Origin: a virus
Direction: 5' to 3' (one strand)
Virus record (IMG/VR): IMGVR_UViG_3300026512_000005
Span: 51,991 to 115,990 of that record
DNA: 64,000 bases
Shown: positions 1 through 64,000 of the stretch, piece by piece
Numbering within the stretch: position 1 is the stretch's first letter
How the letters are laid out: each line of letters starts with the position of its first letter
Program-made: the position numbers and the translations under genes
Notes under the pieces: generated by a model
The model's input: the letters and a program-made list of their open reading frames with translations, nothing else
The model's database searches: none
Told to the model about the DNA's origin: nothing

Positions 1-2139
1 ACCTACAGACGAGTATAATGTGTTAAGTATTTCTAACCCTCTATCTGTACCAAATTTAACCGTCTTTCTGTCGATAAGTTTTGGTATATTAGTGGGTTGT
101 GCTGCTGATAGTATTTTACTATAAACCATTTTATGTGTTGTTAGTGAAGCGTTCATGTCCTTTAATTCTGCCATTAGTTCTTGACCACCGTAGGCTACAT
201 AAATCCTACCCTCAGTTTCACCATTTGTACGAACTGGATTATTTTTATACGGTAAAGCATTTTTATCTTTCTTATTAACTACTACTGGTAAACCATGATA
301 GTTAACAGAAGCTGATGAAGTTGTTAAAATGTCGTCTGCTATTTTATTTAACATAATAATATACATAGGTGCAATCATTATGTCATCTACAGTAGTAGCT
401 GTGACACCATCCAGTGTAAAGGTAACTGGACCACTATCTGCCGCATAAATAGATTGTTTAAGTTCCTCTACTATCATATACTTACGCTTTTCATTATCTA
501 ATCGTAGGTATATTTTAAATGCATCCTCTACTATATTAATTATAGTTAAACGCATTACTTCATAATTATTACTACTATATATATTCTCATATTTATCAGT
601 GAACATATTTTGTAATATTCTAGCGAAACCTAGAGGTATCTTAAATAATTCTTTAGCATCGTCATCAGTTATATTAGATGGATTACTATATCCTAATTCA
701 CTTAGTCGCTTAGCTACTAGTTTCTCTACTTTTAACATACTACCTTTTATGTAGTATTCATAAAGTCTACCGCCATTTAACCGACTCGGGGTAGATTTAA
801 TGTCACCTATTACATCCGCAACATTACCAAACGCATCCCTAGGCATATCCTTCTTAGGGAGTATTTTCGTGATGATTCCTTTATTAGCGGAGAAATCCGT
901 GAACTTAGGACCTTTTATTTTAGGTAGAAATGTATGTTCTATAACTATCTCTAAACGATATAGAGACAGAGGTGATAACTTATACATCTTCTTCAGTTTA
1001 CTATTAGGTCTAGCACTCTCCACCATACCATACGCCTCTACAATTAGTGTATTGAAACTTTCACCTACAATTAGATCGGTACCTGTTATAGCTCGAGTTT
1101 CTTTATTTAACGTTTCATAAACATCTATAATTTGTTTATAATAGTCAATGGTAGATGCGTGGTATTTTTCTAATAGTTCATCTGTTTTAGTTGGTATACG
1201 TTTTCTCCGTTTAGGATTTTTGAATACTTTAACATCTACTACTAGACCGCCACCTGTCCTATCGTACACTACTTCGTCGAATATAGGATTGTATTCACAT
1301 AAATCTTTCTTACTTAACAACCCAGCCGCGTATCTATAATCATATTTACGTTTGGCAAATACTACACCATCCTCGTTTATACGTTCGCCAAGTTCTTTAA
1401 AAGGAACGTATTTCTCTGGGTCACCACTCTGGTTTATAAGAAATTCATCTTCATCTATTTCTATGGTTCTAGTCTCATAAAGATTAAACTTAAACTTTTC
1501 ACAAAATTCATCGCTAACCATAAACCCATCCTCATCGTTCTGTTCTAACGGCATCAAACATACGTTGACATTACGACCATCACCGTAACTACCATCTTCC
1601 TTTATAGAACCAGAACTTGCTAAGATAGTTCCTGACTCCACTATATCCCCACGAACATAATTTTCTACCTCATCTGCTATTTTATTTTCATAACCAAAAT
1701 ACGTATGTAACTTGCTATATCTAGGTATTTCTATACAATTAATTATACCGGAATCTATCTCTCTATATATTATAAGACTTTCTGCAGATAAAGAGCTACC
1801 ATATGTGTGGTGTCGTTTTACTACAGATATAATCTCACTTGTTCTCTCTATCTTTTTCATAAGACTATACTTACCTAATTCATAATCAACACCAGTTTGT
1901 ATCGTGTTAATATCCGTTTCGCATAGTGTTAATGTATTGGAGCGTTGTGATGCACCCATTATACCACGTGGGGAACTATTATGCTCTATGGCAAAGTTGT
2001 TGCCTGATGTCGAAAAGAACTTATGGTTTAATTTAAGTCTTGGGTCTGTTTCTACAAACCAACTCATATTTTCTTTAAAGAACTCCAAGTTCCCACGATG
2101 CACTTGTTCTAATGCTTGTTTATTTACGAAACCTCTCAT
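1..2139 (-). CDS. RNA polymerase beta-like subunit, C-terminal half (partial)
   Basis: Multisubunit RNA polymerase beta-like chain, cut by the left window edge after 713 codons. I read it by translating the - strand. The start at 2139 follows an AAGGAAG site. Landmarks of the second half of bacterial RpoB appear in order: IEHNSSPRGIMGA (RpoB EHDDANRALMG region), IQTGVDYEL (VGTGME), GRNVNVCLMPLEQNDED (the LVAFMPWxGYNFED region), then PKFTDFSANKGIITKILPKKDMP followed by PSRLNGG (HGNKGVISKxxPxEDMP and PSRMNxG). The chain begins just before the first landmark, at about residue 670 of E. coli beta. It is therefore a separate C-terminal half, as in jumbo phages such as phiKZ with split polymerases. 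It probably transcribes phage genes. The N-terminal half and beta' parts are not in this window. Promoter-like element at 2163-2182. Confidence 0.88.
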   Translation of the reverse strand, partial: MRGFVNKQALEQVHRGNLEFFKENMSWFVETDPRLKLNHKFFSTSGNNFAIEHNSSPRGIMGASQRSNTLTLCETDINTIQTGVDYELGKYSLMKKIERTSEIISVVKRHHTYGSSLSAESLIIYREIDSGIINCIEIPRYSKLHTYFGYENKIADEVENYVRGDIVESGTILASSGSIKEDGSYGDGRNVNVCLMPLEQNDEDGFMVSDEFCEKFKFNLYETRTIEIDEDEFLINQSGDPEKYVPFKELGERINEDGVVFAKRKYDYRYAAGLLSKKDLCEYNPIFDEVVYDRTGGGLVVDVKVFKNPKRRKRIPTKTDELLEKYHASTIDYYKQIIDVYETLNKETRAITGTDLIVGESFNTLIVEAYGMVESARPNSKLKKMYKLSPLSLYRLEIVIEHTFLPKIKGPKFTDFSANKGIITKILPKKDMPRDAFGNVADVIGDIKSTPSRLNGGRLYEYYIKGSMLKVEKLVAKRLSELGYSNPSNITDDDAKELFKIPLGFARILQNMFTDKYENIYSSNNYEVMRLTIINIVEDAFKIYLRLDNEKRKYMIVEELKQSIYAADSGPVTFTLDGVTATTVDDIMIAPMYIIMLNKIADDILTTSSASVNYHGLPVVVNKKDKNALPYKNNPVRTNGETEGRIYVAYGGQELMAELKDMNASLTTHKMVYSKILSAAQPTNIPKLIDRKTVKFGTDRGLEILNTLYSSVG

Positions 2140-2162
2140 TGTACTTCCTTTTTATTATTGTA

Positions 2163-2182
2163 TTTACATTTTAATAATATAT
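2163..2182 (-). promoter_or_regulatory. Promoter-like element, TATATTATTAAAATGTAAA type
   Basis: On the - strand this reads ATATATTATTAAAATGTAAA and ends 24 bases before the ATG of the RNA polymerase beta-like gene at 2139. The same 19-20 base word recurs upstream of other - strand genes at near-constant distance, so it is a likely phage promoter. Confidence 0.55.
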
Positions 2183-2214
2183 ACTAATAAAAGGATAGAG
2201 GTCAAACCTTTATA

Positions 2215-2240
2215 ATATATAGGACAAACGTCCTATATAT
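2215..2240 (-). terminator. Stem-loop over the stop of the 106-aa gene
   Basis: ATATATAGGAC and GTCCTATATAT form a perfect 11-base stem with loop AAAC. The right arm contains the stop codon of the gene starting at 2553. Confidence 0.6.
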
Positions 2241-2553
2241 CTTTAATATTAGAAATTATGGTTTCCACTGTTTCAGGGTTAAGTATCATAAGATTTAACC
2301 TACCATCATAAGTTAATGATGATTTAAACCCATTGATACGTATTATTAAATAAATAGCAAAATTTGGTATATTAAATTCATTATGAAGTAACCCATACAA
2401 ATTACCTTTATATTTTTCACCTTTATACGGTTCAAGCGTTACCATCGTTATATTATCACGAATTAATTGTGTATCCAGTAATGATTCAAATTTGTGAATA
2501 GTTTCTGCATCCAGTTGCATTGTATCATCACCCATCATATTTACTATATCCAT
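2233..2553 (-). CDS. Hypothetical small protein (106 aa)
   Basis: I do not recognise this protein. The start at 2553 (MDIVNMMGDD) is preferred over an in-frame ATG at 2598 because GGAG lies 8 bases before it. The upstream ATG would also overlap the preceding gene and its terminator. The product is acidic at the N-terminus (TMQLDAETIHKFESLL) and predicted mixed alpha/beta, with no membrane segment. It sits between a strong intrinsic terminator upstream and a stem-loop over its own stop codon, so it is probably transcribed separately from the 468-residue gene before it. Confidence 0.7.
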   Translation of the reverse strand: MDIVNMMGDDTMQLDAETIHKFESLLDTQLIRDNITMVTLEPYKGEKYKGNLYGLLHNEFNIPNFAIYLIIRINGFKSSLTYDGRLNLMILNPETVETIISNIKDI

Positions 2554-2564
2554 AGTTACAACTC

Positions 2565-2610
2565 CAAAAAAAAAATGTCTATAGGGGAGGGTTACCACCC
2601 AGCCCCTATA
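2565..2610 (-). terminator. Intrinsic terminator with U-tract
   Basis: On the - strand TATAGGGG-CT-GGGT pairs with ACCC-T-CCCCTATA around GGTA, followed after four bases by a run of ten T. The stop codon of the 468-residue gene lies in the loop. The clearest Rho-independent terminator in the left half of the window. Confidence 0.78.
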
Positions 2611-3998
2611 ACTCTAGCATGTCCATGCTGTGTCTGTACATTACGTACGCTACCATGATTACTGACTGCACGTGTAGGTTCTCGACTATTAACTAGTCTT
2701 GGTGTAGCACGACTAGCGTAAGAACTACGTCCATTATCATAATCCCTAGACTGTGGTCTATTATAACTAGGCTGTCTATTATAAGACTGTCTATCGTACA
2801 TATCCTCATTAGCTGGTAGACGATCGTTACGTACTGGTGGGTTTTCCCAAGGTGGCAAATCAGCAGTACGTTGATCGTATCTAACAGCTGGTTCTCTAAT
2901 AGGTTCGCGAACTGGACGACTATACGATGCAGGTTGACGATCGTAACTTCTGACTGGTGGTAAGGCTGGTTCTCTAGACTTACTCTCCATTCTATCCCAG
3001 AAACTACCAGTATCGGCTTTTGCCCTTGCGGTTGTGACTGGAGTATTAGATACAGGTATACTACCAGTTAACTCCGAAGGTGTACGTTTTATCTCTTGTT
3101 CCATATCATTAATAATACCAGTTAGATCGACTATATTATATGGTAAAGGTTTAAGTCTTATGAGCTCCTTAATATCATCCTCTATATCGGAAGTTAAGAC
3201 TGAAGCTATTATATTTTCTAACTTACTGTATATTCTATCATACATTGTTAATAACACGTGCGTCGATGGTGCTATTCGATTTAAACTACCTATTTGAATA
3301 CCGTCAACTATATTTGTAATATCTCCCACTATAAATTCAAATAATGATTTAAATGTATGTACGTCTTTGTTACGTAATTTAACATCTAGTACCGTTGTTT
3401 CTTTACTAGGTAAAGTGAATAGTTCTTCACCTATGGGGAAAGTTATTACGCCTATACGGTTATATTTGACATCATTTAACTTGCCACCCTTTGATACTAC
3501 CAAAGTGATATGTTTTTTACTAATGTACTTGTTAACAATATTTTCATATATATGTGACCAGTTTTCCACAGTCTTTTGGTCTATAAGTGTCTTAGCTGTA
3601 GACTTATAACGACTCACTAATGAAGACAATTTCATCAGAGATAAATCATTGACTTCAGTATCGGTACTGGCTAATTTAACTAATAACGCTTCACATAGAT
3701 AATGTATGACACCTAATAATTTAACTTCCATACTAGTCCGTAATTTATTAAAACTGGCGTTACCACCTTTAACCGTACTCTCTAGTAGGGGGTTAAATAA
3801 TGACTTAACGGCATTACCATTCACATCCGTTAATGTGGCTATGTTATCATCTGTAGGTAGGAATGCTGGTAACTTGTTAATAAGCAGTGGTGTTTTACCA
3901 TCTGCTATTGGTACGAAAAGTTGACCATTATCATCAACCACTAAATCTATCATCTCACATAGTCCTCTATAGAACTTTGTTAATACTGTATCTTTCAT
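2592..3998 (-). CDS. Hypothetical protein with Arg/Tyr/Pro-rich tail (468 aa)
   Basis: Residues 1 to about 300 look folded and mostly helical. From about residue 315 to the end the chain becomes low-complexity, rich in Arg, Tyr, Pro, Asn and Ser, with repeated YDRQ, YNRQP and REP-like units, and ends in VIGAGW. Such a disordered basic tail could bind nucleic acid or serve as a flexible linker (inference). AAAGGAAAAGGA precedes the start. The upstream gene ends 17 bases away. The stop codon lies inside an intrinsic terminator. No family is recognised; a virion or nucleoid-associated role is possible. Confidence 0.75.
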   Translation of the reverse strand: MKDTVLTKFYRGLCEMIDLVVDDNGQLFVPIADGKTPLLINKLPAFLPTDDNIATLTDVNGNAVKSLFNPLLESTVKGGNASFNKLRTSMEVKLLGVIHYLCEALLVKLASTDTEVNDLSLMKLSSLVSRYKSTAKTLIDQKTVENWSHIYENIVNKYISKKHITLVVSKGGKLNDVKYNRIGVITFPIGEELFTLPSKETTVLDVKLRNKDVHTFKSLFEFIVGDITNIVDGIQIGSLNRIAPSTHVLLTMYDRIYSKLENIIASVLTSDIEDDIKELIRLKPLPYNIVDLTGIINDMEQEIKRTPSELTGSIPVSNTPVTTARAKADTGSFWDRMESKSREPALPPVRSYDRQPASYSRPVREPIREPAVRYDQRTADLPPWENPPVRNDRLPANEDMYDRQSYNRQPSYNRPQSRDYDNGRSSYASRATPRLVNSREPTRAVSNHGSVRNVQTQHGHARVIGAGW

Positions 3999-4015
3999 TT
4001 TTTTCCTTTTCCTTT

Positions 4016-5488
4016 TTATGTATAGTACTCATTGACCATTCCACGTGTAGCATCTCTAGAAACCTCTAATGCTGCATGTAACGCTGTCTCTGTTATTTCC
4101 CCATAATTTTCAGCCATTATATCTTGTCGCATATCATCCATTATAATTGGTGTATATTTAGCATCGGCAAATGTTGGATAGATATACACTACTTCTGGGC
4201 GACCATCCAATGCCATTTTAATTGTCATATCAGTACCATAACAAAATATTTCTAATTTAACTTGTGATTTATTATTGTTAGAAATAATACTCCAAGCCTT
4301 GTTTATGAATGTTGTTACAAATATCTCGCCTTGTATAGGTAAATTGATATTCTCTATAACTGATGTTAATCCATCTACTGTATACATCGGTTCGCCAGCT
4401 ACATTATTAATAGTAAAAACTACATCATCCAAGATTGACATTGACATAATGTGTGATACTGCGTCTTGTATGACCAAGGACATTCTTGTTTCATAACTGG
4501 AATCATCTGTGTACGCACCGTCATCAGTTAAGAACTGGTTACTATTAATTCTTTTAGCTGTATCTGTAGATGTCCTTACTATTATGTCTGGGTACTGACT
4601 ATCTATTAAGGATAAATCCTCTAGGGTGAAATCAGTGGCTTCACGTGATTGTATCTGGTATAATAGTTTATAGAAGTCTATGTCACTAGATGTTAGCGAT
4701 AACAGGTCACCTGTTGCTGTATCATAGATGTCGCTATCTGTTCCAGTAACACCATTTATCATAGCGTTGTCCATCAATGTAGATATAGTTTTAGATAGAT
4801 GACCCATAGGTGTTGTTTCATCTTTACTAGTAATCTGTACATTATCCAGTGAACCTATGTTGGACACGAACTTAGTATTTGCACGAACACCTTTTAAACT
4901 AGAAATTCTAGACATAATATCATCTGGTCTAGATACCTTTAGCTGACTCATGATATTATTCATAGATACAGCTGTTTCATCATATGCAACACTATATACA
5001 CCTAATGGTACTGTAACAATACTACCTGTATGGTAATCTACAGTTTTACGTAAAACACTAATACTATTTATGAATATACGCATTTTATCATCTATAGTAC
5101 CCTTATAGGAAATACCTAGAAACTCTGAATACCCAGAGATATAGTTAATGGTTGTGGTATTAGACCCTCTGTGTTTTATCTCTAATACTATAGTTACAAA
5201 GAAACGCTTCTCACTCCATCCATTAATAATTGGTGCTTGTGAAATAATTTGTGCAGATGGCATGAGTATATTGGGGTTAGCTTTGTTCATATATGTTTCT
5301 ATCATATCACGATTGGTACTACCTCTACCCATAGCGTTAATCACTACCGACTTAATTTTATTTAAATCATCATAATTAGCACTGACCTCATATGGTCGTA
5401 TATTCATAGGTTTATATGATTTTGTTTCGATTAGTTCGATATGCGTTATACGTATATCAGGACCTTGTTGCTGTTGCGGGTAATTCAT
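4016..5488 (-). CDS. Probable virion structural protein (490 aa)
   Basis: Beta-rich protein starting MNYPQQQQGPDIRITHIEL after a strong AAGGAGGTAAC ribosome binding site. The N-terminal 200 residues alternate short hydrophobic strands (RFFVTIVLEIKH, TTINYISGYSEFLG) and resemble a virion beta-sandwich. The rest is mixed and acidic. There is no catalytic motif, signal peptide or membrane segment. A promoter-like element (5514-5533) sits 26 bases upstream. Length, composition and the late-type element suggest a structural or baseplate-associated protein, but the family is not recognised. Confidence 0.6.
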   Translation of the reverse strand: MNYPQQQQGPDIRITHIELIETKSYKPMNIRPYEVSANYDDLNKIKSVVINAMGRGSTNRDMIETYMNKANPNILMPSAQIISQAPIINGWSEKRFFVTIVLEIKHRGSNTTTINYISGYSEFLGISYKGTIDDKMRIFINSISVLRKTVDYHTGSIVTVPLGVYSVAYDETAVSMNNIMSQLKVSRPDDIMSRISSLKGVRANTKFVSNIGSLDNVQITSKDETTPMGHLSKTISTLMDNAMINGVTGTDSDIYDTATGDLLSLTSSDIDFYKLLYQIQSREATDFTLEDLSLIDSQYPDIIVRTSTDTAKRINSNQFLTDDGAYTDDSSYETRMSLVIQDAVSHIMSMSILDDVVFTINNVAGEPMYTVDGLTSVIENINLPIQGEIFVTTFINKAWSIISNNNKSQVKLEIFCYGTDMTIKMALDGRPEVVYIYPTFADAKYTPIIMDDMRQDIMAENYGEITETALHAALEVSRDATRGMVNEYYT

Positions 5489-5513
5489 GTTACCTCCTTA
5501 TATCTTTTTTATA

Positions 5514-5533
5514 TTTACATTTTAATAATATAT
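5514..5533 (-). promoter_or_regulatory. Promoter-like element, TATATTATTAAAATGTAAA type
   Basis: An exact copy of the 20-base word, ending 26 bases before the start of the 490-residue gene at 5488, between it and the upstream 515-residue gene. Confidence 0.55.
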
Positions 5534-5538
5534 GTATG

Positions 5539-7086
5539 TTAATGTTTAGAGTCTACTGTTAGTATCATATGGGCTAACTCATTTTTTATATCTTCTCGTA
5601 TCGCAACTTCACGATTTCGTGTATCGAAGTAACGCTCTAATAAATCTTCGCTAAATATACTAAATAAATTATAACCCATAAGTTTTTTACTTAAAATAGT
5701 TATACTGTCATCTATATAGTTCACTTCTTTTTCTTGTCCATTAATTACGCTATCCTTCTGATACGGAAACGCTTCAATAAGACCATCGCGAATTTCGCTA
5801 TCCAATTTATTCCGTAGTGAGAAATTTAACTTAAATACATCTGTACTTATAGAGGTTGTAGTTAACATAAGTGCTAGGTTTTCGTAACCATTTTCGTATA
5901 GCCATATAAAGGACAAAGCCAAATGTATAAATGTTTCGCCCTCTAAGTACACAAAAGCACGAGGGTCCATTATATGTTTATGTATGATGCTAGCTATATA
6001 AATGTTCTCTTCTACTGGCAATAAATCCAAGGTTGTTTCTAATGATTTAAAAACTTTGATAATCTCATTAACTTCTTGTAGTTTTGTTGTAATACCTAAA
6101 TCATGCACCAACTTAGGTACGTTTCTAGATACATTTTTAAACTCTTCTATAAAACCACTATTAACATCAGAATTAGACCGACCACTTTCAAATACTGATT
6201 CTGCATCACCTGTATCGGTATCTTCGTTCTTGAAATACTTTATCTTTGTCTTAGACCCATTCTCTTTTAGATTAAGTTGGTCAGAAGCAAATGTATATAT
6301 CTTAGTTACTGTATTTCGTAACTCACTATCCTCCGTTTCATTGTTTAATAATAATTTCTGTATAACAACTTTACCTGTTACATAAAATGGAAAGATATCA
6401 GTTGTCAGATTACGTTCGATTATCTTTATAGCTGTACCCTCACTATTCTTCAATAATCGTTCCACCAATTTTATTAGTGATTGAAATATTTTAACAAATG
6501 GGTCAGATTTAAACAATGGGTGTGTTCTATAGAAATTAAAAAGTATCATCTCCTTATAATCAGTGCCGCCTATTACTTCCTCTTTAATAGTTGCAAAATT
6601 ACCAAGTGGACCTGTTGTTGCTTTAAGTATAGTTATTAAAGCGATAAGTTCGATATAATCGTTACGAGTATATGTTTGCTCCCTTGAACCTTTTTCGTCT
6701 AGGTCACGTGTTGTATCGTACTCTTCCGGAAACTTAGGTGGTATTTTAACATACTTAGATGTTTTAATATATTCTATCACATCTTGTAAGTCCATATAGT
6801 CTAGAACGTTATGGATTACCTTATTGGGTAGAACATCTACGTCATCACGAGATATGTTGAGAATAATCAGGTTTTTACATTCTACTAACCGATCGTATAA
6901 TCCGTCTATATACTCCTTACCTTTATATTCTAAATATCCATTTAGAATAACAAATACCGATTTTGGTAGTATTGCATCTCGTAATCTTCTATTAACAATA
7001 GTCTCTATTACAAACTCTACTGTTTTACCAGTTGTATTTGTAAAGACCACTGACACCTCCGTATTAACATTCTTTAATGAATACAT
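5539..7086 (-). CDS. Hypothetical protein (515 aa), possibly structural
   Basis: Not recognised. The start MYSLKNVNTEV follows AAAAGGAAG. The N-terminal 100 residues alternate strands and helices (VVFTNTTGKTVEFVIET, KNLIILNISRDDVDVLP). A short disordered acidic stretch (EDTDTGDAESVFESGRSNSD) lies near residue 300, followed by a helical C-terminal half. It has its own TATATTATTAAGATGTAAA-type element at 7112-7131 in the opposite sense. The promoter spacing to the start is the same as for the 490-residue gene downstream, so the two are probably co-regulated. Confidence 0.65.
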   Translation of the reverse strand: MYSLKNVNTEVSVVFTNTTGKTVEFVIETIVNRRLRDAILPKSVFVILNGYLEYKGKEYIDGLYDRLVECKNLIILNISRDDVDVLPNKVIHNVLDYMDLQDVIEYIKTSKYVKIPPKFPEEYDTTRDLDEKGSREQTYTRNDYIELIALITILKATTGPLGNFATIKEEVIGGTDYKEMILFNFYRTHPLFKSDPFVKIFQSLIKLVERLLKNSEGTAIKIIERNLTTDIFPFYVTGKVVIQKLLLNNETEDSELRNTVTKIYTFASDQLNLKENGSKTKIKYFKNEDTDTGDAESVFESGRSNSDVNSGFIEEFKNVSRNVPKLVHDLGITTKLQEVNEIIKVFKSLETTLDLLPVEENIYIASIIHKHIMDPRAFVYLEGETFIHLALSFIWLYENGYENLALMLTTTSISTDVFKLNFSLRNKLDSEIRDGLIEAFPYQKDSVINGQEKEVNYIDDSITILSKKLMGYNLFSIFSEDLLERYFDTRNREVAIREDIKNELAHMILTVDSKH

Positions 7087-7111
7087 ATTTACTTCCTTTT
7101 ATATTATTATG

Positions 7112-7131
7112 TTTACATCTTAATAATATAT
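7112..7131 (-). promoter_or_regulatory. Promoter-like element, TATATTATTAAGATGTAAA variant
   Basis: One base differs from the exact copies. It ends 26 bases before the start of the 515-residue gene at 7086. Confidence 0.55.
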
Positions 7132-7161
7132 GCCAATAAAAGGATAGAGGTTAAAGTACAC

Positions 7162-7189
7162 CTATCATATGGTGTTTTCCATATGATAG
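7162..7189 (-). terminator. Stem-loop after the 186-aa gene
   Basis: CTATCATATGG pairs with CCATATGATAG around TGTTTT, a perfect 11-base stem just beyond the stop codon at 7197. Confidence 0.58.
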
Positions 7190-7196
7190 TTTCTTG

Positions 7197-7757
7197 TTAA
7201 TAGGCTTTATCTTTTTTAACTTCTAAACCCTCTGGAAACATATCTAACATGGCTTTGACGGTATCGGAGTACGCCTCCGTCCATAGTGTAGACAATTTGG
7301 TTTTATCTTTAATTAACTCACCATTTTCAACAATTGTTATATATGGGGTTGGCAATAAACCGAATGAAAACTTCTGTTCCTTGTCAGTAGTTATCTGTAT
7401 AACGTTAACTAACCCACCGTCTGTTTTAACTCGTAATATCGTAAGTTTACCATTTAACACCTTTTCGTTGTGTACACGCTTGTCATCTTCAAATTTAGCA
7501 CCATATAGATTAAACGTAACACTATAACCTTCTTTCTCATCATTGATACGAGCTAAAGCTCTACTGAATAGTCTAGAGTTAATATGTGTTAATGCCAAGT
7601 TACCTACAGAATCGAAAGACTTATAATCATCGCGTTTAACTGTATTAATATAAAGTCTAATAGTACCATTATATACACCATATGATAACGTTAAAAGTTT
7701 ATTATCTTTTATTTCTTTATAGAGTTTCAATTTACTCATTATTACATTTACATTCAT
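7197..7757 (-). CDS. Hypothetical protein (186 aa)
   Basis: A soluble protein of unknown family with regular strands (LLTLSYGVYNGTIRLYINTV, YSVTFNLYGAKFED) and a basic C-terminus ending KKDKAY. The start MNVNVIMSKLK follows AAGGAAGTAAC. It is the first gene left of the gene-free structured segment at 7758-8314 and ends in a stem-loop at 7162-7189, so it appears monocistronic. No function can be assigned. Confidence 0.72.
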   Translation of the reverse strand: MNVNVIMSKLKLYKEIKDNKLLTLSYGVYNGTIRLYINTVKRDDYKSFDSVGNLALTHINSRLFSRALARINDEKEGYSVTFNLYGAKFEDDKRVHNEKVLNGKLTILRVKTDGGLVNVIQITTDKEQKFSFGLLPTPYITIVENGELIKDKTKLSTLWTEAYSDTVKAMLDMFPEGLEVKKDKAY

Positions 7758-7832
7758 TTGTTACTTCCTTATTTATATTTATCATATAAGATATCGTAGT
7801 TAATAAAAAGAAAAAAACAATGATAACATTCT

Positions 7833-7863
7833 ATCTGTAGACACACAAAGTGTGTCTACAGAT
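7833..7863 (-). terminator. Strong hairpin at the left end of the gene-free segment
   Basis: ATCTGTAGACACAC pairs perfectly with GTGTGTCTACAGAT around AAA (14-base stem). An A-rich tract (7804-7819) to the left gives a U-tract for - strand transcripts, so it probably ends transcripts coming from 8315 or from the structured RNA. Confidence 0.65.
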
Positions 7864-7903
7864 ATATAAATGTTTAGTGGTGCGTGCTATACTCATGTAT
7901 AGG

Positions 7904-8294
7904 AAGTAACTATGAGGTTTAAACATACTTACCGAACTGAATGTTGTGACTATTCTAATTAACAGTATAATGTAAGTATAATTAAAACATAGACTGAACT
8001 ATGTTTGGTTGTACGTTAGTACATATTTGTAAATATAATAAAGGACACCACTTGATGATTATTTCATCTGTTGGTTCATAGCAATGAACTTACATCTGGT
8101 ATTAATTACCCGATATGACCATTATAGCACTTGTCATATTTAGATGTTAAAAAAGGAAATCCAAGACACCTTAACCCAATCATTTAGTTAAGCAGGACAA
8201 AATTGTATTTAAAATTTCAAGTATCCATCACAATCATAGAACACTCTATCTACTAATAACGGCTCGTAACATTATTAGCAGATTAAAGTGTTCT
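7904..8294. ncRNA. Structured non-coding segment, candidate RNA
   Basis: No plausible gene lies in 7758-8314. Instead, hairpins follow one another: TACTTAC/GTAAGTA (7926-7978), AAACATAG/CTATGTTT (7985-8006), TGTAC/GTACA (8010-8023), GATGA/TCATC (8054-8068) and GTTCAT/ATGAAC (8074-8089). A three-way-junction-like unit follows, closed by ACATCT/AGATGT (8092-8147), with inner stems GGTA/TACC and ATATGAC/GTCATAT. Then come CTTAAC/GTTAAG (8170-8192) and a long irregular stem AGAACACT..ATCT..CTAATAA with its complements (8238-8294). Strand is unclear, though the terminator-like hairpin at 7833-7863 favours the - strand. It could be a stable RNA or a replication or packaging site. It is not a tRNA. 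Confidence 0.42.
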
Positions 8295-8314
8295 CTCATA
8301 TAATAGAAAACCAT

Positions 8315-9256
8315 TTAATAAAGTTTGCGGTATAACTTTTCTATCTCACCACCCAATACTGGATCGCGTCGTTTAATACTAGCTAACACTTCATTATTGG
8401 ACATTCGTGTAGACCAGCGTTGGTCCATAGCTATTGTATAAATATGCTTCCGTAGCTTAACGTTCTGTGGTTTAATATATACTTTATCGCCCAGTATAGG
8501 ATACAAAACTTCGGTAAAAGGAAATACGGTCATACTATTCTTACCCAGTCTGTGATATTTACTCCACCACGTATCATTATGTTTTATAGCACCGGTGTGT
8601 GATTCTAATAACTTAACATCCGCCTTAGACCTAAAGTTCAATAAATCGAAAGCTATGTGTGTTGTTATAAGTAGGTCTTTTACATACTTTAACTTATGTG
8701 TTGTTTTTACTACTAAAGCTTTGAATGGTATTAATAAATCTTTGATAGCGTCATCCTCCGTTATCTGTATATGATAGTTAATAGATGTGAAGTCATCCTT
8801 ATCTTTAAAATTAAACCAATTCTTTTTAAGTATATTATAGTCTGGTATATAAATCTGTACATCCATACCTAAACCTAAAGCTGCTTCTATAAAAATTTTT
8901 GTATCTTCTACAAAGCCTTTACGTATCTGTAAAAACGTAATAGATGATTTAAGGTATTTAATTTTACTGTTGGTGTTACCATCTAGGCAATTTACATAAT
9001 TCCTATATAAAGTTCTGGCGTTTATATAATATACTTTATTTTCTACATCTTTACGAATAAGATTTTCGAGTATAATACCTGACGCAATATTACAGCCTAT
9101 GTCAGAAATGGCTTCGGTATTTAGAACAACACCTGCTGTAACTTCCCTTGCCAATAACTTATCTAAATCAATTTTACTAATACTATCGGAAATAGTGTCC
9201 GTAGTATTAGTAACAGTTTTCATGGCTCTATCACGCATATGTGTCAACCCTGTCAT
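8315..9256 (-). CDS. Hypothetical protein next to HD hydrolase (313 aa)
   Basis: Starts MTGLTHMRDRAMK after AAGGAGTAAGT, two bases from the stop of the HD-domain gene, so the two are translated together. It is mixed alpha/beta with recognisable blocks (LGMDVQIYIPDYNILKKNW, LLESHTGAIKHNDTWWSKY, TIAMDQRWSTRMS) rich in Trp, His and Arg. I do not know the family. Its pairing with a hydrolase and an SbcD-like nuclease suggests a nucleic-acid or nucleotide role, by context only. Confidence 0.7.
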   Translation of the reverse strand: MTGLTHMRDRAMKTVTNTTDTISDSISKIDLDKLLAREVTAGVVLNTEAISDIGCNIASGIILENLIRKDVENKVYYINARTLYRNYVNCLDGNTNSKIKYLKSSITFLQIRKGFVEDTKIFIEAALGLGMDVQIYIPDYNILKKNWFNFKDKDDFTSINYHIQITEDDAIKDLLIPFKALVVKTTHKLKYVKDLLITTHIAFDLLNFRSKADVKLLESHTGAIKHNDTWWSKYHRLGKNSMTVFPFTEVLYPILGDKVYIKPQNVKLRKHIYTIAMDQRWSTRMSNNEVLASIKRRDPVLGGEIEKLYRKLY

Positions 9257-9258
9257 AC

Positions 9259-9888
9259 TTACTCCTTACAATGTTCTTTAATAATATCTCTAACTTTATA
9301 CTTATCAATTCTATCAACATCTTTTTGCAAATTCCTAACATCATTACCATAGGCTCTCATGTAAAGCTTCGGATACTCAATATACCCGTTACTACCAAAT
9401 TTTTCATGAAGATGTTCAACTATACTTTGGTAAATTTCATTTACTTTTTTACCTTCTCTATAATGATATTTATAACTCCTACAAATCATCTCTGTTAATA
9501 TCAAACGACCTTTATCGGCTGTTGCAATTAACTCAGCCAGTTCACCACTAAAGTTCACTATTTGTAGAGACGAACGATGTTCATAAACCGCGATGGCTAT
9601 ACGATTACGAGTAATTTGATCCAATTCTTTTAGGAAAATATCATCAGTATTTAGTAACACATAATCGTGAGCCAGCTTATTATGTAACTTTCTATCTTCA
9701 CCAGTAAAGATATCATGAATATATGCAGCTAGTATAATTTCCTTTTTATCTATCTTAAGATTTAGCCGTTCGTTTATATCCAATGCATTATTACAAACAT
9801 CATCTGCATGGTCTATTTTATGTGCTTCATCATTTTTATCATAATAATGTTTATAATAACTTCTAACTTCTTCTCTAAATTCTACCAT
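9259..9888 (-). CDS. HD-domain phosphohydrolase (209 aa)
   Basis: Metal-dependent HD superfamily hydrolase. The expected ligands are visible: the H23-KID-H27 pair, the H58-D59 doublet in AAYIHDIF, and D125 in IATADKGR. Members hydrolyse phosphoester bonds of nucleotides or signalling nucleotides; the substrate here is unknown. The start MVEFREEVRSYYK follows AAGGAATAC. It is flanked by the SbcD-like nuclease upstream and an unknown protein downstream on the same strand. The size is typical of a single-domain HD protein. Nucleotide pool adjustment or removal of a defence signal are both possible. Confidence 0.82.
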   Translation of the reverse strand: MVEFREEVRSYYKHYYDKNDEAHKIDHADDVCNNALDINERLNLKIDKKEIILAAYIHDIFTGEDRKLHNKLAHDYVLLNTDDIFLKELDQITRNRIAIAVYEHRSSLQIVNFSGELAELIATADKGRLILTEMICRSYKYHYREGKKVNEIYQSIVEHLHEKFGSNGYIEYPKLYMRAYGNDVRNLQKDVDRIDKYKVRDIIKEHCKE

Positions 9889-9918
9889 TTGTATTCCTTA
9901 TTATTTTATGTTTACACA

Positions 9919-11031
9919 TTAATGATGTACATCTGTAAGTTTTTGTAATTCATTTACTATAACTTTTATATCTATACCATCCTTTCTGGCTTCCTCTAGT
10001 ATATGATTAGTTATAATAGACTTGTCTAACTTAATAATATCACGGGATATACGTTTAGGATTTAAGATTTTATCAACTTTCTTATCAGAACGTTTCTCTA
10101 TCTTAAGATTTAGATGTGGGAACAACTTATGCAACTCTTTTATGTTACTCTTTAGTGTATTAAAATTGTCGGTTATTAACCTAAGATATTGTCGTCTTTG
10201 TTTTATTTTGTTAAGTAATGAACGGATATCCTGTATATTACTATTACCAACGTCTATTGTTCTAAATTTTAATCTGTTCTTATTCTCCAGAAATCTGTAC
10301 TTAAATGTACTATTTTTTAAATTCATGTGTATCATTAATGCACCCTTTTTAACATCATCATCTTCATGAGTTAATGAATCAATGCTACCTGGAATTAGGA
10401 TATTCTTATATACAGAATGTTTATGAACGTGTCCGCAAATTATGGGTCCTTTACAAATGTCTATATAATTATCTGGGTTATGTAAATTCTCTATGAAATC
10501 TGGTAATTGAAAAGTAAAAGCTCCATGCATGATAATAACATCAACTGTTTTTAAATTATGTTCTCGTAACTTAAGCTGTACATCCTTGTATATATCTTTA
10601 GCAGTAACATTCCATTCATCCGGCAAATATAGAATATTTATATCCTCTTCATCTAGATGCTCTATACTTAACGATTCTACATATCTAAAGTCTACATCCA
10701 TGTCTAACGCCTCTATAATACTATAGATTATTTTAACCTGTTTCCAATCATGACTAGGTGTTCCCTCCAGAATACGTAGTTTAATATTAAACCCTTTACA
10801 GAATAGTACTAACTCTGATAACCATTGTTTAATCATAATCATCTCTGCGCTATTAGCACTGAGTAGTCTATCGAACGTATCACCAGATATAGCTATCATA
10901 TCTGCTTTAGTAATTTGCGTGTGATATGTCTTAAATAATTTACGTACATTAAATATAATATCCTCAGTTTTATTAGTATTATGTCCCAGATGTATATCTG
11001 ATAAAACAAATATTGAAAATTGTTCTAGCAT
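9919..11031 (-). CDS. SbcD/Mre11-like metallophosphoesterase nuclease (370 aa)
   Basis: Calcineurin-like phosphoesterase of the Mre11/SbcD/T4 gp47 type, which acts with an SbcC/gp46-like ATPase to process DNA ends. The motifs appear in order: SDIHLGH (D12, H14), SGDTFDR (D51), EGTPSHDW (H94, D95, in place of GNHD), MHGAF (H169) and CGHVHKH (H201, H203). The C-terminal third is charged and helical, as expected of a capping or partner-binding region. The ATPase partner is not in the window. The start follows AAAGGATACAT and lies 42 bases from a divergent + strand gene. Confidence 0.88.
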   Translation of the reverse strand: MLEQFSIFVLSDIHLGHNTNKTEDIIFNVRKLFKTYHTQITKADMIAISGDTFDRLLSANSAEMIMIKQWLSELVLFCKGFNIKLRILEGTPSHDWKQVKIIYSIIEALDMDVDFRYVESLSIEHLDEEDINILYLPDEWNVTAKDIYKDVQLKLREHNLKTVDVIIMHGAFTFQLPDFIENLHNPDNYIDICKGPIICGHVHKHSVYKNILIPGSIDSLTHEDDDVKKGALMIHMNLKNSTFKYRFLENKNRLKFRTIDVGNSNIQDIRSLLNKIKQRRQYLRLITDNFNTLKSNIKELHKLFPHLNLKIEKRSDKKVDKILNPKRISRDIIKLDKSIITNHILEEARKDGIDIKVIVNELQKLTDVHH

Positions 11032-11073
11032 ATGTATCCTTTTTTTGTTTGATTATAAAAAACAGGAGAATAA

Positions 11074-11493
11074 ATGTATAAGACAGTACCTACGTTAACA
11101 ACCGATGGCTTCGTTACGCATCCACCACATATGTTAATTAAAATCTTTGAATATTTCCTATCGTCAGATTATTCACAAACTGTAACATTTTATGGGAGTA
11201 TTGCTAGCTTTAGATACATTGTAAGAAAACATTCCGATAACTTAGATAACCTAAGATATGAGTTAAACACTAAACTACAAACTACACTTAGTAGATTTTG
11301 GAATAATGTAACTGTTGAAACTGAATTAACAGAGATACCCAATAGTGTTTTCATGAGCGTCATATTTAATATAGAGGTTATTGTTGACGGTCAGAAGTAT
11401 ATTTTAGAACGAGAGATACGTTTAAATAATACGACTTTCCTTAATAAGGATGTCTTGATTGAATATTTAGAGACAGGAGTATATAATGGATGA
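11074..11493 (+). CDS. Hypothetical small virion-type protein (139 aa)
   Basis: Starts after CAGGAGAATAA. Strands and helices alternate (QTVTFYGSIASFRYIVRK, VFMSVIFNIEVIVDGQKY), giving a compact alpha/beta domain similar in size to small baseplate or head-tail connector proteins. I cannot assign a family. It overlaps the next gene by 8 bases, indicating translational coupling. The pair forms a two-gene + strand island between - strand units. Confidence 0.68.
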   Translation: MYKTVPTLTTDGFVTHPPHMLIKIFEYFLSSDYSQTVTFYGSIASFRYIVRKHSDNLDNLRYELNTKLQTTLSRFWNNVTVETELTEIPNSVFMSVIFNIEVIVDGQKYILEREIRLNNTTFLNKDVLIEYLETGVYNG

Positions 11494-12058
11494 TTTAAAG
11501 AAGGTCAATGCGGTATTAATAAATAGTCACCTTGAGGAGCTAACTGAACTTAGTGAGCGTTTGGCACCTATAAGCGAGGTTAGTGAGGATATAACGATAG
11601 AAGAGTTTGAGTTATACTTCTTACCGTTTATAATAGGTGAGCTGGAGTTTAATGATGAAAATAAAACAATCTTCTTTTATAATTACAAAAAGATTGCTAA
11701 AGGTGTAACGACACCACTATACGTTATAGAGGATGATGAGGTTAAGTACAAGCTACCGCCTATGTTAGTTACGAATGATTTAGATGGATTAGATGAATTT
11801 AATTTTCATAGAATATTAAATGTGTTCTCTAATACAAAAGACACTAATCCAATGGTTGCGGACAAGTTTTTAGCTAGCAGTTTAAATACTATCTCTGATG
11901 AAATAAACACTAGTAAAAAATACGACTTATATATAAATGAGTTACGTAGAATATATGCAGATTATAGTTACAGACTAAAAGTTGATGTGAAAGATGAAAA
12001 GTCTACGCAAACAGTTAAGGACGAAGAAATAGAAGAAGACTTTATAGAATACTACTAG
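11486..12058 (+). CDS. Hypothetical acidic protein (190 aa)
   Basis: Starts inside the end of the preceding gene with GGAG 7 bases before its ATG. It is very acidic throughout and ends in KDEEIEEDFIEYY. It is mostly helical, with no motif I recognise. Coupling to the 139-residue gene suggests the two products work together, perhaps as a chaperone or assembly pair (inference). The stop codon forms part of a stem-loop shared with the converging 109-residue gene. Confidence 0.7.
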   Translation: MDDLKKVNAVLINSHLEELTELSERLAPISEVSEDITIEEFELYFLPFIIGELEFNDENKTIFFYNYKKIAKGVTTPLYVIEDDEVKYKLPPMLVTNDLDGLDEFNFHRILNVFSNTKDTNPMVADKFLASSLNTISDEINTSKKYDLYINELRRIYADYSYRLKVDVKDEKSTQTVKDEEIEEDFIEYY

Positions 12059-12080
12059 TATAGCAAATGCTATACTAGTA
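12053..12080. terminator. Bidirectional stem-loop between convergent genes
   Basis: TACTAGTATAGC pairs with GCTATACTAGTA around AAAT. It overlaps both stop codons of the convergent genes ending at 12058 and 12070. Confidence 0.6.
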
Positions 12081-12399
12081 AGGTTTTACTTATATTTAGA
12101 CCAGAGCCAAGCTCTTCACTCTCCAATTTAACAAGATTGTAATGTTGTACAGTCTCATAAATGTTTATCTTTATAAGATAAGGTTTATTAACTTCCAATA
12201 CAGTGTCTATCGTTTTTATTCTTTTTAAAATTTCATTACGTAGTGCAATGTCAAAATATTCTCTGTAAAAGAATTGTGATACTATCTCTTTATTAACACT
12301 CTTCGATAATATATCATCTATATATTCTATAAACTCTTGTGTATTATTTATATGTAAAAGGATAACACCATCCTTAACCGATACCTCTAAATATTCCAT
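12070..12399 (-). CDS. Hypothetical small protein (109 aa)
   Basis: The last gene of the 13724-12070 - strand run. The start MEYLEVSVKDGVILLHI follows GGAATTAAA, eight bases after the preceding gene. The product is a small alpha/beta protein with an N-terminal hairpin of strands and a central charged helix (NEILKRIKTIDTVLE). There is no known motif. It is probably co-transcribed with the beta-rich 438-residue protein and may be its partner in the tail or baseplate. Confidence 0.68.
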   Translation of the reverse strand: MEYLEVSVKDGVILLHINNTQEFIEYIDDILSKSVNKEIVSQFFYREYFDIALRNEILKRIKTIDTVLEVNKPYLIKINIYETVQHYNLVKLESEELGSGLNISKTLLV

Positions 12400-12407
12400 T
12401 TTAATTC

Positions 12408-13724
12408 CTATAGTTTACGTAATCTCACAATAATTACACCATGTATAAATTTTTTACTTATATCATAATTATAATCAATAGCCTGTACTGTACCAGTTGT
12501 GAACATTGCCTTTTTATCTTTTAGAAACATATATTTAACTGCCATACCGGGTTCTATTATGTTAAAGTCTATGTTTGTTACTCTCATAATAGCCAATAGA
12601 CTTGTATTCTTATTTACATTACTTCTATATTTAAAAGTATTATCATCAAATTTTGTGTTAATAAACTTAGAATAGTCCAACAGTTTTCCATCTATATTCT
12701 CTATCCCATAAAGAGTTTCAGGTGTTACTATTATTTGTTCATCGGTTATCTCAGAAATATTTTGTGTTATTATATCTGATTTAGTTTCTATTATACCTGT
12801 ACCATTCTTGAAACGAACCTCCTCAGTATCATTTTTGAACTCGACGTCACCTACTATTACTTTGTAAGTATCTACGTCATAATACGCGTTAAAATCGTTC
12901 TTATGGTTATAACCTACCGATGGGTTAACAATAAGTAGTTTTGGTAAGTCCTTCTCTTTTTCATATCTATCATAATCAAACATTGGAAATACATTTATAT
13001 TATATGTAACGGTTTTTTGGTTACTTTCTATATTAGAGAAATAGATACCTACATCATGATTATACAAACCATAATCACCCTTTTGTAGAGTATAAGGTAA
13101 CTTGACTACATTCGTAAAAGCTGGTATAAGAATATTTTTATACTCGACTTCATTATCCAAGGGAAAAATATTTAACTTATAATCTAACGGTTTACCTAAA
13201 ACAGTAACATCTTTTAAGTTATAACTAAAGGTACTAGACAGTAGTTTAGTTATAGTTAGATTATGATAACAGCCGGAGGTTACAGTGTTTTTAAGTGCAA
13301 GTGTCAATGGGTCTATTAGTTGTAATACTACCTTCTGTACATCCTGCGTATCTAACGCTTCTGCTGATACATTTCTAATTTTACTATTATAATCTACTGG
13401 TGCTTTGGTGACGACTACTACCTTATATCGTTTAGTAATGGATTTAAGTTTATGTTTAAAAACTAAACTAGCCTCCATATTATCCTTATTACTATAAATC
13501 TTTTTCATAAATTCACCCATACCAATTGTGAACTCTACATTAATATTATCTGTTATATTTGTTGTATAATTGGAATTAACATTTATATTAGTTAATATGT
13601 CTATTGTTAAATCATCATAGTCGATAGTATGTATAACCATTTTAATCTTTGGAAATACAAAAGATGTACTTTTAAGTGTAATATCGATTATCTCTTTGTC
13701 TAATGCCGTTGGTTTAGCTTCCAT
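12408..13724 (-). CDS. Probable baseplate hub or tail structural protein (438 aa)
   Basis: Beta-rich protein with an arrangement reminiscent of baseplate hub (gp27/gpD-like) proteins. Residues 60-140 pair long strands (VVVVTKAPVDYNSKIRN), followed by VVLQLIDPLTLALKNTVTSG and YHNLTITKLLSSTF. The block NILIPAFTNVVKLPYTLQKG and a later GIYFSNIE resemble the second hub domain. The C-terminal part (GMAVKYMFLKDKKAMFTTG) looks like a small beta-barrel. The start follows AGGAGTTTAT. The hub assignment rests on pattern similarity only and is uncertain; the structural role is more likely. Confidence 0.5.
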   Translation of the reverse strand: MEAKPTALDKEIIDITLKSTSFVFPKIKMVIHTIDYDDLTIDILTNINVNSNYTTNITDNINVEFTIGMGEFMKKIYSNKDNMEASLVFKHKLKSITKRYKVVVVTKAPVDYNSKIRNVSAEALDTQDVQKVVLQLIDPLTLALKNTVTSGCYHNLTITKLLSSTFSYNLKDVTVLGKPLDYKLNIFPLDNEVEYKNILIPAFTNVVKLPYTLQKGDYGLYNHDVGIYFSNIESNQKTVTYNINVFPMFDYDRYEKEKDLPKLLIVNPSVGYNHKNDFNAYYDVDTYKVIVGDVEFKNDTEEVRFKNGTGIIETKSDIITQNISEITDEQIIVTPETLYGIENIDGKLLDYSKFINTKFDDNTFKYRSNVNKNTSLLAIMRVTNIDFNIIEPGMAVKYMFLKDKKAMFTTGTVQAIDYNYDISKKFIHGVIIVRLRKL

Positions 13725-13735
13725 ATAAACTCCTA

Positions 13736-14380
13736 TTAGTTAACTAGTATATCACTTAAGTCTATATGTCCCATACGCTTATCTTCCATATCAGTAGACA
13801 ACAGACCGCCGCCATAACCTATTACTTCTTGCTCTAACGTACCGGTTATGTTGTTAGCCTGTCCAGTAACGGTTTTCTTTTTGTTTTTGATAAACTCTGT
13901 ATAGAATTCTTCTATATATTTTGTAACTGGTATAGACTTATCTTTATCTACAGCTAAATCCAATTCATCGAGTACCTCATTTAGTTTAGTAGCCATTCTA
14001 TTTATATCATCTTTATTTGTTAACGCTATAGCAAATCCATTATGGTATATGTCAATTATTGCGTTTAACGATATATATACTTCTTGTGGTAAATACTCCG
14101 TACCACGTATGTGTTTATTGTCTCTATAACCACCTGGCATACTTGATAAAGTAGGATTACCTTTTAACCTACGGTCATCGGTACTAGTGTATTCATTAGT
14201 TTGTTTATTCTTACGTAACAGATTATACCTAACCCCATTCTTGTAAATGGTCTCAGTAGGTAGTGGTTCCAGTTCCACATCAGAGACCAGAGCTATAGCT
14301 GGTACCTTTACAAAGAACTTTACAGAACTTAAATCTTGTATGACGTGGTATGTTAAATTACAATTAAAACCTTTTTGCAT
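13736..14380 (-). CDS. Hypothetical virion-associated protein (214 aa)
   Basis: Starts MQKGFNCNLTYHVIQD after GGAGGAG, with 11 bases separating it from the next gene. It has an N-terminal beta domain, a basic Gly/Arg-rich linker (DDRRLKGNPTLSSMPGGYRD), a helical segment (DDINRMATKLNEVLDELDLAVD) and a Gly-rich end (VIGYGGGLLSTDMEDKRMG). The sequence is unfamiliar. Its location in a - strand run of tail-like genes suggests a small tail or baseplate component. Confidence 0.58.
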   Translation of the reverse strand: MQKGFNCNLTYHVIQDLSSVKFFVKVPAIALVSDVELEPLPTETIYKNGVRYNLLRKNKQTNEYTSTDDRRLKGNPTLSSMPGGYRDNKHIRGTEYLPQEVYISLNAIIDIYHNGFAIALTNKDDINRMATKLNEVLDELDLAVDKDKSIPVTKYIEEFYTEFIKNKKKTVTGQANNITGTLEQEVIGYGGGLLSTDMEDKRMGHIDLSDILVN

Positions 14381-14394
14381 TTTTCTAACTCCTC

Positions 14395-15645
14395 CTATAT
14401 AAATTTAACTGTAAATGTTGTTAAATAGTATTTCATAATGTAAATTAATATTGGTATAAAATAGAATTGTTCTTTAGTAGGTATTTCATAGATATTATCT
14501 ACCAGTTTGGTAATGTCATCCTTATTAGGAATATTGCCAGTTATGGTGCTCAAGAATAGTTTTTCATACATTGTTAAATGTTCTAGTATTAAATCAATAC
14601 TTTCACCTTCTAATACCCTATATATATTTCTACTAAATATATAATAACTATTACTAACCTTAGGGAAAAATTCATTTATTATCTCATATGTATCTTGATC
14701 TAACTCCGCCATATCTGTTACTTCAGTTATCCTACCAATACCATTGTACGATAGTGCATAAAGGTATGGATTATTAGTATATTCAGATGGTCTTTTATGT
14801 TTACTATATTTCTTTATAGTTGTTTTTGATAATGTTTCATTAACTAGATATTCTAATATAGAAGTATATTTAGATTCTAAATCGATAATCTCCACTCTAT
14901 TATTAAGGTTACCAATACCAATGGTATTACGTATGAAATGTTCCATATGTATGTCATAGTGTAATATTTGTTTATCAGTATACGCTATGTAATAGTTGGT
15001 ATCAGGTGTTATGAATTCATTTACCCAATAACCTAATAGATTAGTTATATGTTCAGTAAACTTACTACGTATTACAATATCATCATTACTATACATAGGA
15101 CTTGTTCGTGTTAATCTATAATCTTTGTTATATGTAAACTCTTCATATACAGATTTCATTAATTTGGTGAATATACCATCTTGTGTGTTATCGAATGCTG
15201 TATATATACTGTAACCTATTTTAAATAAGTTATTGTTATTATAATTAATACGCTCAACTTTCTGAACTGTAAAGATAGCAGTCCTACCATCTGGTAGTTT
15301 TGTTAAGAATACATCGTTAGGGTTCGGTACTATATTAAAATCAATTATACCGCTACCAGATAAATTGTCTGGTACACCTGTTGGTAATGGTGTATCGACT
15401 TTTATGATAAGCTTATTAACACGTATATACTCCTGTAAGGTTATATCTAATTCAGTATCGAATTGTGTTATTGAGGTATTTTCATCAATCTTTCGATGTA
15501 GGTATGTAACCTCCCAATTGTAACCACTCATAGTTACTAGTAGCGACGTGTCCACACGTTCACTATCGTATATAGGTACTAGTGATGTATTCTCTTTATC
15601 CGTTATATTTTGTTTTATCTCTTCTTCTATTCCAAAAATAGCCAT
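14395..15645 (-). CDS. Probable tail or baseplate structural protein (416 aa)
   Basis: Starts MAIFGIEEEIKQN after AAGGATATAAG. The N-terminal half is strand-rich (YNWEVTYLHRKID, EYIRVNKLIIKVDTPLP, GRTAIFTVQKVERI). The C-terminal half is helical (YTSILEYLVNETL, FYFIPILIYIMKYYLTTF). The last hydrophobic stretch is more likely a buried helix than a membrane anchor, because the chain ends six residues later. No enzyme motif is visible. Co-directional neighbours of similar style on both sides support a virion role. Confidence 0.55.
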   Translation of the reverse strand: MAIFGIEEEIKQNITDKENTSLVPIYDSERVDTSLLVTMSGYNWEVTYLHRKIDENTSITQFDTELDITLQEYIRVNKLIIKVDTPLPTGVPDNLSGSGIIDFNIVPNPNDVFLTKLPDGRTAIFTVQKVERINYNNNNLFKIGYSIYTAFDNTQDGIFTKLMKSVYEEFTYNKDYRLTRTSPMYSNDDIVIRSKFTEHITNLLGYWVNEFITPDTNYYIAYTDKQILHYDIHMEHFIRNTIGIGNLNNRVEIIDLESKYTSILEYLVNETLSKTTIKKYSKHKRPSEYTNNPYLYALSYNGIGRITEVTDMAELDQDTYEIINEFFPKVSNSYYIFSRNIYRVLEGESIDLILEHLTMYEKLFLSTITGNIPNKDDITKLVDNIYEIPTKEQFYFIPILIYIMKYYLTTFTVKFI

Positions 15646-15688
15646 CTTATATCCTTTAGTTTATTCACTTCAAGAAAATCAATATCTT

Positions 15689-15714
15689 ACATAAACGGCT
15701 TTAACCGTTTATGT
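15689..15714 (-). terminator. Stem-loop over the stop of the 461-aa gene
   Basis: ACATAAACGG pairs with CCGTTTATGT around CTTTAA. The right arm overlaps the stop codon at 15709. Confidence 0.58.
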
Positions 15715-17094
15715 ATTTTTGAATTCTGCTGATGTTTTACGTATTGAAATATGTTTATTCTCGTTATTAAAAACATATCCAATATTAAGTTCATCACATA
15801 CTCTCTTATCTCTAGCAAGTTGGTCACTCATCATGTTGTATGTTAAGAAATCTAAATTACTAACTATACTTATTAACAAATGATACACTGATTCACCGTT
15901 TAACTCTTTAGTGGTTACAATGTTATTTTCATCATCTTTAAACATTTTATAATCTTTGATAACTTTACCCTCAAATAGTTCTACTAAAAATAGACTATTC
16001 CCAAAGTTGAATAAGTCATATTTCTCTGTATCTTTGAAGTAGTCTATGATACATTTTGGTAATCCTATACGCTTTAAATCGTCAATATTACATATAAAGT
16101 TTCTATTGTTGAAATCTACAGTTAAAAGTAGAGATACTAAACGTACTTTATATAAATCGTGTTCACCATCCCATGGTATAAAATTATCATATGTAGGTAT
16201 TCTATAAATAACATCATTGTTATTTGCACTGGTGGATAAAACACTACCCACTATACTAGATATATTAAGTTTTGTTGTTGCTGTTTCTATAGACTTAGCA
16301 TATGTCTGTTGCGGTAACCATTTATCTGGTATTTTGGTATTATTAACCATTATAGGATATTCCAAAACAATAGTAGTTGGTTTTTGAATAGTTAACTTAT
16401 ATGTAAACTCTAATATATACTCAGCATCGCTCTTTGTTATCTTTATATCGTCGGGAGCTGTCATTATATTACCTATAATGTTATTTTGTTTACCTCTAAA
16501 AACTGGTACCTTATTTTTACTATTACGCGTTACCGCCTTATCCAGTTTATATATGCTATATGTATCTATATACTCGTCTAATGTCAATCCCCTTAGTTCA
16601 GCTATACTACTAGTTAGTTCTAATACATTATTAGGTAGTAAATATGAAAACTCCAAGTCATGTAGCATTCTATATGAACTATTATCGTAATACATCCTAA
16701 AGTTATTTTTGATAGAAGTCATTCTTTGTTTGGACTGACATCTATATGTATATGTTATCTCCATATTGGTAGACGTATATAGAGGTCGCATAGAGTACCC
16801 AGTTACCTTATCCAGAAAAATTAACTTATTTGTAGGGTTGAAAGTGGAATTAGTATTACCTAAGATAATATCATCAGTTATTTCAACATTAATATCTACA
16901 GTAGATCCGCCTATTGCGTTATCATAGATGTTATCAGGCATCGTTGCATTCTCGTTGTTATACAGATACTCCATATTGTTAAATGCATCATCATCATGTA
17001 TAAAATTTTTATTTAAGGTAGCACAGACTTGTTTTATAATAGGTGTTATTACAGTTTCATCAACACCACGTATATCGGCTATTCTACGAATCAT
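15709..17094 (-). CDS. Probable virion structural protein (461 aa)
   Basis: Starts MIRRIADIRGVDET three bases after the stop of the 159-residue gene and has no clear Shine-Dalgarno sequence, which points to translational coupling. The protein has long beta-rich tracts (VDINVEITDDIIL, YILEFTYKLTIQKPTTIVLEYPI) and helical C-terminal blocks. Asn, Asp and Thr are very frequent, as in other structural proteins here. A stem-loop covers its stop codon, ending the transcription unit that starts at 17577. Confidence 0.55.
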   Translation of the reverse strand: MIRRIADIRGVDETVITPIIKQVCATLNKNFIHDDDAFNNMEYLYNNENATMPDNIYDNAIGGSTVDINVEITDDIILGNTNSTFNPTNKLIFLDKVTGYSMRPLYTSTNMEITYTYRCQSKQRMTSIKNNFRMYYDNSSYRMLHDLEFSYLLPNNVLELTSSIAELRGLTLDEYIDTYSIYKLDKAVTRNSKNKVPVFRGKQNNIIGNIMTAPDDIKITKSDAEYILEFTYKLTIQKPTTIVLEYPIMVNNTKIPDKWLPQQTYAKSIETATTKLNISSIVGSVLSTSANNNDVIYRIPTYDNFIPWDGEHDLYKVRLVSLLLTVDFNNRNFICNIDDLKRIGLPKCIIDYFKDTEKYDLFNFGNSLFLVELFEGKVIKDYKMFKDDENNIVTTKELNGESVYHLLISIVSNLDFLTYNMMSDQLARDKRVCDELNIGYVFNNENKHISIRKTSAEFKNT

Positions 17095-17097
17095 AAC

Positions 17098-17577
17098 TTA
17101 GGTTAACCATTCAAGTGCACGTAAAGATTTGGACGTAGCGTCGCGTCCGACCACAGTTAACAAAATGGATGTTACTTCACATATTGTTAAGTTACTGGTC
17201 TCTGGCGAGACTACAAGTTCTTTTTTAACAGGACGATGCTTACCTGATTCAAAATATGTTTTCTCGGTTATGTCATTATCTGTAAAATCCATAATAATCA
17301 AGTCGGAATAACGTTTAAGCTCCATACGCTCACCATCAACATGTTTGTTAATAATATTAACTATGTGTTCAAATGTAATCAGACTGTTTAGTATATAATC
17401 ATTACGTCTTCTCTGTTTATACTTATCTATAAAATACGCCATTGTTTTATTATATAAGTCAGTTCTATCCAGATAATCGCCGACTATTTCCAATACCTCT
17501 GTATGTGTTAAATTTTCATCAGCGATTTCACCAATACACCTCACTTCTCTTGCTTCACTACTCGTTAATAAACTCAT
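17098..17577 (-). CDS. Hypothetical protein (159 aa)
   Basis: First gene of the unit read leftward from 17577. The start MSLLTSSEAREVRC follows AAGGAAATAAG. It is a soluble alpha/beta protein with a basic helix (MAYFIDKYKQRRRNDYIL) and no recognised motif. Coupling to the 461-residue structural protein suggests an assembly partner. Confidence 0.65.
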   Translation of the reverse strand: MSLLTSSEAREVRCIGEIADENLTHTEVLEIVGDYLDRTDLYNKTMAYFIDKYKQRRRNDYILNSLITFEHIVNIINKHVDGERMELKRYSDLIIMDFTDNDITEKTYFESGKHRPVKKELVVSPETSNLTICEVTSILLTVVGRDATSKSLRALEWLT

Positions 17578-17653
17578 TCTTATTTCCTTAGTTATTTTTT
17601 ATACGCTCAAAAAAATAAACACTTTTTTACTTTATAGAGCATACAAACAAAAC

Positions 17654-17681
17654 ACTTACTACTGTCTAAGCAGTAGTAAGT
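17654..17681 (-). terminator. Stem-loop after the 524-aa gene
   Basis: ACTTACTACTG pairs with CAGTAGTAAGT around TCTAAG, 16 bases beyond the stop. It closes the internal head protein run. Confidence 0.6.
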
Positions 17682-17696
17682 AAAATAGTTAGAAAC

Positions 17697-19271
17697 TTAT
17701 TTTTTTGTATAAAGTCTTACGGACTCTTTAATAATATGTGAAACTGACGAACGAACTAACTCCATACCAAGTTCAGTATTAGCTGTTGCAATCGCCTTGT
17801 ATTCTTTTAAAACTATCTCTTGATTTTTGTTAAAAGTAACCTGTACCGCTGAACCTATTTTCTCTGAAATAGGACTGGCTTTACCAAGTTTAGTAAGTGC
17901 CTTCTCAATATTATCAGAAGCTTTATCCACCGTTTTTGAAGCTTTAGCAACAGTACTTGAATATTTATTTATTTTAGACTGTGCTTTCTTACCATACTCT
18001 TTAAGTCTTTTAGCAACCTGCATTGCATCTATAGGTTCCATAGGTTTAATTAACTCTTCATCTATAGTGATATCTTCAACGTCTGGTTTTACAGTTACCG
18101 TATGAAATTGTATACCATTATAAACTTTCTTAGTGTCATTAAGAAGTTTTGTTAATCCCTCTTTACCTTGGTTTTCATATTTGTTACCATCTGCGTCCTT
18201 ACCATCTAAGAAATTCGTAACTAGTTCACCAGCATTATCTGTAAGTAATACAATCGAGATAACAGCCTTAGATGCCGTAATTGAAGCTACTCTAATAATA
18301 CTAGAATATGCTTCAGAAATTTTATCTTCTACATCTGTACCTTTCACGCTCAGATCAACCCCATTTAATAACTCTGTATCACCAGCACTTGATAATTGTT
18401 TAAGTAGATGGTTTTCATCATTAGGGATTACCGTTGCACATATATCTACTATAACTGCTTTATACGCGGCCTTTATTTCATCTTCATTATCGGCGTTATC
18501 CGATGTTTCTGAAACAGGTTTAATAGTTTCAGAAAGCGTTGTAAGCTTCGCGTCTAAACCGTTTATAAAAGTAAGTGCACTATCAACATTTGTACCTATT
18601 GTAGGTTTATCTAATAGTGAATCGATCACACGATATTGATCCATAAAGTAATCAGCATCAAGTTTATTATCATTTTGTAATGCGAAACCATAATGAGTAG
18701 CTAAACGCTTACGCACATCCTCAGAAAAGTTGTCTTTTTTAAGTTCAGTACGTTTCTCTTTTTTAGCTTTTTCTAAAAGTTTAACAAGGTCAGAACCCGT
18801 ATCTTCAGATTTACCGAATAACCCTTTAATGAAATCCTCAACTTTGGCTAGAAGATTACGGATATATTCCCATACTTTTTTGGCAGTGGTTTTAACAGCA
18901 TCCCACATACTTTTGAATACATCACCAGCAGACTCAACACCAGCAGTAACAGATTCTGTACCTGCCTTAATAGAAGTAGCAGTAACGTTTTTACCAATAA
19001 TGGCTAAACTTGTAGAAAGACTTTCCGCACCAGCTACTATAGCTGCATCAGCATCACCAGTTTTATCATAAATGGCAACAGATAACGCTTGACCACGTTC
19101 AATTGTGTCCATAGCTGTACCAAGTAAATCTATTTTTAAAGATTCTCTTTCAAGACTCTCTGTACCAGCCTGTACTCCAGCAAATGCATCCAGTGCATTA
19201 AAATCGTCTGATCTAAAATTACCACGTGTGCTTGACTCTGTACCAAGTTTAATATCTAATCCATTTATCAT
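17697..19271 (-). CDS. Internal head protein with multiple prohead cleavage sites (524 aa)
   Basis: The first 114 residues carry five copies of a Gly-x-Glu-Ser site: LGTES (9-13), AGTES (35-39), AGAES (80-84), AGTES (103-107) and AGVES (110-114). This is how prohead protease substrates look: T4 cuts after (L/I)xE and phiKZ relatives after (S/A)xE. Cutting at the last site would leave a mature protein starting with an amphipathic helix (residues 116-152, Trp, Val and Lys rich) and a helical body. It is probably packaged in the capsid and perhaps ejected with the DNA. The start follows AGGGAGAACAA. Scaffold is an alternative for the N-terminal part. Confidence 0.72.
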   Translation of the reverse strand: MINGLDIKLGTESSTRGNFRSDDFNALDAFAGVQAGTESLERESLKIDLLGTAMDTIERGQALSVAIYDKTGDADAAIVAGAESLSTSLAIIGKNVTATSIKAGTESVTAGVESAGDVFKSMWDAVKTTAKKVWEYIRNLLAKVEDFIKGLFGKSEDTGSDLVKLLEKAKKEKRTELKKDNFSEDVRKRLATHYGFALQNDNKLDADYFMDQYRVIDSLLDKPTIGTNVDSALTFINGLDAKLTTLSETIKPVSETSDNADNEDEIKAAYKAVIVDICATVIPNDENHLLKQLSSAGDTELLNGVDLSVKGTDVEDKISEAYSSIIRVASITASKAVISIVLLTDNAGELVTNFLDGKDADGNKYENQGKEGLTKLLNDTKKVYNGIQFHTVTVKPDVEDITIDEELIKPMEPIDAMQVAKRLKEYGKKAQSKINKYSSTVAKASKTVDKASDNIEKALTKLGKASPISEKIGSAVQVTFNKNQEIVLKEYKAIATANTELGMELVRSSVSHIIKESVRLYTKK

Positions 19272-19340
19272 TTGTTCTCCCTAAAGAATAATATTTTTTT
19301 TATTGTGAACTTCTATGTTCATGTGTCATACATAGTAACA

Positions 19341-19370
19341 CATTACTGTTTAACATTTTCTCAAGTAATG
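19341..19370 (-). terminator. Short stem-loop after the 626-aa gene
   Basis: CATTACT pairs with AGTAATG around a 16-base loop in the 125-base gap between two internal head protein genes. Weaker than the others; it may only attenuate transcription. Confidence 0.38.
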
Positions 19371-19396
19371 AGGTTAATGTATATTTTTTTACTATG

Positions 19397-21277
19397 TTAT
19401 TCTGCGATACCGGTTTCCGATAAAGCACTAACATTTATCATTTTATCTAATAAACGTTTTAGATCATCTTTTATAATTATAGTATTATTAGCCACAAAGA
19501 AACTAATGACATTTTTATTGTTAGCAGTGAGGTTATTAATATAATTACTAAGACTATTAGCAAACTCTGTTAATTCCTTTCTGTTCTTAACATACTTACC
19601 ATCTTTGGTTTTATTATCTTTACTAGTACGCTCTATAATCACATCTAATGTAAGTTTAAACTTGTCAATTATTTTCTTACTGGCTTCTAGACGTTCAACT
19701 CGTTTCTTAGAATCTTCTTTAAAAACTTTTACTTTCTTCTCTATACTATTATAGATATCATCGATACACCCCTCTACTTTATTAAGTTCTAATTTAACTT
19801 CTACCTCACTAAGTCTCATGATAGGATTTATATCTGTTTCACGTGCAATCTCTTGTATTTCATCGCCATAAACAGAAACTATATTAAATTTAGTTGTTCT
19901 AATATTAAAGTTTTTAAATACTTCTTTTATAAGAATTGAAATTATGTATAATACTTGGTGTATAGGTGCATCTGTTTTATTAACAGATAAAGGTATTTTC
20001 GATTCTGTCGAAATGCGTTCTATGTTTGTACCAAATTTTTCATACAGTTGATTGATTTCTTCTTCAGTACGTTCACCACTACTTACAGGAGCTGCATCTT
20101 CTATTATATGTTCTAGTTCATTTACCAGTTTACCATACTCTTTAAAACGTTCCTTGGCTTTAGGTAGGGTTGTCACAAAAATTTCATCAGTACTATGTCC
20201 AACGATGGTGTAGTCTAAATCTTCGAGGGAAGATACCTTACTCAAAACTTTTATGAAATCATGTTCATACAAGTCAAATTCATCTCGTGTTTCGTTATAA
20301 TATTTATCAGCTTCAGAATTACTAAAGACAGTTATAATGTGTCGTATGACATCAAGTATACCGCCATTCTCAGTAATACCCATTTCATATAGTGTGGTTA
20401 TTCTTGCTTCTTTAGACGTGATGTCATTTTTTGTAGCTTTATCTAGGATAGTGAGGAATTTACCATATAGACTAAGGAAGTCTTTACCACTCTCTATATC
20501 CTTCGTAATAATAGTCTCAGTGCTATCAAGAATTTTAAATGCCTCGAATGATTGGTCAAAACTAAATATCCTATCTATGTTGTTATTAAAGTCTGTAAGA
20601 AACTTTATTATATCAGAATAATTTAGCTCACCGTTAGTAATCCCATCATTTACTATAAAAAGAGCTGGTATATTGGCCAAGAACTTTTTGGTTTCTTTTA
20701 GATTAACCTCTAAGTCATTTTTAATATTGGCTTTGAAGTTAGTACCCATTTTATTGGCATTGGTTCTATCTACGATTATTTGTTCTTTAACTTCAGTGTA
20801 CTTATCTTTTAATGACTTCGTCTTATTATTCTTTTCATCTTCTTTTTTCTCTTTAAAGAAACTTGTAAAGAAGTCGACTATACCCTCTATTAGCTTTGTT
20901 AGTAAATCGACAATTTTACTAATAATACTGGCTATTGCATCGAAAATAGCTTGTATAAAATTACTAATACTATCCATTATAGATTCCGTGCCGGCGGTTA
21001 TGTTAGTATTAGGATTAAAGTATTGACTATAATCCATACCAGTTAATGTGGCAACGGTTTCCATAGTATCTGTTACCTGATTTATTATATATGGTTTACC
21101 GTTACTGATACAAGTATTAGTATAGTTTAGAGCTTGTTCACTTACTTCGATACCTTTTACCAGTATACTGGCCTCTGTCTCTGCCTGATGTATAACCGTT
21201 GATAGTCGAGTAATATGTTCATATTTTTCTAAAAGGGTTTTTTCATAACCCTCATCCTGTTTAGTAACTACTATCAT
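19397..21277 (-). CDS. Internal head or ejected protein with cleavage site and hydrophobic helix (626 aa)
   Basis: Contains AGTES at residues 95-99 and a weaker KGIEV at 41-45, the same site type as the neighbouring 524-residue protein. Directly after the main site comes a long hydrophobic and amphipathic stretch (about 100-142, ISNFIQAIFDAIASIISK onward), ending in a charged KEKKEDEKNN cluster. The rest is helical and charged, with a coiled-coil-like region near 520-575. Processing would free a protein with a membrane-active N-terminus. The start follows AGGAGTGGTAT. The adjacent 311-residue gene is ten bases upstream. Confidence 0.68.
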   Translation of the reverse strand: MIVVTKQDEGYEKTLLEKYEHITRLSTVIHQAETEASILVKGIEVSEQALNYTNTCISNGKPYIINQVTDTMETVATLTGMDYSQYFNPNTNITAGTESIMDSISNFIQAIFDAIASIISKIVDLLTKLIEGIVDFFTSFFKEKKEDEKNNKTKSLKDKYTEVKEQIIVDRTNANKMGTNFKANIKNDLEVNLKETKKFLANIPALFIVNDGITNGELNYSDIIKFLTDFNNNIDRIFSFDQSFEAFKILDSTETIITKDIESGKDFLSLYGKFLTILDKATKNDITSKEARITTLYEMGITENGGILDVIRHIITVFSNSEADKYYNETRDEFDLYEHDFIKVLSKVSSLEDLDYTIVGHSTDEIFVTTLPKAKERFKEYGKLVNELEHIIEDAAPVSSGERTEEEINQLYEKFGTNIERISTESKIPLSVNKTDAPIHQVLYIISILIKEVFKNFNIRTTKFNIVSVYGDEIQEIARETDINPIMRLSEVEVKLELNKVEGCIDDIYNSIEKKVKVFKEDSKKRVERLEASKKIIDKFKLTLDVIIERTSKDNKTKDGKYVKNRKELTEFANSLSNYINNLTANNKNVISFFVANNTIIIKDDLKRLLDKMINVSALSETGIAE

Positions 21278-21286
21278 ATACCACTC

Positions 21287-22222
21287 CTAATTTTGTTCTC
21301 TGATTTTCTCTATCTTAAGTTTTAGCTTGTTCACTTTAGTTTCATAATACGCTATAGCTTTAGATACCTCAGCATTAGGTGTATTGCTATTTTGGTTACG
21401 TAATTCCAATAAACGTAATTCCAATAGCTGTACGTCTTCTTTATATCCTTCCAAACGCAGTACTTGCATATCTATTAGAAATATTCTTAGATGATAAATG
21501 GGATTACCTATAAAGTTACGCGAGATATCAGCGTGTGCCTTTCTTTCTTCTTTAAATTTAAAATAACCCATAAAACGTTTAGTTAAAGTTTGTGTATAGA
21601 AGTCTTTTATACCAAAACTGTCTGAGAAAAAGTCCATAACTAAGTCAACAGGTATAGTAGATTCATCTTCTTGTTTAAGTGTTTTAATAGTAGGTATGTT
21701 ACCTATCGTTTTAACGACTTTATCTAAATCAGATTTCTCCAACTCAGGAATCATTTTGATTAACGTCATTAACTTATTAGCATTTTTAAGTTTGACACCT
21801 TTTTCTAAATCTGAGTCTGACTTAGTATAAAAGGTTGCTATTATATATGCAAATACTTCTAATATCTCTATAGAAAGGAAAATACCCTCACTAACTAAAG
21901 CTAACGCAATTTTACTATTAAGATTATGCGTGTTAGATGTAATAGTATCTGGTAGTTCCTCAGCTACTCTCTGTTTTAAGTCTGAAAGTATGTGTTTATA
22001 CTTAGATACAATATTATCAACTCTCTTAAAGAAATCTGAATCAGATTTTAATTTCAATTGTGAAAATAGAATATTATCAGATAACTCGTCATGTGTAGTA
22101 GCTTCTTTTTGTAACCCATCGAGAGCTGGTAATACCTCTTTAACAATACTACGTTCTATATTATCTATCATATCCAAAAGGTCATCTCTTTTAAATATTG
22201 TTGTATGTAATTTGTATTTCAA
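21287..22222 (-). CDS. Helical probable virion protein, TTG start (311 aa)
   Basis: The best start is TTG at 22222 (MKYKLHTTIFKRDD), with AAGGATAAGAA just before it. The next in-frame ATG lies 17 codons later, without a good site. The protein is almost entirely helical, with heptad-like Leu spacing near the C-terminus (QLLELRLLELRNQ and VNKLKLKIEKIREQN), suggesting a coiled coil. It lacks an obvious Gly-x-Glu-Ser site. It lies between two genes with such sites and is probably part of the same internal head group. Confidence 0.62.
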   Translation of the reverse strand: MKYKLHTTIFKRDDLLDMIDNIERSIVKEVLPALDGLQKEATTHDELSDNILFSQLKLKSDSDFFKRVDNIVSKYKHILSDLKQRVAEELPDTITSNTHNLNSKIALALVSEGIFLSIEILEVFAYIIATFYTKSDSDLEKGVKLKNANKLMTLIKMIPELEKSDLDKVVKTIGNIPTIKTLKQEDESTIPVDLVMDFFSDSFGIKDFYTQTLTKRFMGYFKFKEERKAHADISRNFIGNPIYHLRIFLIDMQVLRLEGYKEDVQLLELRLLELRNQNSNTPNAEVSKAIAYYETKVNKLKLKIEKIREQN

Positions 22223-22231
22223 TTCTTATCC

Positions 22232-23326
22232 TTAAAATGGTGATTTATTCTGCATAAGTTCTTTAACAACTTTTGATATGTCCGAGTCTTTCTCTTTCTT
22301 AAGCATCGCGAAAGATAAAACACTGAAACCTGGAATACTATCTATGAAGTATGTTAGTTCTTCCCTTTCAACATCTACAAATGTGATACTGAATGCCATA
22401 AGGTCATCTGCTAATTTGTCCTTGTACAAGTCTTTGTGGACATTACCCTTTAATAACTTATTAACTGTAGTTTCATATTCGCTACTAAATAAATAGATAT
22501 TAAAATTTTTACTAAATGAGTTTTGATTATGTAGTAAATCTTTAAATGTAGACACCTTGTCGGTCTTGTTTAGATACTTAGCAAAGTCATTACTGTTGGT
22601 AAGTTTATGGTTCTTGTATTCTTTAACCAAACTAGTTGCGGTTATAATGTCCATGAATGATTTTAAACCCGCTTTATAATCGTTTATAACATCAGATAAA
22701 TATTTACCATTGTTACTTGCTATACGATTGTGTATTAGCGTATGTACATTTGTAAACGTAATATTCGGATATATGATAACTGGTATAACTAATACTCTAG
22801 CGTCACCACTACCATTACTAAAACTAACCTGTACTTCATAAGTGTTAATAAAACTCGCTACATCTTTCTGTATAGCCAAGTTATTATCAACTGTTTTATT
22901 GGATGCTTCTGTAGCTGGTAACAATGTGTTACTATTTAATAAATCACTTACATAGTCAAATGACTCTATACCTGCCTTATAAAGTTCATATGCTTTATTA
23001 GCACTATCATATGGGTTTATCTTATTAATAGCAATCATTGGCTCAACATTATGCATTTCTACCATAACACGAATAGCCTGTGTTACTATTCCTGTAAAAG
23101 TCATCATCTGTGTTTTAACTAAATCCTTAAATACGGTATTATCCATATACTTAAGTTTATCATCAACAACCACATTCGGAGTTATAATAAATTTAGACAT
23201 CATCTTAGTAATTTTACCACTACTAACTATATCTGGTGCTAAATCTAACACATTCTCTTTCTCTTCATAAATGTTTTTAACGAGATTACCTATAACAAAC
23301 ATACCATTTTTAATTCCACTGGCCAT
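22232..23326 (-). CDS. Probable internal head protein (364 aa)
   Basis: The start at 23326 (MASGIKNGMFVIGN) has an ideal AAGGAG 5 bases upstream. A longer in-frame ATG at 23359 lacks one. One AGIES site occurs in YKAGIESFDYVSD at about residues 120-124, matching the site type in the neighbouring genes. The remainder is mixed alpha/beta, with a Lys-rich C-terminus. It is the promoter-proximal gene of the four-gene run 23326-17697, which appears dedicated to internal capsid content. Confidence 0.62.
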   Translation of the reverse strand: MASGIKNGMFVIGNLVKNIYEEKENVLDLAPDIVSSGKITKMMSKFIITPNVVVDDKLKYMDNTVFKDLVKTQMMTFTGIVTQAIRVMVEMHNVEPMIAINKINPYDSANKAYELYKAGIESFDYVSDLLNSNTLLPATEASNKTVDNNLAIQKDVASFINTYEVQVSFSNGSGDARVLVIPVIIYPNITFTNVHTLIHNRIASNNGKYLSDVINDYKAGLKSFMDIITATSLVKEYKNHKLTNSNDFAKYLNKTDKVSTFKDLLHNQNSFSKNFNIYLFSSEYETTVNKLLKGNVHKDLYKDKLADDLMAFSITFVDVEREELTYFIDSIPGFSVLSFAMLKKEKDSDISKVVKELMQNKSPF

Positions 23327-23421
23327 TACGACTCCTTGTTTTAAACTAATAAATTTCATTTTAATAGGTGGGTTATAATGATTTTATCTTGATTATATTA
23401 ATACTTAGGAGTATATACAAG

Positions 23422-24504
23422 ATGAAAATTAATTTAAACATAGATGATTACATGGAAGCATCTGGTGTTACCGACATGTCTAGAGTTGTTTCCAATACTC
23501 TCTATGGATTTAAACACAACAATCACTTACCAATGATACCATCTAATAAAGATTATAATGGACACGTATTTTTCACAAGACCACAATTAAATCTTACAGA
23601 TAGGAATTTAAAGAAGATACGACACATGTATAAATTTCTTAATAAGGAGAAGTTATCTATACAACGTACTGTTAGGTGTTTATTAGACCCAAGGTTACAG
23701 TACGGCGTTAGTCACCCTATGTATAAACAGGATAAGTTAAGTGCACCATTAGTAGACCAATTTAGTCCGTTCATACCTGTCATGTCTAATACAATAAAAA
23801 CACTATCAGGATGGCCTGATATAACTACTCCTACATATACAAGTAGTGCTGGTCTACGTAAGGAACAGTGGGCAATGGTTGATGGTACATACGAAGTAAA
23901 TGATGTATTTGAATTAAATGCTGTATTTATGAACTTTGTTAATGAACCTATAAGTACGATAATGGAATTATGGAACAGGTACCCATCATTGGTTTTTGAA
24001 GGTTCATTATATCCTTATATAGATTTCATACTAGAGAATGAATTTGATTACAATACAAGAATTTACAGATTTATAACTGATGAAAATGGTATAATAAAAA
24101 AGTCTGCCGCTACTGGTGCATCTTTTCCATTGGGTGAACCTACTGGGAAAGCTTTCGACCTTACATATGGTAAAAGTTATAGTGAGCAAAATAAAGATAT
24201 AACAGTTAAGTTTGTATGCATGGGTGCTAACTATAATGATGATATTACTCTATTAGAGTTTAATAAAACCGCTGCTATTTTTAATACAGATGTAAGACAA
24301 TATTTACAAGGCGACACTTCTCATATGGAGGTAATTCCAAGAGATCTTTTACAGGCTTTTGAGAATAGAGGGTACCCTATTGTAGATTTGGATACATATG
24401 AACTAAAATGGATAATTAATAAGAATGATAAAACTTATAAACGTGTAATGAGTATATTAAAAGATAATGACGAATTATCTAAAATAGATAGACCTATATA
24501 TTAA
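23422..24504 (+). CDS. Conserved jumbo-phage virion protein (360 aa)
   Basis: The start at 23422 (MKINLNIDDYMEAS) has AGGAG 10 bases upstream. An ATG at 23368 is rejected for lack of a site. Blocks such as GHVFFTRPQLNLTDRNL, LSGWPDITTPTYTS and NEFDYNTRIYRFITD look like a virion protein class I recall from several giant phages, where the function is unproven. It is followed 12 bases later by the 945-residue structural gene. No enzymatic motif is visible. A tail or baseplate component is the likeliest role. Confidence 0.62.
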   Translation: MKINLNIDDYMEASGVTDMSRVVSNTLYGFKHNNHLPMIPSNKDYNGHVFFTRPQLNLTDRNLKKIRHMYKFLNKEKLSIQRTVRCLLDPRLQYGVSHPMYKQDKLSAPLVDQFSPFIPVMSNTIKTLSGWPDITTPTYTSSAGLRKEQWAMVDGTYEVNDVFELNAVFMNFVNEPISTIMELWNRYPSLVFEGSLYPYIDFILENEFDYNTRIYRFITDENGIIKKSAATGASFPLGEPTGKAFDLTYGKSYSEQNKDITVKFVCMGANYNDDITLLEFNKTAAIFNTDVRQYLQGDTSHMEVIPRDLLQAFENRGYPIVDLDTYELKWIINKNDKTYKRVMSILKDNDELSKIDRPIY

Positions 24505-24516
24505 AAAAGGATAGTT

Positions 24517-27354
24517 ATGAATAAACATGAACAACTTATGAAGGAATTACAGGTAGCTGTGTATGACCCAAATATAATACAGATAAAAAGTTTAAAATTA
24601 TTACAAGCACAGTTGAATGGCGAATGTAATATACCTGATGCCACTAATCCGTTTATATTCCTTATGGAGAATAACGCAATGGTAACAAGTGCCGCAGTAC
24701 ATGAAACTGCAGTTAATTTTAGACGAACCTATCCAGAATTGGCAACCAGTAAAACCGATCTATATGGACATATAAATACTAACGAGGTTAATAATATATT
24801 TGCCGGACCCAGTAAGGCTATGTTTAATATATATCTAGGTGCAGATGAAATAATGAAGTTCGGTAAAATCACTGGTACATTTAGTAGCATTATAGTCCCT
24901 AAGTTCAGTAATATAACTGTTGATGAAATAACATTTACTTTATTAAATGATTTACAGATTTACCTATATAGTAATGGTAAAACTTTTGCCAAATACACTT
25001 ATAACAACATAGAAATAGGTGTTAATACAGATAACATTTTAAAGTCTACATTGGTAAGTGATAAAAACGGTAAAAAATGGTTAATGGTTGAGTTGGAAAT
25101 ACAGCAACTTAAGCGTTACACTTTCAGAGAAACACTTATGAACAGTGTACCATTTAATACAACATTTAACCTAGGTGATGATGAAAGATTCACATATATA
25201 GAAACTAGGAGCCTTAACAAACAAACCAGTGAAGTTATTAGATTACATACGACATTTAGTCAGTTTGTTTATAATCCCGACGTACCTACTATGATCATAA
25301 AACCAGATAACAATAAAATTAATTTGGAACTACCGGTTACTTATACTCTTAATAAATTAATCTCTAGCTTTATAGATGTAGAACTTTTTACCACACTAGG
25401 TAAAAGGATAATACCTCTTAATAAATATGACACACTTGATTATGTTTTTAAAGTGGTGTTACCTAATACAACAGATGAGTCAATTATAGGTATAAACAAC
25501 ATACCTATAAAAGTTAATTCTAACAGCTATACATATGGTGGGCAAGATGAGATAACCTTTAAATCACTTAAAAATAAAGTAATGAACTATGCTACTGGTG
25601 ATAATAACTTACCTATAACTACACATGAGATTAAAAGTAGAGTTGAAGAGTATGGTTATAAATTTAAACGCATAAATACATCCATACTTAAAAGTGAAGT
25701 TTTAATTACTAAAGATATAGGTGCGTTAGATTATGACCTAAAAACTAACTTAACCCTGATATCTGGAGATATTACAATTAAACCTGCCGATGTTACAAGT
25801 AGTAAAATACATATTATTAGTTCTACTAAGTTATCTATAGAGCCATTTCAGTTATTTAAGAATGTGAATGGTACAACTATACCGTTAAATGATGTAGAAA
25901 GAATTAAAGTTACTGAAGATGCTAAATCTAATATATCCGAGTATAATAAACAGAAGATATATTTTAACTTATATAAATATGTACTAGACTATAGTAGCCT
26001 TGTTAACGTACGTGTGTACGATGTTAACCAGCCAACTTTGAATAATGCCACTACGTTATATAACAGTAGTGAACTATATACCCCATTTGTCATTACAAAA
26101 CGTAACCTAGTGAACGTCGGTGGTAACTATAAAATTATCTATAACATAGTACCTAACAGTGAGATAGATAAGTTAGATCTAGATAAATTATTTGTTCAAC
26201 TTTATATACCGTTAGGTACTAATGAAAAAATATATTTTAAAGGTACATTCCACCGTACTGAAACAGACCTAGTGATGACCATAAACTTAAAACTTAGTTA
26301 TTATATAGATAAAGATAATAAGACAATGATAAGTACTGATGTCGGCGTTATTCGTAATGCCTATATAGATATTATCGCCCAAGGTAATATAACAATTTAT
26401 AGTGTCGACCAAGCTATGGTTACAAGTAGTAATATTAACCCTCCTGAAGTGGTTATTGATGAAAGTACTTTTGTAGTTTATAGTGAACATTTTAACTTAA
26501 CATTTGCCAAGAGTTTAGAACACCTATTTGTCAGCTATGCATTGGAGTATACCGATAGAAAATTTAAAACTTATGATAAAGATGTTTATAAGACATATGA
26601 TGCTGATGTCTATGAAACTGATGAAACTGGTACCATAAAAATAACTAAAACAAATGATAATGATGTAATCTTTAACATCCTACATAAAAAAGGCGATGTA
26701 ATGATGTATAGTGATAAACCTATTATTGTACACAAAAAAGGCGATATAATGCTAGATAGTGATATGATGCCTATTGTGGATCACATTTTAGGTATTAGTC
26801 ACAAACTTAACATATTACTAATGGAAGATCATTTCCTACGCACTACTAATGACATATATAAACGCTATCGTATAGATTACTTTATTAGGTTAACAGATAT
26901 CATAACTAAAGAATTAGAACCGATTGATAAAGAACTGTTGGACAATACTGCTATTAAGTTCTCACCTAATGTAAGTCTTAGTGATGTCTATATAGAGACT
27001 AATGGTGAAATTAAAAGTTACACTAACCAGATAAGTCCTACTATCAATATCTACTTAGGCAATGAAACCAGTTTAGAGGTAACCGATGAATTAGGAAAAC
27101 GTTTATATAACTATCTACAATCTAGATTGTACGAAAATGTAACTATACGCTCTATTGAAGATGGTCTAACTAAATTAATCGATACAGATATACTGACGAT
27201 AAAGTTAACAGATGTAACCCCAGATAATAACCTTAACATTCTGAATTATACCATGGAGAGTAGTAAGTTTATTATAAATAAAACTTTGACATTCTTAGAA
27301 GATAGTACACTTATAGTAAAACCAGAACTAAAGATAAACTTAATAACTATATAG
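24517..27354 (+). CDS. Large structural protein, probable baseplate or fibre component (945 aa)
   Basis: Starts MNKHEQLMKELQVAV after AAGGATAGTT. After a helical N-terminal 80 residues, the chain is almost continuously beta-rich, with many Thr, Asn and Asp residues, as in elongated tail or fibre proteins. A tandem duplication is visible: the 16-residue unit starting HKKGDVMMYSD is repeated at once as HKKGDIMLDSD. Two KTYD/VYKTYDADVYE repeats precede it. No catalytic site is seen. The stop codon lies in a 36-base palindrome shared with the converging gene. Confidence 0.6.
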   Translation: MNKHEQLMKELQVAVYDPNIIQIKSLKLLQAQLNGECNIPDATNPFIFLMENNAMVTSAAVHETAVNFRRTYPELATSKTDLYGHINTNEVNNIFAGPSKAMFNIYLGADEIMKFGKITGTFSSIIVPKFSNITVDEITFTLLNDLQIYLYSNGKTFAKYTYNNIEIGVNTDNILKSTLVSDKNGKKWLMVELEIQQLKRYTFRETLMNSVPFNTTFNLGDDERFTYIETRSLNKQTSEVIRLHTTFSQFVYNPDVPTMIIKPDNNKINLELPVTYTLNKLISSFIDVELFTTLGKRIIPLNKYDTLDYVFKVVLPNTTDESIIGINNIPIKVNSNSYTYGGQDEITFKSLKNKVMNYATGDNNLPITTHEIKSRVEEYGYKFKRINTSILKSEVLITKDIGALDYDLKTNLTLISGDITIKPADVTSSKIHIISSTKLSIEPFQLFKNVNGTTIPLNDVERIKVTEDAKSNISEYNKQKIYFNLYKYVLDYSSLVNVRVYDVNQPTLNNATTLYNSSELYTPFVITKRNLVNVGGNYKIIYNIVPNSEIDKLDLDKLFVQLYIPLGTNEKIYFKGTFHRTETDLVMTINLKLSYYIDKDNKTMISTDVGVIRNAYIDIIAQGNITIYSVDQAMVTSSNINPPEVVIDESTFVVYSEHFNLTFAKSLEHLFVSYALEYTDRKFKTYDKDVYKTYDADVYETDETGTIKITKTNDNDVIFNILHKKGDVMMYSDKPIIVHKKGDIMLDSDMMPIVDHILGISHKLNILLMEDHFLRTTNDIYKRYRIDYFIRLTDIITKELEPIDKELLDNTAIKFSPNVSLSDVYIETNGEIKSYTNQISPTINIYLGNETSLEVTDELGKRLYNYLQSRLYENVTIRSIEDGLTKLIDTDILTIKLTDVTPDNNLNILNYTMESSKFIINKTLTFLEDSTLIVKPELKINLITI
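26683..26781 (+). repeat. Tandem duplication of about 48 bases inside the 945-aa gene
   Basis: The unit encoding HKKGDVMMYSDKPIIV (26683-26730) is followed directly by a diverged copy encoding HKKGDIMLDSDMMPIV. The reading frame is kept. Confidence 0.7.
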
Positions 27355-27381
27355 ATAGGACATATGTCCTATCTATATAGT
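27346..27381. terminator. 36-base perfect palindrome between convergent genes
   Basis: ACTATATAGATAGGACAT is followed directly by its exact complement. It spans the stop codons of the 945-residue (+) and 151-residue (-) genes. Confidence 0.6.
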
Positions 27382-27824
27382 GTTATTTTTGTACCGGATG
27401 TTACGTAATCAATCTCTTCCTTGGTTAATCCACGTATACCAGTAGACAATAGTTGTAAAGCACTAAGTTTACCAGCTTCTAGTTCATGACGTTGTAACAA
27501 CATATTTTCTAACTTCTTGACAGAAGTTTCTATGTTAACAACGATCACTTCATTAATATAGTTAACTAAACGGCGTGCTGTATTTTGTATAACCTGATGT
27601 ATCTCAGTATCAGCATCATCGTTCTGAAATTTAAACTTAATGAAATCTGTATCGAATGCCATAAAGGCTAGTAATGCAGTTATCACATGAGCACGATGTT
27701 CAGGATTGTTCAATTCACCATATGAATTAACATTTAATCGTTTTACACTAGCTATAAACTCGTCCTCTATGCTATTTAGATTAGCCGTTACGTTAAGTTG
27801 GTTTTCTGTTATTTGTAAAGTCAT
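27369..27824 (-). CDS. Hypothetical helical protein (151 aa)
   Basis: The start MTLQITENQLNVTAN lies just after the stop of the 482-residue gene, and its AAAGGA site is inside that gene's last codons, so the two are coupled. The product is mostly helical, with a clear helix LENMLLQRHELEAGKLSAL. Unknown family. Coupling suggests it works with the membrane-spanning virion-type protein upstream. Confidence 0.66.
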   Translation of the reverse strand: MTLQITENQLNVTANLNSIEDEFIASVKRLNVNSYGELNNPEHRAHVITALLAFMAFDTDFIKFKFQNDDADTEIHQVIQNTARRLVNYINEVIVVNIETSVKKLENMLLQRHELEAGKLSALQLLSTGIRGLTKEEIDYVTSGTKITLYR

Positions 27825-27827
27825 TTA

Positions 27828-29276
27828 CTATAGTCCTTTAAATTTATTACTGTAATAATATAAATCATTATCTTCAAGTAATTCTACTAAATCATTTACA
27901 GTGTTATTCTTAGTGATATCTATGTAACCGTATTTATTAAGATTACGCATATTACGCTTTAATAAAGAAAGAGTATCTTTAATCTCGTCTATCTGTTTTA
28001 CCAACAATTGTTTATCTTCATCTGTACTCTCAATGGATCGTAAACTATGTATCAGTTCCAATTTGATTTTATCTAATCTTGTAAAGATATCATCATAGGT
28101 AAATTTTTTATAATTATTATTTTTAAACAACATTAGGAAGGTAGATAAAACCGTATTGAAAGCAACGCCTAATAGTATTTGAATCATAGTATATACGAAG
28201 ACACCTACAAATATCAGTACACCCACTAATAATAGTAGCATCATTGTGAAAACAAATACTGTTACAGCTATCATAGTTGATAAGGTTCTAATAAACTCAC
28301 TACCAACTGATTCGTATTCATTACTCTCATTTATAGACACTATACCACTAGAAGCACGTTTAGCCAGTACCGCTGTTAACTCCGTAGCTAGACCAAATCT
28401 TATCGCAAATACGTCAGCACTACGTTGATAATCTATTTGTATAGACCCTTTCGTGTTATTAATTCTATACGTATTTAATATATATGAGTTTAAGTCTTCC
28501 AATACAGCTACAGTTTCTGTAGCGTTTTTAGGCTGTATCGTTTTATCAACTTTACTCATACTTATAGATATCGATTCTATGGGCGACTTATTCTTAGTAA
28601 AACGTTCATTTATAAATGTATCTATTAATTTAAAAGAGGCGTTAGTAGTAGTTGTCATATATTCTAGATATGCAAATATCCTACCTACCTCGCTTATAAT
28701 CAATGATGTTACTTCTTCAGCAGATGCACGTAATATTAATGTACGTATGAAATCTATATTGATAATGAAATCACTATTAACCAAACCATTCACAGTAGCG
28801 TTTTTCAAATCTATGTTAAAATTATCTTTACGTATAGCTTCTTTAACAGAATTTAAAGTGTTGTATAAACTATGTTCCATAGTACTTGCTTTACTCTCCC
28901 ATAAAACCTGGTTATTTTGTTTGTTTGGAAACAGGTCATCTATGGAATTAAGTGCTATATTAGTTGTTTTATAATTTAATATTGGCATTATCAGTGAGCT
29001 TAATTTAAAATCCTTCATTGTTAGGTTACGTATAGTGATATTAAATCCAAATCTATCCGTTAATATACTAGAAATCTCAGATAAATCTTTCTCTAGCATA
29101 TTACGTGTAATGACCTTTTTATATTTATCTAATCTCTGGTATGTAAGATGTTTATCGGAAACATCATCCTTAATATTAACACGCATTGTATCTTGTACGT
29201 TATTTATTATTTTATTTATCTTATTAATAAATAATATGTTCGTTTGTTTATGTATACTCTCTATACCTATTTCCAT
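27828..29276 (-). CDS. Membrane-spanning virion-type protein with cleavage site (482 aa)
   Basis: Starts MEIGIESIHKQTN after AAGGAGTTAT; residues 3-7 (IGIES) form a prohead-type cleavage site. Residues about 340-385 are a long hydrophobic region (VTVFVFTMMLLLLVGVLIF onward) long enough for two membrane spans. The flanks are helical and charged, with coiled-coil-like stretches (DEIKDTLSLLKRNMRNLNK). A virion protein with membrane spans suggests insertion into the host membrane during DNA entry. The alternative is a membrane protein made during infection, with a chance GIES match. Confidence 0.62.
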   Translation of the reverse strand: MEIGIESIHKQTNILFINKINKIINNVQDTMRVNIKDDVSDKHLTYQRLDKYKKVITRNMLEKDLSEISSILTDRFGFNITIRNLTMKDFKLSSLIMPILNYKTTNIALNSIDDLFPNKQNNQVLWESKASTMEHSLYNTLNSVKEAIRKDNFNIDLKNATVNGLVNSDFIINIDFIRTLILRASAEEVTSLIISEVGRIFAYLEYMTTTTNASFKLIDTFINERFTKNKSPIESISISMSKVDKTIQPKNATETVAVLEDLNSYILNTYRINNTKGSIQIDYQRSADVFAIRFGLATELTAVLAKRASSGIVSINESNEYESVGSEFIRTLSTMIAVTVFVFTMMLLLLVGVLIFVGVFVYTMIQILLGVAFNTVLSTFLMLFKNNNYKKFTYDDIFTRLDKIKLELIHSLRSIESTDEDKQLLVKQIDEIKDTLSLLKRNMRNLNKYGYIDITKNNTVNDLVELLEDNDLYYYSNKFKGL

Positions 29277-29352
29277 TATAACTCCTTATATTCAAAGTAT
29301 CAATCTTTTTTGTAAAATGAATCTTATGACGTTAAATAAAAAAGGATTGTTA

Positions 29353-29724
29353 ATGGCGATGTTTTACATAGATGACTATATAAGTTACAATAGTTTCAGG
29401 AAGATAACCGGTGTTAGTTGGGAGATATCCGCTGATAAAGAGTTTACTAAACTAATCTCTTCTACATACAATAATAAGAATGCTATTAATGGATGGTATA
29501 CTCCATTAAAACGCTTGGATACTGACGGTTATTATGGTGAATTTGATACCTTATTTAGTCGTTGTAAAATACATACAGAAATATATGGTAAAGACAATAC
29601 AAGCGAATGGTTTGTTAAAGAATTGAACACGGGTATAGTTAAGAGTGTATTAATAAAGCGAAAAGATAAAGTTATAGGTGAGATAGCTGAATATAAAGAT
29701 GGGACATATAAAATACTATGGTAG
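29353..29724 (+). CDS. Hypothetical small protein (123 aa)
   Basis: The ORF is open further upstream, but the start at 29353 (MAMFYIDDYISYNSF) fits an AAAGGA site at 29341-29346. The upstream part overlaps the divergent 482-residue gene. The product is aromatic-rich alpha/beta (SWEISADKEFTKLIS, NGWYTPLKRLDTDGYYG). The family is unknown. It is a single + strand gene inserted between - strand units and has its own promoter region and end stem-loop, like a moron-type cargo gene. Confidence 0.68.
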   Translation: MAMFYIDDYISYNSFRKITGVSWEISADKEFTKLISSTYNNKNAINGWYTPLKRLDTDGYYGEFDTLFSRCKIHTEIYGKDNTSEWFVKELNTGIVKSVLIKRKDKVIGEIAEYKDGTYKILW

Positions 29725-29743
29725 TATAGCACGCGCTATACTA
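29722..29743. terminator. Bidirectional stem-loop between convergent genes
   Basis: TAGTATAGC pairs with GCTATACTA around ACGC, covering the end of the 123-residue gene and the stop of the DNA polymerase gene. Confidence 0.58.
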
Positions 29744-31882
29744 TCCTAGGCCATCTCCAATTTCATCTATTAGTATACTATCTTTCTTTAGGTAATAACC
29801 TAACGACTCTAAGGTCATATGTAACGAACCAACATTATCCTTTATTACACGTTTATAATCTATATAATCAATCAGTTCCTCAGGTATACCTTTATTATAA
29901 ACAAGTATCAAAGGTAAACGAAAAACAGTTATTTTATCTTTATTTATTTTAGATAGAAATGCACGAAACTTGCGTTGTATAGTATCGTCCTTAATATTAT
30001 CTAGAAACTTCACCATGTCACCTTTACTATTAATAGTAGTGGGTACTTTAACGGCCATATACTGTGGGTCTGGTGCACGCCCGTACTTATCACTAAATAC
30101 CTCTTCCCATAACATATAATACATATACGGTGATTCTTTAGCTATTTTCTTATAAGCTTTGGCATCCTTTATTTTCTCCATCTTTAGAACATCTGGACTA
30201 CCATTTCTTATCTTTTCATTTATAAGTTTCTCAGCGTCGTGCACCTTCTCGATGTACTTATCCATAGATAATTGTTTGTTGCCAGTTACATCATTTATAA
30301 TACCTATCATTATCTGTTCACCCATTCCGCGGACAGGGGCATATGCATTTGGTGCTATTAGATTAACACCCTTCTTCTCTAATGACTTAAGTGGGTCCTT
30401 ATGATTAAATACATTACCCTCTTGTATGCGTATATTAGCGAAATAATGTTTAGACACATTTGTGTTAACGAATACATCCCAAAAGAACTCATTTTTCATG
30501 GCTAAAGCTTGAGCTGCTTCATTCGTTATATTCATGTTACCTGCAAATGTTTTAATATAATGGTCAGTTACTTGCGTTACTATAGTCATTACGGATGCTG
30601 CTACTGAAACAGCTTCATCATCTATATTACAACTACCTATAAACCATGTAGACCAGTTTTCATACGTAGCACATGTACTGTCTGTATCACTAAGAACTAT
30701 TGCTTCCCTAACCATATCTTTTACATACGCTATTGAAACTGGAAATATATCCGTTATTAGAAATGCCTTAATTAGCATATCATATTTCAAAAGTACCTCA
30801 GTTAGATTAAGAATAAACGATGACATATGTTGTAAAGCATCTAAACTATAATCTTCAGCTTTCTTACCTTTTATCTTAGAAGAATGAATATGGATAGCCA
30901 GATTTAAAACCCAGCCGGGAGCACCATCTAACACCTGTCTACATTCCGACTTACTATGGTTATTTAATGGATGATTAACCATACTGTTAATCATATCTCT
31001 AACCAGTTTGTCATTAAACTTACGTATATGAAACAAATCGTTATGGTATAAGATAGCCACACGCTCGTAACCTTGTAACGATTCCAAGTATTGAAGTATG
31101 ACTTGTTCTTTTTCTAGGTTTCTCCAGTATTTAACTGTGGATTTCATTAATGAAAACATTACTTCTTCTGCAGTTGGTACATGTAGATTATAAACAGTAA
31201 TAGCTTCTTTTACTTTATCCATATCTAGCATGGCCGCAATCGTAGCTATATGATTAAATGTAATATCAGGAGTTCTATAATGGCGATTACCTGATATGAT
31301 GGATTCAGCTATTGTGTTACCTATAGATGTAACACTACGTGTAATGGAGGTTAATGTATAGTGTGCTGATGGATTATTCAGAACAGTACCCATACTTGCG
31401 TATGCTCCAGATAGACTATTATTAAAAATCTTTTTTACTTTTTGAATTACATTATGGTAAGACGCTTTAACGTAATTTTCTTCCATTTTATATTTAAGGG
31501 CTAATTCTTTATGCATAGCACGTTCTTTAACATTTACATCAATAAATTCTGCATGTAAACTCGCCTTCTTCTTTTTACTAAAGTATACTGTAAATGATGG
31601 TACGATAATGTCGCCAGAAGTTTTTGTATAGTTTACGTAGTTATTGAGGTTATCTATTCTGATTTTACGTACACCATTTAAGTCACGTTCATGAAACTTT
31701 ACTTTTGGATTCTTAAATTGTTTTGTTTCTTTAATATATTTCTTTAATTTCATTATTGGGTTTTCTATATTGTTAACCGTCTGTAGGACCCTACTAGCAA
31801 TTGTTATATAATCCGATATTGGATTCTTTTTATCTGTATATTGCTCTTTTGGTATTTTAAAAATTTGTTCTACACTACTCAT
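29741..31882 (-). CDS. Family B DNA polymerase core, C-terminal part (713 aa)
   Basis: Replicative-type polymerase, palm and thumb portion. Residues 121-165 give the helix and motif B region (ERAMHKEL, then KKIFNNSLSGAYASMG, equivalent to KxxxNSxYG). Residues 399-402 are DTDS, the motif C catalytic aspartates in VLSDTDSTCAT. They are followed by NEFFWDVFVNTNVSKHYF (the KKxY block) and KKGVNL (the KG block). About 230 residues separate motifs B and C, more than usual, so an insertion is present. The 3'-5' exonuclease domain and a clear motif A (DxxSLYPS) are absent, so the N-terminal half is probably a separate gene outside the window. The start follows AAGGACTAATA. Confidence 0.8.
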   Translation of the reverse strand: MSSVEQIFKIPKEQYTDKKNPISDYITIASRVLQTVNNIENPIMKLKKYIKETKQFKNPKVKFHERDLNGVRKIRIDNLNNYVNYTKTSGDIIVPSFTVYFSKKKKASLHAEFIDVNVKERAMHKELALKYKMEENYVKASYHNVIQKVKKIFNNSLSGAYASMGTVLNNPSAHYTLTSITRSVTSIGNTIAESIISGNRHYRTPDITFNHIATIAAMLDMDKVKEAITVYNLHVPTAEEVMFSLMKSTVKYWRNLEKEQVILQYLESLQGYERVAILYHNDLFHIRKFNDKLVRDMINSMVNHPLNNHSKSECRQVLDGAPGWVLNLAIHIHSSKIKGKKAEDYSLDALQHMSSFILNLTEVLLKYDMLIKAFLITDIFPVSIAYVKDMVREAIVLSDTDSTCATYENWSTWFIGSCNIDDEAVSVAASVMTIVTQVTDHYIKTFAGNMNITNEAAQALAMKNEFFWDVFVNTNVSKHYFANIRIQEGNVFNHKDPLKSLEKKGVNLIAPNAYAPVRGMGEQIMIGIINDVTGNKQLSMDKYIEKVHDAEKLINEKIRNGSPDVLKMEKIKDAKAYKKIAKESPYMYYMLWEEVFSDKYGRAPDPQYMAVKVPTTINSKGDMVKFLDNIKDDTIQRKFRAFLSKINKDKITVFRLPLILVYNKGIPEELIDYIDYKRVIKDNVGSLHMTLESLGYYLKKDSILIDEIGDGLG

Positions 31883-31940
31883 TATTAGTCCTTCATTAAC
31901 TTATATTCAATACTAAGGTTAGTTCTTAAAAAAGAATATG

Positions 31941-31967
31941 GATATAAGACTTTTAAAGTCTTATATC
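31941..31967 (-). terminator. Stem-loop over the stop of the 321-aa gene
   Basis: GATATAAGACTTT pairs with AAAGTCTTATATC around a single T. On the - strand a TTTTTT run follows eight bases later. Confidence 0.58.
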
Positions 31968-32926
31968 TCGATTATTTCATCTTTGTATGTTCGCATTAGA
32001 ATCTCTCCCATTTCTTTTGTTTTCAGAATACGTTTATTACTATCCAGTATTTTTCTAAACATTGACTTACTATTTATACCCTCTGTTTCCACCATTACTA
32101 TAACTGAAATAAGTGTTGGTAAATCTTCTATCATAGCTACTGATAAATATTTACTATCGGAACTGTAGAAACCTCGTGATAAAGCTTGTAACAAGATATC
32201 TACGGTTAGACCGTCAGCACGACCATTTGTTATGACCGCTTTTATATTATTCACTAGACTACCTATAGTTGCACTAGGAAAGATTAAATCACCAGACTCT
32301 ACCTTATATCTAAGTACACTATATAGTTCTTTTAAGTCACCTCTGGTAAGAGATTGTATATCATCTCTACTTAACATGTGTAATAGAGCATCAAATGTAA
32401 ACTCATCGTTATCCATATACATAGAATAGTAATGTAATTTAGTCATCATCTCTATAACTGGTATTATATTTTTATCGTATAGTATCATTGATACTGTAGA
32501 ACTGATTATTTTGGATATCGCCCTAATTAGACTACTACGTGTGTGCGTTAACCAACTATCCTCTTCATCAAGAAGTAACTTAGTAAAGATAACTCTATAT
32601 AATTGTAATGTACCATTATATTTATCCTGCATCCGTTCACGTAAAGTAATCATATCGTCTAATTTATTTACCATAAATGGACGCATGTCCATAGCAATAA
32701 CATTTTCTTTACGTGTATTAGTAAATATTATAGGATGTGACCACATTGGTAAGTTTTTCTCTTCGTCATTTCTACCCGTTATTAACACTACTCGTGTGTC
32801 GTTTTCAACAATCTCGTAGTTTAGTGGTTCGTCGTTACGTAAGATATATTCATTTATAAGATAAGTTAACTTATCTCTATCAAACATCGTACCTAATGTA
32901 CCACTGTAAACATCATCTATCATCAT
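31961..32926 (-). CDS. Hypothetical protein upstream of DNA polymerase (321 aa)
   Basis: Starts MMIDDVYSGTLGTMFD after AAAGGACATATAA. Mostly helical. It has no polymerase or exonuclease motif, so it is not the missing polymerase half. Recognisable pieces include WSHPIIFTNTRKENVIAMDM near residue 80 and a helical, charged C-terminus. A stem-loop at 31941-31967 covers its stop, which separates it from the polymerase transcript. Function unknown. Confidence 0.68.
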   Translation of the reverse strand: MMIDDVYSGTLGTMFDRDKLTYLINEYILRNDEPLNYEIVENDTRVVLITGRNDEEKNLPMWSHPIIFTNTRKENVIAMDMRPFMVNKLDDMITLRERMQDKYNGTLQLYRVIFTKLLLDEEDSWLTHTRSSLIRAISKIISSTVSMILYDKNIIPVIEMMTKLHYYSMYMDNDEFTFDALLHMLSRDDIQSLTRGDLKELYSVLRYKVESGDLIFPSATIGSLVNNIKAVITNGRADGLTVDILLQALSRGFYSSDSKYLSVAMIEDLPTLISVIVMVETEGINSKSMFRKILDSNKRILKTKEMGEILMRTYKDEIIEI

Positions 32927-32992
32927 TTATATGTCCTTTGTATCTTTTATTAAAATCAAATTAATTCTATGATTTTATATAAGGATACATAA

Positions 32993-33319
32993 ATGAGTAA
33001 AAAGAAAAAGACAAGTGGTTTTACTAATAACTTCTACGCCATAAACAAATGGGTAGTTGACTGTGATGATTTGAGTGAACAATTGGGGTTAAATGGTTTT
33101 CTATTTAACGTGTTAAAGTCATTATTTGGTATGTCACAGTCTAGACACAGTGGCACTAGCGTTATAAGAGACAGTGAAAAAATAGTACATTACAGTATAA
33201 GGAATTTAATGTTAATAAAACGTAGAGATAATATTAAGTTTACTATTGGTGATTTATTAGTAGAATTAATACAAAGGTTACCTGAGAAAGAGCAACAAAA
33301 AATAAAAGACAAGCTATAA
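32993..33319 (+). CDS. Hypothetical basic small protein (108 aa)
   Basis: Starts MSKKKKTSGFTNNF after AAGGATACATAA. It is basic at both ends (IKRRDNIKF, KEQQKIKDKL) and helical in the middle, compatible with a small nucleic-acid binding or regulatory protein. It is a lone + strand gene between - strand genes. Its end hairpin is shared with the converging 145-residue gene. No family recognised. Confidence 0.65.
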   Translation: MSKKKKTSGFTNNFYAINKWVVDCDDLSEQLGLNGFLFNVLKSLFGMSQSRHSGTSVIRDSEKIVHYSIRNLMLIKRRDNIKFTIGDLLVELIQRLPEKEQQKIKDKL

Positions 33320-33349
33320 TATATACTAGGATTGTAATCCTAGTATATA
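33320..33349. terminator. Bidirectional stem-loop between convergent genes
   Basis: TATATACTAGGATT pairs with AATCCTAGTATATA around GT, between the 108-residue (+) and 145-residue (-) genes. Confidence 0.6.
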
Positions 33350-33777
33350 AAAGAGTTCTTGAGTTTATTAGTCTTGGCATAATCGGTAATTATTTTACTA
33401 CTTGTTTCGCTATCGTAGAAACCACTGGGTAGAACATTCATATGTACCGTATCAAAATTTACACGTTTATTATACTTGTCATAAGCATCAATCAACACTA
33501 TAAGTAACAACATAATTTTACCAGGGTTATTTAGTTCATACATGTAAGCTAAAACAACTGCTAAGTTAATGGACACTTTATCTTCTAGTTTAAAGGCTTT
33601 AATACGCTTGACCATAAAACTACCTATTGCATCATTCTTGAGTTCATTAACTAATTCCACTAACTCGTCTGGAAGATGCTCCAAATCTTTATCATGAAAC
33701 ATCAGCATCAGTAACATTCCGTTCTTACTTAGAACGTTGTATTTAATCGGTATATCTTTAATATCGCTAATATGCAT
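33340..33777 (-). CDS. Hypothetical protein downstream of transglycosylase (145 aa)
   Basis: Starts MHISDIKDIPIKYNV one base after the stop of the exported transglycosylase-like gene, with GGAT upstream inside that gene. Mostly helical, with a hydrophobic core helix (NPGKIMLLLIVLIDAYDKYN) too short of charge-free length to call a secure membrane span. Coupling to the transglycosylase suggests a shared role such as lysis or its control (inference only). Confidence 0.6.
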   Translation of the reverse strand: MHISDIKDIPIKYNVLSKNGMLLMLMFHDKDLEHLPDELVELVNELKNDAIGSFMVKRIKAFKLEDKVSINLAVVLAYMYELNNPGKIMLLLIVLIDAYDKYNKRVNFDTVHMNVLPSGFYDSETSSKIITDYAKTNKLKNSFIY

Positions 33778-33778
33778 C

Positions 33779-34264
33779 CTATAATCCTAATATTTTATTT
33801 TGTAGAAATTTAACTTTAACACGTATGGAATTAGCATAAACTTTACTACCATTATAAGCTGTCCATACTTTATTGTAATCCCCATTATAGGCTTTTACTA
33901 ATGTTTGTAATTTATTAATGACATATGTTTCTGCCACATCAGGTTGTGTCATTAAAATTGTGGCATATCTAGAACGATTCCACATGGTATCCTTGACTTT
34001 TATCTCTTTTAAATACCAATAGATATTTATGTGGTATAGTCCGTAATCAGACGACATTTCGCCAACGGTAAGTTGCCATCTACCACCTAGTGATTCGTGC
34101 CAGCATATTGCCGCTAAACTGAAACCAAGGTTATATTGTAAGCCTTTGTAATATGAACTCATGATTACTTCTCGTTCTTTATGAGAAAGTGATAACCAAT
34201 CTTTCTCAATACTCTGTGCATGTAACGTTATAACTATTAATATAGTCATGATTAATGTTTTCAT
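33779..34264 (-). CDS. Exported lytic transglycosylase-like protein (161 aa)
   Basis: A short Sec-type signal peptide (MKTLIMTILIVITLHAQS, likely cut after residue 17) is followed by an SLT-like lysozyme fold. The putative catalytic Glu57 lies in CWHESLGG, then SSDYGLYHINIYWYL (like the GLMQI motif) and TAYNGSKVYANSI (like AYNAG). Such enzymes cleave the glycan backbone of peptidoglycan. A signal peptide means it can reach the periplasm without a holin. It could be the endolysin or a protein that opens the wall for virion assembly or entry. The start follows CAGGAAACAA. Confidence 0.75.
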   Translation of the reverse strand: MKTLIMTILIVITLHAQSIEKDWLSLSHKEREVIMSSYYKGLQYNLGFSLAAICWHESLGGRWQLTVGEMSSDYGLYHINIYWYLKEIKVKDTMWNRSRYATILMTQPDVAETYVINKLQTLVKAYNGDYNKVWTAYNGSKVYANSIRVKVKFLQNKILGL

Positions 34265-34300
34265 TTGTTTCCTGTTATTTATTTTAAAAAAGAATACGAA

Positions 34301-34332
34301 TATATCATAGATGCAAAAACACCTATGATATA
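34301..34332 (-). terminator. Stem-loop after the 611-aa gene
   Basis: TATATCATAG pairs with CTATGATATA around 12 bases. A T-run for the - strand lies about 10 bases further on. Confidence 0.57.
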
Positions 34333-34336
34333 AGTT

Positions 34337-36172
34337 CTAATATCTAAAAGATCTATATTGTGGCATATTTCTAGCACTACCTGTTGTATGTGTTGTACCA
34401 AAGTTATGAGCTGTAACTCTACCAGCACTATATGCATTTGAGATTGCCTGTAGATTAGTATGGTTATTATTAGACATGTTTGGTGCCTCAATACGTGGTG
34501 TATAGTTAGATCTAGATGCACCTCTTATAAGCGTATCCATAAACGCACCGTTAAGCACTATACGTCGTGCTTTACCAGTAACTACTGGTTTTACTTTAAG
34601 TATACGAGCTAGTTTATCAATTACTTCCAGTCTTAGAGTATAAGGTAAGATACCACGAGTATCTAGACATTGACTATCTGATAAATTAGAGCGTGCCCAA
34701 TCGTAGATCAACTGTTGGTCATTTGTTTTATCCGCTATAAAGGTTGTAGTGATTTCACGGAAATCGTGACGTTCACCATCAGCGTATTCAAAATATCCAA
34801 TTGGTATTGTAAGACCTTCATCAGCTGCTACTTCCATCTCATCAATAGCAAAACCTAATAAATCTTCGGTAGCGGTTAGAATCTCATCATTAGCCATTGC
34901 ACCATAATTAGGATGTCCCAACGTTGTGAATGCAGATGTATATGCAAAGTCTGGACCATAGAATTCAATCTCTACTGCAAATAGAGGCATGTCAGTAAAA
35001 TGTTCCTGAATGATATCCGCAACCATATCTGGTTTAGCTTTAGGATCTTTAAAATCTATGCGTTCACCCAGTTGTTTAGGGTCACCACCATAATTAAATA
35101 AGAAATTTAGCACTCCACCATTTTTCTCTATAATAAGATTTCTAAGGTTGGCGTATGATGTAAATACCGCACTATTGATGATACTCGTTAATACGTGGTT
35201 AAGTGTAGGTACTTTACCAACAAACTCATTTAGAATGATCATAGGCTCTGCTATTTTCGTAGAGACACCACTATACGCATGCGTTTTACTTCTAATAAGA
35301 TAATCCATATAACCTGTTGCTAGTGCAATACGCTTGCGTCCTTCAACATCATTAATACCACGCATAACGGTATTTTTAACTATAGATGACTCGATAAAGA
35401 AATCAGTATGTACCGGTCTACCCAGTTTATTAACTGTAATACCATCGTTAAATGATAGGTCTACATTTAGGTAAGAGTTTCTACTATCTTTAGTTAAAAT
35501 ATTTAAAGTAATATCTCTACCTTTACCTGTATCTTTCATGTAAGCAACATAAAATAAATCGTGTGCTTGTTTAGTCACGATATCAGCCGCTACTAAAACT
35601 GGAGTATTATTAGGTACAACCATACCCTCTAAACTTGCTGTCGGTACATCACCAAAAGCTTTTGATAAAAGGTATTTAACTTTCTCGATTACGGTTCTAT
35701 CAAATCCGTCTGCTGTAACATACAATGCAGTACCGTCTTTCTGGTCCATATCTTCTAGGACTTGCTCTACGGTAAGTGGTTCACGTCCAGTTATCTCCAG
35801 TAAAGCGGCGAAGTAATAGATTTTACCGTTGTCAGCTTGTAGTGCATAAACTATATACGAGTGTCCAATCATGAACTTGTCTTTATCCATTTTAAAAACT
35901 TTGATATTAAGTTTAGAAGATTTCACAACTTCCACAGCACGTGTATAAAATTCTTCTAGGTATTCGTTATCACCGGTTGTACCTGATAGTAAAACATCAG
36001 TGTCGGTTAAACCAAATATTTCTAATTCAGCTGGTGCATCATCAGGTGTAGGTGATACCCCACTAACCTCTTCGTTTGATAATGGTGTACTCGTTTGTGT
36101 TTGTCTTCTCGACGCTCTTGGTGTATTTAGAGTTTCACTTTCATGAATCTCGAATCCTGTGTCTACTGCCAT
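34337..36172 (-). CDS. Conserved 611-aa protein, probably virion structural
   Basis: Disordered N-terminal 50 residues (TPRASRRQTQTSTPLSNEE), a folded alpha/beta body, and an extended Arg/Tyr/Asn-rich tail after residue 555 ending PQYRSFRY. The body includes IGYFEYADGERHDFREITT, ILPYTLRLEVIDKLARILK and VTGKARRIVLNGAFMDTLI, a block order I recall in giant-phage virion proteins. It has its own leader with a TATATTAC element at 36219-36231 and its own end hairpin, suggesting strong separate expression. The size and floppy ends would also fit the chimallin shell protein of nucleus-forming phages. I saw no decisive signature for that. Confidence 0.5.
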   Translation of the reverse strand: MAVDTGFEIHESETLNTPRASRRQTQTSTPLSNEEVSGVSPTPDDAPAELEIFGLTDTDVLLSGTTGDNEYLEEFYTRAVEVVKSSKLNIKVFKMDKDKFMIGHSYIVYALQADNGKIYYFAALLEITGREPLTVEQVLEDMDQKDGTALYVTADGFDRTVIEKVKYLLSKAFGDVPTASLEGMVVPNNTPVLVAADIVTKQAHDLFYVAYMKDTGKGRDITLNILTKDSRNSYLNVDLSFNDGITVNKLGRPVHTDFFIESSIVKNTVMRGINDVEGRKRIALATGYMDYLIRSKTHAYSGVSTKIAEPMIILNEFVGKVPTLNHVLTSIINSAVFTSYANLRNLIIEKNGGVLNFLFNYGGDPKQLGERIDFKDPKAKPDMVADIIQEHFTDMPLFAVEIEFYGPDFAYTSAFTTLGHPNYGAMANDEILTATEDLLGFAIDEMEVAADEGLTIPIGYFEYADGERHDFREITTTFIADKTNDQQLIYDWARSNLSDSQCLDTRGILPYTLRLEVIDKLARILKVKPVVTGKARRIVLNGAFMDTLIRGASRSNYTPRIEAPNMSNNNHTNLQAISNAYSAGRVTAHNFGTTHTTGSARNMPQYRSFRY

Positions 36173-36218
36173 GTTCTTTCCTTTTTTAGTTAAATTGCAA
36201 TTTGAACTCTAAGGCTCA

Positions 36219-36231
36219 TATAAGTAATATA
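36219..36231 (-). promoter_or_regulatory. Promoter-like element TATATTACTTATA
   Basis: Lies 47 bases before the ATG of the 611-residue gene at 36172. It contains TATATTAC, the core I recall for phiKZ early promoters, and is shared with two other sites in the window. Confidence 0.48.
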
Positions 36232-36347
36232 CCTATATAAAACTTTAGAATTAAAAAGATTCGTACTTTCTTACTGTATCAGTAATCCAATTAAAGATTA
36301 CTTTTATACTTATTCATATTATAGTTAAACATATAAAAAAAAATATA

Positions 36348-36370
36348 GAAAACTAATTAGGTTAGTTTTC
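36348..36370 (+). promoter_or_regulatory. Leader hairpin before the 355-aa gene
   Basis: GAAAACTAA and TTAGTTTTC form a perfect 9-base stem with a five-base loop, followed by TTTGAAAAAAATAG, 28 bases before the start at 36399. It may shape the leader or stop read-through from the left. The rest of the 226-base gap (36173-36398) is AT-rich promoter sequence for both divergent genes. Confidence 0.4.
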
Positions 36371-36398
36371 TTTGAAAAAAATAGAATAGGGATATAAA

Positions 36399-37466
36399 AT
36401 GTTAAATAAACTATGGGATAGAAATGATGTTAATTATAAACATCTTACATATGGTAAAGTCAATAGTCTTAAACATTACTTTAATAGTTATATAGACGGT
36501 AGTAATACATACTATGGTAGTCTTAATAACGCGGTAATGCGACCTAATCCAATTATTAAATTATTAGATTTATTAGAAGTGAATATACACGAAACGATAA
36601 CTGAACTTTACTACAGACTGGACGCAACTGCTATCTATATAGCCAATGACGTAAACCTTGTTACTACGGTTAACAAAAATACGGAACCGTTGACAGGAAC
36701 CATTATAAAAGATATGGATGAGTACTTCCTGTATACGACCGACAAATTTGATATTAATAATAAGAGTTTAACTACTACGCCTATTAAGTGTTTATATACC
36801 ACACTGGATAGAATTTTTATAACACACCCTACCATGTTTACTGAAGCGATTGAAGATATCGACTTTACTATATACGAAATAGATGTTGTTAAATTGGGTA
36901 TAGGATATTATCACTGGATGAAGGAACAACATTTTTTGAATAATAATACAGATGCAGGTAGGTTCTTATTTGAGGTTGTATTTAACAATCTAACGAGTAG
37001 TCTAGTAGATATGAACCTTGCTAATAGATTTATACGTATGTTTAACGGCGAAACACCCAGTAAGTTTAAGAACTTTAATGTTTTTATACTAAAGGATTTT
37101 ACAAGAGACCTGGAAAAATGTTACGATTTTTACATTAAGAATTTGAAAATAGATAGGTTAGATTATTCCGAATATTTATCCAACATACCCCTTATGGTTA
37201 AGGATAACCTTTTAGACATACTAGATATACCGAGTACGACATTAAATCGACGTAATAAATGGTTAGTATGGTTGAGTAGATTTGATTTTATTATCTTTAT
37301 AATAAAGGAATTAGACAGTACCACTAATAGACATAGATTAAATGATTTAAGAATAAACTTAGAATTTGATAAACGTAATGGTATCTTTAAAGTTAAGAAC
37401 TCAGGATTACAATTTCTAATAGATGACAAAGTACAAGAAATAGAGAACATATTAAAGGATTTATAA
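36399..37466 (+). CDS. Probable virion structural protein (355 aa)
   Basis: Starts MLNKLWDRNDVNYKHLTYG after AGGGATATAAA. Helical and aromatic-rich, with blocks KVNSLKHYFNSYIDGSN and LTTTPIKCLYTTLDRIF. It ends in a basic helix. The TGA/TAA junction with the next gene is contiguous (start one base later), so the two are an operon. The leader contains a hairpin at 36348-36370. No enzymatic motif; baseplate-wedge or tail completion proteins are plausible roles. Confidence 0.55.
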   Translation: MLNKLWDRNDVNYKHLTYGKVNSLKHYFNSYIDGSNTYYGSLNNAVMRPNPIIKLLDLLEVNIHETITELYYRLDATAIYIANDVNLVTTVNKNTEPLTGTIIKDMDEYFLYTTDKFDINNKSLTTTPIKCLYTTLDRIFITHPTMFTEAIEDIDFTIYEIDVVKLGIGYYHWMKEQHFLNNNTDAGRFLFEVVFNNLTSSLVDMNLANRFIRMFNGETPSKFKNFNVFILKDFTRDLEKCYDFYIKNLKIDRLDYSEYLSNIPLMVKDNLLDILDIPSTTLNRRNKWLVWLSRFDFIIFIIKELDSTTNRHRLNDLRINLEFDKRNGIFKVKNSGLQFLIDDKVQEIENILKDL

Positions 37467-38279
37467 ATGAATGCACTAATCTATAGTATAAATAGAATTT
37501 TAAGAGTGATACCGAAGGACATTTTACATTTAGCATTTATGCGAAAAGTTGAATCGTATAATATACCCAAGATGCGAACTACTACGTTGCAACAACAAAT
37601 ACAAGAACTAGTATTGGATAATATTGTTCTTGTAGATATAAACCTGATAAGTGGTATGAGTCTATCTATACCTATTGATAAATGTCATATGTATGAATAT
37701 GAGCATGACAGTGGTTCACGTAATATTGTTATACGAGTACCATTTAATTTAACTAATGATAAACGTATCTCGGCAGTATATAATCTTACTACAAATGGTA
37801 GTAATGTTGATAGTAAAATATCCAAAGGTGATTACATTACTGGACAGATAGGTGAGCAACTTGCTAAAACAACACGTAGTAGCCCTGGTATGGTGTACAC
37901 TGGTCTGGAAATAATCTCTAGTAATACGATATTGGTACATGATGATATTTCTATTATATCAAATGGTTTTCTTAACGTAACTGTTGAGAATAATCGTAAT
38001 CTTAGTAATTTTAAACCCAGAAGTCAAATACAATTTGCTAAGATGGTTGTTCTAGCTGCTAAAATGTTCATTTATAATACACTAATATTAGAGTTAGATA
38101 AAGGTGCATTATATCATGGTCATGAACTAAACAGAATATCCGAAATAATTGATAAGTATGAAAGTGCTGAAGAAGAGTATAATACCTTCCTAGAAACTAA
38201 GTGGCCTAAGATTTCGTTTGTGAATGATGATATCGCAATGTCTAGTTATATAAAACTAATAGCAGGACCGTTACAATAG
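37467..38279 (+). CDS. Probable virion structural protein (270 aa)
   Basis: Starts immediately after the previous gene, with AAAGGA inside the latter's end. N-terminal helices (LQQQIQELVLDNIVLVDIN), then strands (RNIVIRVPFNLTNDKR), a Gly-rich middle and a helical C-terminal domain (FAKMVVLAAKMFIYNTLIL). It is tightly coupled to the 355-residue protein, so the two probably assemble together. The stop is followed by a 28-base hairpin shared with the LamG gene. Confidence 0.55.
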   Translation: MNALIYSINRILRVIPKDILHLAFMRKVESYNIPKMRTTTLQQQIQELVLDNIVLVDINLISGMSLSIPIDKCHMYEYEHDSGSRNIVIRVPFNLTNDKRISAVYNLTTNGSNVDSKISKGDYITGQIGEQLAKTTRSSPGMVYTGLEIISSNTILVHDDISIISNGFLNVTVENNRNLSNFKPRSQIQFAKMVVLAAKMFIYNTLILELDKGALYHGHELNRISEIIDKYESAEEEYNTFLETKWPKISFVNDDIAMSSYIKLIAGPLQ

Positions 38280-38282
38280 TAG

Positions 38283-38310
38283 CTATATAGGAGAGTATTC
38301 TCCTATATAG
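38283..38310. terminator. Bidirectional stem-loop between convergent genes
   Basis: CTATATAGGAGA pairs with TCTCCTATATAG around GTAT, between the 270-residue (+) and LamG (-) genes. Confidence 0.6.
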
Positions 38311-38311
38311 T

Positions 38312-39670
38312 TTATTTTATTTTTGAGTTACCATATCTGAGTATTACATTAGATAAATGCTTAGCTTCATCCATGTTTAAAGCTTTCTCGTGTATTAATA
38401 AATGTTTTAGCACACCACGTGTTACTTGATCTTTGTCTTTATTAACACCGATATCATCCTGCTCTTGTCCCAACATAATTGCGTTATGTACAGTATTAGG
38501 TAATTCATTAAAATCATAATTACTATCTGTAAATACTTCATCACCATTAACATACATTGTCAAGCCCTTACCCTTCTTAAATGATAGACTATAACTAATA
38601 GTTGTATTAAGTGGAATTTGTACGCCTGTACCGGGACTAATATTGCGGTCATTAACAGTATGTGATAATTTAAGTATACCTTTATAGTTCACTAATAAAA
38701 TATAGTTACCGTATGAACATCTACCGTCTACAGCCCATGACAGAATAGGTCTGAAACCTTCATTATCGTATGACTTGTACGTACCTGAAATAGTAAAATC
38801 TTCGGCATGTGATAGATTTTCTAATAGTACATATCGTTTAATACTTTCATTACTTTTAGGGAACTCTAAACCATCGTTGGTATACCTTAGTAACTCACCA
38901 TCTATACCATCTACTTTGCCAATAACATTTAACGAGTCCTGAGTAAGAGGCCAGTAATCACGTAAAGTATCATTGAAATCAATACCACTAAAATTAACCA
39001 TACGTTTAAAATTCACATTTCTACATTTAGTTACCATACTTGCGTAATAAAGGTTACGTCCTTCACTTACTGTAAGCGTCCCCTTAAATAATCGGGTACT
39101 ACCTAACGTACCTGTGAACGTATACCGCTCGTCACCATTCTTGATAGACCAGAATGAACCTACATATAGTTTACCATTAGCATAATTTATAATTGCTGAT
39201 TTAGTAGAAAATTTACCTGTTATCTGTTTAAGTTTTTGTTTAACACCATCTATAGTTATTTCGTTATTACTGACGTCGTAATTACTGAATTTGACAATTA
39301 GGTGATGTTCCTTACCATCTCTAAAGATATCAGCACTGCAACCATAGATGTCTTTAAACGTAGTATTAAAACCTATTACACCGTCTTTAAAAACAAGACT
39401 ATATGCACCATTACCAAATAGTATCTTAAATCCACCATCTGGATTAACGCTAACCTTTGTCTCTATAGTTAAATTAAAATCGCTATCGTTATCTAAATCG
39501 AATTCACCTATTAATACCTTACCATTTATAAATTTACCTACCTTGCCAGAAGATGTTTTTTCAATCTCAACTGCACCTGTTAGTACTTCTGGTATCTTAC
39601 CCTTAAATTCTAATTCTTTTATTAACTCAGCATTTACTGGTGAGAATTCCAATTTATGTTTTCTATCCAT
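38312..39670 (-). CDS. Two-domain LamG/concanavalin-like lectin protein (452 aa)
   Basis: Two jelly-roll domains of the LamG type are visible. The first covers about residues 40-215 (DFNLTIETKVSVNP, GAYSLVFKDGVIGFNT, DGKEHHLIVKFSNYDV, GTLGSTRLFKGTLT). The second covers about 270-450 (EDFTISGTYKSYDNEGF, YGNYILLVNYKGILKLSH, GLTMYVNGDEVFTDSNYDF, LKHLLIHEKALNMDEAKHL). Such domains bind carbohydrates and are used in phage receptor binding or virion decoration. There is no signal peptide. The start follows AAAGGAAAGATATT. It could be a tail fibre tip or capsid decoration protein. Confidence 0.75.
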   Translation of the reverse strand: MDRKHKLEFSPVNAELIKELEFKGKIPEVLTGAVEIEKTSSGKVGKFINGKVLIGEFDLDNDSDFNLTIETKVSVNPDGGFKILFGNGAYSLVFKDGVIGFNTTFKDIYGCSADIFRDGKEHHLIVKFSNYDVSNNEITIDGVKQKLKQITGKFSTKSAIINYANGKLYVGSFWSIKNGDERYTFTGTLGSTRLFKGTLTVSEGRNLYYASMVTKCRNVNFKRMVNFSGIDFNDTLRDYWPLTQDSLNVIGKVDGIDGELLRYTNDGLEFPKSNESIKRYVLLENLSHAEDFTISGTYKSYDNEGFRPILSWAVDGRCSYGNYILLVNYKGILKLSHTVNDRNISPGTGVQIPLNTTISYSLSFKKGKGLTMYVNGDEVFTDSNYDFNELPNTVHNAIMLGQEQDDIGVNKDKDQVTRGVLKHLLIHEKALNMDEAKHLSNVILRYGNSKIK

Positions 39671-39703
39671 AATATCTTTCCTTTTTTTTAATGTTCAAAA
39701 TAT

Positions 39704-39733
39704 GTTAACTATGGTAGTACTACCATAGTTAAC
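39704..39733 (-). terminator. 30-base perfect palindrome after the 106-aa gene
   Basis: GTTAACTATGGTAGT is followed by its exact complement, overlapping the stop codon at 39729. Confidence 0.57.
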
Positions 39734-40049
39734 TCGTTATATAATATTGTTTAAGCTTTTCTATATCCATAAAGATATTTTGTTTTATATCAAGTACACC
39801 ATCTATGAACAATATAAAATCTTTTTCTTTAAGGTTTACTATAAAACTTATATCAGTAGCGGTTGGAGAAACATTAATATAAAACTCACTCATAACCAAT
39901 GTACAATTACTGTATTTGTGATTGACAATTATATTATTACATTGTTCGATAGAGTCGGTCCGTTCATCCTCAATATCATTCATACCTAGTACTAAAGAGG
40001 TAGTTGTCCTACCTCTATTTTGTTCATCATCGGTTATAATTACAGCCAT
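39729..40049 (-). CDS. Hypothetical small protein (106 aa)
   Basis: Starts MAVIITDDEQNRGRTT after AAGGAATTTAATAAC. Beta-rich, with SNCTLVMSEFYINVSPTATD and FIVNLKEKDFILFIDG, a pattern typical of small decoration or fibre-associated domains. No motif recognised. It lies 13 bases after the cytochrome-domain gene and ends inside a 30-base perfect palindrome. Confidence 0.65.
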   Translation of the reverse strand: MAVIITDDEQNRGRTTTSLVLGMNDIEDERTDSIEQCNNIIVNHKYSNCTLVMSEFYINVSPTATDISFIVNLKEKDFILFIDGVLDIKQNIFMDIEKLKQYYITS

Positions 40050-40062
40050 GTTATTAAATTCC

Positions 40063-40560
40063 TTACTTCAATGTTTTCCAGATCTTACCTAGCGTATAGT
40101 TATCAATAGTTTCTTCTGGGATAGGAGGCATCATAATACCATTCTTAGTACGACCACCCTTTCTTACATATGCCTTAAATTTTTCTACATCAGTGAATAT
40201 TGAACCTAGGTCACTTATCATCATATCTGGGGTATTATGACACGTCATACATACTGTACCATTTAACACACCAACACTCTTTTTATACTCATCAAAACTT
40301 TCTAGTACGAAATCTAATTTACTTTCTACTACATTATTCCGTTCAGCTATTTTTTGTACTGGAATATATGTAAGTATAGATATTATAAATATCAGTAGGA
40401 TTATGTATATATTAAATTTTTGTAGCGGTTGGTCTGATAATACTCGTTGTTCCATAACATAATCATATATATCATCTATCTTTTGTACATATATAGGAAT
40501 GAGTTCCTGATGTACTTCACCCATATCCTCTTCTATAGTTGATGTTTCACCTTTCTTCAT
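40063..40560 (-). CDS. Membrane-anchored c-type cytochrome domain protein (165 aa)
   Basis: Residues 1-48 are an acidic cytosolic-looking helix. Residues 49-66 are one membrane span (IYIILLIFIISILTYIPV). Residues 98-165 match a class I mono-haem cytochrome c: C104-M-T-C107-H108 is the CxxCH haem attachment motif. YVRKGGRTKNGIMMPPIPEE carries a candidate axial Met (143 or 144) before PP, as in respiratory cytochromes, and a final helix (NYTLGKIWKTLK) follows. If the C-terminus is periplasmic, haem would be attached by the host Ccm system. Charges around the span do not settle topology. The start follows AAGGATAACC, seven bases after the holin-like gene. Confidence 0.75.
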   Translation of the reverse strand: MKKGETSTIEEDMGEVHQELIPIYVQKIDDIYDYVMEQRVLSDQPLQKFNIYIILLIFIISILTYIPVQKIAERNNVVESKLDFVLESFDEYKKSVGVLNGTVCMTCHNTPDMMISDLGSIFTDVEKFKAYVRKGGRTKNGIMMPPIPEETIDNYTLGKIWKTLK

Positions 40561-40566
40561 AATAGG

Positions 40567-40941
40567 TTATCCTTTCTTGTTTTTATTTATCCCTAGATCT
40601 TCTTTACTCATTTCTTCTACAGTTTTAACAACCTTAGCCTGTAACATACTGAATACTTCACCACTTGCAGTTGCTACTAAACAGCTTATAAAAATAACTA
40701 AATTAATATCATTAATATATTTTAAATAATCAAGTAGTAAGTAAGTACCTATACCCACAAAGCCACCTATTAGCATATTCACAAAGAAATAAACTCGTTC
40801 ATAACTCCAGTTTATTTCACCATTATTATTGCGTGCGATTATCTTCTTGTTATTTAACAACTTCCACGATCTACTCATGATCGCAACTGCCCCAGCCAAT
40901 AAGTAAATTAATACATATAATAGGTAATCAAATTTGTCCAT
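40567..40941 (-). CDS. Putative holin, LydA-like, three membrane spans (124 aa)
   Basis: Three hydrophobic segments at about residues 6-24 (YLLYVLIYLLAGAVAIMS), 50-68 (VYFFVNMLIGGFVGIGTYLL) and 78-98 (NLVIFISCLVATASGEVFSM), with a charged C-terminal tail (EEMSKEDLGINKNKKG). The Gly-rich second span and the ATASGE motif in the third resemble LydA-type phage holins, which make the inner-membrane lesion at lysis. There is no strong Shine-Dalgarno sequence before the start, and low expression would suit a holin. No endolysin is adjacent; the transglycosylase-like gene lies 6 kb away. Confidence 0.55.
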   Translation of the reverse strand: MDKFDYLLYVLIYLLAGAVAIMSRSWKLLNNKKIIARNNNGEINWSYERVYFFVNMLIGGFVGIGTYLLLDYLKYINDINLVIFISCLVATASGEVFSMLQAKVVKTVEEMSKEDLGINKNKKG

Positions 40942-41073
40942 ACTTTTTATTTAAAGATTATAGTTTATACAAACATATGTCTTCATCTCCCTGTCTTTTA
41001 TTTTTCCTATATATTTTATAAAAGGTAATCTATTATTTATATAGTTCAATAAAAAAGAAAAAAAGTACTTCGG

Positions 41074-41107
41074 TATAGGTGAACAGACTTATTGTCTATT
41101 CACTTAT
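41074..41107 (-). terminator. Imperfect stem-loop after the 137-aa gene
   Basis: TATAGGTGAACAGAC pairs, with three mismatches, with GTCTATTCACTTATA around TTATT. A-rich sequence to the left supplies a U-tract for the - strand. Confidence 0.52.
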
Positions 41108-41509
41108 ATGTTCTTTTGTACGTATCTTGATGTAAACATCCTTTCCGGACAGCCACGGTAAGTCGTACCTCATAGTATATATAATATTTTGTACTACAAT
41201 ACCTTCTACACCTATACACCTTCCCTTTTCAGCTAGTGGTACCATTAACTTAATGCGAACACTTTGATACTTCTTAAGCTTATTCTGTGGTATAATAACA
41301 TACCCGATAGGTAAAGTTATAATATAGTATCGATATTTATATTTAGATGTACCATTATTAATATCTTCTAATAATTCTATAAAATCATCTTCTTCCTCTT
41401 TAGAATAATCCTTTCCTAGAACATCTTCTACAGTGAAACTATAAAACATCCTAGGTACGAACCCTTTAATTATTAATAGATTACTTCTATACTTAATTTG
41501 TCTTTCCAT
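41096..41509 (-). CDS. Hypothetical protein (137 aa)
   Basis: The start is ATG at 41509 (MERQIKYRSNLLI), overlapping the preceding TGA stop by one base, with AAGGATAATTG upstream. A TTG one codon earlier is possible. Beta-rich, with RYYIITLPIGYVIIPQ and SVRIKLMVPLAEKGRC. No family is recognised. Coupled expression with the YkgJ-type cysteine cluster protein suggests a joint role. Confidence 0.65.
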   Translation of the reverse strand: MERQIKYRSNLLIIKGFVPRMFYSFTVEDVLGKDYSKEEEDDFIELLEDINNGTSKYKYRYYIITLPIGYVIIPQNKLKKYQSVRIKLMVPLAEKGRCIGVEGIVVQNIIYTMRYDLPWLSGKDVYIKIRTKEHISE

Positions 41510-41973
41510 CAATTATCCTTCAATTGCTGCTCACCCATGAATTTTGCGAACATCTCTATAGTGTATTCATAACTACGTTTATGTGCCATGAGTACTACGT
41601 TAGTTGTATCCTCAGGGATTTCTGTTAACCCTGCATAACCACACTGGCTGTATTTTTTACTGCCATAATCTTTACATATAATCGGACGATCTGCATATAC
41701 ACTACATTTGTTGTCTTTGTAAAAGACACACTTCTTACTAATGTCTATCGCCTGACCCTTGGGGGATAGTCTAAATGTATCACCTTTTCCAGGGTTATGC
41801 TGTTTAGTTATATGTTTAAACGAATACTTCGCTGACAGTCTTTTAATGTCATCCTTCGTAAAAATAACATCCTGACTACAGCACTCACCACCACATTCAT
41901 CGCATGGTAACCTACCTGTAATCTCCTCTTGACGCAAAAAATTCATGAACTCACTATTGAGCATCTCATCCAT
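41509..41973 (-). CDS. YkgJ-family cysteine cluster protein (154 aa)
   Basis: Has the eight-cysteine arrangement of the YkgJ/UPF0153 putative zinc- or iron-chelating domain: C24-DE-C27-GGE-C31-C32, then C82, C90 in CSVYADRPIIC with C100, and C111. The block NKCSVYADRPIICKDYG is the family signature (CxxYxxRPxxC). Cellular members are poorly characterised, and metal binding is inferred from the cysteines. The start follows AAGGAGATAGT. It lies 1.4 kb from the cytochrome domain gene on the same strand, so two metal-dependent small proteins are clustered. Confidence 0.85.
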   Translation of the reverse strand: MDEMLNSEFMNFLRQEEITGRLPCDECGGECCSQDVIFTKDDIKRLSAKYSFKHITKQHNPGKGDTFRLSPKGQAIDISKKCVFYKDNKCSVYADRPIICKDYGSKKYSQCGYAGLTEIPEDTTNVVLMAHKRSYEYTIEMFAKFMGEQQLKDN

Positions 41974-41989
41974 ACTATCTCCTTTATGG

Positions 41990-42355
41990 TTATCTTCTGT
42001 TTATACTCCATCGTAACTCCGTTCTAATACGTGTTGCGACATCTGTAAGTAATTCAAAATCATTAATATCTGTTATATACTCATCGTGTTCTTTCATTAA
42101 TATCAGGATAATCTGCGGTAGGTTATCGCCTATAATTTCACTCATCTGTAGTAATTTCTTATCCGAGACATAATGAGCTTGCTCTAAATAATAAGCCATG
42201 TTATATTTCAGTTTTATTATGTTTATCTTACGATTAAGATCGTTATACTCTTTACTACCATACGCGTATAGGTATAACCGTTTCTGCTTTCGTTGCATAT
42301 GATTTTTAAACCGTCTACTAGTTATTTCGATTATTACTTTATTTATTAAGAACAT
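41990..42355 (-). CDS. Hypothetical basic helical protein (121 aa)
   Basis: Its start overlaps the end of the 164-residue gene by 17 bases, with AAAAGG inside that gene. Strongly basic N-terminal half (RRFKNHMQRKQKRLYLY) and helical throughout, compatible with RNA or DNA binding. There is no known motif. Translational coupling ties it to the upstream gene. Confidence 0.65.
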   Translation of the reverse strand: MFLINKVIIEITSRRFKNHMQRKQKRLYLYAYGSKEYNDLNRKINIIKLKYNMAYYLEQAHYVSDKKLLQMSEIIGDNLPQIILILMKEHDEYITDINDFELLTDVATRIRTELRWSINRR

Positions 42356-42833
42356 TGGATACTAGCCTTTTAAAAGCTTTACTAGATGAATAACAAATAG
42401 TTTTTGCTTTGTGGTATATTGAACGTTTTTGCAAACGATCTAGTAATTGTTCATTTCGGATTATAATCGTCGTGAGTAACATTAAATGTTTTATATCAGT
42501 AAACCCACGTTCTGATTTACTGTTCATAAAACGTACATAATCTTCTAAGGCTACCTTATGAACGACTATCTTATTCTTAACGCGTGCAACGCGTATTCGT
42601 TGTTTTAATTTATAATCAGAACTAGGTACTATATTATCCAGTAAGTTATAAAAACTCTCATAATTATGTACATGTAAACTAGTTATTGATAACCTGTCAT
42701 CTTTTGTATCAATTCTGACACGCTCCAAATTCTGCATTGTATGGAACATAAAAACTGCTTGTACCATTAATGTTTTATGCTTTATTGGTATACCTTCTAT
42801 TACGGTATAAACACCCATTTCATTATACGTCAT
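42339..42833 (-). CDS. Hypothetical protein (164 aa)
   Basis: The start at 42833 (MTYNEMGVYTVIEG) follows AAAAAGGAAATATATAC. A longer in-frame ATG at 42944 would run back through the palindrome at 42906-42933 and is rejected. Small alpha/beta protein, basic towards the C-terminus (DRLQKRSIYHKAK, SSKAFKRLV). A TATATTACTTATA element lies 41 bases upstream (42874-42886). The function is unknown. Confidence 0.7.
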   Translation of the reverse strand: MTYNEMGVYTVIEGIPIKHKTLMVQAVFMFHTMQNLERVRIDTKDDRLSITSLHVHNYESFYNLLDNIVPSSDYKLKQRIRVARVKNKIVVHKVALEDYVRFMNSKSERGFTDIKHLMLLTTIIIRNEQLLDRLQKRSIYHKAKTICYSSSKAFKRLVSNVLNK

Positions 42834-42873
42834 GTATATATTTCCTTTTTGGTTAAATTTGTACATTGTACTA

Positions 42874-42886
42874 TATAAGTAATATA
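42874..42886 (-). promoter_or_regulatory. Promoter-like element TATATTACTTATA
   Basis: An exact copy of the 13-base word found at 36219, here 41 bases before the start of the 164-residue gene at 42833 and just after the terminator-like palindrome of the preceding unit. Confidence 0.48.
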
Positions 42887-42905
42887 AAAGTAAAAAAAGA
42901 TGGAT

Positions 42906-42933
42906 ACTAGTATGTACATATGTACATACTAGT
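42906..42933 (-). terminator. 28-base perfect palindrome with U-tract
   Basis: ACTAGTATGTACAT is followed by its exact complement. On the - strand the sequence then runs into CTTTTTTTA. It ends the 44606-43079 unit beyond the structured stretch at 42971-43065. Confidence 0.6.
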
Positions 42934-42970
42934 TTATTTATCATCTGTAAGTTACTTTTAACTGTAGTAA

Positions 42971-43065
42971 GAAACTAATTAGAGTTATTTAGAACAACCT
43001 GAACAGATGCTTCGATCCGAGTAACATTAATACTGTGAACTCGCCATCTGTCCTCAACTCGTTTC
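42971..43065. ncRNA. Nested inverted repeats, candidate small RNA or 3' UTR element
   Basis: Four stems nest in order: GAAAC/GTTTC (42971-42975 with 43061-43065), GAGTT/AACTC (42982-42986 with 43056-43060), ACAGATG/CATCTGT (43003-43009 with 43045-43051) and CGAGT/ACTCG (43018-43022 with 43039-43043). This makes one long interrupted hairpin of about 95 bases between the stop at 43079 and the terminator-like palindrome at 42906. A 3'-UTR-derived RNA read with the - strand unit is the simplest reading. Confidence 0.38.
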
Positions 43066-43078
43066 AACATTCTTTAAC

Positions 43079-43600
43079 TCACATTAAACTTATCTTCCCA
43101 TTCTGTGAACTTCGACAATACCTGTCATCACCAAATAAAGTTGACTCTAAATGTAATCGTAAACTATTCATAATCAACAAACGACCATACTTGTAGAGTA
43201 TATGTTTATTACACTTTAAATCCAACTTACCTATGGGATCATTCAACAGGTAGAGTATTTCTTCTATCACATTATCTAGTGTACCGGTATCTAAACCAAT
43301 TATTGATAAGTAAAAGTTTATACACTCACCTTCATTACTACGTCTAACTACATTCTTGCTATAAATACGGTATTTATTCATTAGAATTAAATTAAATATT
43401 AGAGCAACTTTCTCCTTAACCGCAGTACCATTTATACCCGTGCTACTATATATTACTAACTTATCAGCGTTAGACTGTAAACGTAGTCCATAACTCGGAT
43501 ACATCAACTTTAAAACACGTACGAAAAGCATGAGATCATCTAGAAATGTATGAAAATGTTCATTACCTTTTTCTATTTCAAATATACGATATGTTCGCAT
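43079..43600 (-). CDS. Hypothetical protein (173 aa)
   Basis: Starts MRTYRIFEIEKGNEH four bases after the 333-residue gene, with CAGGA inside the intergenic stretch. Predicted alpha/beta with a basic C-terminal region (LRLHLESTLFGDDRYCRSS). No motif recognised. It is followed by a 135-base non-coding stretch with nested inverted repeats and a terminator-like palindrome. Confidence 0.65.
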   Translation of the reverse strand: MRTYRIFEIEKGNEHFHTFLDDLMLFVRVLKLMYPSYGLRLQSNADKLVIYSSTGINGTAVKEKVALIFNLILMNKYRIYSKNVVRRSNEGECINFYLSIIGLDTGTLDNVIEEILYLLNDPIGKLDLKCNKHILYKYGRLLIMNSLRLHLESTLFGDDRYCRSSQNGKISLM

Positions 43601-43604
43601 TTGG

Positions 43605-44606
43605 TTAATCCTGCTCGATTTCTATATCATATCCTAGTTGTTTAACATACTTCATAAGCATAGTCGCAGTTATATCATTAATAAGTTTCGATGACACAAC
43701 TAATGGTTCTAACGTTTGTATGTACTCATCAAGTACGTTAGTAATAAATTCCATATCTAGGATATGTGTTCGGATATACTTCAACGATTTTACTTCTAGA
43801 TATAACCCTTTAATACGTTTATCAACCATTTTCATTACCGCTGTATAAATTTGTACTTCCGCAGTAATACCGTTAAACTCAAATGCATATAGGAAACTAA
43901 TAATATCTCCAATACTAATGTTATCCCCTTTAGTAGTTTTACGGCTCAATTGTTCGATAAATCTAGCACTATCCGCAAAGTACACTCCATCGGTAAATAA
44001 TGTTTGCTCTAATGTTTTTACTAGATCACATTTATTCAGAAAGGTATTATCCAGTGTATCTACATAATCATTAGTAGCATCTTCCACATAACGAATAGTT
44101 TCCAATAGACCGGTTCTGTTGTAGAACAAAATATGTGTATTTGTAAACTTTATACTACATATGTCATCATTAAACTCGTCGAACACCATATTTAGACCGG
44201 AAGCAATGCTCTCTAATAATATAGGCGTCAGTTGATTTTCTAACACTTTCTCACCACTGAATACGTCACTCAATGATAGAAGGATCTTATCATTATCGCA
44301 AACACCTATAGTTGTTTCATCAAAGTGTGTATTCAGTACAAGTTGTACTTTTCGATGTTGTCGTATCAACACTGCTAAATCTATCCCTGCATAAACCTTA
44401 GTTGGTTCAGCTTCATCTAGTAACTCTAATAATCGTGCAGCAAAGCTTTCATCGCTAGTATGACCCTGCCACAATTCATCATATAACTTTTCATATGCTT
44501 CACTTTGCGTGCAAATATCATGTCTATTACACTTAATATTACCATATGTAAATGAACCAAATTGTATTGATTGTTTTAGTTTGTTAATCATCTGTACCGT
44601 TTCCAT
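43605..44606 (-). CDS. Hypothetical protein (333 aa)
   Basis: Starts METVQMINKLKQSIQF after AAGGAAGAAAC. Mostly helical and acidic. Blocks include CNRHDICTQSEAYEKLYDELWQ near the N-terminus and IGDIISFLYAFEFNGITAEV in the middle. No known domain is evident. The leader is 113 bases long, contains a (TA)9 run and begins at a TATATTATTAAAATGTAAA-type element (44720-44739), so regulation at the leader is possible. Confidence 0.68.
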   Translation of the reverse strand: METVQMINKLKQSIQFGSFTYGNIKCNRHDICTQSEAYEKLYDELWQGHTSDESFAARLLELLDEAEPTKVYAGIDLAVLIRQHRKVQLVLNTHFDETTIGVCDNDKILLSLSDVFSGEKVLENQLTPILLESIASGLNMVFDEFNDDICSIKFTNTHILFYNRTGLLETIRYVEDATNDYVDTLDNTFLNKCDLVKTLEQTLFTDGVYFADSARFIEQLSRKTTKGDNISIGDIISFLYAFEFNGITAEVQIYTAVMKMVDKRIKGLYLEVKSLKYIRTHILDMEFITNVLDEYIQTLEPLVVSSKLINDITATMLMKYVKQLGYDIEIEQD

Positions 44607-44626
44607 TGTTTCTTCCTTTTTCTTAT

Positions 44627-44644
44627 TATATATATATATATATA
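44627..44644. repeat. (TA)9 microsatellite
   Basis: Eighteen bases of alternating TA in the leader of the 333-residue gene, 21 bases before its start codon on the - strand. Confidence 0.8.
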
Positions 44645-44719
44645 CATCTGTATAACTATTAATATTAATAGTAACCTAATTAAACCCTACACCTAGTTAT
44701 TCTCCTATATGTTGTTATA

Positions 44720-44739
44720 TTTACATTTTAATAATATAT
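44720..44739 (-). promoter_or_regulatory. Promoter-like element, TATATTATTAAAATGTAAA type
   Basis: An exact copy, but 113 bases from the start of the 333-residue gene at 44606, implying a long leader that contains a (TA)9 run. Confidence 0.5.
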
Positions 44740-44761
44740 AGATAAAAAAATTTGGATGTAC

Positions 44762-45049
44762 CTATTTTCTTTCTATATTAGTTATTATACTAAGTCTACT
44801 AGCAACCATAGGGTAACATGCTACTATAAAAGAATTACCTATATTCATTATCTTAACTACATCTTCATGGTCTAAGGCTAACACATTTATATCCCTTACA
44901 TCAATTTCATACGTGTAACCCATTGAGTCGATACACACTTTATCTTCTCTAACAACACATTTATATTCACCACTCTTTTTATTAGTTAATAATTCGTTAA
45001 TGAATACTCTACTAACTAATGAAATTACATTATTACTCTCATTACACAT
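44762..45049 (-). CDS. Hypothetical small protein (95 aa)
   Basis: Starts MCNESNNVISLVSRVF after AAGGATAGAAAG. A small alpha/beta domain with strands YKCVVREDKVCIDSMGYTYEIDV and a hydrophobic segment NSFIVACYPMVA, with three cysteines. No family assignment. It borders the GC-rich gene-free segment at 45199-45500. Upstream lies a divergent version of the TATATTATTAAAATG element (45087-45106). Confidence 0.65.
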   Translation of the reverse strand: MCNESNNVISLVSRVFINELLTNKKSGEYKCVVREDKVCIDSMGYTYEIDVRDINVLALDHEDVVKIMNIGNSFIVACYPMVASRLSIITNIERK

Positions 45050-45086
45050 CTTTCTATCCTTTTCTAATTTAGTACCAGTATATTTT

Positions 45087-45106
45087 TATACCATTTTAAT
45101 AATATA
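45087..45106 (-). promoter_or_regulatory. Promoter-like element, divergent variant
   Basis: On the - strand reads ATATATTATTAAAATGGTAT: the first 15 bases match and the last five differ. It lies 38 bases before the start of the 95-residue gene at 45049. Confidence 0.42.
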
Positions 45107-45198
45107 TAAGTATATATATTTAGATATATTGTTATATATATCTATTAAGATTATAGCTCTATACATAGTCTTTAATAATCCTATATAATTATAATACT

Positions 45199-45497
45199 CT
45201 TAAGGTAGATGTTACCTAAGATATAATAAAGGATATATATATATAACTAATAATCTTCATCCTCCCACGCCCACCCAAACGTGTAAGTCCTTCCTAAGGT
45301 CAGGTCTTACATCCTCCCCTCCTTTCCCCACTGTTCACAGTAGTTGCTGTGTACGATTATGTCCGATAACTTCACACGCAGGGACTGGCGTTCCAACCAG
45401 TCCCTGTATGCTACTCGTCCATAAAATAAGAGTGGTCGCTACGGTTCTCGTAACTAGATAGCAGTGATCGCAACTAGACTTGGTTATTATGTAATAA
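45199..45497. other. GC-rich gene-free segment with inverted repeats; candidate origin or RNA
   Basis: The gap 45050-45621 has no supported gene. Its left part is AT-rich. By count, 45261-45420 holds 86 G+C in 160 bases (54%), nearly twice the surrounding level. The - strand is G-rich here, with GGGTGGGCGTGGGAGG (near 45262-45277) and GGGGAAAGGAGGGGAGG (near 45313-45329). Stems include CTTA-A-GGTA/TACCTAAG (45199-45220), TGTAAG/CTTACA (45282-45311), CACAG/CTGTG (45336-45351), a perfect CAGGGACTGG/CCAGTCCCTG (45379-45406) and TTATTA/TAATAA (45484-45497). It lies between divergent genes next to an SF2 helicase, which suits a replication origin, structured RNA or packaging site. Confidence 0.42.
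45448..45477 (+). repeat. Two direct repeats TCG(T/C)AACTAG, 20 bases apart
   Basis: TCGTAACTAG (45448-45457) and TCGCAACTAG (45468-45477) lie on the same face of the helix, about two turns apart, at the right end of the GC-rich segment. Two protein-binding sites are possible. Confidence 0.4.
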
Positions 45498-45621
45498 GAG
45501 TTAAGCTAGTATTTAGATATGATTATCCTTCTTAGTTTTTAAATCATTTTATAACTATGCATATAAAAAAAAGTTTATATTTACTATATAAGAATGGGTT
45601 GATATATAAAAAAGGATAATT

Positions 45622-47778
45622 ATGTTACAACATAGAAGTTTGGAATATGAATTTAATAGTAGAACTCATAGATATAAGATAAAAATAGACAAAGCTCTAA
45701 TGGTAGAGAAAGCTATTAAAAAGTTAATAGGTAAGACGGCAGTCAAACACATGTTTATTAAAGTTAATAATATCGGTTTTGAAGTATATGATTTCTTTCT
45801 TCTAGAGTTAGAGTTCTGTCTAAACTTCATGAAAGAGGAAAACCATATTTTAGCTTTAGATATTGGTGGTATTGTACTCAATGATTTACTAGATTTTCTA
45901 CGTACTAAAACATGGTTACATAGTAGACACATTGTTAATACTAAGAAATTATTTGATTTCAACAATTTAAAAAAGAATATGTTATATATGCCATTGGAAC
46001 ATCAAGTCAGTGCCTTTGATAAATATGAAGAAATTAAACAATATGCTAATTTAAAAGGCGGTATGTTGGATATTGCTGCTGGTGGCGGTAAAACCTTTTC
46101 TTCTTTAGCCATGGTCGAATTATTAGACTACGATTTAGTTATAATAATAGCACCTAAAAACACGTTAGGTGAAGTATGGGAGAAATCAGTTAGTGAAGAA
46201 CTATACAGACAGAAACAAAGCAATGTTATACTTGGTACCAATAGTAAGGTTTATAACAACGAAAAGTTTATAATAACACATTATCAATATGTAGAGAAAA
46301 TACTTAAAGATAAGAAATTAGCACGACGTGTTAAAAGATTAAAACCTGCATTAATTATTGATGAGTTCCATAACCTTAACGAAATTAAGTCAGAACGTAC
46401 GAATAACATCCTTAATTTTATTAACTACATCAAGTTCAGGGATGTTATTTTATTAACAGGTACCCCCATTAAAATGGTCGTGAACGAACTAGTTCCTATG
46501 TTGTATATACTAGATGATAAATTCCCAAAGGTTGTAGACAGATTTAAAGAATTCTATAGAAGTCTAACTGGTATAAAAGTCGACCTAATTAGACATAGAT
46601 TTAATCTATATAGAAAACGTATAGAAAATACAAATCCAAGTATGGGTAATATTGAATTAATAGAATATAAACTTAAGGTTCCTGATGGCGAACAATATAC
46701 TATGGGGAATATCAATGCACGTATGACTGAATATAAACATACTAGATTAGAAGAGTTATTTAATCATATGGATGAATATGAATTACAGTTCTATACCTAC
46801 ATAGATAGTATGTCTGATTTATATAAGAAGGATGATGCTTTCATAGAGTCTAAAGAAAAAATAAAACGGTATAGACGATTGGTAAAGATAATACGTAAGG
46901 CTTCTGACGATAACAAATTATTTAATTTCTATACAGAGGTTAGTGAAGCTTCATTAATAGAAAAAGAATGGATATTACCAAAGTTAAAAGGTTATGATAA
47001 ACACAACTTTAAACAATTACGTTCTATTATTAAATACCCCAAACTGAAGGTACTTGGCGAAGCGTTGGGTAAAATATTGTTAGGTAGTAGAATACGTTGT
47101 TATACATCTCTAGCGGAACAGATTGACTACAAGAAACACCTTTTATTAACCAATAAGAAAGGTCTAGTATTTAGTAACTATATATCGGTATGTAATGTGG
47201 CGGTAGAACGTTGTCGTAAACAAGGTTATAACCCAGTAGGTGTATATGGTGATTTAATAGATAACTTAGATAATAATGTTAAACAGTTTAATGACTTAGA
47301 GACGGACATTAACCCTATCATAGCTACCTATAAATCACTAAGTACTGGCGTACCTTTACCATCTGCTAATATCGTTATACTCATAGATGTGCCGATGCGT
47401 GTTTATAATTTAGAACAGGCTATAAGTAGGTCTTATAGACTTGGTAACTATGAAGATGTTCTAGTTCTGTTTACAAAACTTGATACTGGTACAGAATTTA
47501 ATATAACTGAACGTGATTTATTTATAGTAAATACTAGTGAACATAATGTTGAGTTAATAACTGGTACTAGTCCAGTTTTCGATACACCTAAACAGGACTT
47601 ACCACTATCAGAATTAGAAGACGATGAAGACGATGATGGTGAAGTCATAAACGAGATAAAAGAAGAAATAGAGGAGATAGTATTAGCCGAGTTTAACAAG
47701 ATGGATGTTAAAATAAAACTTGGTACTAATCCATTAGATTATGTTAAATCAGTTTTAAAAAAGATAACTTTCATATAG
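45622..47778 (+). CDS. SF2 DNA helicase, UvsW/SNF2-like (718 aa)
   Basis: Superfamily 2 helicase with motifs in order: Walker A in AAGGGKTF (K157, T158), IIIAPKNTLGEVW (motif Ia), ALIIDEFHNL (DEFH, residues 247-250), ILLTGTPIKM (motif III, 279-282), then KGLVFSNYISVC and LDVPMRVYNLEQ-like text followed by QAISRSYRLG (motif VI). A helical insertion sits between the two RecA domains. The C-terminus has a very acidic stretch (SELEDDEDDDGEVINE). Phage relatives such as T4 UvsW handle branched DNA and origin R-loops. It lies directly downstream of the GC-rich inverted-repeat segment. Confidence 0.88.
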   Translation: MLQHRSLEYEFNSRTHRYKIKIDKALMVEKAIKKLIGKTAVKHMFIKVNNIGFEVYDFFLLELEFCLNFMKEENHILALDIGGIVLNDLLDFLRTKTWLHSRHIVNTKKLFDFNNLKKNMLYMPLEHQVSAFDKYEEIKQYANLKGGMLDIAAGGGKTFSSLAMVELLDYDLVIIIAPKNTLGEVWEKSVSEELYRQKQSNVILGTNSKVYNNEKFIITHYQYVEKILKDKKLARRVKRLKPALIIDEFHNLNEIKSERTNNILNFINYIKFRDVILLTGTPIKMVVNELVPMLYILDDKFPKVVDRFKEFYRSLTGIKVDLIRHRFNLYRKRIENTNPSMGNIELIEYKLKVPDGEQYTMGNINARMTEYKHTRLEELFNHMDEYELQFYTYIDSMSDLYKKDDAFIESKEKIKRYRRLVKIIRKASDDNKLFNFYTEVSEASLIEKEWILPKLKGYDKHNFKQLRSIIKYPKLKVLGEALGKILLGSRIRCYTSLAEQIDYKKHLLLTNKKGLVFSNYISVCNVAVERCRKQGYNPVGVYGDLIDNLDNNVKQFNDLETDINPIIATYKSLSTGVPLPSANIVILIDVPMRVYNLEQAISRSYRLGNYEDVLVLFTKLDTGTEFNITERDLFIVNTSEHNVELITGTSPVFDTPKQDLPLSELEDDEDDDGEVINEIKEEIEEIVLAEFNKMDVKIKLGTNPLDYVKSVLKKITFI

Positions 47779-47803
47779 TACTAGGGTTATCCCTAGTACT
47801 ATA
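47774..47803. terminator. Bidirectional stem-loop between convergent genes
   Basis: TATAGTACTAGGG pairs with CCCTAGTACTATA around TTAT, covering the helicase stop and the stop of the 68-residue membrane protein. Confidence 0.6.
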
Positions 47804-48005
47804 CTTTATTAATATTGTATTTGAAGTGTGCTCTAACTAAAATGGCTAATACACCAAATACTGATGCATGCACTATACTTAAAACATATGATACATTTGT
47901 AAAGTTGTTAACATAATGTAGAGATACAACCATGTAAGAAATATAACAAATAAATGCTAATAATACAAATCTAAAAAACAACTTAATCTTGTAATCATCT
48001 ATCAT
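47799..48005 (-). CDS. Small two-span membrane protein (68 aa)
   Basis: Two hydrophobic helices, about residues 8-28 (LFFRFVLLAFICYISYMVV) and 39-60 (SYVLSIVHASVFGVLAILV), with short charged ends (MIDDYKIK, HFKYNINKV). The start follows AGGAGGAAGAG. Size and layout fit a small holin, antiholin or host-membrane modulator. It has its own end hairpin shared with the converging helicase gene. Confidence 0.62.
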   Translation of the reverse strand: MIDDYKIKLFFRFVLLAFICYISYMVVSLHYVNNFTNVSYVLSIVHASVFGVLAILVRAHFKYNINKV

Positions 48006-48067
48006 CTCTTCCTCCTTTCTATAAAAAGATACCTATCAGTAGAAAAAGAAAGAAACGGTTATTAAAA

Positions 48068-48093
48068 CTATTGCATGCGTTAGCATGCAATAG
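48068..48093 (-). terminator. Stem-loop after the MYG1-like gene
   Basis: CTATTGCATGC pairs perfectly with GCATGCAATAG around GTTA, just beyond the stop codon. Confidence 0.58.
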
Positions 48094-48095
48094 AT

Positions 48096-49037
48096 CTATT
48101 CACAATATAGGTCTAGGTACTTATGTAGATCTTCTCGTGTCTGGGCTACCATAAAGAACCCCCCTTTGAGAACAAATACTATACCGTTTGATTTATCATT
48201 GATATATTCCTCATCAACTATGATACGTCTGTTACGTCTATTGCTATGATTATTTGTTCCATCTTTATTCACCGTTTGTGCTTGCCAATTTTTGTTTACA
48301 TTATTATATGTAATTATCAAATCTACATTTTTATATTGTGGCTCGTAAATTATCTCTTGCCATCCTCTCGGAAAAGTGGTAAATTCTAAAGCATAGAAAT
48401 CGCTATTTAAATCCGGTAGTGTGATTCCTGCTTCACAGAAGAGGCGTTTGGTATTTTCTAACTCGTCATTTGTTCTATTTAACGAACGTATAATACGCTC
48501 AACCATATCCATAGCACTCATGTAAGCCGTATGGTCATCCTCATCTGAGGCATTGAAATCTTCATTCATATGGTTTATTATCCAGGACATTTCACCAGCG
48601 AGAGCAGGACTAACCCCTGTAGTAACATTATCTACACTACGGATTATACGCTCCATGGACTTTCTTAACCCTTCGTTGATTGTCCCTTCAGATATTAGCC
48701 AATCGAAAACCATACCTGCTGATGCACGGTTATCCTCCACAGTTGTAAACTGGTGATGGTCAAATAGACCCTCACTAGGGATATAATCACGACCCACATC
48801 ATATACTATAACATAGGCGTTATTGTATTTCTTTTTAAATATAATCTGCAACTCTTTACCTGTACTGGCAACACGGTCGGTTCTTTCAACAACCACAGAT
48901 TTGAATAACTTTAATTTTTCGACTAGAAAGTATTTTAATAACGCACCGGCTGTAACATCGTCAGCATGGAAGTTCTCCCAATGCGTCACTAATACTAATG
49001 TATCTAATTTTTCTTTTTTCATTGTTTTTATGTTCAC
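48096..49037 (-). CDS. MYG1-like DHH-type phosphohydrolase/exonuclease (313 aa)
   Basis: Matches the MYG1 (UPF0160) branch of DHH phosphoesterases. It has H24-A-D26-D27 in NFHADDVTAGALL, YDVGRDYIPSEG with D80, the FDHHQF block (D93, H94, H95) and ASAGMVFDWL. Later blocks include MSWIINHMNEDF and FPRGWQEIIYEP. Cellular MYG1 proteins are reported 3'-5' RNA exonucleases, so RNA or nucleotide turnover is a reasonable role. A GTG start at 49037 fits the AAAGGAT site; an ATG at 49022 is the alternative. A TATATTACTTATA-like element lies at 49112-49124. Confidence 0.8.
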   Translation of the reverse strand: MNIKTMKKEKLDTLVLVTHWENFHADDVTAGALLKYFLVEKLKLFKSVVVERTDRVASTGKELQIIFKKKYNNAYVIVYDVGRDYIPSEGLFDHHQFTTVEDNRASAGMVFDWLISEGTINEGLRKSMERIIRSVDNVTTGVSPALAGEMSWIINHMNEDFNASDEDDHTAYMSAMDMVERIIRSLNRTNDELENTKRLFCEAGITLPDLNSDFYALEFTTFPRGWQEIIYEPQYKNVDLIITYNNVNKNWQAQTVNKDGTNNHSNRRNRRIIVDEEYINDKSNGIVFVLKGGFFMVAQTREDLHKYLDLYCE

Positions 49038-49111
49038 TTTTTTATCCTTTTGGGAAGTTGGGTGTATCTACCTTGTCATTTCTGACTACCTTTTATAACT
49101 ACAGCTCTACA

Positions 49112-49124
49112 TATAAGTAATAAA
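49112..49124 (-). promoter_or_regulatory. Promoter-like element TTTATTACTTATA
   Basis: One base differs from the other two copies. It lies 75 bases upstream of the MYG1-like gene start at 49037. Confidence 0.42.
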
Positions 49125-49146
49125 CGAGTATGACTGAACAAGAACA

Positions 49147-49172
49147 CTATAGTAGGAATTACCCCACTATAG
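49147..49172 (-). terminator. Stem-loop after the 267-aa gene
   Basis: CTATAGT pairs with ACTATAG and is extended by GG/CC after one mismatch, just beyond the stop codon at 49176. Confidence 0.5.
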
Positions 49173-49175
49173 ATT

Positions 49176-49979
49176 CTAGTTATAAGATGCACTATATGGA
49201 TATGTGACAGTTGTAAAGATTTCATCCATGTTTACTTTACGAAGACTTATATTACCGTATAAAGTCTTATCGGTAATGTACATATAGTTATTACGTATAT
49301 CAATATGTAACGTTTCAATACTGCTAGTATGTTTTAAGTGCAACGGATTCTCATTATCTATCAGTACAGTTTCATTGTTATCCAGCTCTTTACTACAGGA
49401 TTTAGGTATATTGAGACTAGGTTTTACCATATATTTTTCTAAATATAATAAGGCGACAATATCATCATGTTTCTCCACTTTATTCTCAATAGCTTCTATG
49501 TATTCTTCATTATTTAATAGATAATCCAAATCAAACGACTCCATTACATAACTTAAGGATTTCACTACGATACTAAGTTTAACAATCTCAGCCATGTCCT
49601 CGACAAAACTTTTCATAGCAAAAGTTGTCTGTATAGGCGTACTATTTTTAATAGTAACTCCTGAAACATTATTTCGCATCTTACGATTGTATGCATTAGT
49701 TAACATACTATTATAGAAGTTACGAACATCCATTCTAAGTGAGTCGCTCAGGATAGGAGTTGTAGATGGATGTCTGACACAATCTTTTTCATTATCAAGA
49801 ACCATCTCCTTTGTATAGTAATAAATATCTTCAGGTATCTCCCTTCTTTTTATATACTTACTTTTACATACTAATATCTCAAACTCTTCTGTTATACCAT
49901 TGGCTACCTTAACTTCGATAACATTCCTAAGTTCTTGAAAACTGCTAACCACTATCTTTTGTTCAATTTTTTCTGACAT
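49176..49979 (-). CDS. Hypothetical protein (267 aa)
   Basis: Starts MSEKIEQKIVVSSFQEL after AAGGAGCAAGT. Alpha/beta, with a helical middle (FVEDMAEIVKLSIVVKSLSYV) and a beta-rich C-terminal end (LHIDIRNNYMYITDKTLYGNIS). No motif recognised. Nine bases separate it from the upstream 223-residue gene, and they form an operon ending in a stem-loop at 49147-49172. Confidence 0.66.
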   Translation of the reverse strand: MSEKIEQKIVVSSFQELRNVIEVKVANGITEEFEILVCKSKYIKRREIPEDIYYYTKEMVLDNEKDCVRHPSTTPILSDSLRMDVRNFYNSMLTNAYNRKMRNNVSGVTIKNSTPIQTTFAMKSFVEDMAEIVKLSIVVKSLSYVMESFDLDYLLNNEEYIEAIENKVEKHDDIVALLYLEKYMVKPSLNIPKSCSKELDNNETVLIDNENPLHLKHTSSIETLHIDIRNNYMYITDKTLYGNISLRKVNMDEIFTTVTYPYSASYN

Positions 49980-49988
49980 ACTTGCTCC

Positions 49989-50660
49989 TTATAACTTAGT
50001 AATCGAATATTTAAATGTCATATCACGCTCATTGGAGAAAATCTCTAATGTATGTGTATCACTACAATAATATGGTTGTAACTCTGAGTTACGCTCAGGG
50101 TTGTAACCAACTAATCGGTCTATTGTATTAGTAGGTTCAGTTTTTGCCTTTTGTGATGTAGGCGTGGCCTCTCCATCAGACCGTCTATAATTTGGTGTTG
50201 TAGTTGCTGTTTTATCTCTATATCTAGAGGGTACGGTTGCCTCTGTTTCTATATTACGTCCACTAGCCATATTCACTCTACCACCGTTATAATCATCCAC
50301 ATGTGGTAATCCTCTATCCGGTCTACCACGACCAGTGGTACGATTGCCGGTTGGTGCTTGACGCATAGTATTAGTAGGTACACCAGACACTGGTACACGA
50401 ACAATATTGCCATACGTATCCAACTCGTATATGTTGCGGTTATCGTCTTCCCATAAAACTTCTCTACCATTTCTATCAAATTCAATTGCGTATAACGGTG
50501 GTAATTGATTCCGACCTTGCATCGACTGTGTTATTAAATTACCCTGTTCATCACACTCCACCCATTCGCCACGGACGATTCTCAGAAGTATTCCTAGGTT
50601 ATCCACATATATGAAAGGTTGACCATCCCGGTCGTAACTAAAAACTTTTGGTGTGTTCAT
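49989..50660 (-). CDS. Hypothetical protein with repeated beta units and disordered linker (223 aa)
   Basis: Residues 1-85 contain YD-type repeats of the form FSYDRDGQPFIYVDNLG, WVECDEQGNLITQ, FDRNGREVLWEDDNRNIYELDTYGNI, similar to short beta-hairpin repeats in secreted or virion proteins. A basic Arg/Thr/Gly-rich linker follows (TGNRTTGRGRPDRG, about 95-170), then a short folded end. The start follows AGGAGATAC. A promoter-like element lies at 50725-50743. Structural or host-interaction roles are possible. Confidence 0.6.
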   Translation of the reverse strand: MNTPKVFSYDRDGQPFIYVDNLGILLRIVRGEWVECDEQGNLITQSMQGRNQLPPLYAIEFDRNGREVLWEDDNRNIYELDTYGNIVRVPVSGVPTNTMRQAPTGNRTTGRGRPDRGLPHVDDYNGGRVNMASGRNIETEATVPSRYRDKTATTTPNYRRSDGEATPTSQKAKTEPTNTIDRLVGYNPERNSELQPYYCSDTHTLEIFSNERDMTFKYSITKL

Positions 50661-50724
50661 TTGTATCTCCTATACAATGTTATTTTATATTATATTTAAC
50701 TACTACGTATCTAGCTAGTATAAT

Positions 50725-50743
50725 ATTACATCTTAATAATATA
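50725..50743 (-). promoter_or_regulatory. Promoter-like element, variant
   Basis: Reads TATATTATTAAGATGTAAT on the - strand, 65 bases before the start of the 223-residue gene at 50660. It is the same word with two changes. Confidence 0.45.
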
Positions 50744-50766
50744 GCGTTAAAAAATACTTGGTTTAA

Positions 50767-50790
50767 CTATATAGACTTACGTCTATATAG
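50767..50790 (-). terminator. Stem-loop after the 824-aa gene
   Basis: CTATATAGAC pairs with GTCTATATAG around TTAC, 18 bases beyond the stop codon. Confidence 0.56.
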
Positions 50791-50808
50791 CTGTTATGTC
50801 TATTCAGA

Positions 50809-53283
50809 TTAATCTAACCCAGGATATACAAATCCATCCTCGCTATTCTCATTATCCTTAGAGTTATCCTTTTCCTTCTCTTCAGGTTCTGTTACTTCAT
50901 CATCATCTACTTCATCAGACTCTTTAACAATATCTTTTCCAGAATCGTTATTACCAGTATTATTATTATTGTTATCAACATCATTATCATCTACTATATT
51001 AGACTCCTCTTCTTCTTCTGGGTCATCTAATTTTGATAATTCCTCATCAGTTTTGTTTTTAAGTTTATTACTCTCCTTAATAAAGGGTAGTGCTATCATT
51101 TTTAATGTTTCTACAAAGTTTAAATGCTCATCTAACATATCCGCATTTGGTACACCATCTTCATTAAGTGCAAACATTTTATTAAAGTCTGGTAGTATTT
51201 TATTATCTGCCATATAGCGTTTTATAAGAACTGTCTTTACTGCAGCTTTTATGTTATCCAGATTATCGGATAACTCACCTACAAGGTCATCAGGTAAGGC
51301 GTCGCCACTAAAAATCTTATCCATAGTTGTATCCAAAATATCGGTAAAGTTTTCAAACTCGTCACTACGTATTTCTTTAACTGTGGATTCAGGTTTTACT
51401 AATTCAACTTTTAGTTTCCTAATTATAAATAAAATGGTTCGATTCACAAGTACTTCATCAGTCACATTCTTAGAATCTGTATCTGGCAATATTGTGTTAC
51501 TATTCTTAACAGATTTTCGTAATGATTTTATATTACTAGTTAATATAGTTCGTAGCTTACCTATGAATAACCCGTCCAACATAAGTTTCTTACTAATATC
51601 CTTTGTGATAAGTTTATCATATTTACGTTGTAATTTCTTAACACGTTTATTTAATAGAATATCTTTCTGACGTGCTACTGTTGCAAACTCAGTATCATAG
51701 CTTTCATTTATCAGCTCCGGATTCGCATATAATGAAATATAAATCTGTTTATCTAGAGCCTCGAACAATGTTGTATCTATAGGATTTATATTGTTTTTAA
51801 CTTCTTTAACCTCTACATTAATCTCAGGAAAGTCTGGATGACGTGCATCGACAACATATCCTAATTTATCTATCCAATCTATGTAGTTGTCAACTTTCAA
51901 CATTCTAACAGGTAATTTAAATTGTCTATTCTTAATAACACCGGCTAGTACTTTATCCAACGTTGAACGATAGTTGATGTCATCCTCGTCCAAATCTATT
52001 TTAACTTCAGTAGTAGATACGGAAGACTTAATAAATGCTAATAGGTTAACAAAGGTTAACATACCCTTAATACTAGCCAAAACAGAGACACGCTCTATAA
52101 GACTTTTACCAGTACCATTCTTTCTAAAATTAACGGCGTAGTAAGAAACGAACTCTTTAGGTAAGAATATAATCTTTAAATCTAGTTGCTGTAACATATG
52201 CTCTGCAATGTCTAATAACAGGGTCTCTTCTACATCTACCGTTAGATCTACGCCATCGTCTAGTTTAAGTTTAGTTATATACTTATCTAAACGCTCTACT
52301 ATTAAGACTTGTCTCAGTGAATCTATGTTTTTAATTTCAGGTACATTCTTATCTGTACTCATTAGTGTATCTTTAATTTCAGTAAATACTTCTTCTATGT
52401 ACCTATCATCACGAGTCTTAGTCTCTTTAAACTTATTATCAAACGTAAAATAAAAATATCCATAATGTTCACTTGGATCATCTTTTCTACATATAGGTAT
52501 AATGTTAGAAACATCAACTTTTTTAGTTATAGATTTATTATCGTTAAGGGTAAAATCGGATAACGCCGCAAAACCATCCGAGAATGAACTACCCTCTATT
52601 CCGGGTTTTAGTGTTTTAATATTAGTATCACCTATAATGCCACTATAGTATTTATCCTCGATACCAGCCGTAACTCTATCCTTAATAATGTTATCTTTAC
52701 AAACCGTAGCCAATGAATTAGTTATTGTAATATGTTTACTACTGTCTACTATATTTATCTTTTCATGAGCTTTCTCATAATCTTTTATAGCTGATTCAAT
52801 ACCAACTGACATCCGTTTAGTTTTTGTTTGTTTAACTAAATCATTTATGAATGATACTGGTAGATTAAGTTCTACATAAGCACCCTTTGTATATAACGAC
52901 TCACTAACTATAGTTTCCAATTTCTCTATGAAGTTATACTCAGTTTCTAGATGATCTTCTAATACATCAATAACATTCGTCGTTATTTCGGATGGTAAAC
53001 CAAGAGAACTTAAATCATAATTGAGATTAACACTTTCCATGTCGTTAGGAGCTAGTATTAATGATGTTACAATTTCTATAATAACATCTATCTCTGGTAT
53101 AAGTTCAACTATATCTTCTACTACTGAATTAACCCCAATAATATTTTGTTGTATTTTTTCTAGTTCAGAAGCATTTATATTTAATGATTCTGTTGCTACC
53201 TTGTTCATTATTGTTTTACTAGATTTAATTATCTCTGTAGTGGTGTCTCTTTTTGTGTCTGGTGCTAACTTTGTTTTTGGCAT
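50809..53283 (-). CDS. Large head or internal virion protein with cleavage-like sites (824 aa)
   Basis: The start at 53283 (MPKTKLAPDTKRD) has AAAGGATACTT just upstream. The longer in-frame ORF from 53430 crosses the divergent region and is rejected. Gly-x-Glu sites occur in the N-terminal third: VGIES, AGIED and PGIEG, related to the sites in the 17-23 kb group. The body is helical and charged. The C-terminal 75 residues are extremely acidic (DNDVDNNNNNTGNNDSG and EPEEKEKDNSKDNENSED). Portal, scaffold or internal protein are possible; I favour a processed capsid component. Confidence 0.58.
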   Translation of the reverse strand: MPKTKLAPDTKRDTTTEIIKSSKTIMNKVATESLNINASELEKIQQNIIGVNSVVEDIVELIPEIDVIIEIVTSLILAPNDMESVNLNYDLSSLGLPSEITTNVIDVLEDHLETEYNFIEKLETIVSESLYTKGAYVELNLPVSFINDLVKQTKTKRMSVGIESAIKDYEKAHEKINIVDSSKHITITNSLATVCKDNIIKDRVTAGIEDKYYSGIIGDTNIKTLKPGIEGSSFSDGFAALSDFTLNDNKSITKKVDVSNIIPICRKDDPSEHYGYFYFTFDNKFKETKTRDDRYIEEVFTEIKDTLMSTDKNVPEIKNIDSLRQVLIVERLDKYITKLKLDDGVDLTVDVEETLLLDIAEHMLQQLDLKIIFLPKEFVSYYAVNFRKNGTGKSLIERVSVLASIKGMLTFVNLLAFIKSSVSTTEVKIDLDEDDINYRSTLDKVLAGVIKNRQFKLPVRMLKVDNYIDWIDKLGYVVDARHPDFPEINVEVKEVKNNINPIDTTLFEALDKQIYISLYANPELINESYDTEFATVARQKDILLNKRVKKLQRKYDKLITKDISKKLMLDGLFIGKLRTILTSNIKSLRKSVKNSNTILPDTDSKNVTDEVLVNRTILFIIRKLKVELVKPESTVKEIRSDEFENFTDILDTTMDKIFSGDALPDDLVGELSDNLDNIKAAVKTVLIKRYMADNKILPDFNKMFALNEDGVPNADMLDEHLNFVETLKMIALPFIKESNKLKNKTDEELSKLDDPEEEEESNIVDDNDVDNNNNNTGNNDSGKDIVKESDEVDDDEVTEPEEKEKDNSKDNENSEDGFVYPGLD

Positions 53284-53334
53284 AAGTATCCTTTTTTTGT
53301 TTGAATTAAATATATAAAAATAATGGAGATATAC

Positions 53335-56300
53335 ATGATTACTATACAGGAATATTTGAAGGCTACAATTACATTTGTAAATAGTCTTATAATTAAAATA
53401 GATGAAATACACATACATCAAAACTATCATACATATGTTAAATATGGGTTAACCCCACCATCTAGATCTGATAGTAAGTATTATCAGAATATTACAGGTA
53501 GTTTAAATAATAATGATTATCTATTCAAAATACCCACAACAAATCTGGATTTTAATAGAAAAAATCTTAGGAGTGTACCCAGTATACATAATAAGTATTT
53601 AAAGTTTGATAACGATTTTAATAAACTATGTAGTGAAAAGGTGGGTATGTCGGATTACATACGTGGTTGTCTTATTGATATAACCATGGACGAAATTATA
53701 GAATTAGATAATTATAAAGTTATACACCACAACAAAAGTTTCTTGACTGATAATGAATTGGCTATTATACCAAAAATAGAATCATATGTAAAGAACTATA
53801 TGACAACCTATAATAATAACAAGATGATGATTGATGAGTTATTCCTACCAGGACAATTAAGTGTTTTATTCAATGGTATGGTTTTATATATATTATCGGT
53901 GAAATTTGGTAATATCCAAAGTAATCAAGTTGATATTTTTCACTTATCTCATAAGTTACAATCGTATAAGAATACGTATTCTAGTAGTAAGATTTTTAAT
54001 CTTCCAACAAATATATGGTTATATGGTAATGTAAATAGATTACGACATAACGTCGGTAAGAATTTTGTACTTGATGAGATATTAACTAATGTATACGATA
54101 AGAATCTATTTGGTATAGGTAACGTAGTTTATACAAATACTATACCAGAGATTATAGAAGATAATATTAATGATGCTAGTAAAGAATTTTATAAACATAT
54201 GTATAGTATGGAGTTAGACAGAAGTAATAAATCGTGTTATAATATAAATGACAAGTCATATACTGCTGATGTGTTAGAGGGGATTTTGCGTAATAATGAT
54301 TTAAAGATAAATCACACTGATGTAGTGGCGACAGATAAAACGTTAAGGAGCGCTGCAGATAAACATAGGACTGGAATGTTTCTATTAGATCAGCCAGAGA
54401 AAATAAGGACACATTTCTATAATACATTTATATTCCTACTAAGTAATATAATCCATTTATTTAAGGTTAATGACTATACGTTTACGTTAGATGTATTTAA
54501 TAGAAAGGATAATAAATTATATACTCTTACTACAAAAGATATTTTATATATCTTAATATACAGGGTATATAAGTTATATAATCTTGAAACGAATCATTTC
54601 ACTATACGGTGTAATGGTGTGTTTAAGACTGATTTTGATACTAAAGAGATTCTAAACAAAACTTTATATAAAGATAGATTAACTTCTTTACTGGACTATT
54701 TAACTAATAATGATTCTCTAACTGTAAATATTTTCAATTTAGAAACGTTGAACCTGTATCTAGAAACAATTCGTGAATTGGATACAAAGATACTTCTAAC
54801 AAAAAGTAATATAGTAGACAGTTTTGCAAGGACTGACGTACAAGTAATAGGTAGTAACCTATTCAACACTATAAAATATGACTTTGAACTTGAACATATT
54901 GAAACATACTTATCGGATATGAATCTTATCACGTTTACAGATGTCCACAGTATAAAACTTGAAACACTTCTTTTTAGATTAACGAATATAGAAATATCCG
55001 ATATAGCTAAGATACAAGATAAGTTTAAAAAAGCTATAAAGTTCTTTGATAATTTCACATCATATACTGTAGATTTAGTTACGGATAACGAGTTTTTAGA
55101 TAGTGATAATTTAATATCGTATGGACCAGATTTGAATATAGGTTATAAACCTATACTTAAAATAAATGATACACGTTATAAGTTATTAGAAGACTTTGAC
55201 TTTTATGTTGGGTTTAGTAATTACGTAGATGAGAATCTGGATGTTAATAATAAAGTGGATTACGTTTTAGCATACGATACAACACATTATGGCTTACCGT
55301 GTTTAGTATCCTCAACGTTGATTGAGGATTATGTTACCACAGATGTTTTCACTAAGAAACTTATGCCTAAAGATTATACTGTAAATATCGAGAATAAAAC
55401 TTTGGATACTGATAACGATATATTACATAGAGTCTCAGGTTTGGAAATGGGTTTAGATGTCATAGATACAGGTATTAAAATATCAGATATTGCTAGTGGT
55501 ACAGTTAATGAATATCAGACCACTGTTGAGTATAAAAGTTACAGGGGTATACCATATATCATTACCGACTTACAACTAGAAGATGATCATGATAATTTGT
55601 TACCTATACAGAATAGTAGTACTGATGTAAATTTAATTAAGGAAGTTTCAACAGCACGATTATTAAGTATTAAGCATACTGACGAATTAGATACAACACA
55701 TGCCACATATAGTAAAACCTTGACCTTACCTACTGAAAACTTTATAATAGGATTATCTGATAGAGTACTAGATAATGATAATGATATAAGGTTACGTAGG
55801 GATATGATACCAATTGTGGTATCCAGAATTGGGTCAGTAATGGACATAGTCGCTACGGACCTTTCGTTAATTGGTACAGGATGTAGTACTATGGTACATA
55901 AAGATAAAACTAAGACTAAACCGTATATAATACGAACAGCAGCTATAGAGGATATTAATACAAACCAGGAAGTTTTATATATGAATCCTGATGCTGAGAA
56001 TGTTGTTAGCGTAACTAATACTATAGGTAAATTAGATATTATGGGTAGTAAGACCATATTTAATACGCCCGAAACAATGGTTACCACTAATAGTATATTA
56101 CCTAAACAAATGACCGTAGATATTAAACAACATAAATTTATGGACGATAAGATGGGCATTAATAAGGAACATGATATAATTGAAATCTTAGATTTTAATA
56201 AGAAACTCAATATTGATGGTAAAAGCGATGACATAGTTTTAAGCAATAATATCACAGAAGTTTTTATGGGACTACCGTCGGCATTAAGCATTATAACTAA

Positions 56301-56856
56301 ACCAAGTAGTAATGTTTATTCCGACTCAGAAATGAATGTTATAGGATATAACGATGGGGTATTTAATACAATTAATACCAATAAACCAGTACCCATCCAT
56401 GGTAGTAAAGATGATGTATTATTATTAAGTACCCCCATAACTGAAACCTCTAATAACATACCATCTAACCAGATAAGTGTCAACACTACGATAACCAATG
56501 TAGTCGATAACGATATACGTGATATGAACTTTATAATACCTATGTATAAGGTAACGACTATTACAAAAGACTTTAGAGTATTTGGTAACATGAGTGTTAT
56601 ACTATCGTCGTTCTTAACAACAGTTAATAAAGCCGATTATCATATACACCCAGTTGTCAAGAATATGGTAGTCGGTAATATGCCAAGTGATGAAGAACAC
56701 ATTGACCATAAAGATAACTTACTATTGGATACCTCAATCATGAAAAAACCCGTCGTAAAAGATATTGATTTAATATCTGCGGATATGGATTTAGTAGATG
56801 TAGAAATTATAAACGATGAGATAGAAATGGATATAAATGTAGAAATAATTACTTAA
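53335..56856 (+). CDS. Very large structural protein with repeated C-terminal half (1173 aa)
   Basis: The start at 53335 (MITIQEYLKATITF) has GGAG 6 bases before it; an ATG at 53323 is part of that site. The N-terminal 550 residues are mixed, with HRTGMFLLDQPEKIRTHFY near 345. From about residue 690 to the end the chain shows degenerate 35-45 residue beta units, each with a hydrophobic strand and a Met/Ile-Asp turn (SVMDIVATDLSL, KLDIMGSKTIF, QMTVDIKQHKFM, EMNVIGYNDGVF). This looks like an elongated tail-associated or baseplate protein. No enzyme motif. The stop lies in a hairpin shared with the converging gene. Confidence 0.58.
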   Translation: MITIQEYLKATITFVNSLIIKIDEIHIHQNYHTYVKYGLTPPSRSDSKYYQNITGSLNNNDYLFKIPTTNLDFNRKNLRSVPSIHNKYLKFDNDFNKLCSEKVGMSDYIRGCLIDITMDEIIELDNYKVIHHNKSFLTDNELAIIPKIESYVKNYMTTYNNNKMMIDELFLPGQLSVLFNGMVLYILSVKFGNIQSNQVDIFHLSHKLQSYKNTYSSSKIFNLPTNIWLYGNVNRLRHNVGKNFVLDEILTNVYDKNLFGIGNVVYTNTIPEIIEDNINDASKEFYKHMYSMELDRSNKSCYNINDKSYTADVLEGILRNNDLKINHTDVVATDKTLRSAADKHRTGMFLLDQPEKIRTHFYNTFIFLLSNIIHLFKVNDYTFTLDVFNRKDNKLYTLTTKDILYILIYRVYKLYNLETNHFTIRCNGVFKTDFDTKEILNKTLYKDRLTSLLDYLTNNDSLTVNIFNLETLNLYLETIRELDTKILLTKSNIVDSFARTDVQVIGSNLFNTIKYDFELEHIETYLSDMNLITFTDVHSIKLETLLFRLTNIEISDIAKIQDKFKKAIKFFDNFTSYTVDLVTDNEFLDSDNLISYGPDLNIGYKPILKINDTRYKLLEDFDFYVGFSNYVDENLDVNNKVDYVLAYDTTHYGLPCLVSSTLIEDYVTTDVFTKKLMPKDYTVNIENKTLDTDNDILHRVSGLEMGLDVIDTGIKISDIASGTVNEYQTTVEYKSYRGIPYIITDLQLEDDHDNLLPIQNSSTDVNLIKEVSTARLLSIKHTDELDTTHATYSKTLTLPTENFIIGLSDRVLDNDNDIRLRRDMIPIVVSRIGSVMDIVATDLSLIGTGCSTMVHKDKTKTKPYIIRTAAIEDINTNQEVLYMNPDAENVVSVTNTIGKLDIMGSKTIFNTPETMVTTNSILPKQMTVDIKQHKFMDDKMGINKEHDIIEILDFNKKLNIDGKSDDIVLSNNITEVFMGLPSALSIITKPSSNVYSDSEMNVIGYNDGVFNTINTNKPVPIHGSKDDVLLLSTPITETSNNIPSNQISVNTTITNVVDNDIRDMNFIIPMYKVTTITKDFRVFGNMSVILSSFLTTVNKADYHIHPVVKNMVVGNMPSDEEHIDHKDNLLLDTSIMKKPVVKDIDLISADMDLVDVEIINDEIEMDINVEIIT

Positions 56857-56889
56857 CTATAACTACAAGGATAGTCCTTGTAGTTATAG
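56857..56889. terminator. Bidirectional stem-loop between convergent genes
   Basis: CTATAACTACAAGGA pairs perfectly with TCCTTGTAGTTATAG around TAG, between the 1173-residue (+) and 221-residue (-) genes. Confidence 0.6.
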
Positions 56890-57549
56890 GCTAAGTTTCA
56901 TGTGCATTCCAGCTAGATAAGCTTGTAAAGTTTTACTAGTTCGAGTCTGTTCACCATATTGTTTTAGAACATCTGGAGATACAGTACCATACTTTTTTAT
57001 ACTACCAATCATAATACTTGATCGTTGTAAGTCTGATCGATCTATCATGAGCTCTTCTACGGTATTTATTAAATTCTTATTCGTTAATAACTGTGCTTCT
57101 ACACCTGATATTTTACTGGACCTACTAACACCAGTGGGTTGTCCTGTAATAATATCATGATGCTTATTGTCCTCACTAACACTAACCCCTTTCTCAACAG
57201 TTTGCTTAGTACGACGGAACGGTAGTAGTAAAATAAGTTGTTTCTCTTTAGTTTCTACTTTGGGTAAACTCTTATCTACTTTACTATATGTGTGTTGAAA
57301 TAATGGATAATTATACTTCTTAGCTAGTCTTAGATTATTTTCAACAGTTATTTTATTTTTACTCATATCTGTTTCTACAAGTATCTGTAATATATCACCA
57401 TCGCGTAATCGTTCCATAAAGCTTGTAAAATCTTTATCGGACATTTTACTGAACATATCCTTATATAATTTAATAACCTTTTCATTACCAACGGTGATTT
57501 CAGTTATACGTTCTATAATAAAGTTTTCTTCTTTTTTGAATTTAGACAT
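56884..57549 (-). CDS. Hypothetical protein (221 aa)
   Basis: Starts MSKFKKEENFIIER shortly after the end of the 244-residue gene. Basic and helical, with ETKEKQLILLLPFRRTKQTVEK in the middle and MIDRSDLQRSSIMIGSIKKYG near the end. Last gene of the 60095-56884 - strand unit headed by the RecA-like ATPase, so a DNA recombination or repair accessory is possible by context. A hairpin (57552-57578) sits across its ribosome binding region. Confidence 0.64.
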   Translation of the reverse strand: MSKFKKEENFIIERITEITVGNEKVIKLYKDMFSKMSDKDFTSFMERLRDGDILQILVETDMSKNKITVENNLRLAKKYNYPLFQHTYSKVDKSLPKVETKEKQLILLLPFRRTKQTVEKGVSVSEDNKHHDIITGQPTGVSRSSKISGVEAQLLTNKNLINTVEELMIDRSDLQRSSIMIGSIKKYGTVSPDVLKQYGEQTRTSKTLQAYLAGMHMKLSL

Positions 57550-57551
57550 AG

Positions 57552-57578
57552 TTACATTCCTATACTAAAGGAATGTAA
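57552..57578 (-). terminator. Hairpin across a gene junction
   Basis: TTACATTCCT pairs with AGGAATGTAA around seven bases. It overlaps the stop codon of the 244-residue gene and the AGG ribosome binding bases of the 221-residue gene. It may be an attenuator or control translation of the latter rather than terminate. Confidence 0.42.
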
Positions 57579-58294
57579 ATATAATCTGTTTTATGTTCAC
57601 CAAATAAAGTTAACTGTTTACCAAATGCACTATAAGAAAAGATAGTAAACAATGTAGGAGAATCTTTATCCCAGCCTATATCTTTAGTGCTTATTTTTAA
57701 TACATCCAATGCGTTAGCACCAACACGTGTACTCATAGCACCATTAGTATGTTGTATATTCTTAAGTCTAGTATTCGTATTAAGTCCAGGAAAATCTAGT
57801 GATAATCTTGTTATCTTCTTACCCACTAAAGACTTCGGTTCAGTAGTTAACTTTTTAGCATATTGTTTAGGGATACTTATAGCATCACTATCTGCATTGT
57901 AACCAGTTACGTTAGAGTAGGTGGTAACCTTATTAGGTAACATTTCATTCTTCCACTTATCTGCTTCCAGTTCTTCTATACAACTTATGTTAAATATAAC
58001 TTTGTGCTCTTTATCATAATAGAAAGCATTGAGTATCCCATTTAAACTATAGGCACTACATATAAAAATAAGTTGTTCTTCATTAGTTGTTCTATTATTA
58101 ATAGTAACTTGTTTAGTTCTACTAAGTGTATTAGTTAATTTCTCAACAGTATGCTCTGTACTGGTTATAGTACTTTGTTTAACCACTTCATTAGTTAAAC
58201 TAAGAAATGGTAACATCCGTGTATTCTCTACTTCTATTTGTAGGTTATCACTCGTAGACTTTGTGCCATACAGTTCATATATTTCACTTTCCAT
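57560..58294 (-). CDS. Hypothetical protein (244 aa)
   Basis: Starts MESEIYELYGTKSTSDN after AGGAGTTATA. Mixed alpha/beta. A central section (LSLDFPGLNTNTRLKNIQ, TNGAMSTRVGANALDVLKI) and a beta-rich end (FTIFSYSAFGKQLTLFGEHKTD) are visible. No known domain. Nine bases separate it from the upstream 123-residue gene in the RecA-like ATPase unit. Confidence 0.64.
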   Translation of the reverse strand: MESEIYELYGTKSTSDNLQIEVENTRMLPFLSLTNEVVKQSTITSTEHTVEKLTNTLSRTKQVTINNRTTNEEQLIFICSAYSLNGILNAFYYDKEHKVIFNISCIEELEADKWKNEMLPNKVTTYSNVTGYNADSDAISIPKQYAKKLTTEPKSLVGKKITRLSLDFPGLNTNTRLKNIQHTNGAMSTRVGANALDVLKISTKDIGWDKDSPTLFTIFSYSAFGKQLTLFGEHKTDYIYIPLV

Positions 58295-58302
58295 TATAAC
58301 TC

Positions 58303-58674
58303 CTATATACTGTTATGTTCTTTAAGGAATGGTATAATACTACCAATCATAATATCTAACCAAACATCATCTTTTATCATAGAATTACATAAACTAATTG
58401 CATTAACTATTTTAATATCTGGTTGTGCGGCTTTTAATTCTAATAACGTACTTATTATATATCTCGTTATAATAAACTTTTGTATAGTAGATGATTTGGT
58501 CATCATACTTTTATCTATATTAACAATATTCGTACCAAACTTAATTACATCAATATCCTTATAAGTGTTGAGTACTAAATTAATAAAGGTAAAGAAAATC
58601 GTACCTTTATCACTATTTGCTTCATAACTCTCTTGATATAACTTTAACGTTTTATCGTTTATCTCTTTACTCAT
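58303..58674 (-). CDS. Hypothetical helical protein (123 aa)
   Basis: Starts MSKEINDKTLKLYQESY inside the last codons of the RecA-like ATPase gene (4-base overlap), so the two are translationally coupled. Entirely helical (KSSTIQKFIITRYIISTLLELK). It is the right size for a small ATPase partner or loader (inference). No motif recognised. Confidence 0.66.
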   Translation of the reverse strand: MSKEINDKTLKLYQESYEANSDKGTIFFTFINLVLNTYKDIDVIKFGTNIVNIDKSMMTKSSTIQKFIITRYIISTLLELKAAQPDIKIVNAISLCNSMIKDDVWLDIMIGSIIPFLKEHNSI

Positions 58675-60095
58675 TTTTTATCCTCCATTTGTTTTTTCAT
58701 TTCTTTAACCCAGTACATTTGTTTACCAGTAGTCGCTATTTGCAAAATATCTAATATACTACATGGTTTTAAATCTACATCATATTGTTTAGGAGTATAC
58801 CAAGAACGTGTATGTTCTAAAATATAATCCCAACTATAACCTGCTTCTATAACCTTATTATAGAGTTCTTCTGGTTCTATATAAAATCTAGAATACTGTC
58901 GCATAAATGTTTTCATTTGTAATAACTCAGATATTATATTAATCGCTCTTCGTAGTTTAGCATCAGTATCTATTTTACTACGAACAGTGGTTCTGGATAG
59001 TTTAATATCTGGATAAATAGCGATACTATAACTTCTATCGTTACCAACTAAACCGAACTTATTCGTTTTAATATGGTGGAACTCAGTTAGTGTCGGTAAT
59101 ACACCCTCCACCTGACTTATAACCAGTTCCAGTATATATCCACTAGGTCCTGTTTTATTACGCAATTGTTTAAGTTTAACTAGATTTAAATCTGTAGCAT
59201 TATCTTCTTTATCTAGTGGATACTCAGGCATCTTAGTAGTAGGATTTTTAAGTATAGTAGAACTAAAAGCGTGATACATATGTGTAGACAGGAAATATAT
59301 TTTACCAGCTATACCCTTTATTTTCTGACCAGTTCTCATATGTTGTAACGATTTAGTAGGTTGTGGTGCAAAGGGACCACTAGCCATATTTATTTCATCA
59401 CCAACATGTGCTGTTAATAAAAAACTAGTATTAGTACTGTTTGCTAATCTAGGTAAATCTTTTATGATTTTAGTTTTGAATAATCCTTCATGCATAAAGA
59501 TGGTATTAGAATCTTGTATCTTCCCATCACTAACTATTTCAGCACCTTTTCCAGATTCCAATTCACTAAAACTATCTATCTCTATAAAGCTTGGTTTCTT
59601 ATTAACTAAATCACCATTGGTTAATCTGTTTATGTAACCGTCATATTTTAGAACATTTTTCTTATCTTTGAGTTTATTAAGTACATTCTCATGTACTTTA
59701 GTTATCCATTTTTCGGCTGTCATTTCACTCTTTGAAATAACACTCCAAATGTTATCATCGTATAATGGTTCGTCCACCATATATTCTAGTTTAGATGTTA
59801 ACTTATTAAGTCGTTCTAGATTAAATATCATATTATCTTCAGTATCATATGTATGTAAGGGCACTTCACCTATACTGTTCTTTAATCTGTTAGCGGACTG
59901 TAACATAAAATAATGACTTATTGTAGACTTAAACATATTACCAGTACCAACCATTCCAGTAACACTAGCAAGTCCACCATTAAGTATCATTTCTCCCTTT
60001 TTACCAGTTATGAAAGTACCAGTTGGTATATCAAATAGTGCACCTATGTTTACTAGTGGTTTTATAGAAATTGGATTATCTGATTTTATATTCAT
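58671..60095 (-). CDS. RecA-superfamily ATPase with atypical P-loop (474 aa)
   Basis: Residues 47-58 read GMVGTGNMFKST, a Walker A variant with K56-S57-T58 (compare GxPNxxKS forms in phage RecA/DnaB-like ATPases). Then come PLHTYDTEDNM (a DTE element as in UvsX/DnaB cores), FIEIDSFSEL (Walker B-like) and SFLLTAHVGDEI (sensor-like). A later block is KIKGIAGKIYFLSTHMYHAFSS, and the C-terminal region is helical. It may be a recombinase, helicase or packaging-linked ATPase; the family cannot be settled by eye. The start follows AAGGAAAAAC. It heads a four-gene unit. Confidence 0.7.
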   Translation of the reverse strand: MNIKSDNPISIKPLVNIGALFDIPTGTFITGKKGEMILNGGLASVTGMVGTGNMFKSTISHYFMLQSANRLKNSIGEVPLHTYDTEDNMIFNLERLNKLTSKLEYMVDEPLYDDNIWSVISKSEMTAEKWITKVHENVLNKLKDKKNVLKYDGYINRLTNGDLVNKKPSFIEIDSFSELESGKGAEIVSDGKIQDSNTIFMHEGLFKTKIIKDLPRLANSTNTSFLLTAHVGDEINMASGPFAPQPTKSLQHMRTGQKIKGIAGKIYFLSTHMYHAFSSTILKNPTTKMPEYPLDKEDNATDLNLVKLKQLRNKTGPSGYILELVISQVEGVLPTLTEFHHIKTNKFGLVGNDRSYSIAIYPDIKLSRTTVRSKIDTDAKLRRAINIISELLQMKTFMRQYSRFYIEPEELYNKVIEAGYSWDYILEHTRSWYTPKQYDVDLKPCSILDILQIATTGKQMYWVKEMKKQMEDKK

Positions 60096-60218
60096 TGTTT
60101 TTCCTTGTTATTGTATGTTATCAGTTTAAGTATCACGTGTTAAAAAACACAATATAAACGGCAGATATAGTGGTAACTATAGATGTTAAATTGATAAAAA
60201 TAAAATATAAGGATAGTT

Positions 60219-62033
60219 ATGTTATTTACAATACCTGCATGGCAAAATAGTGGAGAATTGAAACATGAAAAAACTACGTGGTATCTGACACGTGATAAAG
60301 ATGGTAAAGATGTTGAGTTAAAGGAAGTTGAAAGTAAAGATAATCTTTTGGCTTGGGACCCAGATGTTGTAATTCCAACTGGTGAAATATGGTATATAAA
60401 GGCTTTAAGACATCTTATAGATGCTGAAGGTAAGGTTATTAATAATCACCACTGGATAGGTCCTAAACCTGTGTTTAATGAAGAATCAAATATTAATGAT
60501 TACTTAGCACCTAAGTTCCATGTTAAGGAAACTTATCTTACCAAACTAGAGTATGTACCTGGCAAGGGTTTAGATTTATCTTTTATACCTTTCAGTGGTA
60601 ATATTGGATATATAGATACACTAGTGAGTATATCAGATATGGACGGTAATATTTTAACAAATGATTATATAAATCTAGAAGATAGTCTCAACTATACAGT
60701 TAGCTCTAAAGTTATAGATTTTAGCAAATACGATATGTTAAAAGTGACTGTTGTTAATAGTGGTAAACATTCGACAATATCTCCTGCATATATCGAAACT
60801 ATTCACTTAAAACGTACCTATTATAGTGTATCAGGCAATAAGAATGATTTAGATGTAAACACTGAAAATGTTCTAACACTTAATAGTAAAAACACAGTAC
60901 CCATAGATATAAAAGCTGCTACTATTAAGACACCTGATGATAAAGTTATTTGTAACTGTGACGTCCGTAAGAATGATATAATCTTACCTACGACATTAAG
61001 TTATAACAATACTTATAAGGTGTATTTTAGGATAGAATATCACGATGAGAATAATGAAGTACAGGCTACTGAAGATGCTGTCTTTATAACTACTCGTGCT
61101 AATATAGAGCGAGATACCATAATAGTTAATTATGAGTATGAAAATACGTTAACGCTGTTAGAAAAATACAGTGCAGACGCACCATTAGCTAATACAGTCA
61201 GTACTAATATACACTATAATACAGAAGAGATGTTTAATAATCTAGTAGTAATGATGGGTAGTGATGACAAAAATCTAGATACGTACATAATGGATGATGA
61301 AAGTCATATTTTCAATGTTGTTAAAAATGATTTATTTAAATTAGAAGATGACTTTACCTTTAGACTAATCACCAAAACAAAAGCTATTGTACAATACTCT
61401 AATAATAAAGACGATACTTTAATGATTAGTATCATTGATTATAATCCATATACAAATAAAGCTAAAATATTGAAAACAATTAATCTAGACATACTATCTA
61501 AGTATAACGATTTAATTAAGTTTGCTGAGGTTAGTGAAGACGTTTATATTTCTGGTGTTAATAAAAAAGATAGTAAAAATATCTTGGTATATAAAATAGA
61601 CTTTGATAAGAACGATATTGTTAAAGTAAATGACTATACCGCAGAGTATACAATTACTGACATAACGTTAGCTACGTATAAGGATTCTGGATTTATTATA
61701 AATCTTATAGGTAAAGAATTATATAGAATGGTGATTTACAATGCTAACGATAATGACTTTATATTAAGTCTAGCGATACCAAGTACATTTATAAATAAGA
61801 AATATTACAGTACTAGAATGAAAAATGGTAATATACTAAATATTATTTCTGATGTAGAAACTGATAAAATTGAAACGTTTGTTCTTAATCTTAAAGAACA
61901 CAAAGTTGAAATGAGAACATTGGAGATAGAGAGAACAGCTAAAGTTAACAGTTTAATCAAACTTAAAAATGGTAACTATATTTTAAGATTAAAATGTAGT
62001 GATGATAAGATACATACTTACCTTTATAACTAA
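60219..62033 (+). CDS. Fibre-like structural protein with beta-sandwich and propeller-like repeats (604 aa)
   Basis: Starts MLFTIPAWQNSGELKHEKTTW after AAGGATAGTT. Residues 1-300 resemble successive fibronectin-type or immunoglobulin-like beta domains (TTWYLTRDKDGKDVELK, LDVNTENVLTLNSKN, VYFRIEYHDENNE). From about 320, repeating units of four strands appear (NNLVVMMGSDDKNLDTYIMDD, DDTLMISIIDYNPYTNKAKI, SGFIINLIGKELYRMVIYN, NGNYILRLKCSDDK), which could be a beta-propeller. Probably a tail fibre or adhesion protein. Followed by an intrinsic terminator and then the tail sheath gene. Confidence 0.58.
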   Translation: MLFTIPAWQNSGELKHEKTTWYLTRDKDGKDVELKEVESKDNLLAWDPDVVIPTGEIWYIKALRHLIDAEGKVINNHHWIGPKPVFNEESNINDYLAPKFHVKETYLTKLEYVPGKGLDLSFIPFSGNIGYIDTLVSISDMDGNILTNDYINLEDSLNYTVSSKVIDFSKYDMLKVTVVNSGKHSTISPAYIETIHLKRTYYSVSGNKNDLDVNTENVLTLNSKNTVPIDIKAATIKTPDDKVICNCDVRKNDIILPTTLSYNNTYKVYFRIEYHDENNEVQATEDAVFITTRANIERDTIIVNYEYENTLTLLEKYSADAPLANTVSTNIHYNTEEMFNNLVVMMGSDDKNLDTYIMDDESHIFNVVKNDLFKLEDDFTFRLITKTKAIVQYSNNKDDTLMISIIDYNPYTNKAKILKTINLDILSKYNDLIKFAEVSEDVYISGVNKKDSKNILVYKIDFDKNDIVKVNDYTAEYTITDITLATYKDSGFIINLIGKELYRMVIYNANDNDFILSLAIPSTFINKKYYSTRMKNGNILNIISDVETDKIETFVLNLKEHKVEMRTLEIERTAKVNSLIKLKNGNYILRLKCSDDKIHTYLYN

Positions 62034-62041
62034 TTTTTTTT

Positions 62042-62078
62042 ATATGGATACCCAATAGGGTGTCTGTATATTTTTTTT
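62042..62078 (+). terminator. Intrinsic terminator before the tail sheath gene
   Basis: GATACCC pairs with GGGTGTC (one G-T pair) around AATA, followed six bases later by eight T. It ends the 604-residue fibre-like gene, so the sheath gene has its own promoter in 62079-62120. Confidence 0.7.
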
Positions 62079-62129
62079 AAGTTATCCTATGATATAAAAA
62101 ATCAAAAATAGAATAGAGAAGGATAGTCA

Positions 62130-64000
62130 ATGAGTTTTGCTATTGTGAATGGAGCTCCACAAGATATTAATCTTGGTGCTCACGATATGAGTATAAAACC
62201 ACAACCACCTAAACCGATAACAGTTTCGACACACACGTCGTTATGTTTTGGTTTTGCTGTTTCTGGTCCTGTTGGAACAAAAGAATATGTAGACGGAGGT
62301 CGCCTTGTAGCTTTGTACGGAGGTGATACTTTCGATAGAACTTTACCATACTTTACACACGGTGCACGTATGGCTGAGATTGTATCATCTGCCGGTAACG
62401 CATTAATGTTTGTTAGAATTATTCCTGAGGATAATGATACTATTGCTAATGTTACTATCTACTTAGATATTATCAAAGATACTATTCCAGTATGGAAACG
62501 TAACAATGATGGTAGTTATGCTTTTGATAATGATGGAGAACGTATTAAAGACAAAGATATTACTGGTTATCGTATTAAAGTAATCTCTGAAGTAAACAAA
62601 GACGATATCCTAACACCAATAGGTGCTAAGACATCTAAAAATGGTTATATGAAAGATAAGGATGGTAACGTATCTACTATGATACCTGTATTAGAGCAAC
62701 GTGCTTCTTATAAGGGTGCTAAATCTAATAACTATGGGTTCACTATTACTGTACCGTCTGAGGAAGATTTACGTGAGTCTATTAAAGATTATAATCTATG
62801 TTTACCGTATGAGTATGGTATTGTAAAACGTGCCGATGAAGATTCAACTGGTTATTTTATTAAAAATACAAACGGTACAGTATTTGACCAATTTGTCTTT
62901 AACCCAAATGGTATTGACGGGTTGACTGGTGCCAAAGCATCTTTTCAAAATGTTGTTAAAAAGTGGTACAGTACTAATGATCCTCTGAAAGATTTAGTTT
63001 ATCCTGTATTAGATAAACCTTATGTTTATCAGAAAAACCTTGATGATATTCTTGGTAAACTATTAAGTACTGAAAAAGCTTATTATAACAAAACTATTAA
63101 AACGAAAGATGGTTCTAAATATAATACTATCAGTTGGTTAGATTTTGTAACTTCAGCACCTATCGGTAAGCAAGCTGGTCTATTAAATCCTTTTACTGGT
63201 CTATCTAGTAAACGTATTCCTTATTTCACTTTCGCTATTGACGATAGTGTTATAACTCTAAAGGATAATCACAAAGAAGTGTATTGTAGTAAATCAACTC
63301 CTATTTATTTAGGTGGTGGTAAAGACGGTACTCTTACTAAAGAAAACTTTGAGAAAGGTGTTTCTAGATATATGGAGAAATTCCTAGATAAAAATAGTGA
63401 AGTTATGGACCCAGCTATAAACATCGAAAACACCCTTTATGATAGTGGTTATAATCTTCCTGTTAAGAAGGACTTAGTTAACTTTATTTCTGTTAGAAAG
63501 AATACATTCTTAGGGTTAGCTACACATATTGATGATGGCGATAAATATAAAACACTTGATGAAGAACGTGCTATTGGTGTTGTATTAAAAACAAGATTAG
63601 CTTTAGCTCCTGAGTCTACTTTCTTTAGTACACCTGTTACTAGGGGTATTGTTGTAGCTGGTTCTGGTTTAGATAGTCTAGACCCTTCTAATAAACGCTA
63701 TACGCTACTTATGGATATTGTTTATAAAACAGCACGTATGATGGGTGGTAGTAAATGGAATAAAAACTTACTATTTGATAGTGGTGGTAAAAACCTTATT
63801 ACTAATTATAGTGATATACAACCTAACTTTGTGCCTGCTGGTATAAAAGCTACCCTGTGGAATGTTGGACTCATCTGGCCACAATGGTATGATAGAAGTA
63901 CACCATATTGGCCTGCAATGCAATCTGTGTATGATAATGATACTTCTGTATTAAATAACTTATTCGCTGCTATTGCTTTAACTGTTGACAATAATGTTGC
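62130..64000 (+). CDS. Contractile tail sheath protein, N-terminal part (partial)
   Basis: The coding frame from 62130 (MSFAIVNGAPQDINLG, after AAGGATAGTCA) stays open to the window edge, 623 codons. The start resembles myophage sheaths: an N-terminal linker strand, then TSLCFGFAVSGPVGTKEYV, VDGGRLVALYGGDTFDR and YFTHGARMAEIVSSAGNALMFVRIIP. Later come TPIYLGGGKDGTLTKENF and, near the edge, GIKATLWNVGLIWPQWYDR. The sheath polymerises around the tail tube and contracts to drive DNA delivery. The Gly/Ser/Asp-rich insertion is longer than in T4. Tube and baseplate genes probably follow to the right. Confidence 0.8.
   Translation, partial: MSFAIVNGAPQDINLGAHDMSIKPQPPKPITVSTHTSLCFGFAVSGPVGTKEYVDGGRLVALYGGDTFDRTLPYFTHGARMAEIVSSAGNALMFVRIIPEDNDTIANVTIYLDIIKDTIPVWKRNNDGSYAFDNDGERIKDKDITGYRIKVISEVNKDDILTPIGAKTSKNGYMKDKDGNVSTMIPVLEQRASYKGAKSNNYGFTITVPSEEDLRESIKDYNLCLPYEYGIVKRADEDSTGYFIKNTNGTVFDQFVFNPNGIDGLTGAKASFQNVVKKWYSTNDPLKDLVYPVLDKPYVYQKNLDDILGKLLSTEKAYYNKTIKTKDGSKYNTISWLDFVTSAPIGKQAGLLNPFTGLSSKRIPYFTFAIDDSVITLKDNHKEVYCSKSTPIYLGGGKDGTLTKENFEKGVSRYMEKFLDKNSEVMDPAINIENTLYDSGYNLPVKKDLVNFISVRKNTFLGLATHIDDGDKYKTLDEERAIGVVLKTRLALAPESTFFSTPVTRGIVVAGSGLDSLDPSNKRYTLLMDIVYKTARMMGGSKWNKNLLFDSGGKNLITNYSDIQPNFVPAGIKATLWNVGLIWPQWYDRSTPYWPAMQSVYDNDTSVLNNLFAAIALTVDNNV

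Follow-up and report, generated by a model that had tools for sequence, protein, structure and literature searches.

In the membrane-anchored cytochrome cy and cytochrome c552 of Rhodobacter and Paracoccus, an N-terminal membrane span is followed by a linker and a C-terminal class I domain located outside the membrane. The linker of cytochrome cy comprises 69 residues and its domain 100 residues, with linkers of 45-69 aa having been reported (PMC7876108). Viral respiratory genes have been recognized in viromes as oxidase subunits, for example subunit I of the cbb3 oxidase (PMC3474794), and in work on viral denitrification genes, none of the phages covered was seen to have a cytochrome carrier (PMC8115048).

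The 165-aa open reading frame (ORF) considered here displays the same order of elements as cytochrome cy, with the side of the membrane predicted, but differs by a domain of ~75 residues, a 48-residue acidic tail before the span and a linker of ~20-35 aa, where cytochrome cy combines its anchor with a linker of at least ~45 residues. With the respiratory genes of viromes the ORF would share the link to host respiratory electron transport, although those genes encode oxidase subunits and not a stand-alone carrier.

The gene cassette

The window, the whole 64,000-nucleotide stretch of DNA analysed, covers bases 51991-115990 of a 115,990-bp IMG/VR virus record. The features of the locus are as follows.

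39704..39733, minus strand: terminator-like hairpin, 13 pairs, T-rich tail
39729..40049, minus strand: 106-aa ORF, function not assigned, final gene of the run
40063-40560, minus strand: 165-aa cytochrome-like ORF with ATG start
residues 1-48 of this ORF: acidic N-tail
40357..40413, minus strand: single membrane span, residues 50-68, best 19-residue window with hydropathy 2.38
residues ~70-95: helical linker
40066..40293, minus strand: cytochrome c-like domain, residues 90-165 (alignment A3)
40237..40251, minus strand: CMTCH (C104-M-T-C107-H108), pattern of a haem c attachment motif, residues 104-108
40123..40134, minus strand: MMPP, residues 143-146
40570..40578, minus strand: probable ribosome-binding site AAGAAAGGA, 9 nt 5' of the ATG of the cytochrome-like ORF, within the end of the upstream gene
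40567-40941, minus strand: holin-like protein, 124 aa, three hydrophobic spans, basic inner loop, K-rich C-tail

Coordinates and strand of the cytochrome-like ORF agree with the ORF list. The holin-like gene, the cytochrome-like ORF and the 106-aa ORF run head to tail and are closed by the terminator-like hairpin, with a gap of 6 bp between the upstream holin-like gene and the cytochrome-like ORF. The holin-like protein resembles class I holins and is N-out/C-in by charge. A holin-like neighbour, as originally proposed, is plausible in view of the three spans and the K-rich tail, whereas the match to the PHROG holin family phrog_785 is weak (E 0.41); judged from its sequence, the gene probably encodes a three-span holin. 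A likely endolysin, matching phrog_669, is located at record position 12083-12985, ~80 kb from the locus.

The codon score of the cytochrome-like ORF, 0.218, lies inside the phage core range of 0.155-0.276, and this phage-like codon usage together with the intact ribosome-binding site suggests a long-kept working gene. Two further genes are close by. Adjoining the cassette, between two terminator-like hairpins, 38312-39670 (minus strand) encodes a Laminin-G-like protein of 452 aa (PF13385, E 3.6e-10), for which IMG/VR gave no close relative. At 41509-41973 (minus strand), a YkgJ-like gene encoding a CxxCxxCC protein (PF03692, E 6.9e-11) has a codon score of 0.021 versus the same core range and a GC3 of 0.368, and looks recently acquired.

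Likeness to class I cytochromes c

The ORF, its membrane span, the order and spacing of its motifs and its statistical likeness to cytochrome c were computed here. Translation confirmed the CxxCH predicted at C104, C107 and H108, and the single membrane span expected before it is indeed one strong span. As the CxxCH DNA pattern occurs near chance in the window (five matches versus 2.7 expected, which is not unusual), the case for a cytochrome depends on the entire layout. The combination of a membrane span and CxxCH in one ORF was found in none of the 4,205 ORFs of 2.19 Mb from the other parts of the record and related jumbo phages, a set with 12 occurrences of CxxCH and some overlapping stretches.

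The HMM comparison envisaged with the original prediction retrieved a cytochrome c family. With the isolated domain, PF13442 (Cytochrome_CBB3) was the only Pfam family found (E 0.018, profile positions 12-64 of 68), but its 15.8 bits stay below the curated cut-off of 27 bits; with the whole protein, PF13442 came third (E 0.094) after two other weak matches. The match disappeared upon in silico mutation of CxxCH and was absent in seven of seven shuffles of the domain that preserved CxxCH.

In common with the class I domains of PF13442, the ORF has CxxCH near the domain start, Met-Pro 39-40 positions further on, ~21 residues from there to the C-terminus and a similar length. It differs by scoring below the family cut-off, by only 12-28% identity to the sampled cellular domains and by lacking the glycine-rich stretch that most of them possess after CxxCH. 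In an alignment with nine cellular cytochrome domains, CxxCH and Met-Pro are the only invariant elements, and both are in register in the ORF. The proposed axial Met has its counterpart: M144-P145 falls on the axial Met-Pro that is invariant in cytochromes c, the Cys1-to-Met spacing of 39-40 (M143/M144) lies within the 30-67 of cellular domains, and the PF13442 match drops by 2.8 bits when MM is mutated.

Statistical comparisons point in the same direction with different force. Aligned by hhalign against 21 cellular cytochrome domains, the domain reached Prob 94.6 and a score of 39.3, which none of 300 CxxCH-preserving shuffles attained (best score 36.9), and a profile built from the same 21 domains ranked the ORF first (E 0.032; runner-up 0.35) among the 1,303 ORFs of the window's record and seven related records. 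With a small local HMM the domain beat 97.5% of the CxxCH-preserving shuffles; because 505 of the 20,000 scored as well, the signal beyond CxxCH is modest. AlphaFold models built without homologues are too weak to use (pLDDT 40.4 and 47.6) and do not confirm the fold; the helices occur in the expected cytochrome order in one model, but its pLDDT is only 47.6. Compared with PDB folds, the weak model had seven matches, four of them class I cytochromes c and every one with E >1, and a search among viral folds found nothing. A zinc ribbon was ruled out because the ORF has only two Cys, both in CMTCH. Cumulatively, motif order, spacing and anchor agree with the class I cytochrome c-like layout originally proposed, whereas the family match remains below cut-off and the fold is not confirmed; sequence comparison lends the class I cytochrome c reading moderate support.

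Neither tblastn against 50,697 phage records nor searches that reach close relatives only, in IMG/VR and in GTDB with a single genome per species (84,980 species), returned a relative of the ORF; plasmids (by tblastn) and the PDB gave nothing meaningful, the exact DNA pattern for CMTCHNT is absent from IMG/VR, and searches there with the operon partners and neighbours of the ORF found no relatives. INPHARED gave no match to two cytochrome queries, one a cellular domain and the other an approximate c553-like sequence that is not a database entry. Among related jumbo-phage records, 0 of 73 (48 + 25) showed PF13442 above cut-off, with sub-threshold fragments only; since the search of the 48 records missed the window's own ORF, equally diverged cytochromes would escape too. 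Profile A3, which includes the ORF itself, matched only this ORF. No class I cytochrome c of a phage came up in the literature searched, which leaves room for published examples. As far as these searches reach, the rarity of c-type cytochromes in phages asserted earlier holds in INPHARED and in the related records. Outside the window, residues 220-294 of the 299 of phrog_16981, a PHROGs family with no assigned function, match a cellular cytochrome c domain (E 0.00038), so that this family is possibly another phage cytochrome.

Possible roles of the protein

We tentatively propose, with somewhat less than even confidence, that the ORF encodes a small mono-haem c-type cytochrome which is tethered to the host inner membrane and exchanges electrons with carriers in the host periplasm or with a terminal oxidase. 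In this proposal we infer the attachment of haem, the topology, the transfer of electrons and the partner. The N-tail would reside in the cytosol, the one span would anchor the protein in the inner membrane and the C-terminal domain of ~70-75 residues would fold in the periplasm, where the host cytochrome c maturation machinery would attach haem to C104/C107, and H108 and M144 would be the axial ligands. In the infected cell, the protein may exchange electrons with these carriers or a terminal oxidase, as membrane-anchored cytochrome cy does, by which the respiratory electron flow of the host would be kept up or diverted. The charges around the span are balanced and do not decide the topology; if CxxCH is a haem site, it likely lies in the periplasm.

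It is somewhat unlikely that the ORF is a phage-specific membrane protein of another kind, with the two Cys in a disulfide or CxxCH as an accident. Such a protein would be consistent with the PF13442 score under the cut-off, the lack of homologues in the phage records, IMG/VR and GTDB as searched, the 2.5% of CxxCH-preserving shuffles that equal the domain with the small HMM and the unconfirmed fold, but the coincidence of CxxCH with the Met-Pro spacing, the terminal segment and the membrane span, the hhalign control with 0/300 and the 0/4,205 ORFs of related phage DNA with both span and CxxCH argue against it. Recent capture from the host as an auxiliary metabolic gene is very unlikely. Class I cytochromes c are cellular proteins and the locus is situated in a stretch that is variable among related phages; the codon score within the phage core range, however, does not indicate recent capture, and no near cellular relative emerged among the GTDB species in a search sensitive to close relatives, which leaves the earlier suggestion of host-derived cargo without support as far as recent capture is concerned.

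A haem c domain might alternatively serve lysis as a periplasmic, membrane-anchored redox sensor that, like an antiholin, holds back or sets off the holin-like protein encoded next to it, tying lysis timing to host respiration, a role we regard as unlikely. The 6-bp spacing to a probable class I holin with three spans and the common terminator would fit this role. Phage lysis regulators such as T4 RI have a general layout of one span, a helical linker and a periplasmic domain, which the predicted architecture resembles, and the ORF shares one span, a helical part and a holin-like neighbour with lysis regulators and i-spanins (T4 RI, Rz). To our knowledge, these proteins carry no haem motif, and no sequence similarity of the ORF to them was found. 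Against a role in lysis stand the weak holin call, the distance to the likely endolysin and the composition of jumbo-phage operons, which frequently combine unrelated genes. From the adjacency to the holin-like gene, a link to lysis is merely conceivable. Quite improbable is a combination, in which the phage would make its own membrane-tethered haem c protein that, with the adjacent holin, reads or drains host respiratory electrons and so sets the energy state or the moment of lysis.

Should the tethered cytochrome bind haem, the phage would contribute a periplasmic electron carrier that stands alone, a kind of which our searches of the phage collection and the related jumbo phages yielded no example, and would depend on the host cytochrome c maturation system for it. 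Whether phages steer respiration or lysis via the redox chain could then be tested directly.

The virus record and its variable interval

Two genes place the record among the phages:

34337-36172: chimallin-like nuclear shell protein (phrog_4795, E 5.5e-17)
45622-47778: jumbo-phage helicase (phrog_62, E 2.2e-51)

Judged from its chimallin and jumbo-phage core genes, the record is a deep relative of nucleus-forming jumbo phages. The best matches in named phages are distant, with 29-35% identity for the helicase and 21-31% for chimallin, and a scan of IMG/VR with a helicase alignment brought up six nearer records with 42-58% identity. The gene order flanking the locus on both sides is common to the nearer records, and between the homologues of 37467-38279 and the helicase the content differs among related phages. 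In G001, G005 and G006, the three records in which this interval is uninterrupted, it holds neither an ORF with CxxCH nor relatives of the holin-like or Laminin-G-like genes. We noticed no further respiratory genes in the record.

Adjoining the chimallin-like gene, 33779-34264 (minus strand) encodes a signal-peptide-like protein with weak similarity to SLT transglycosylases (phrog_600, E 3e-19) and relatives in three near records; the signal peptides in the record give the impression of being Campylobacterota-like. In two near relatives, the helicases at G001:C1:33089-36007 and G005:C1:59310-62399 are interrupted at the Walker A site (GK/T) by an insertion of at least ~250 aa. It ends like an intein (VTHN before T) but starts with a residue other than Cys, and the helicase of the window does not have it.
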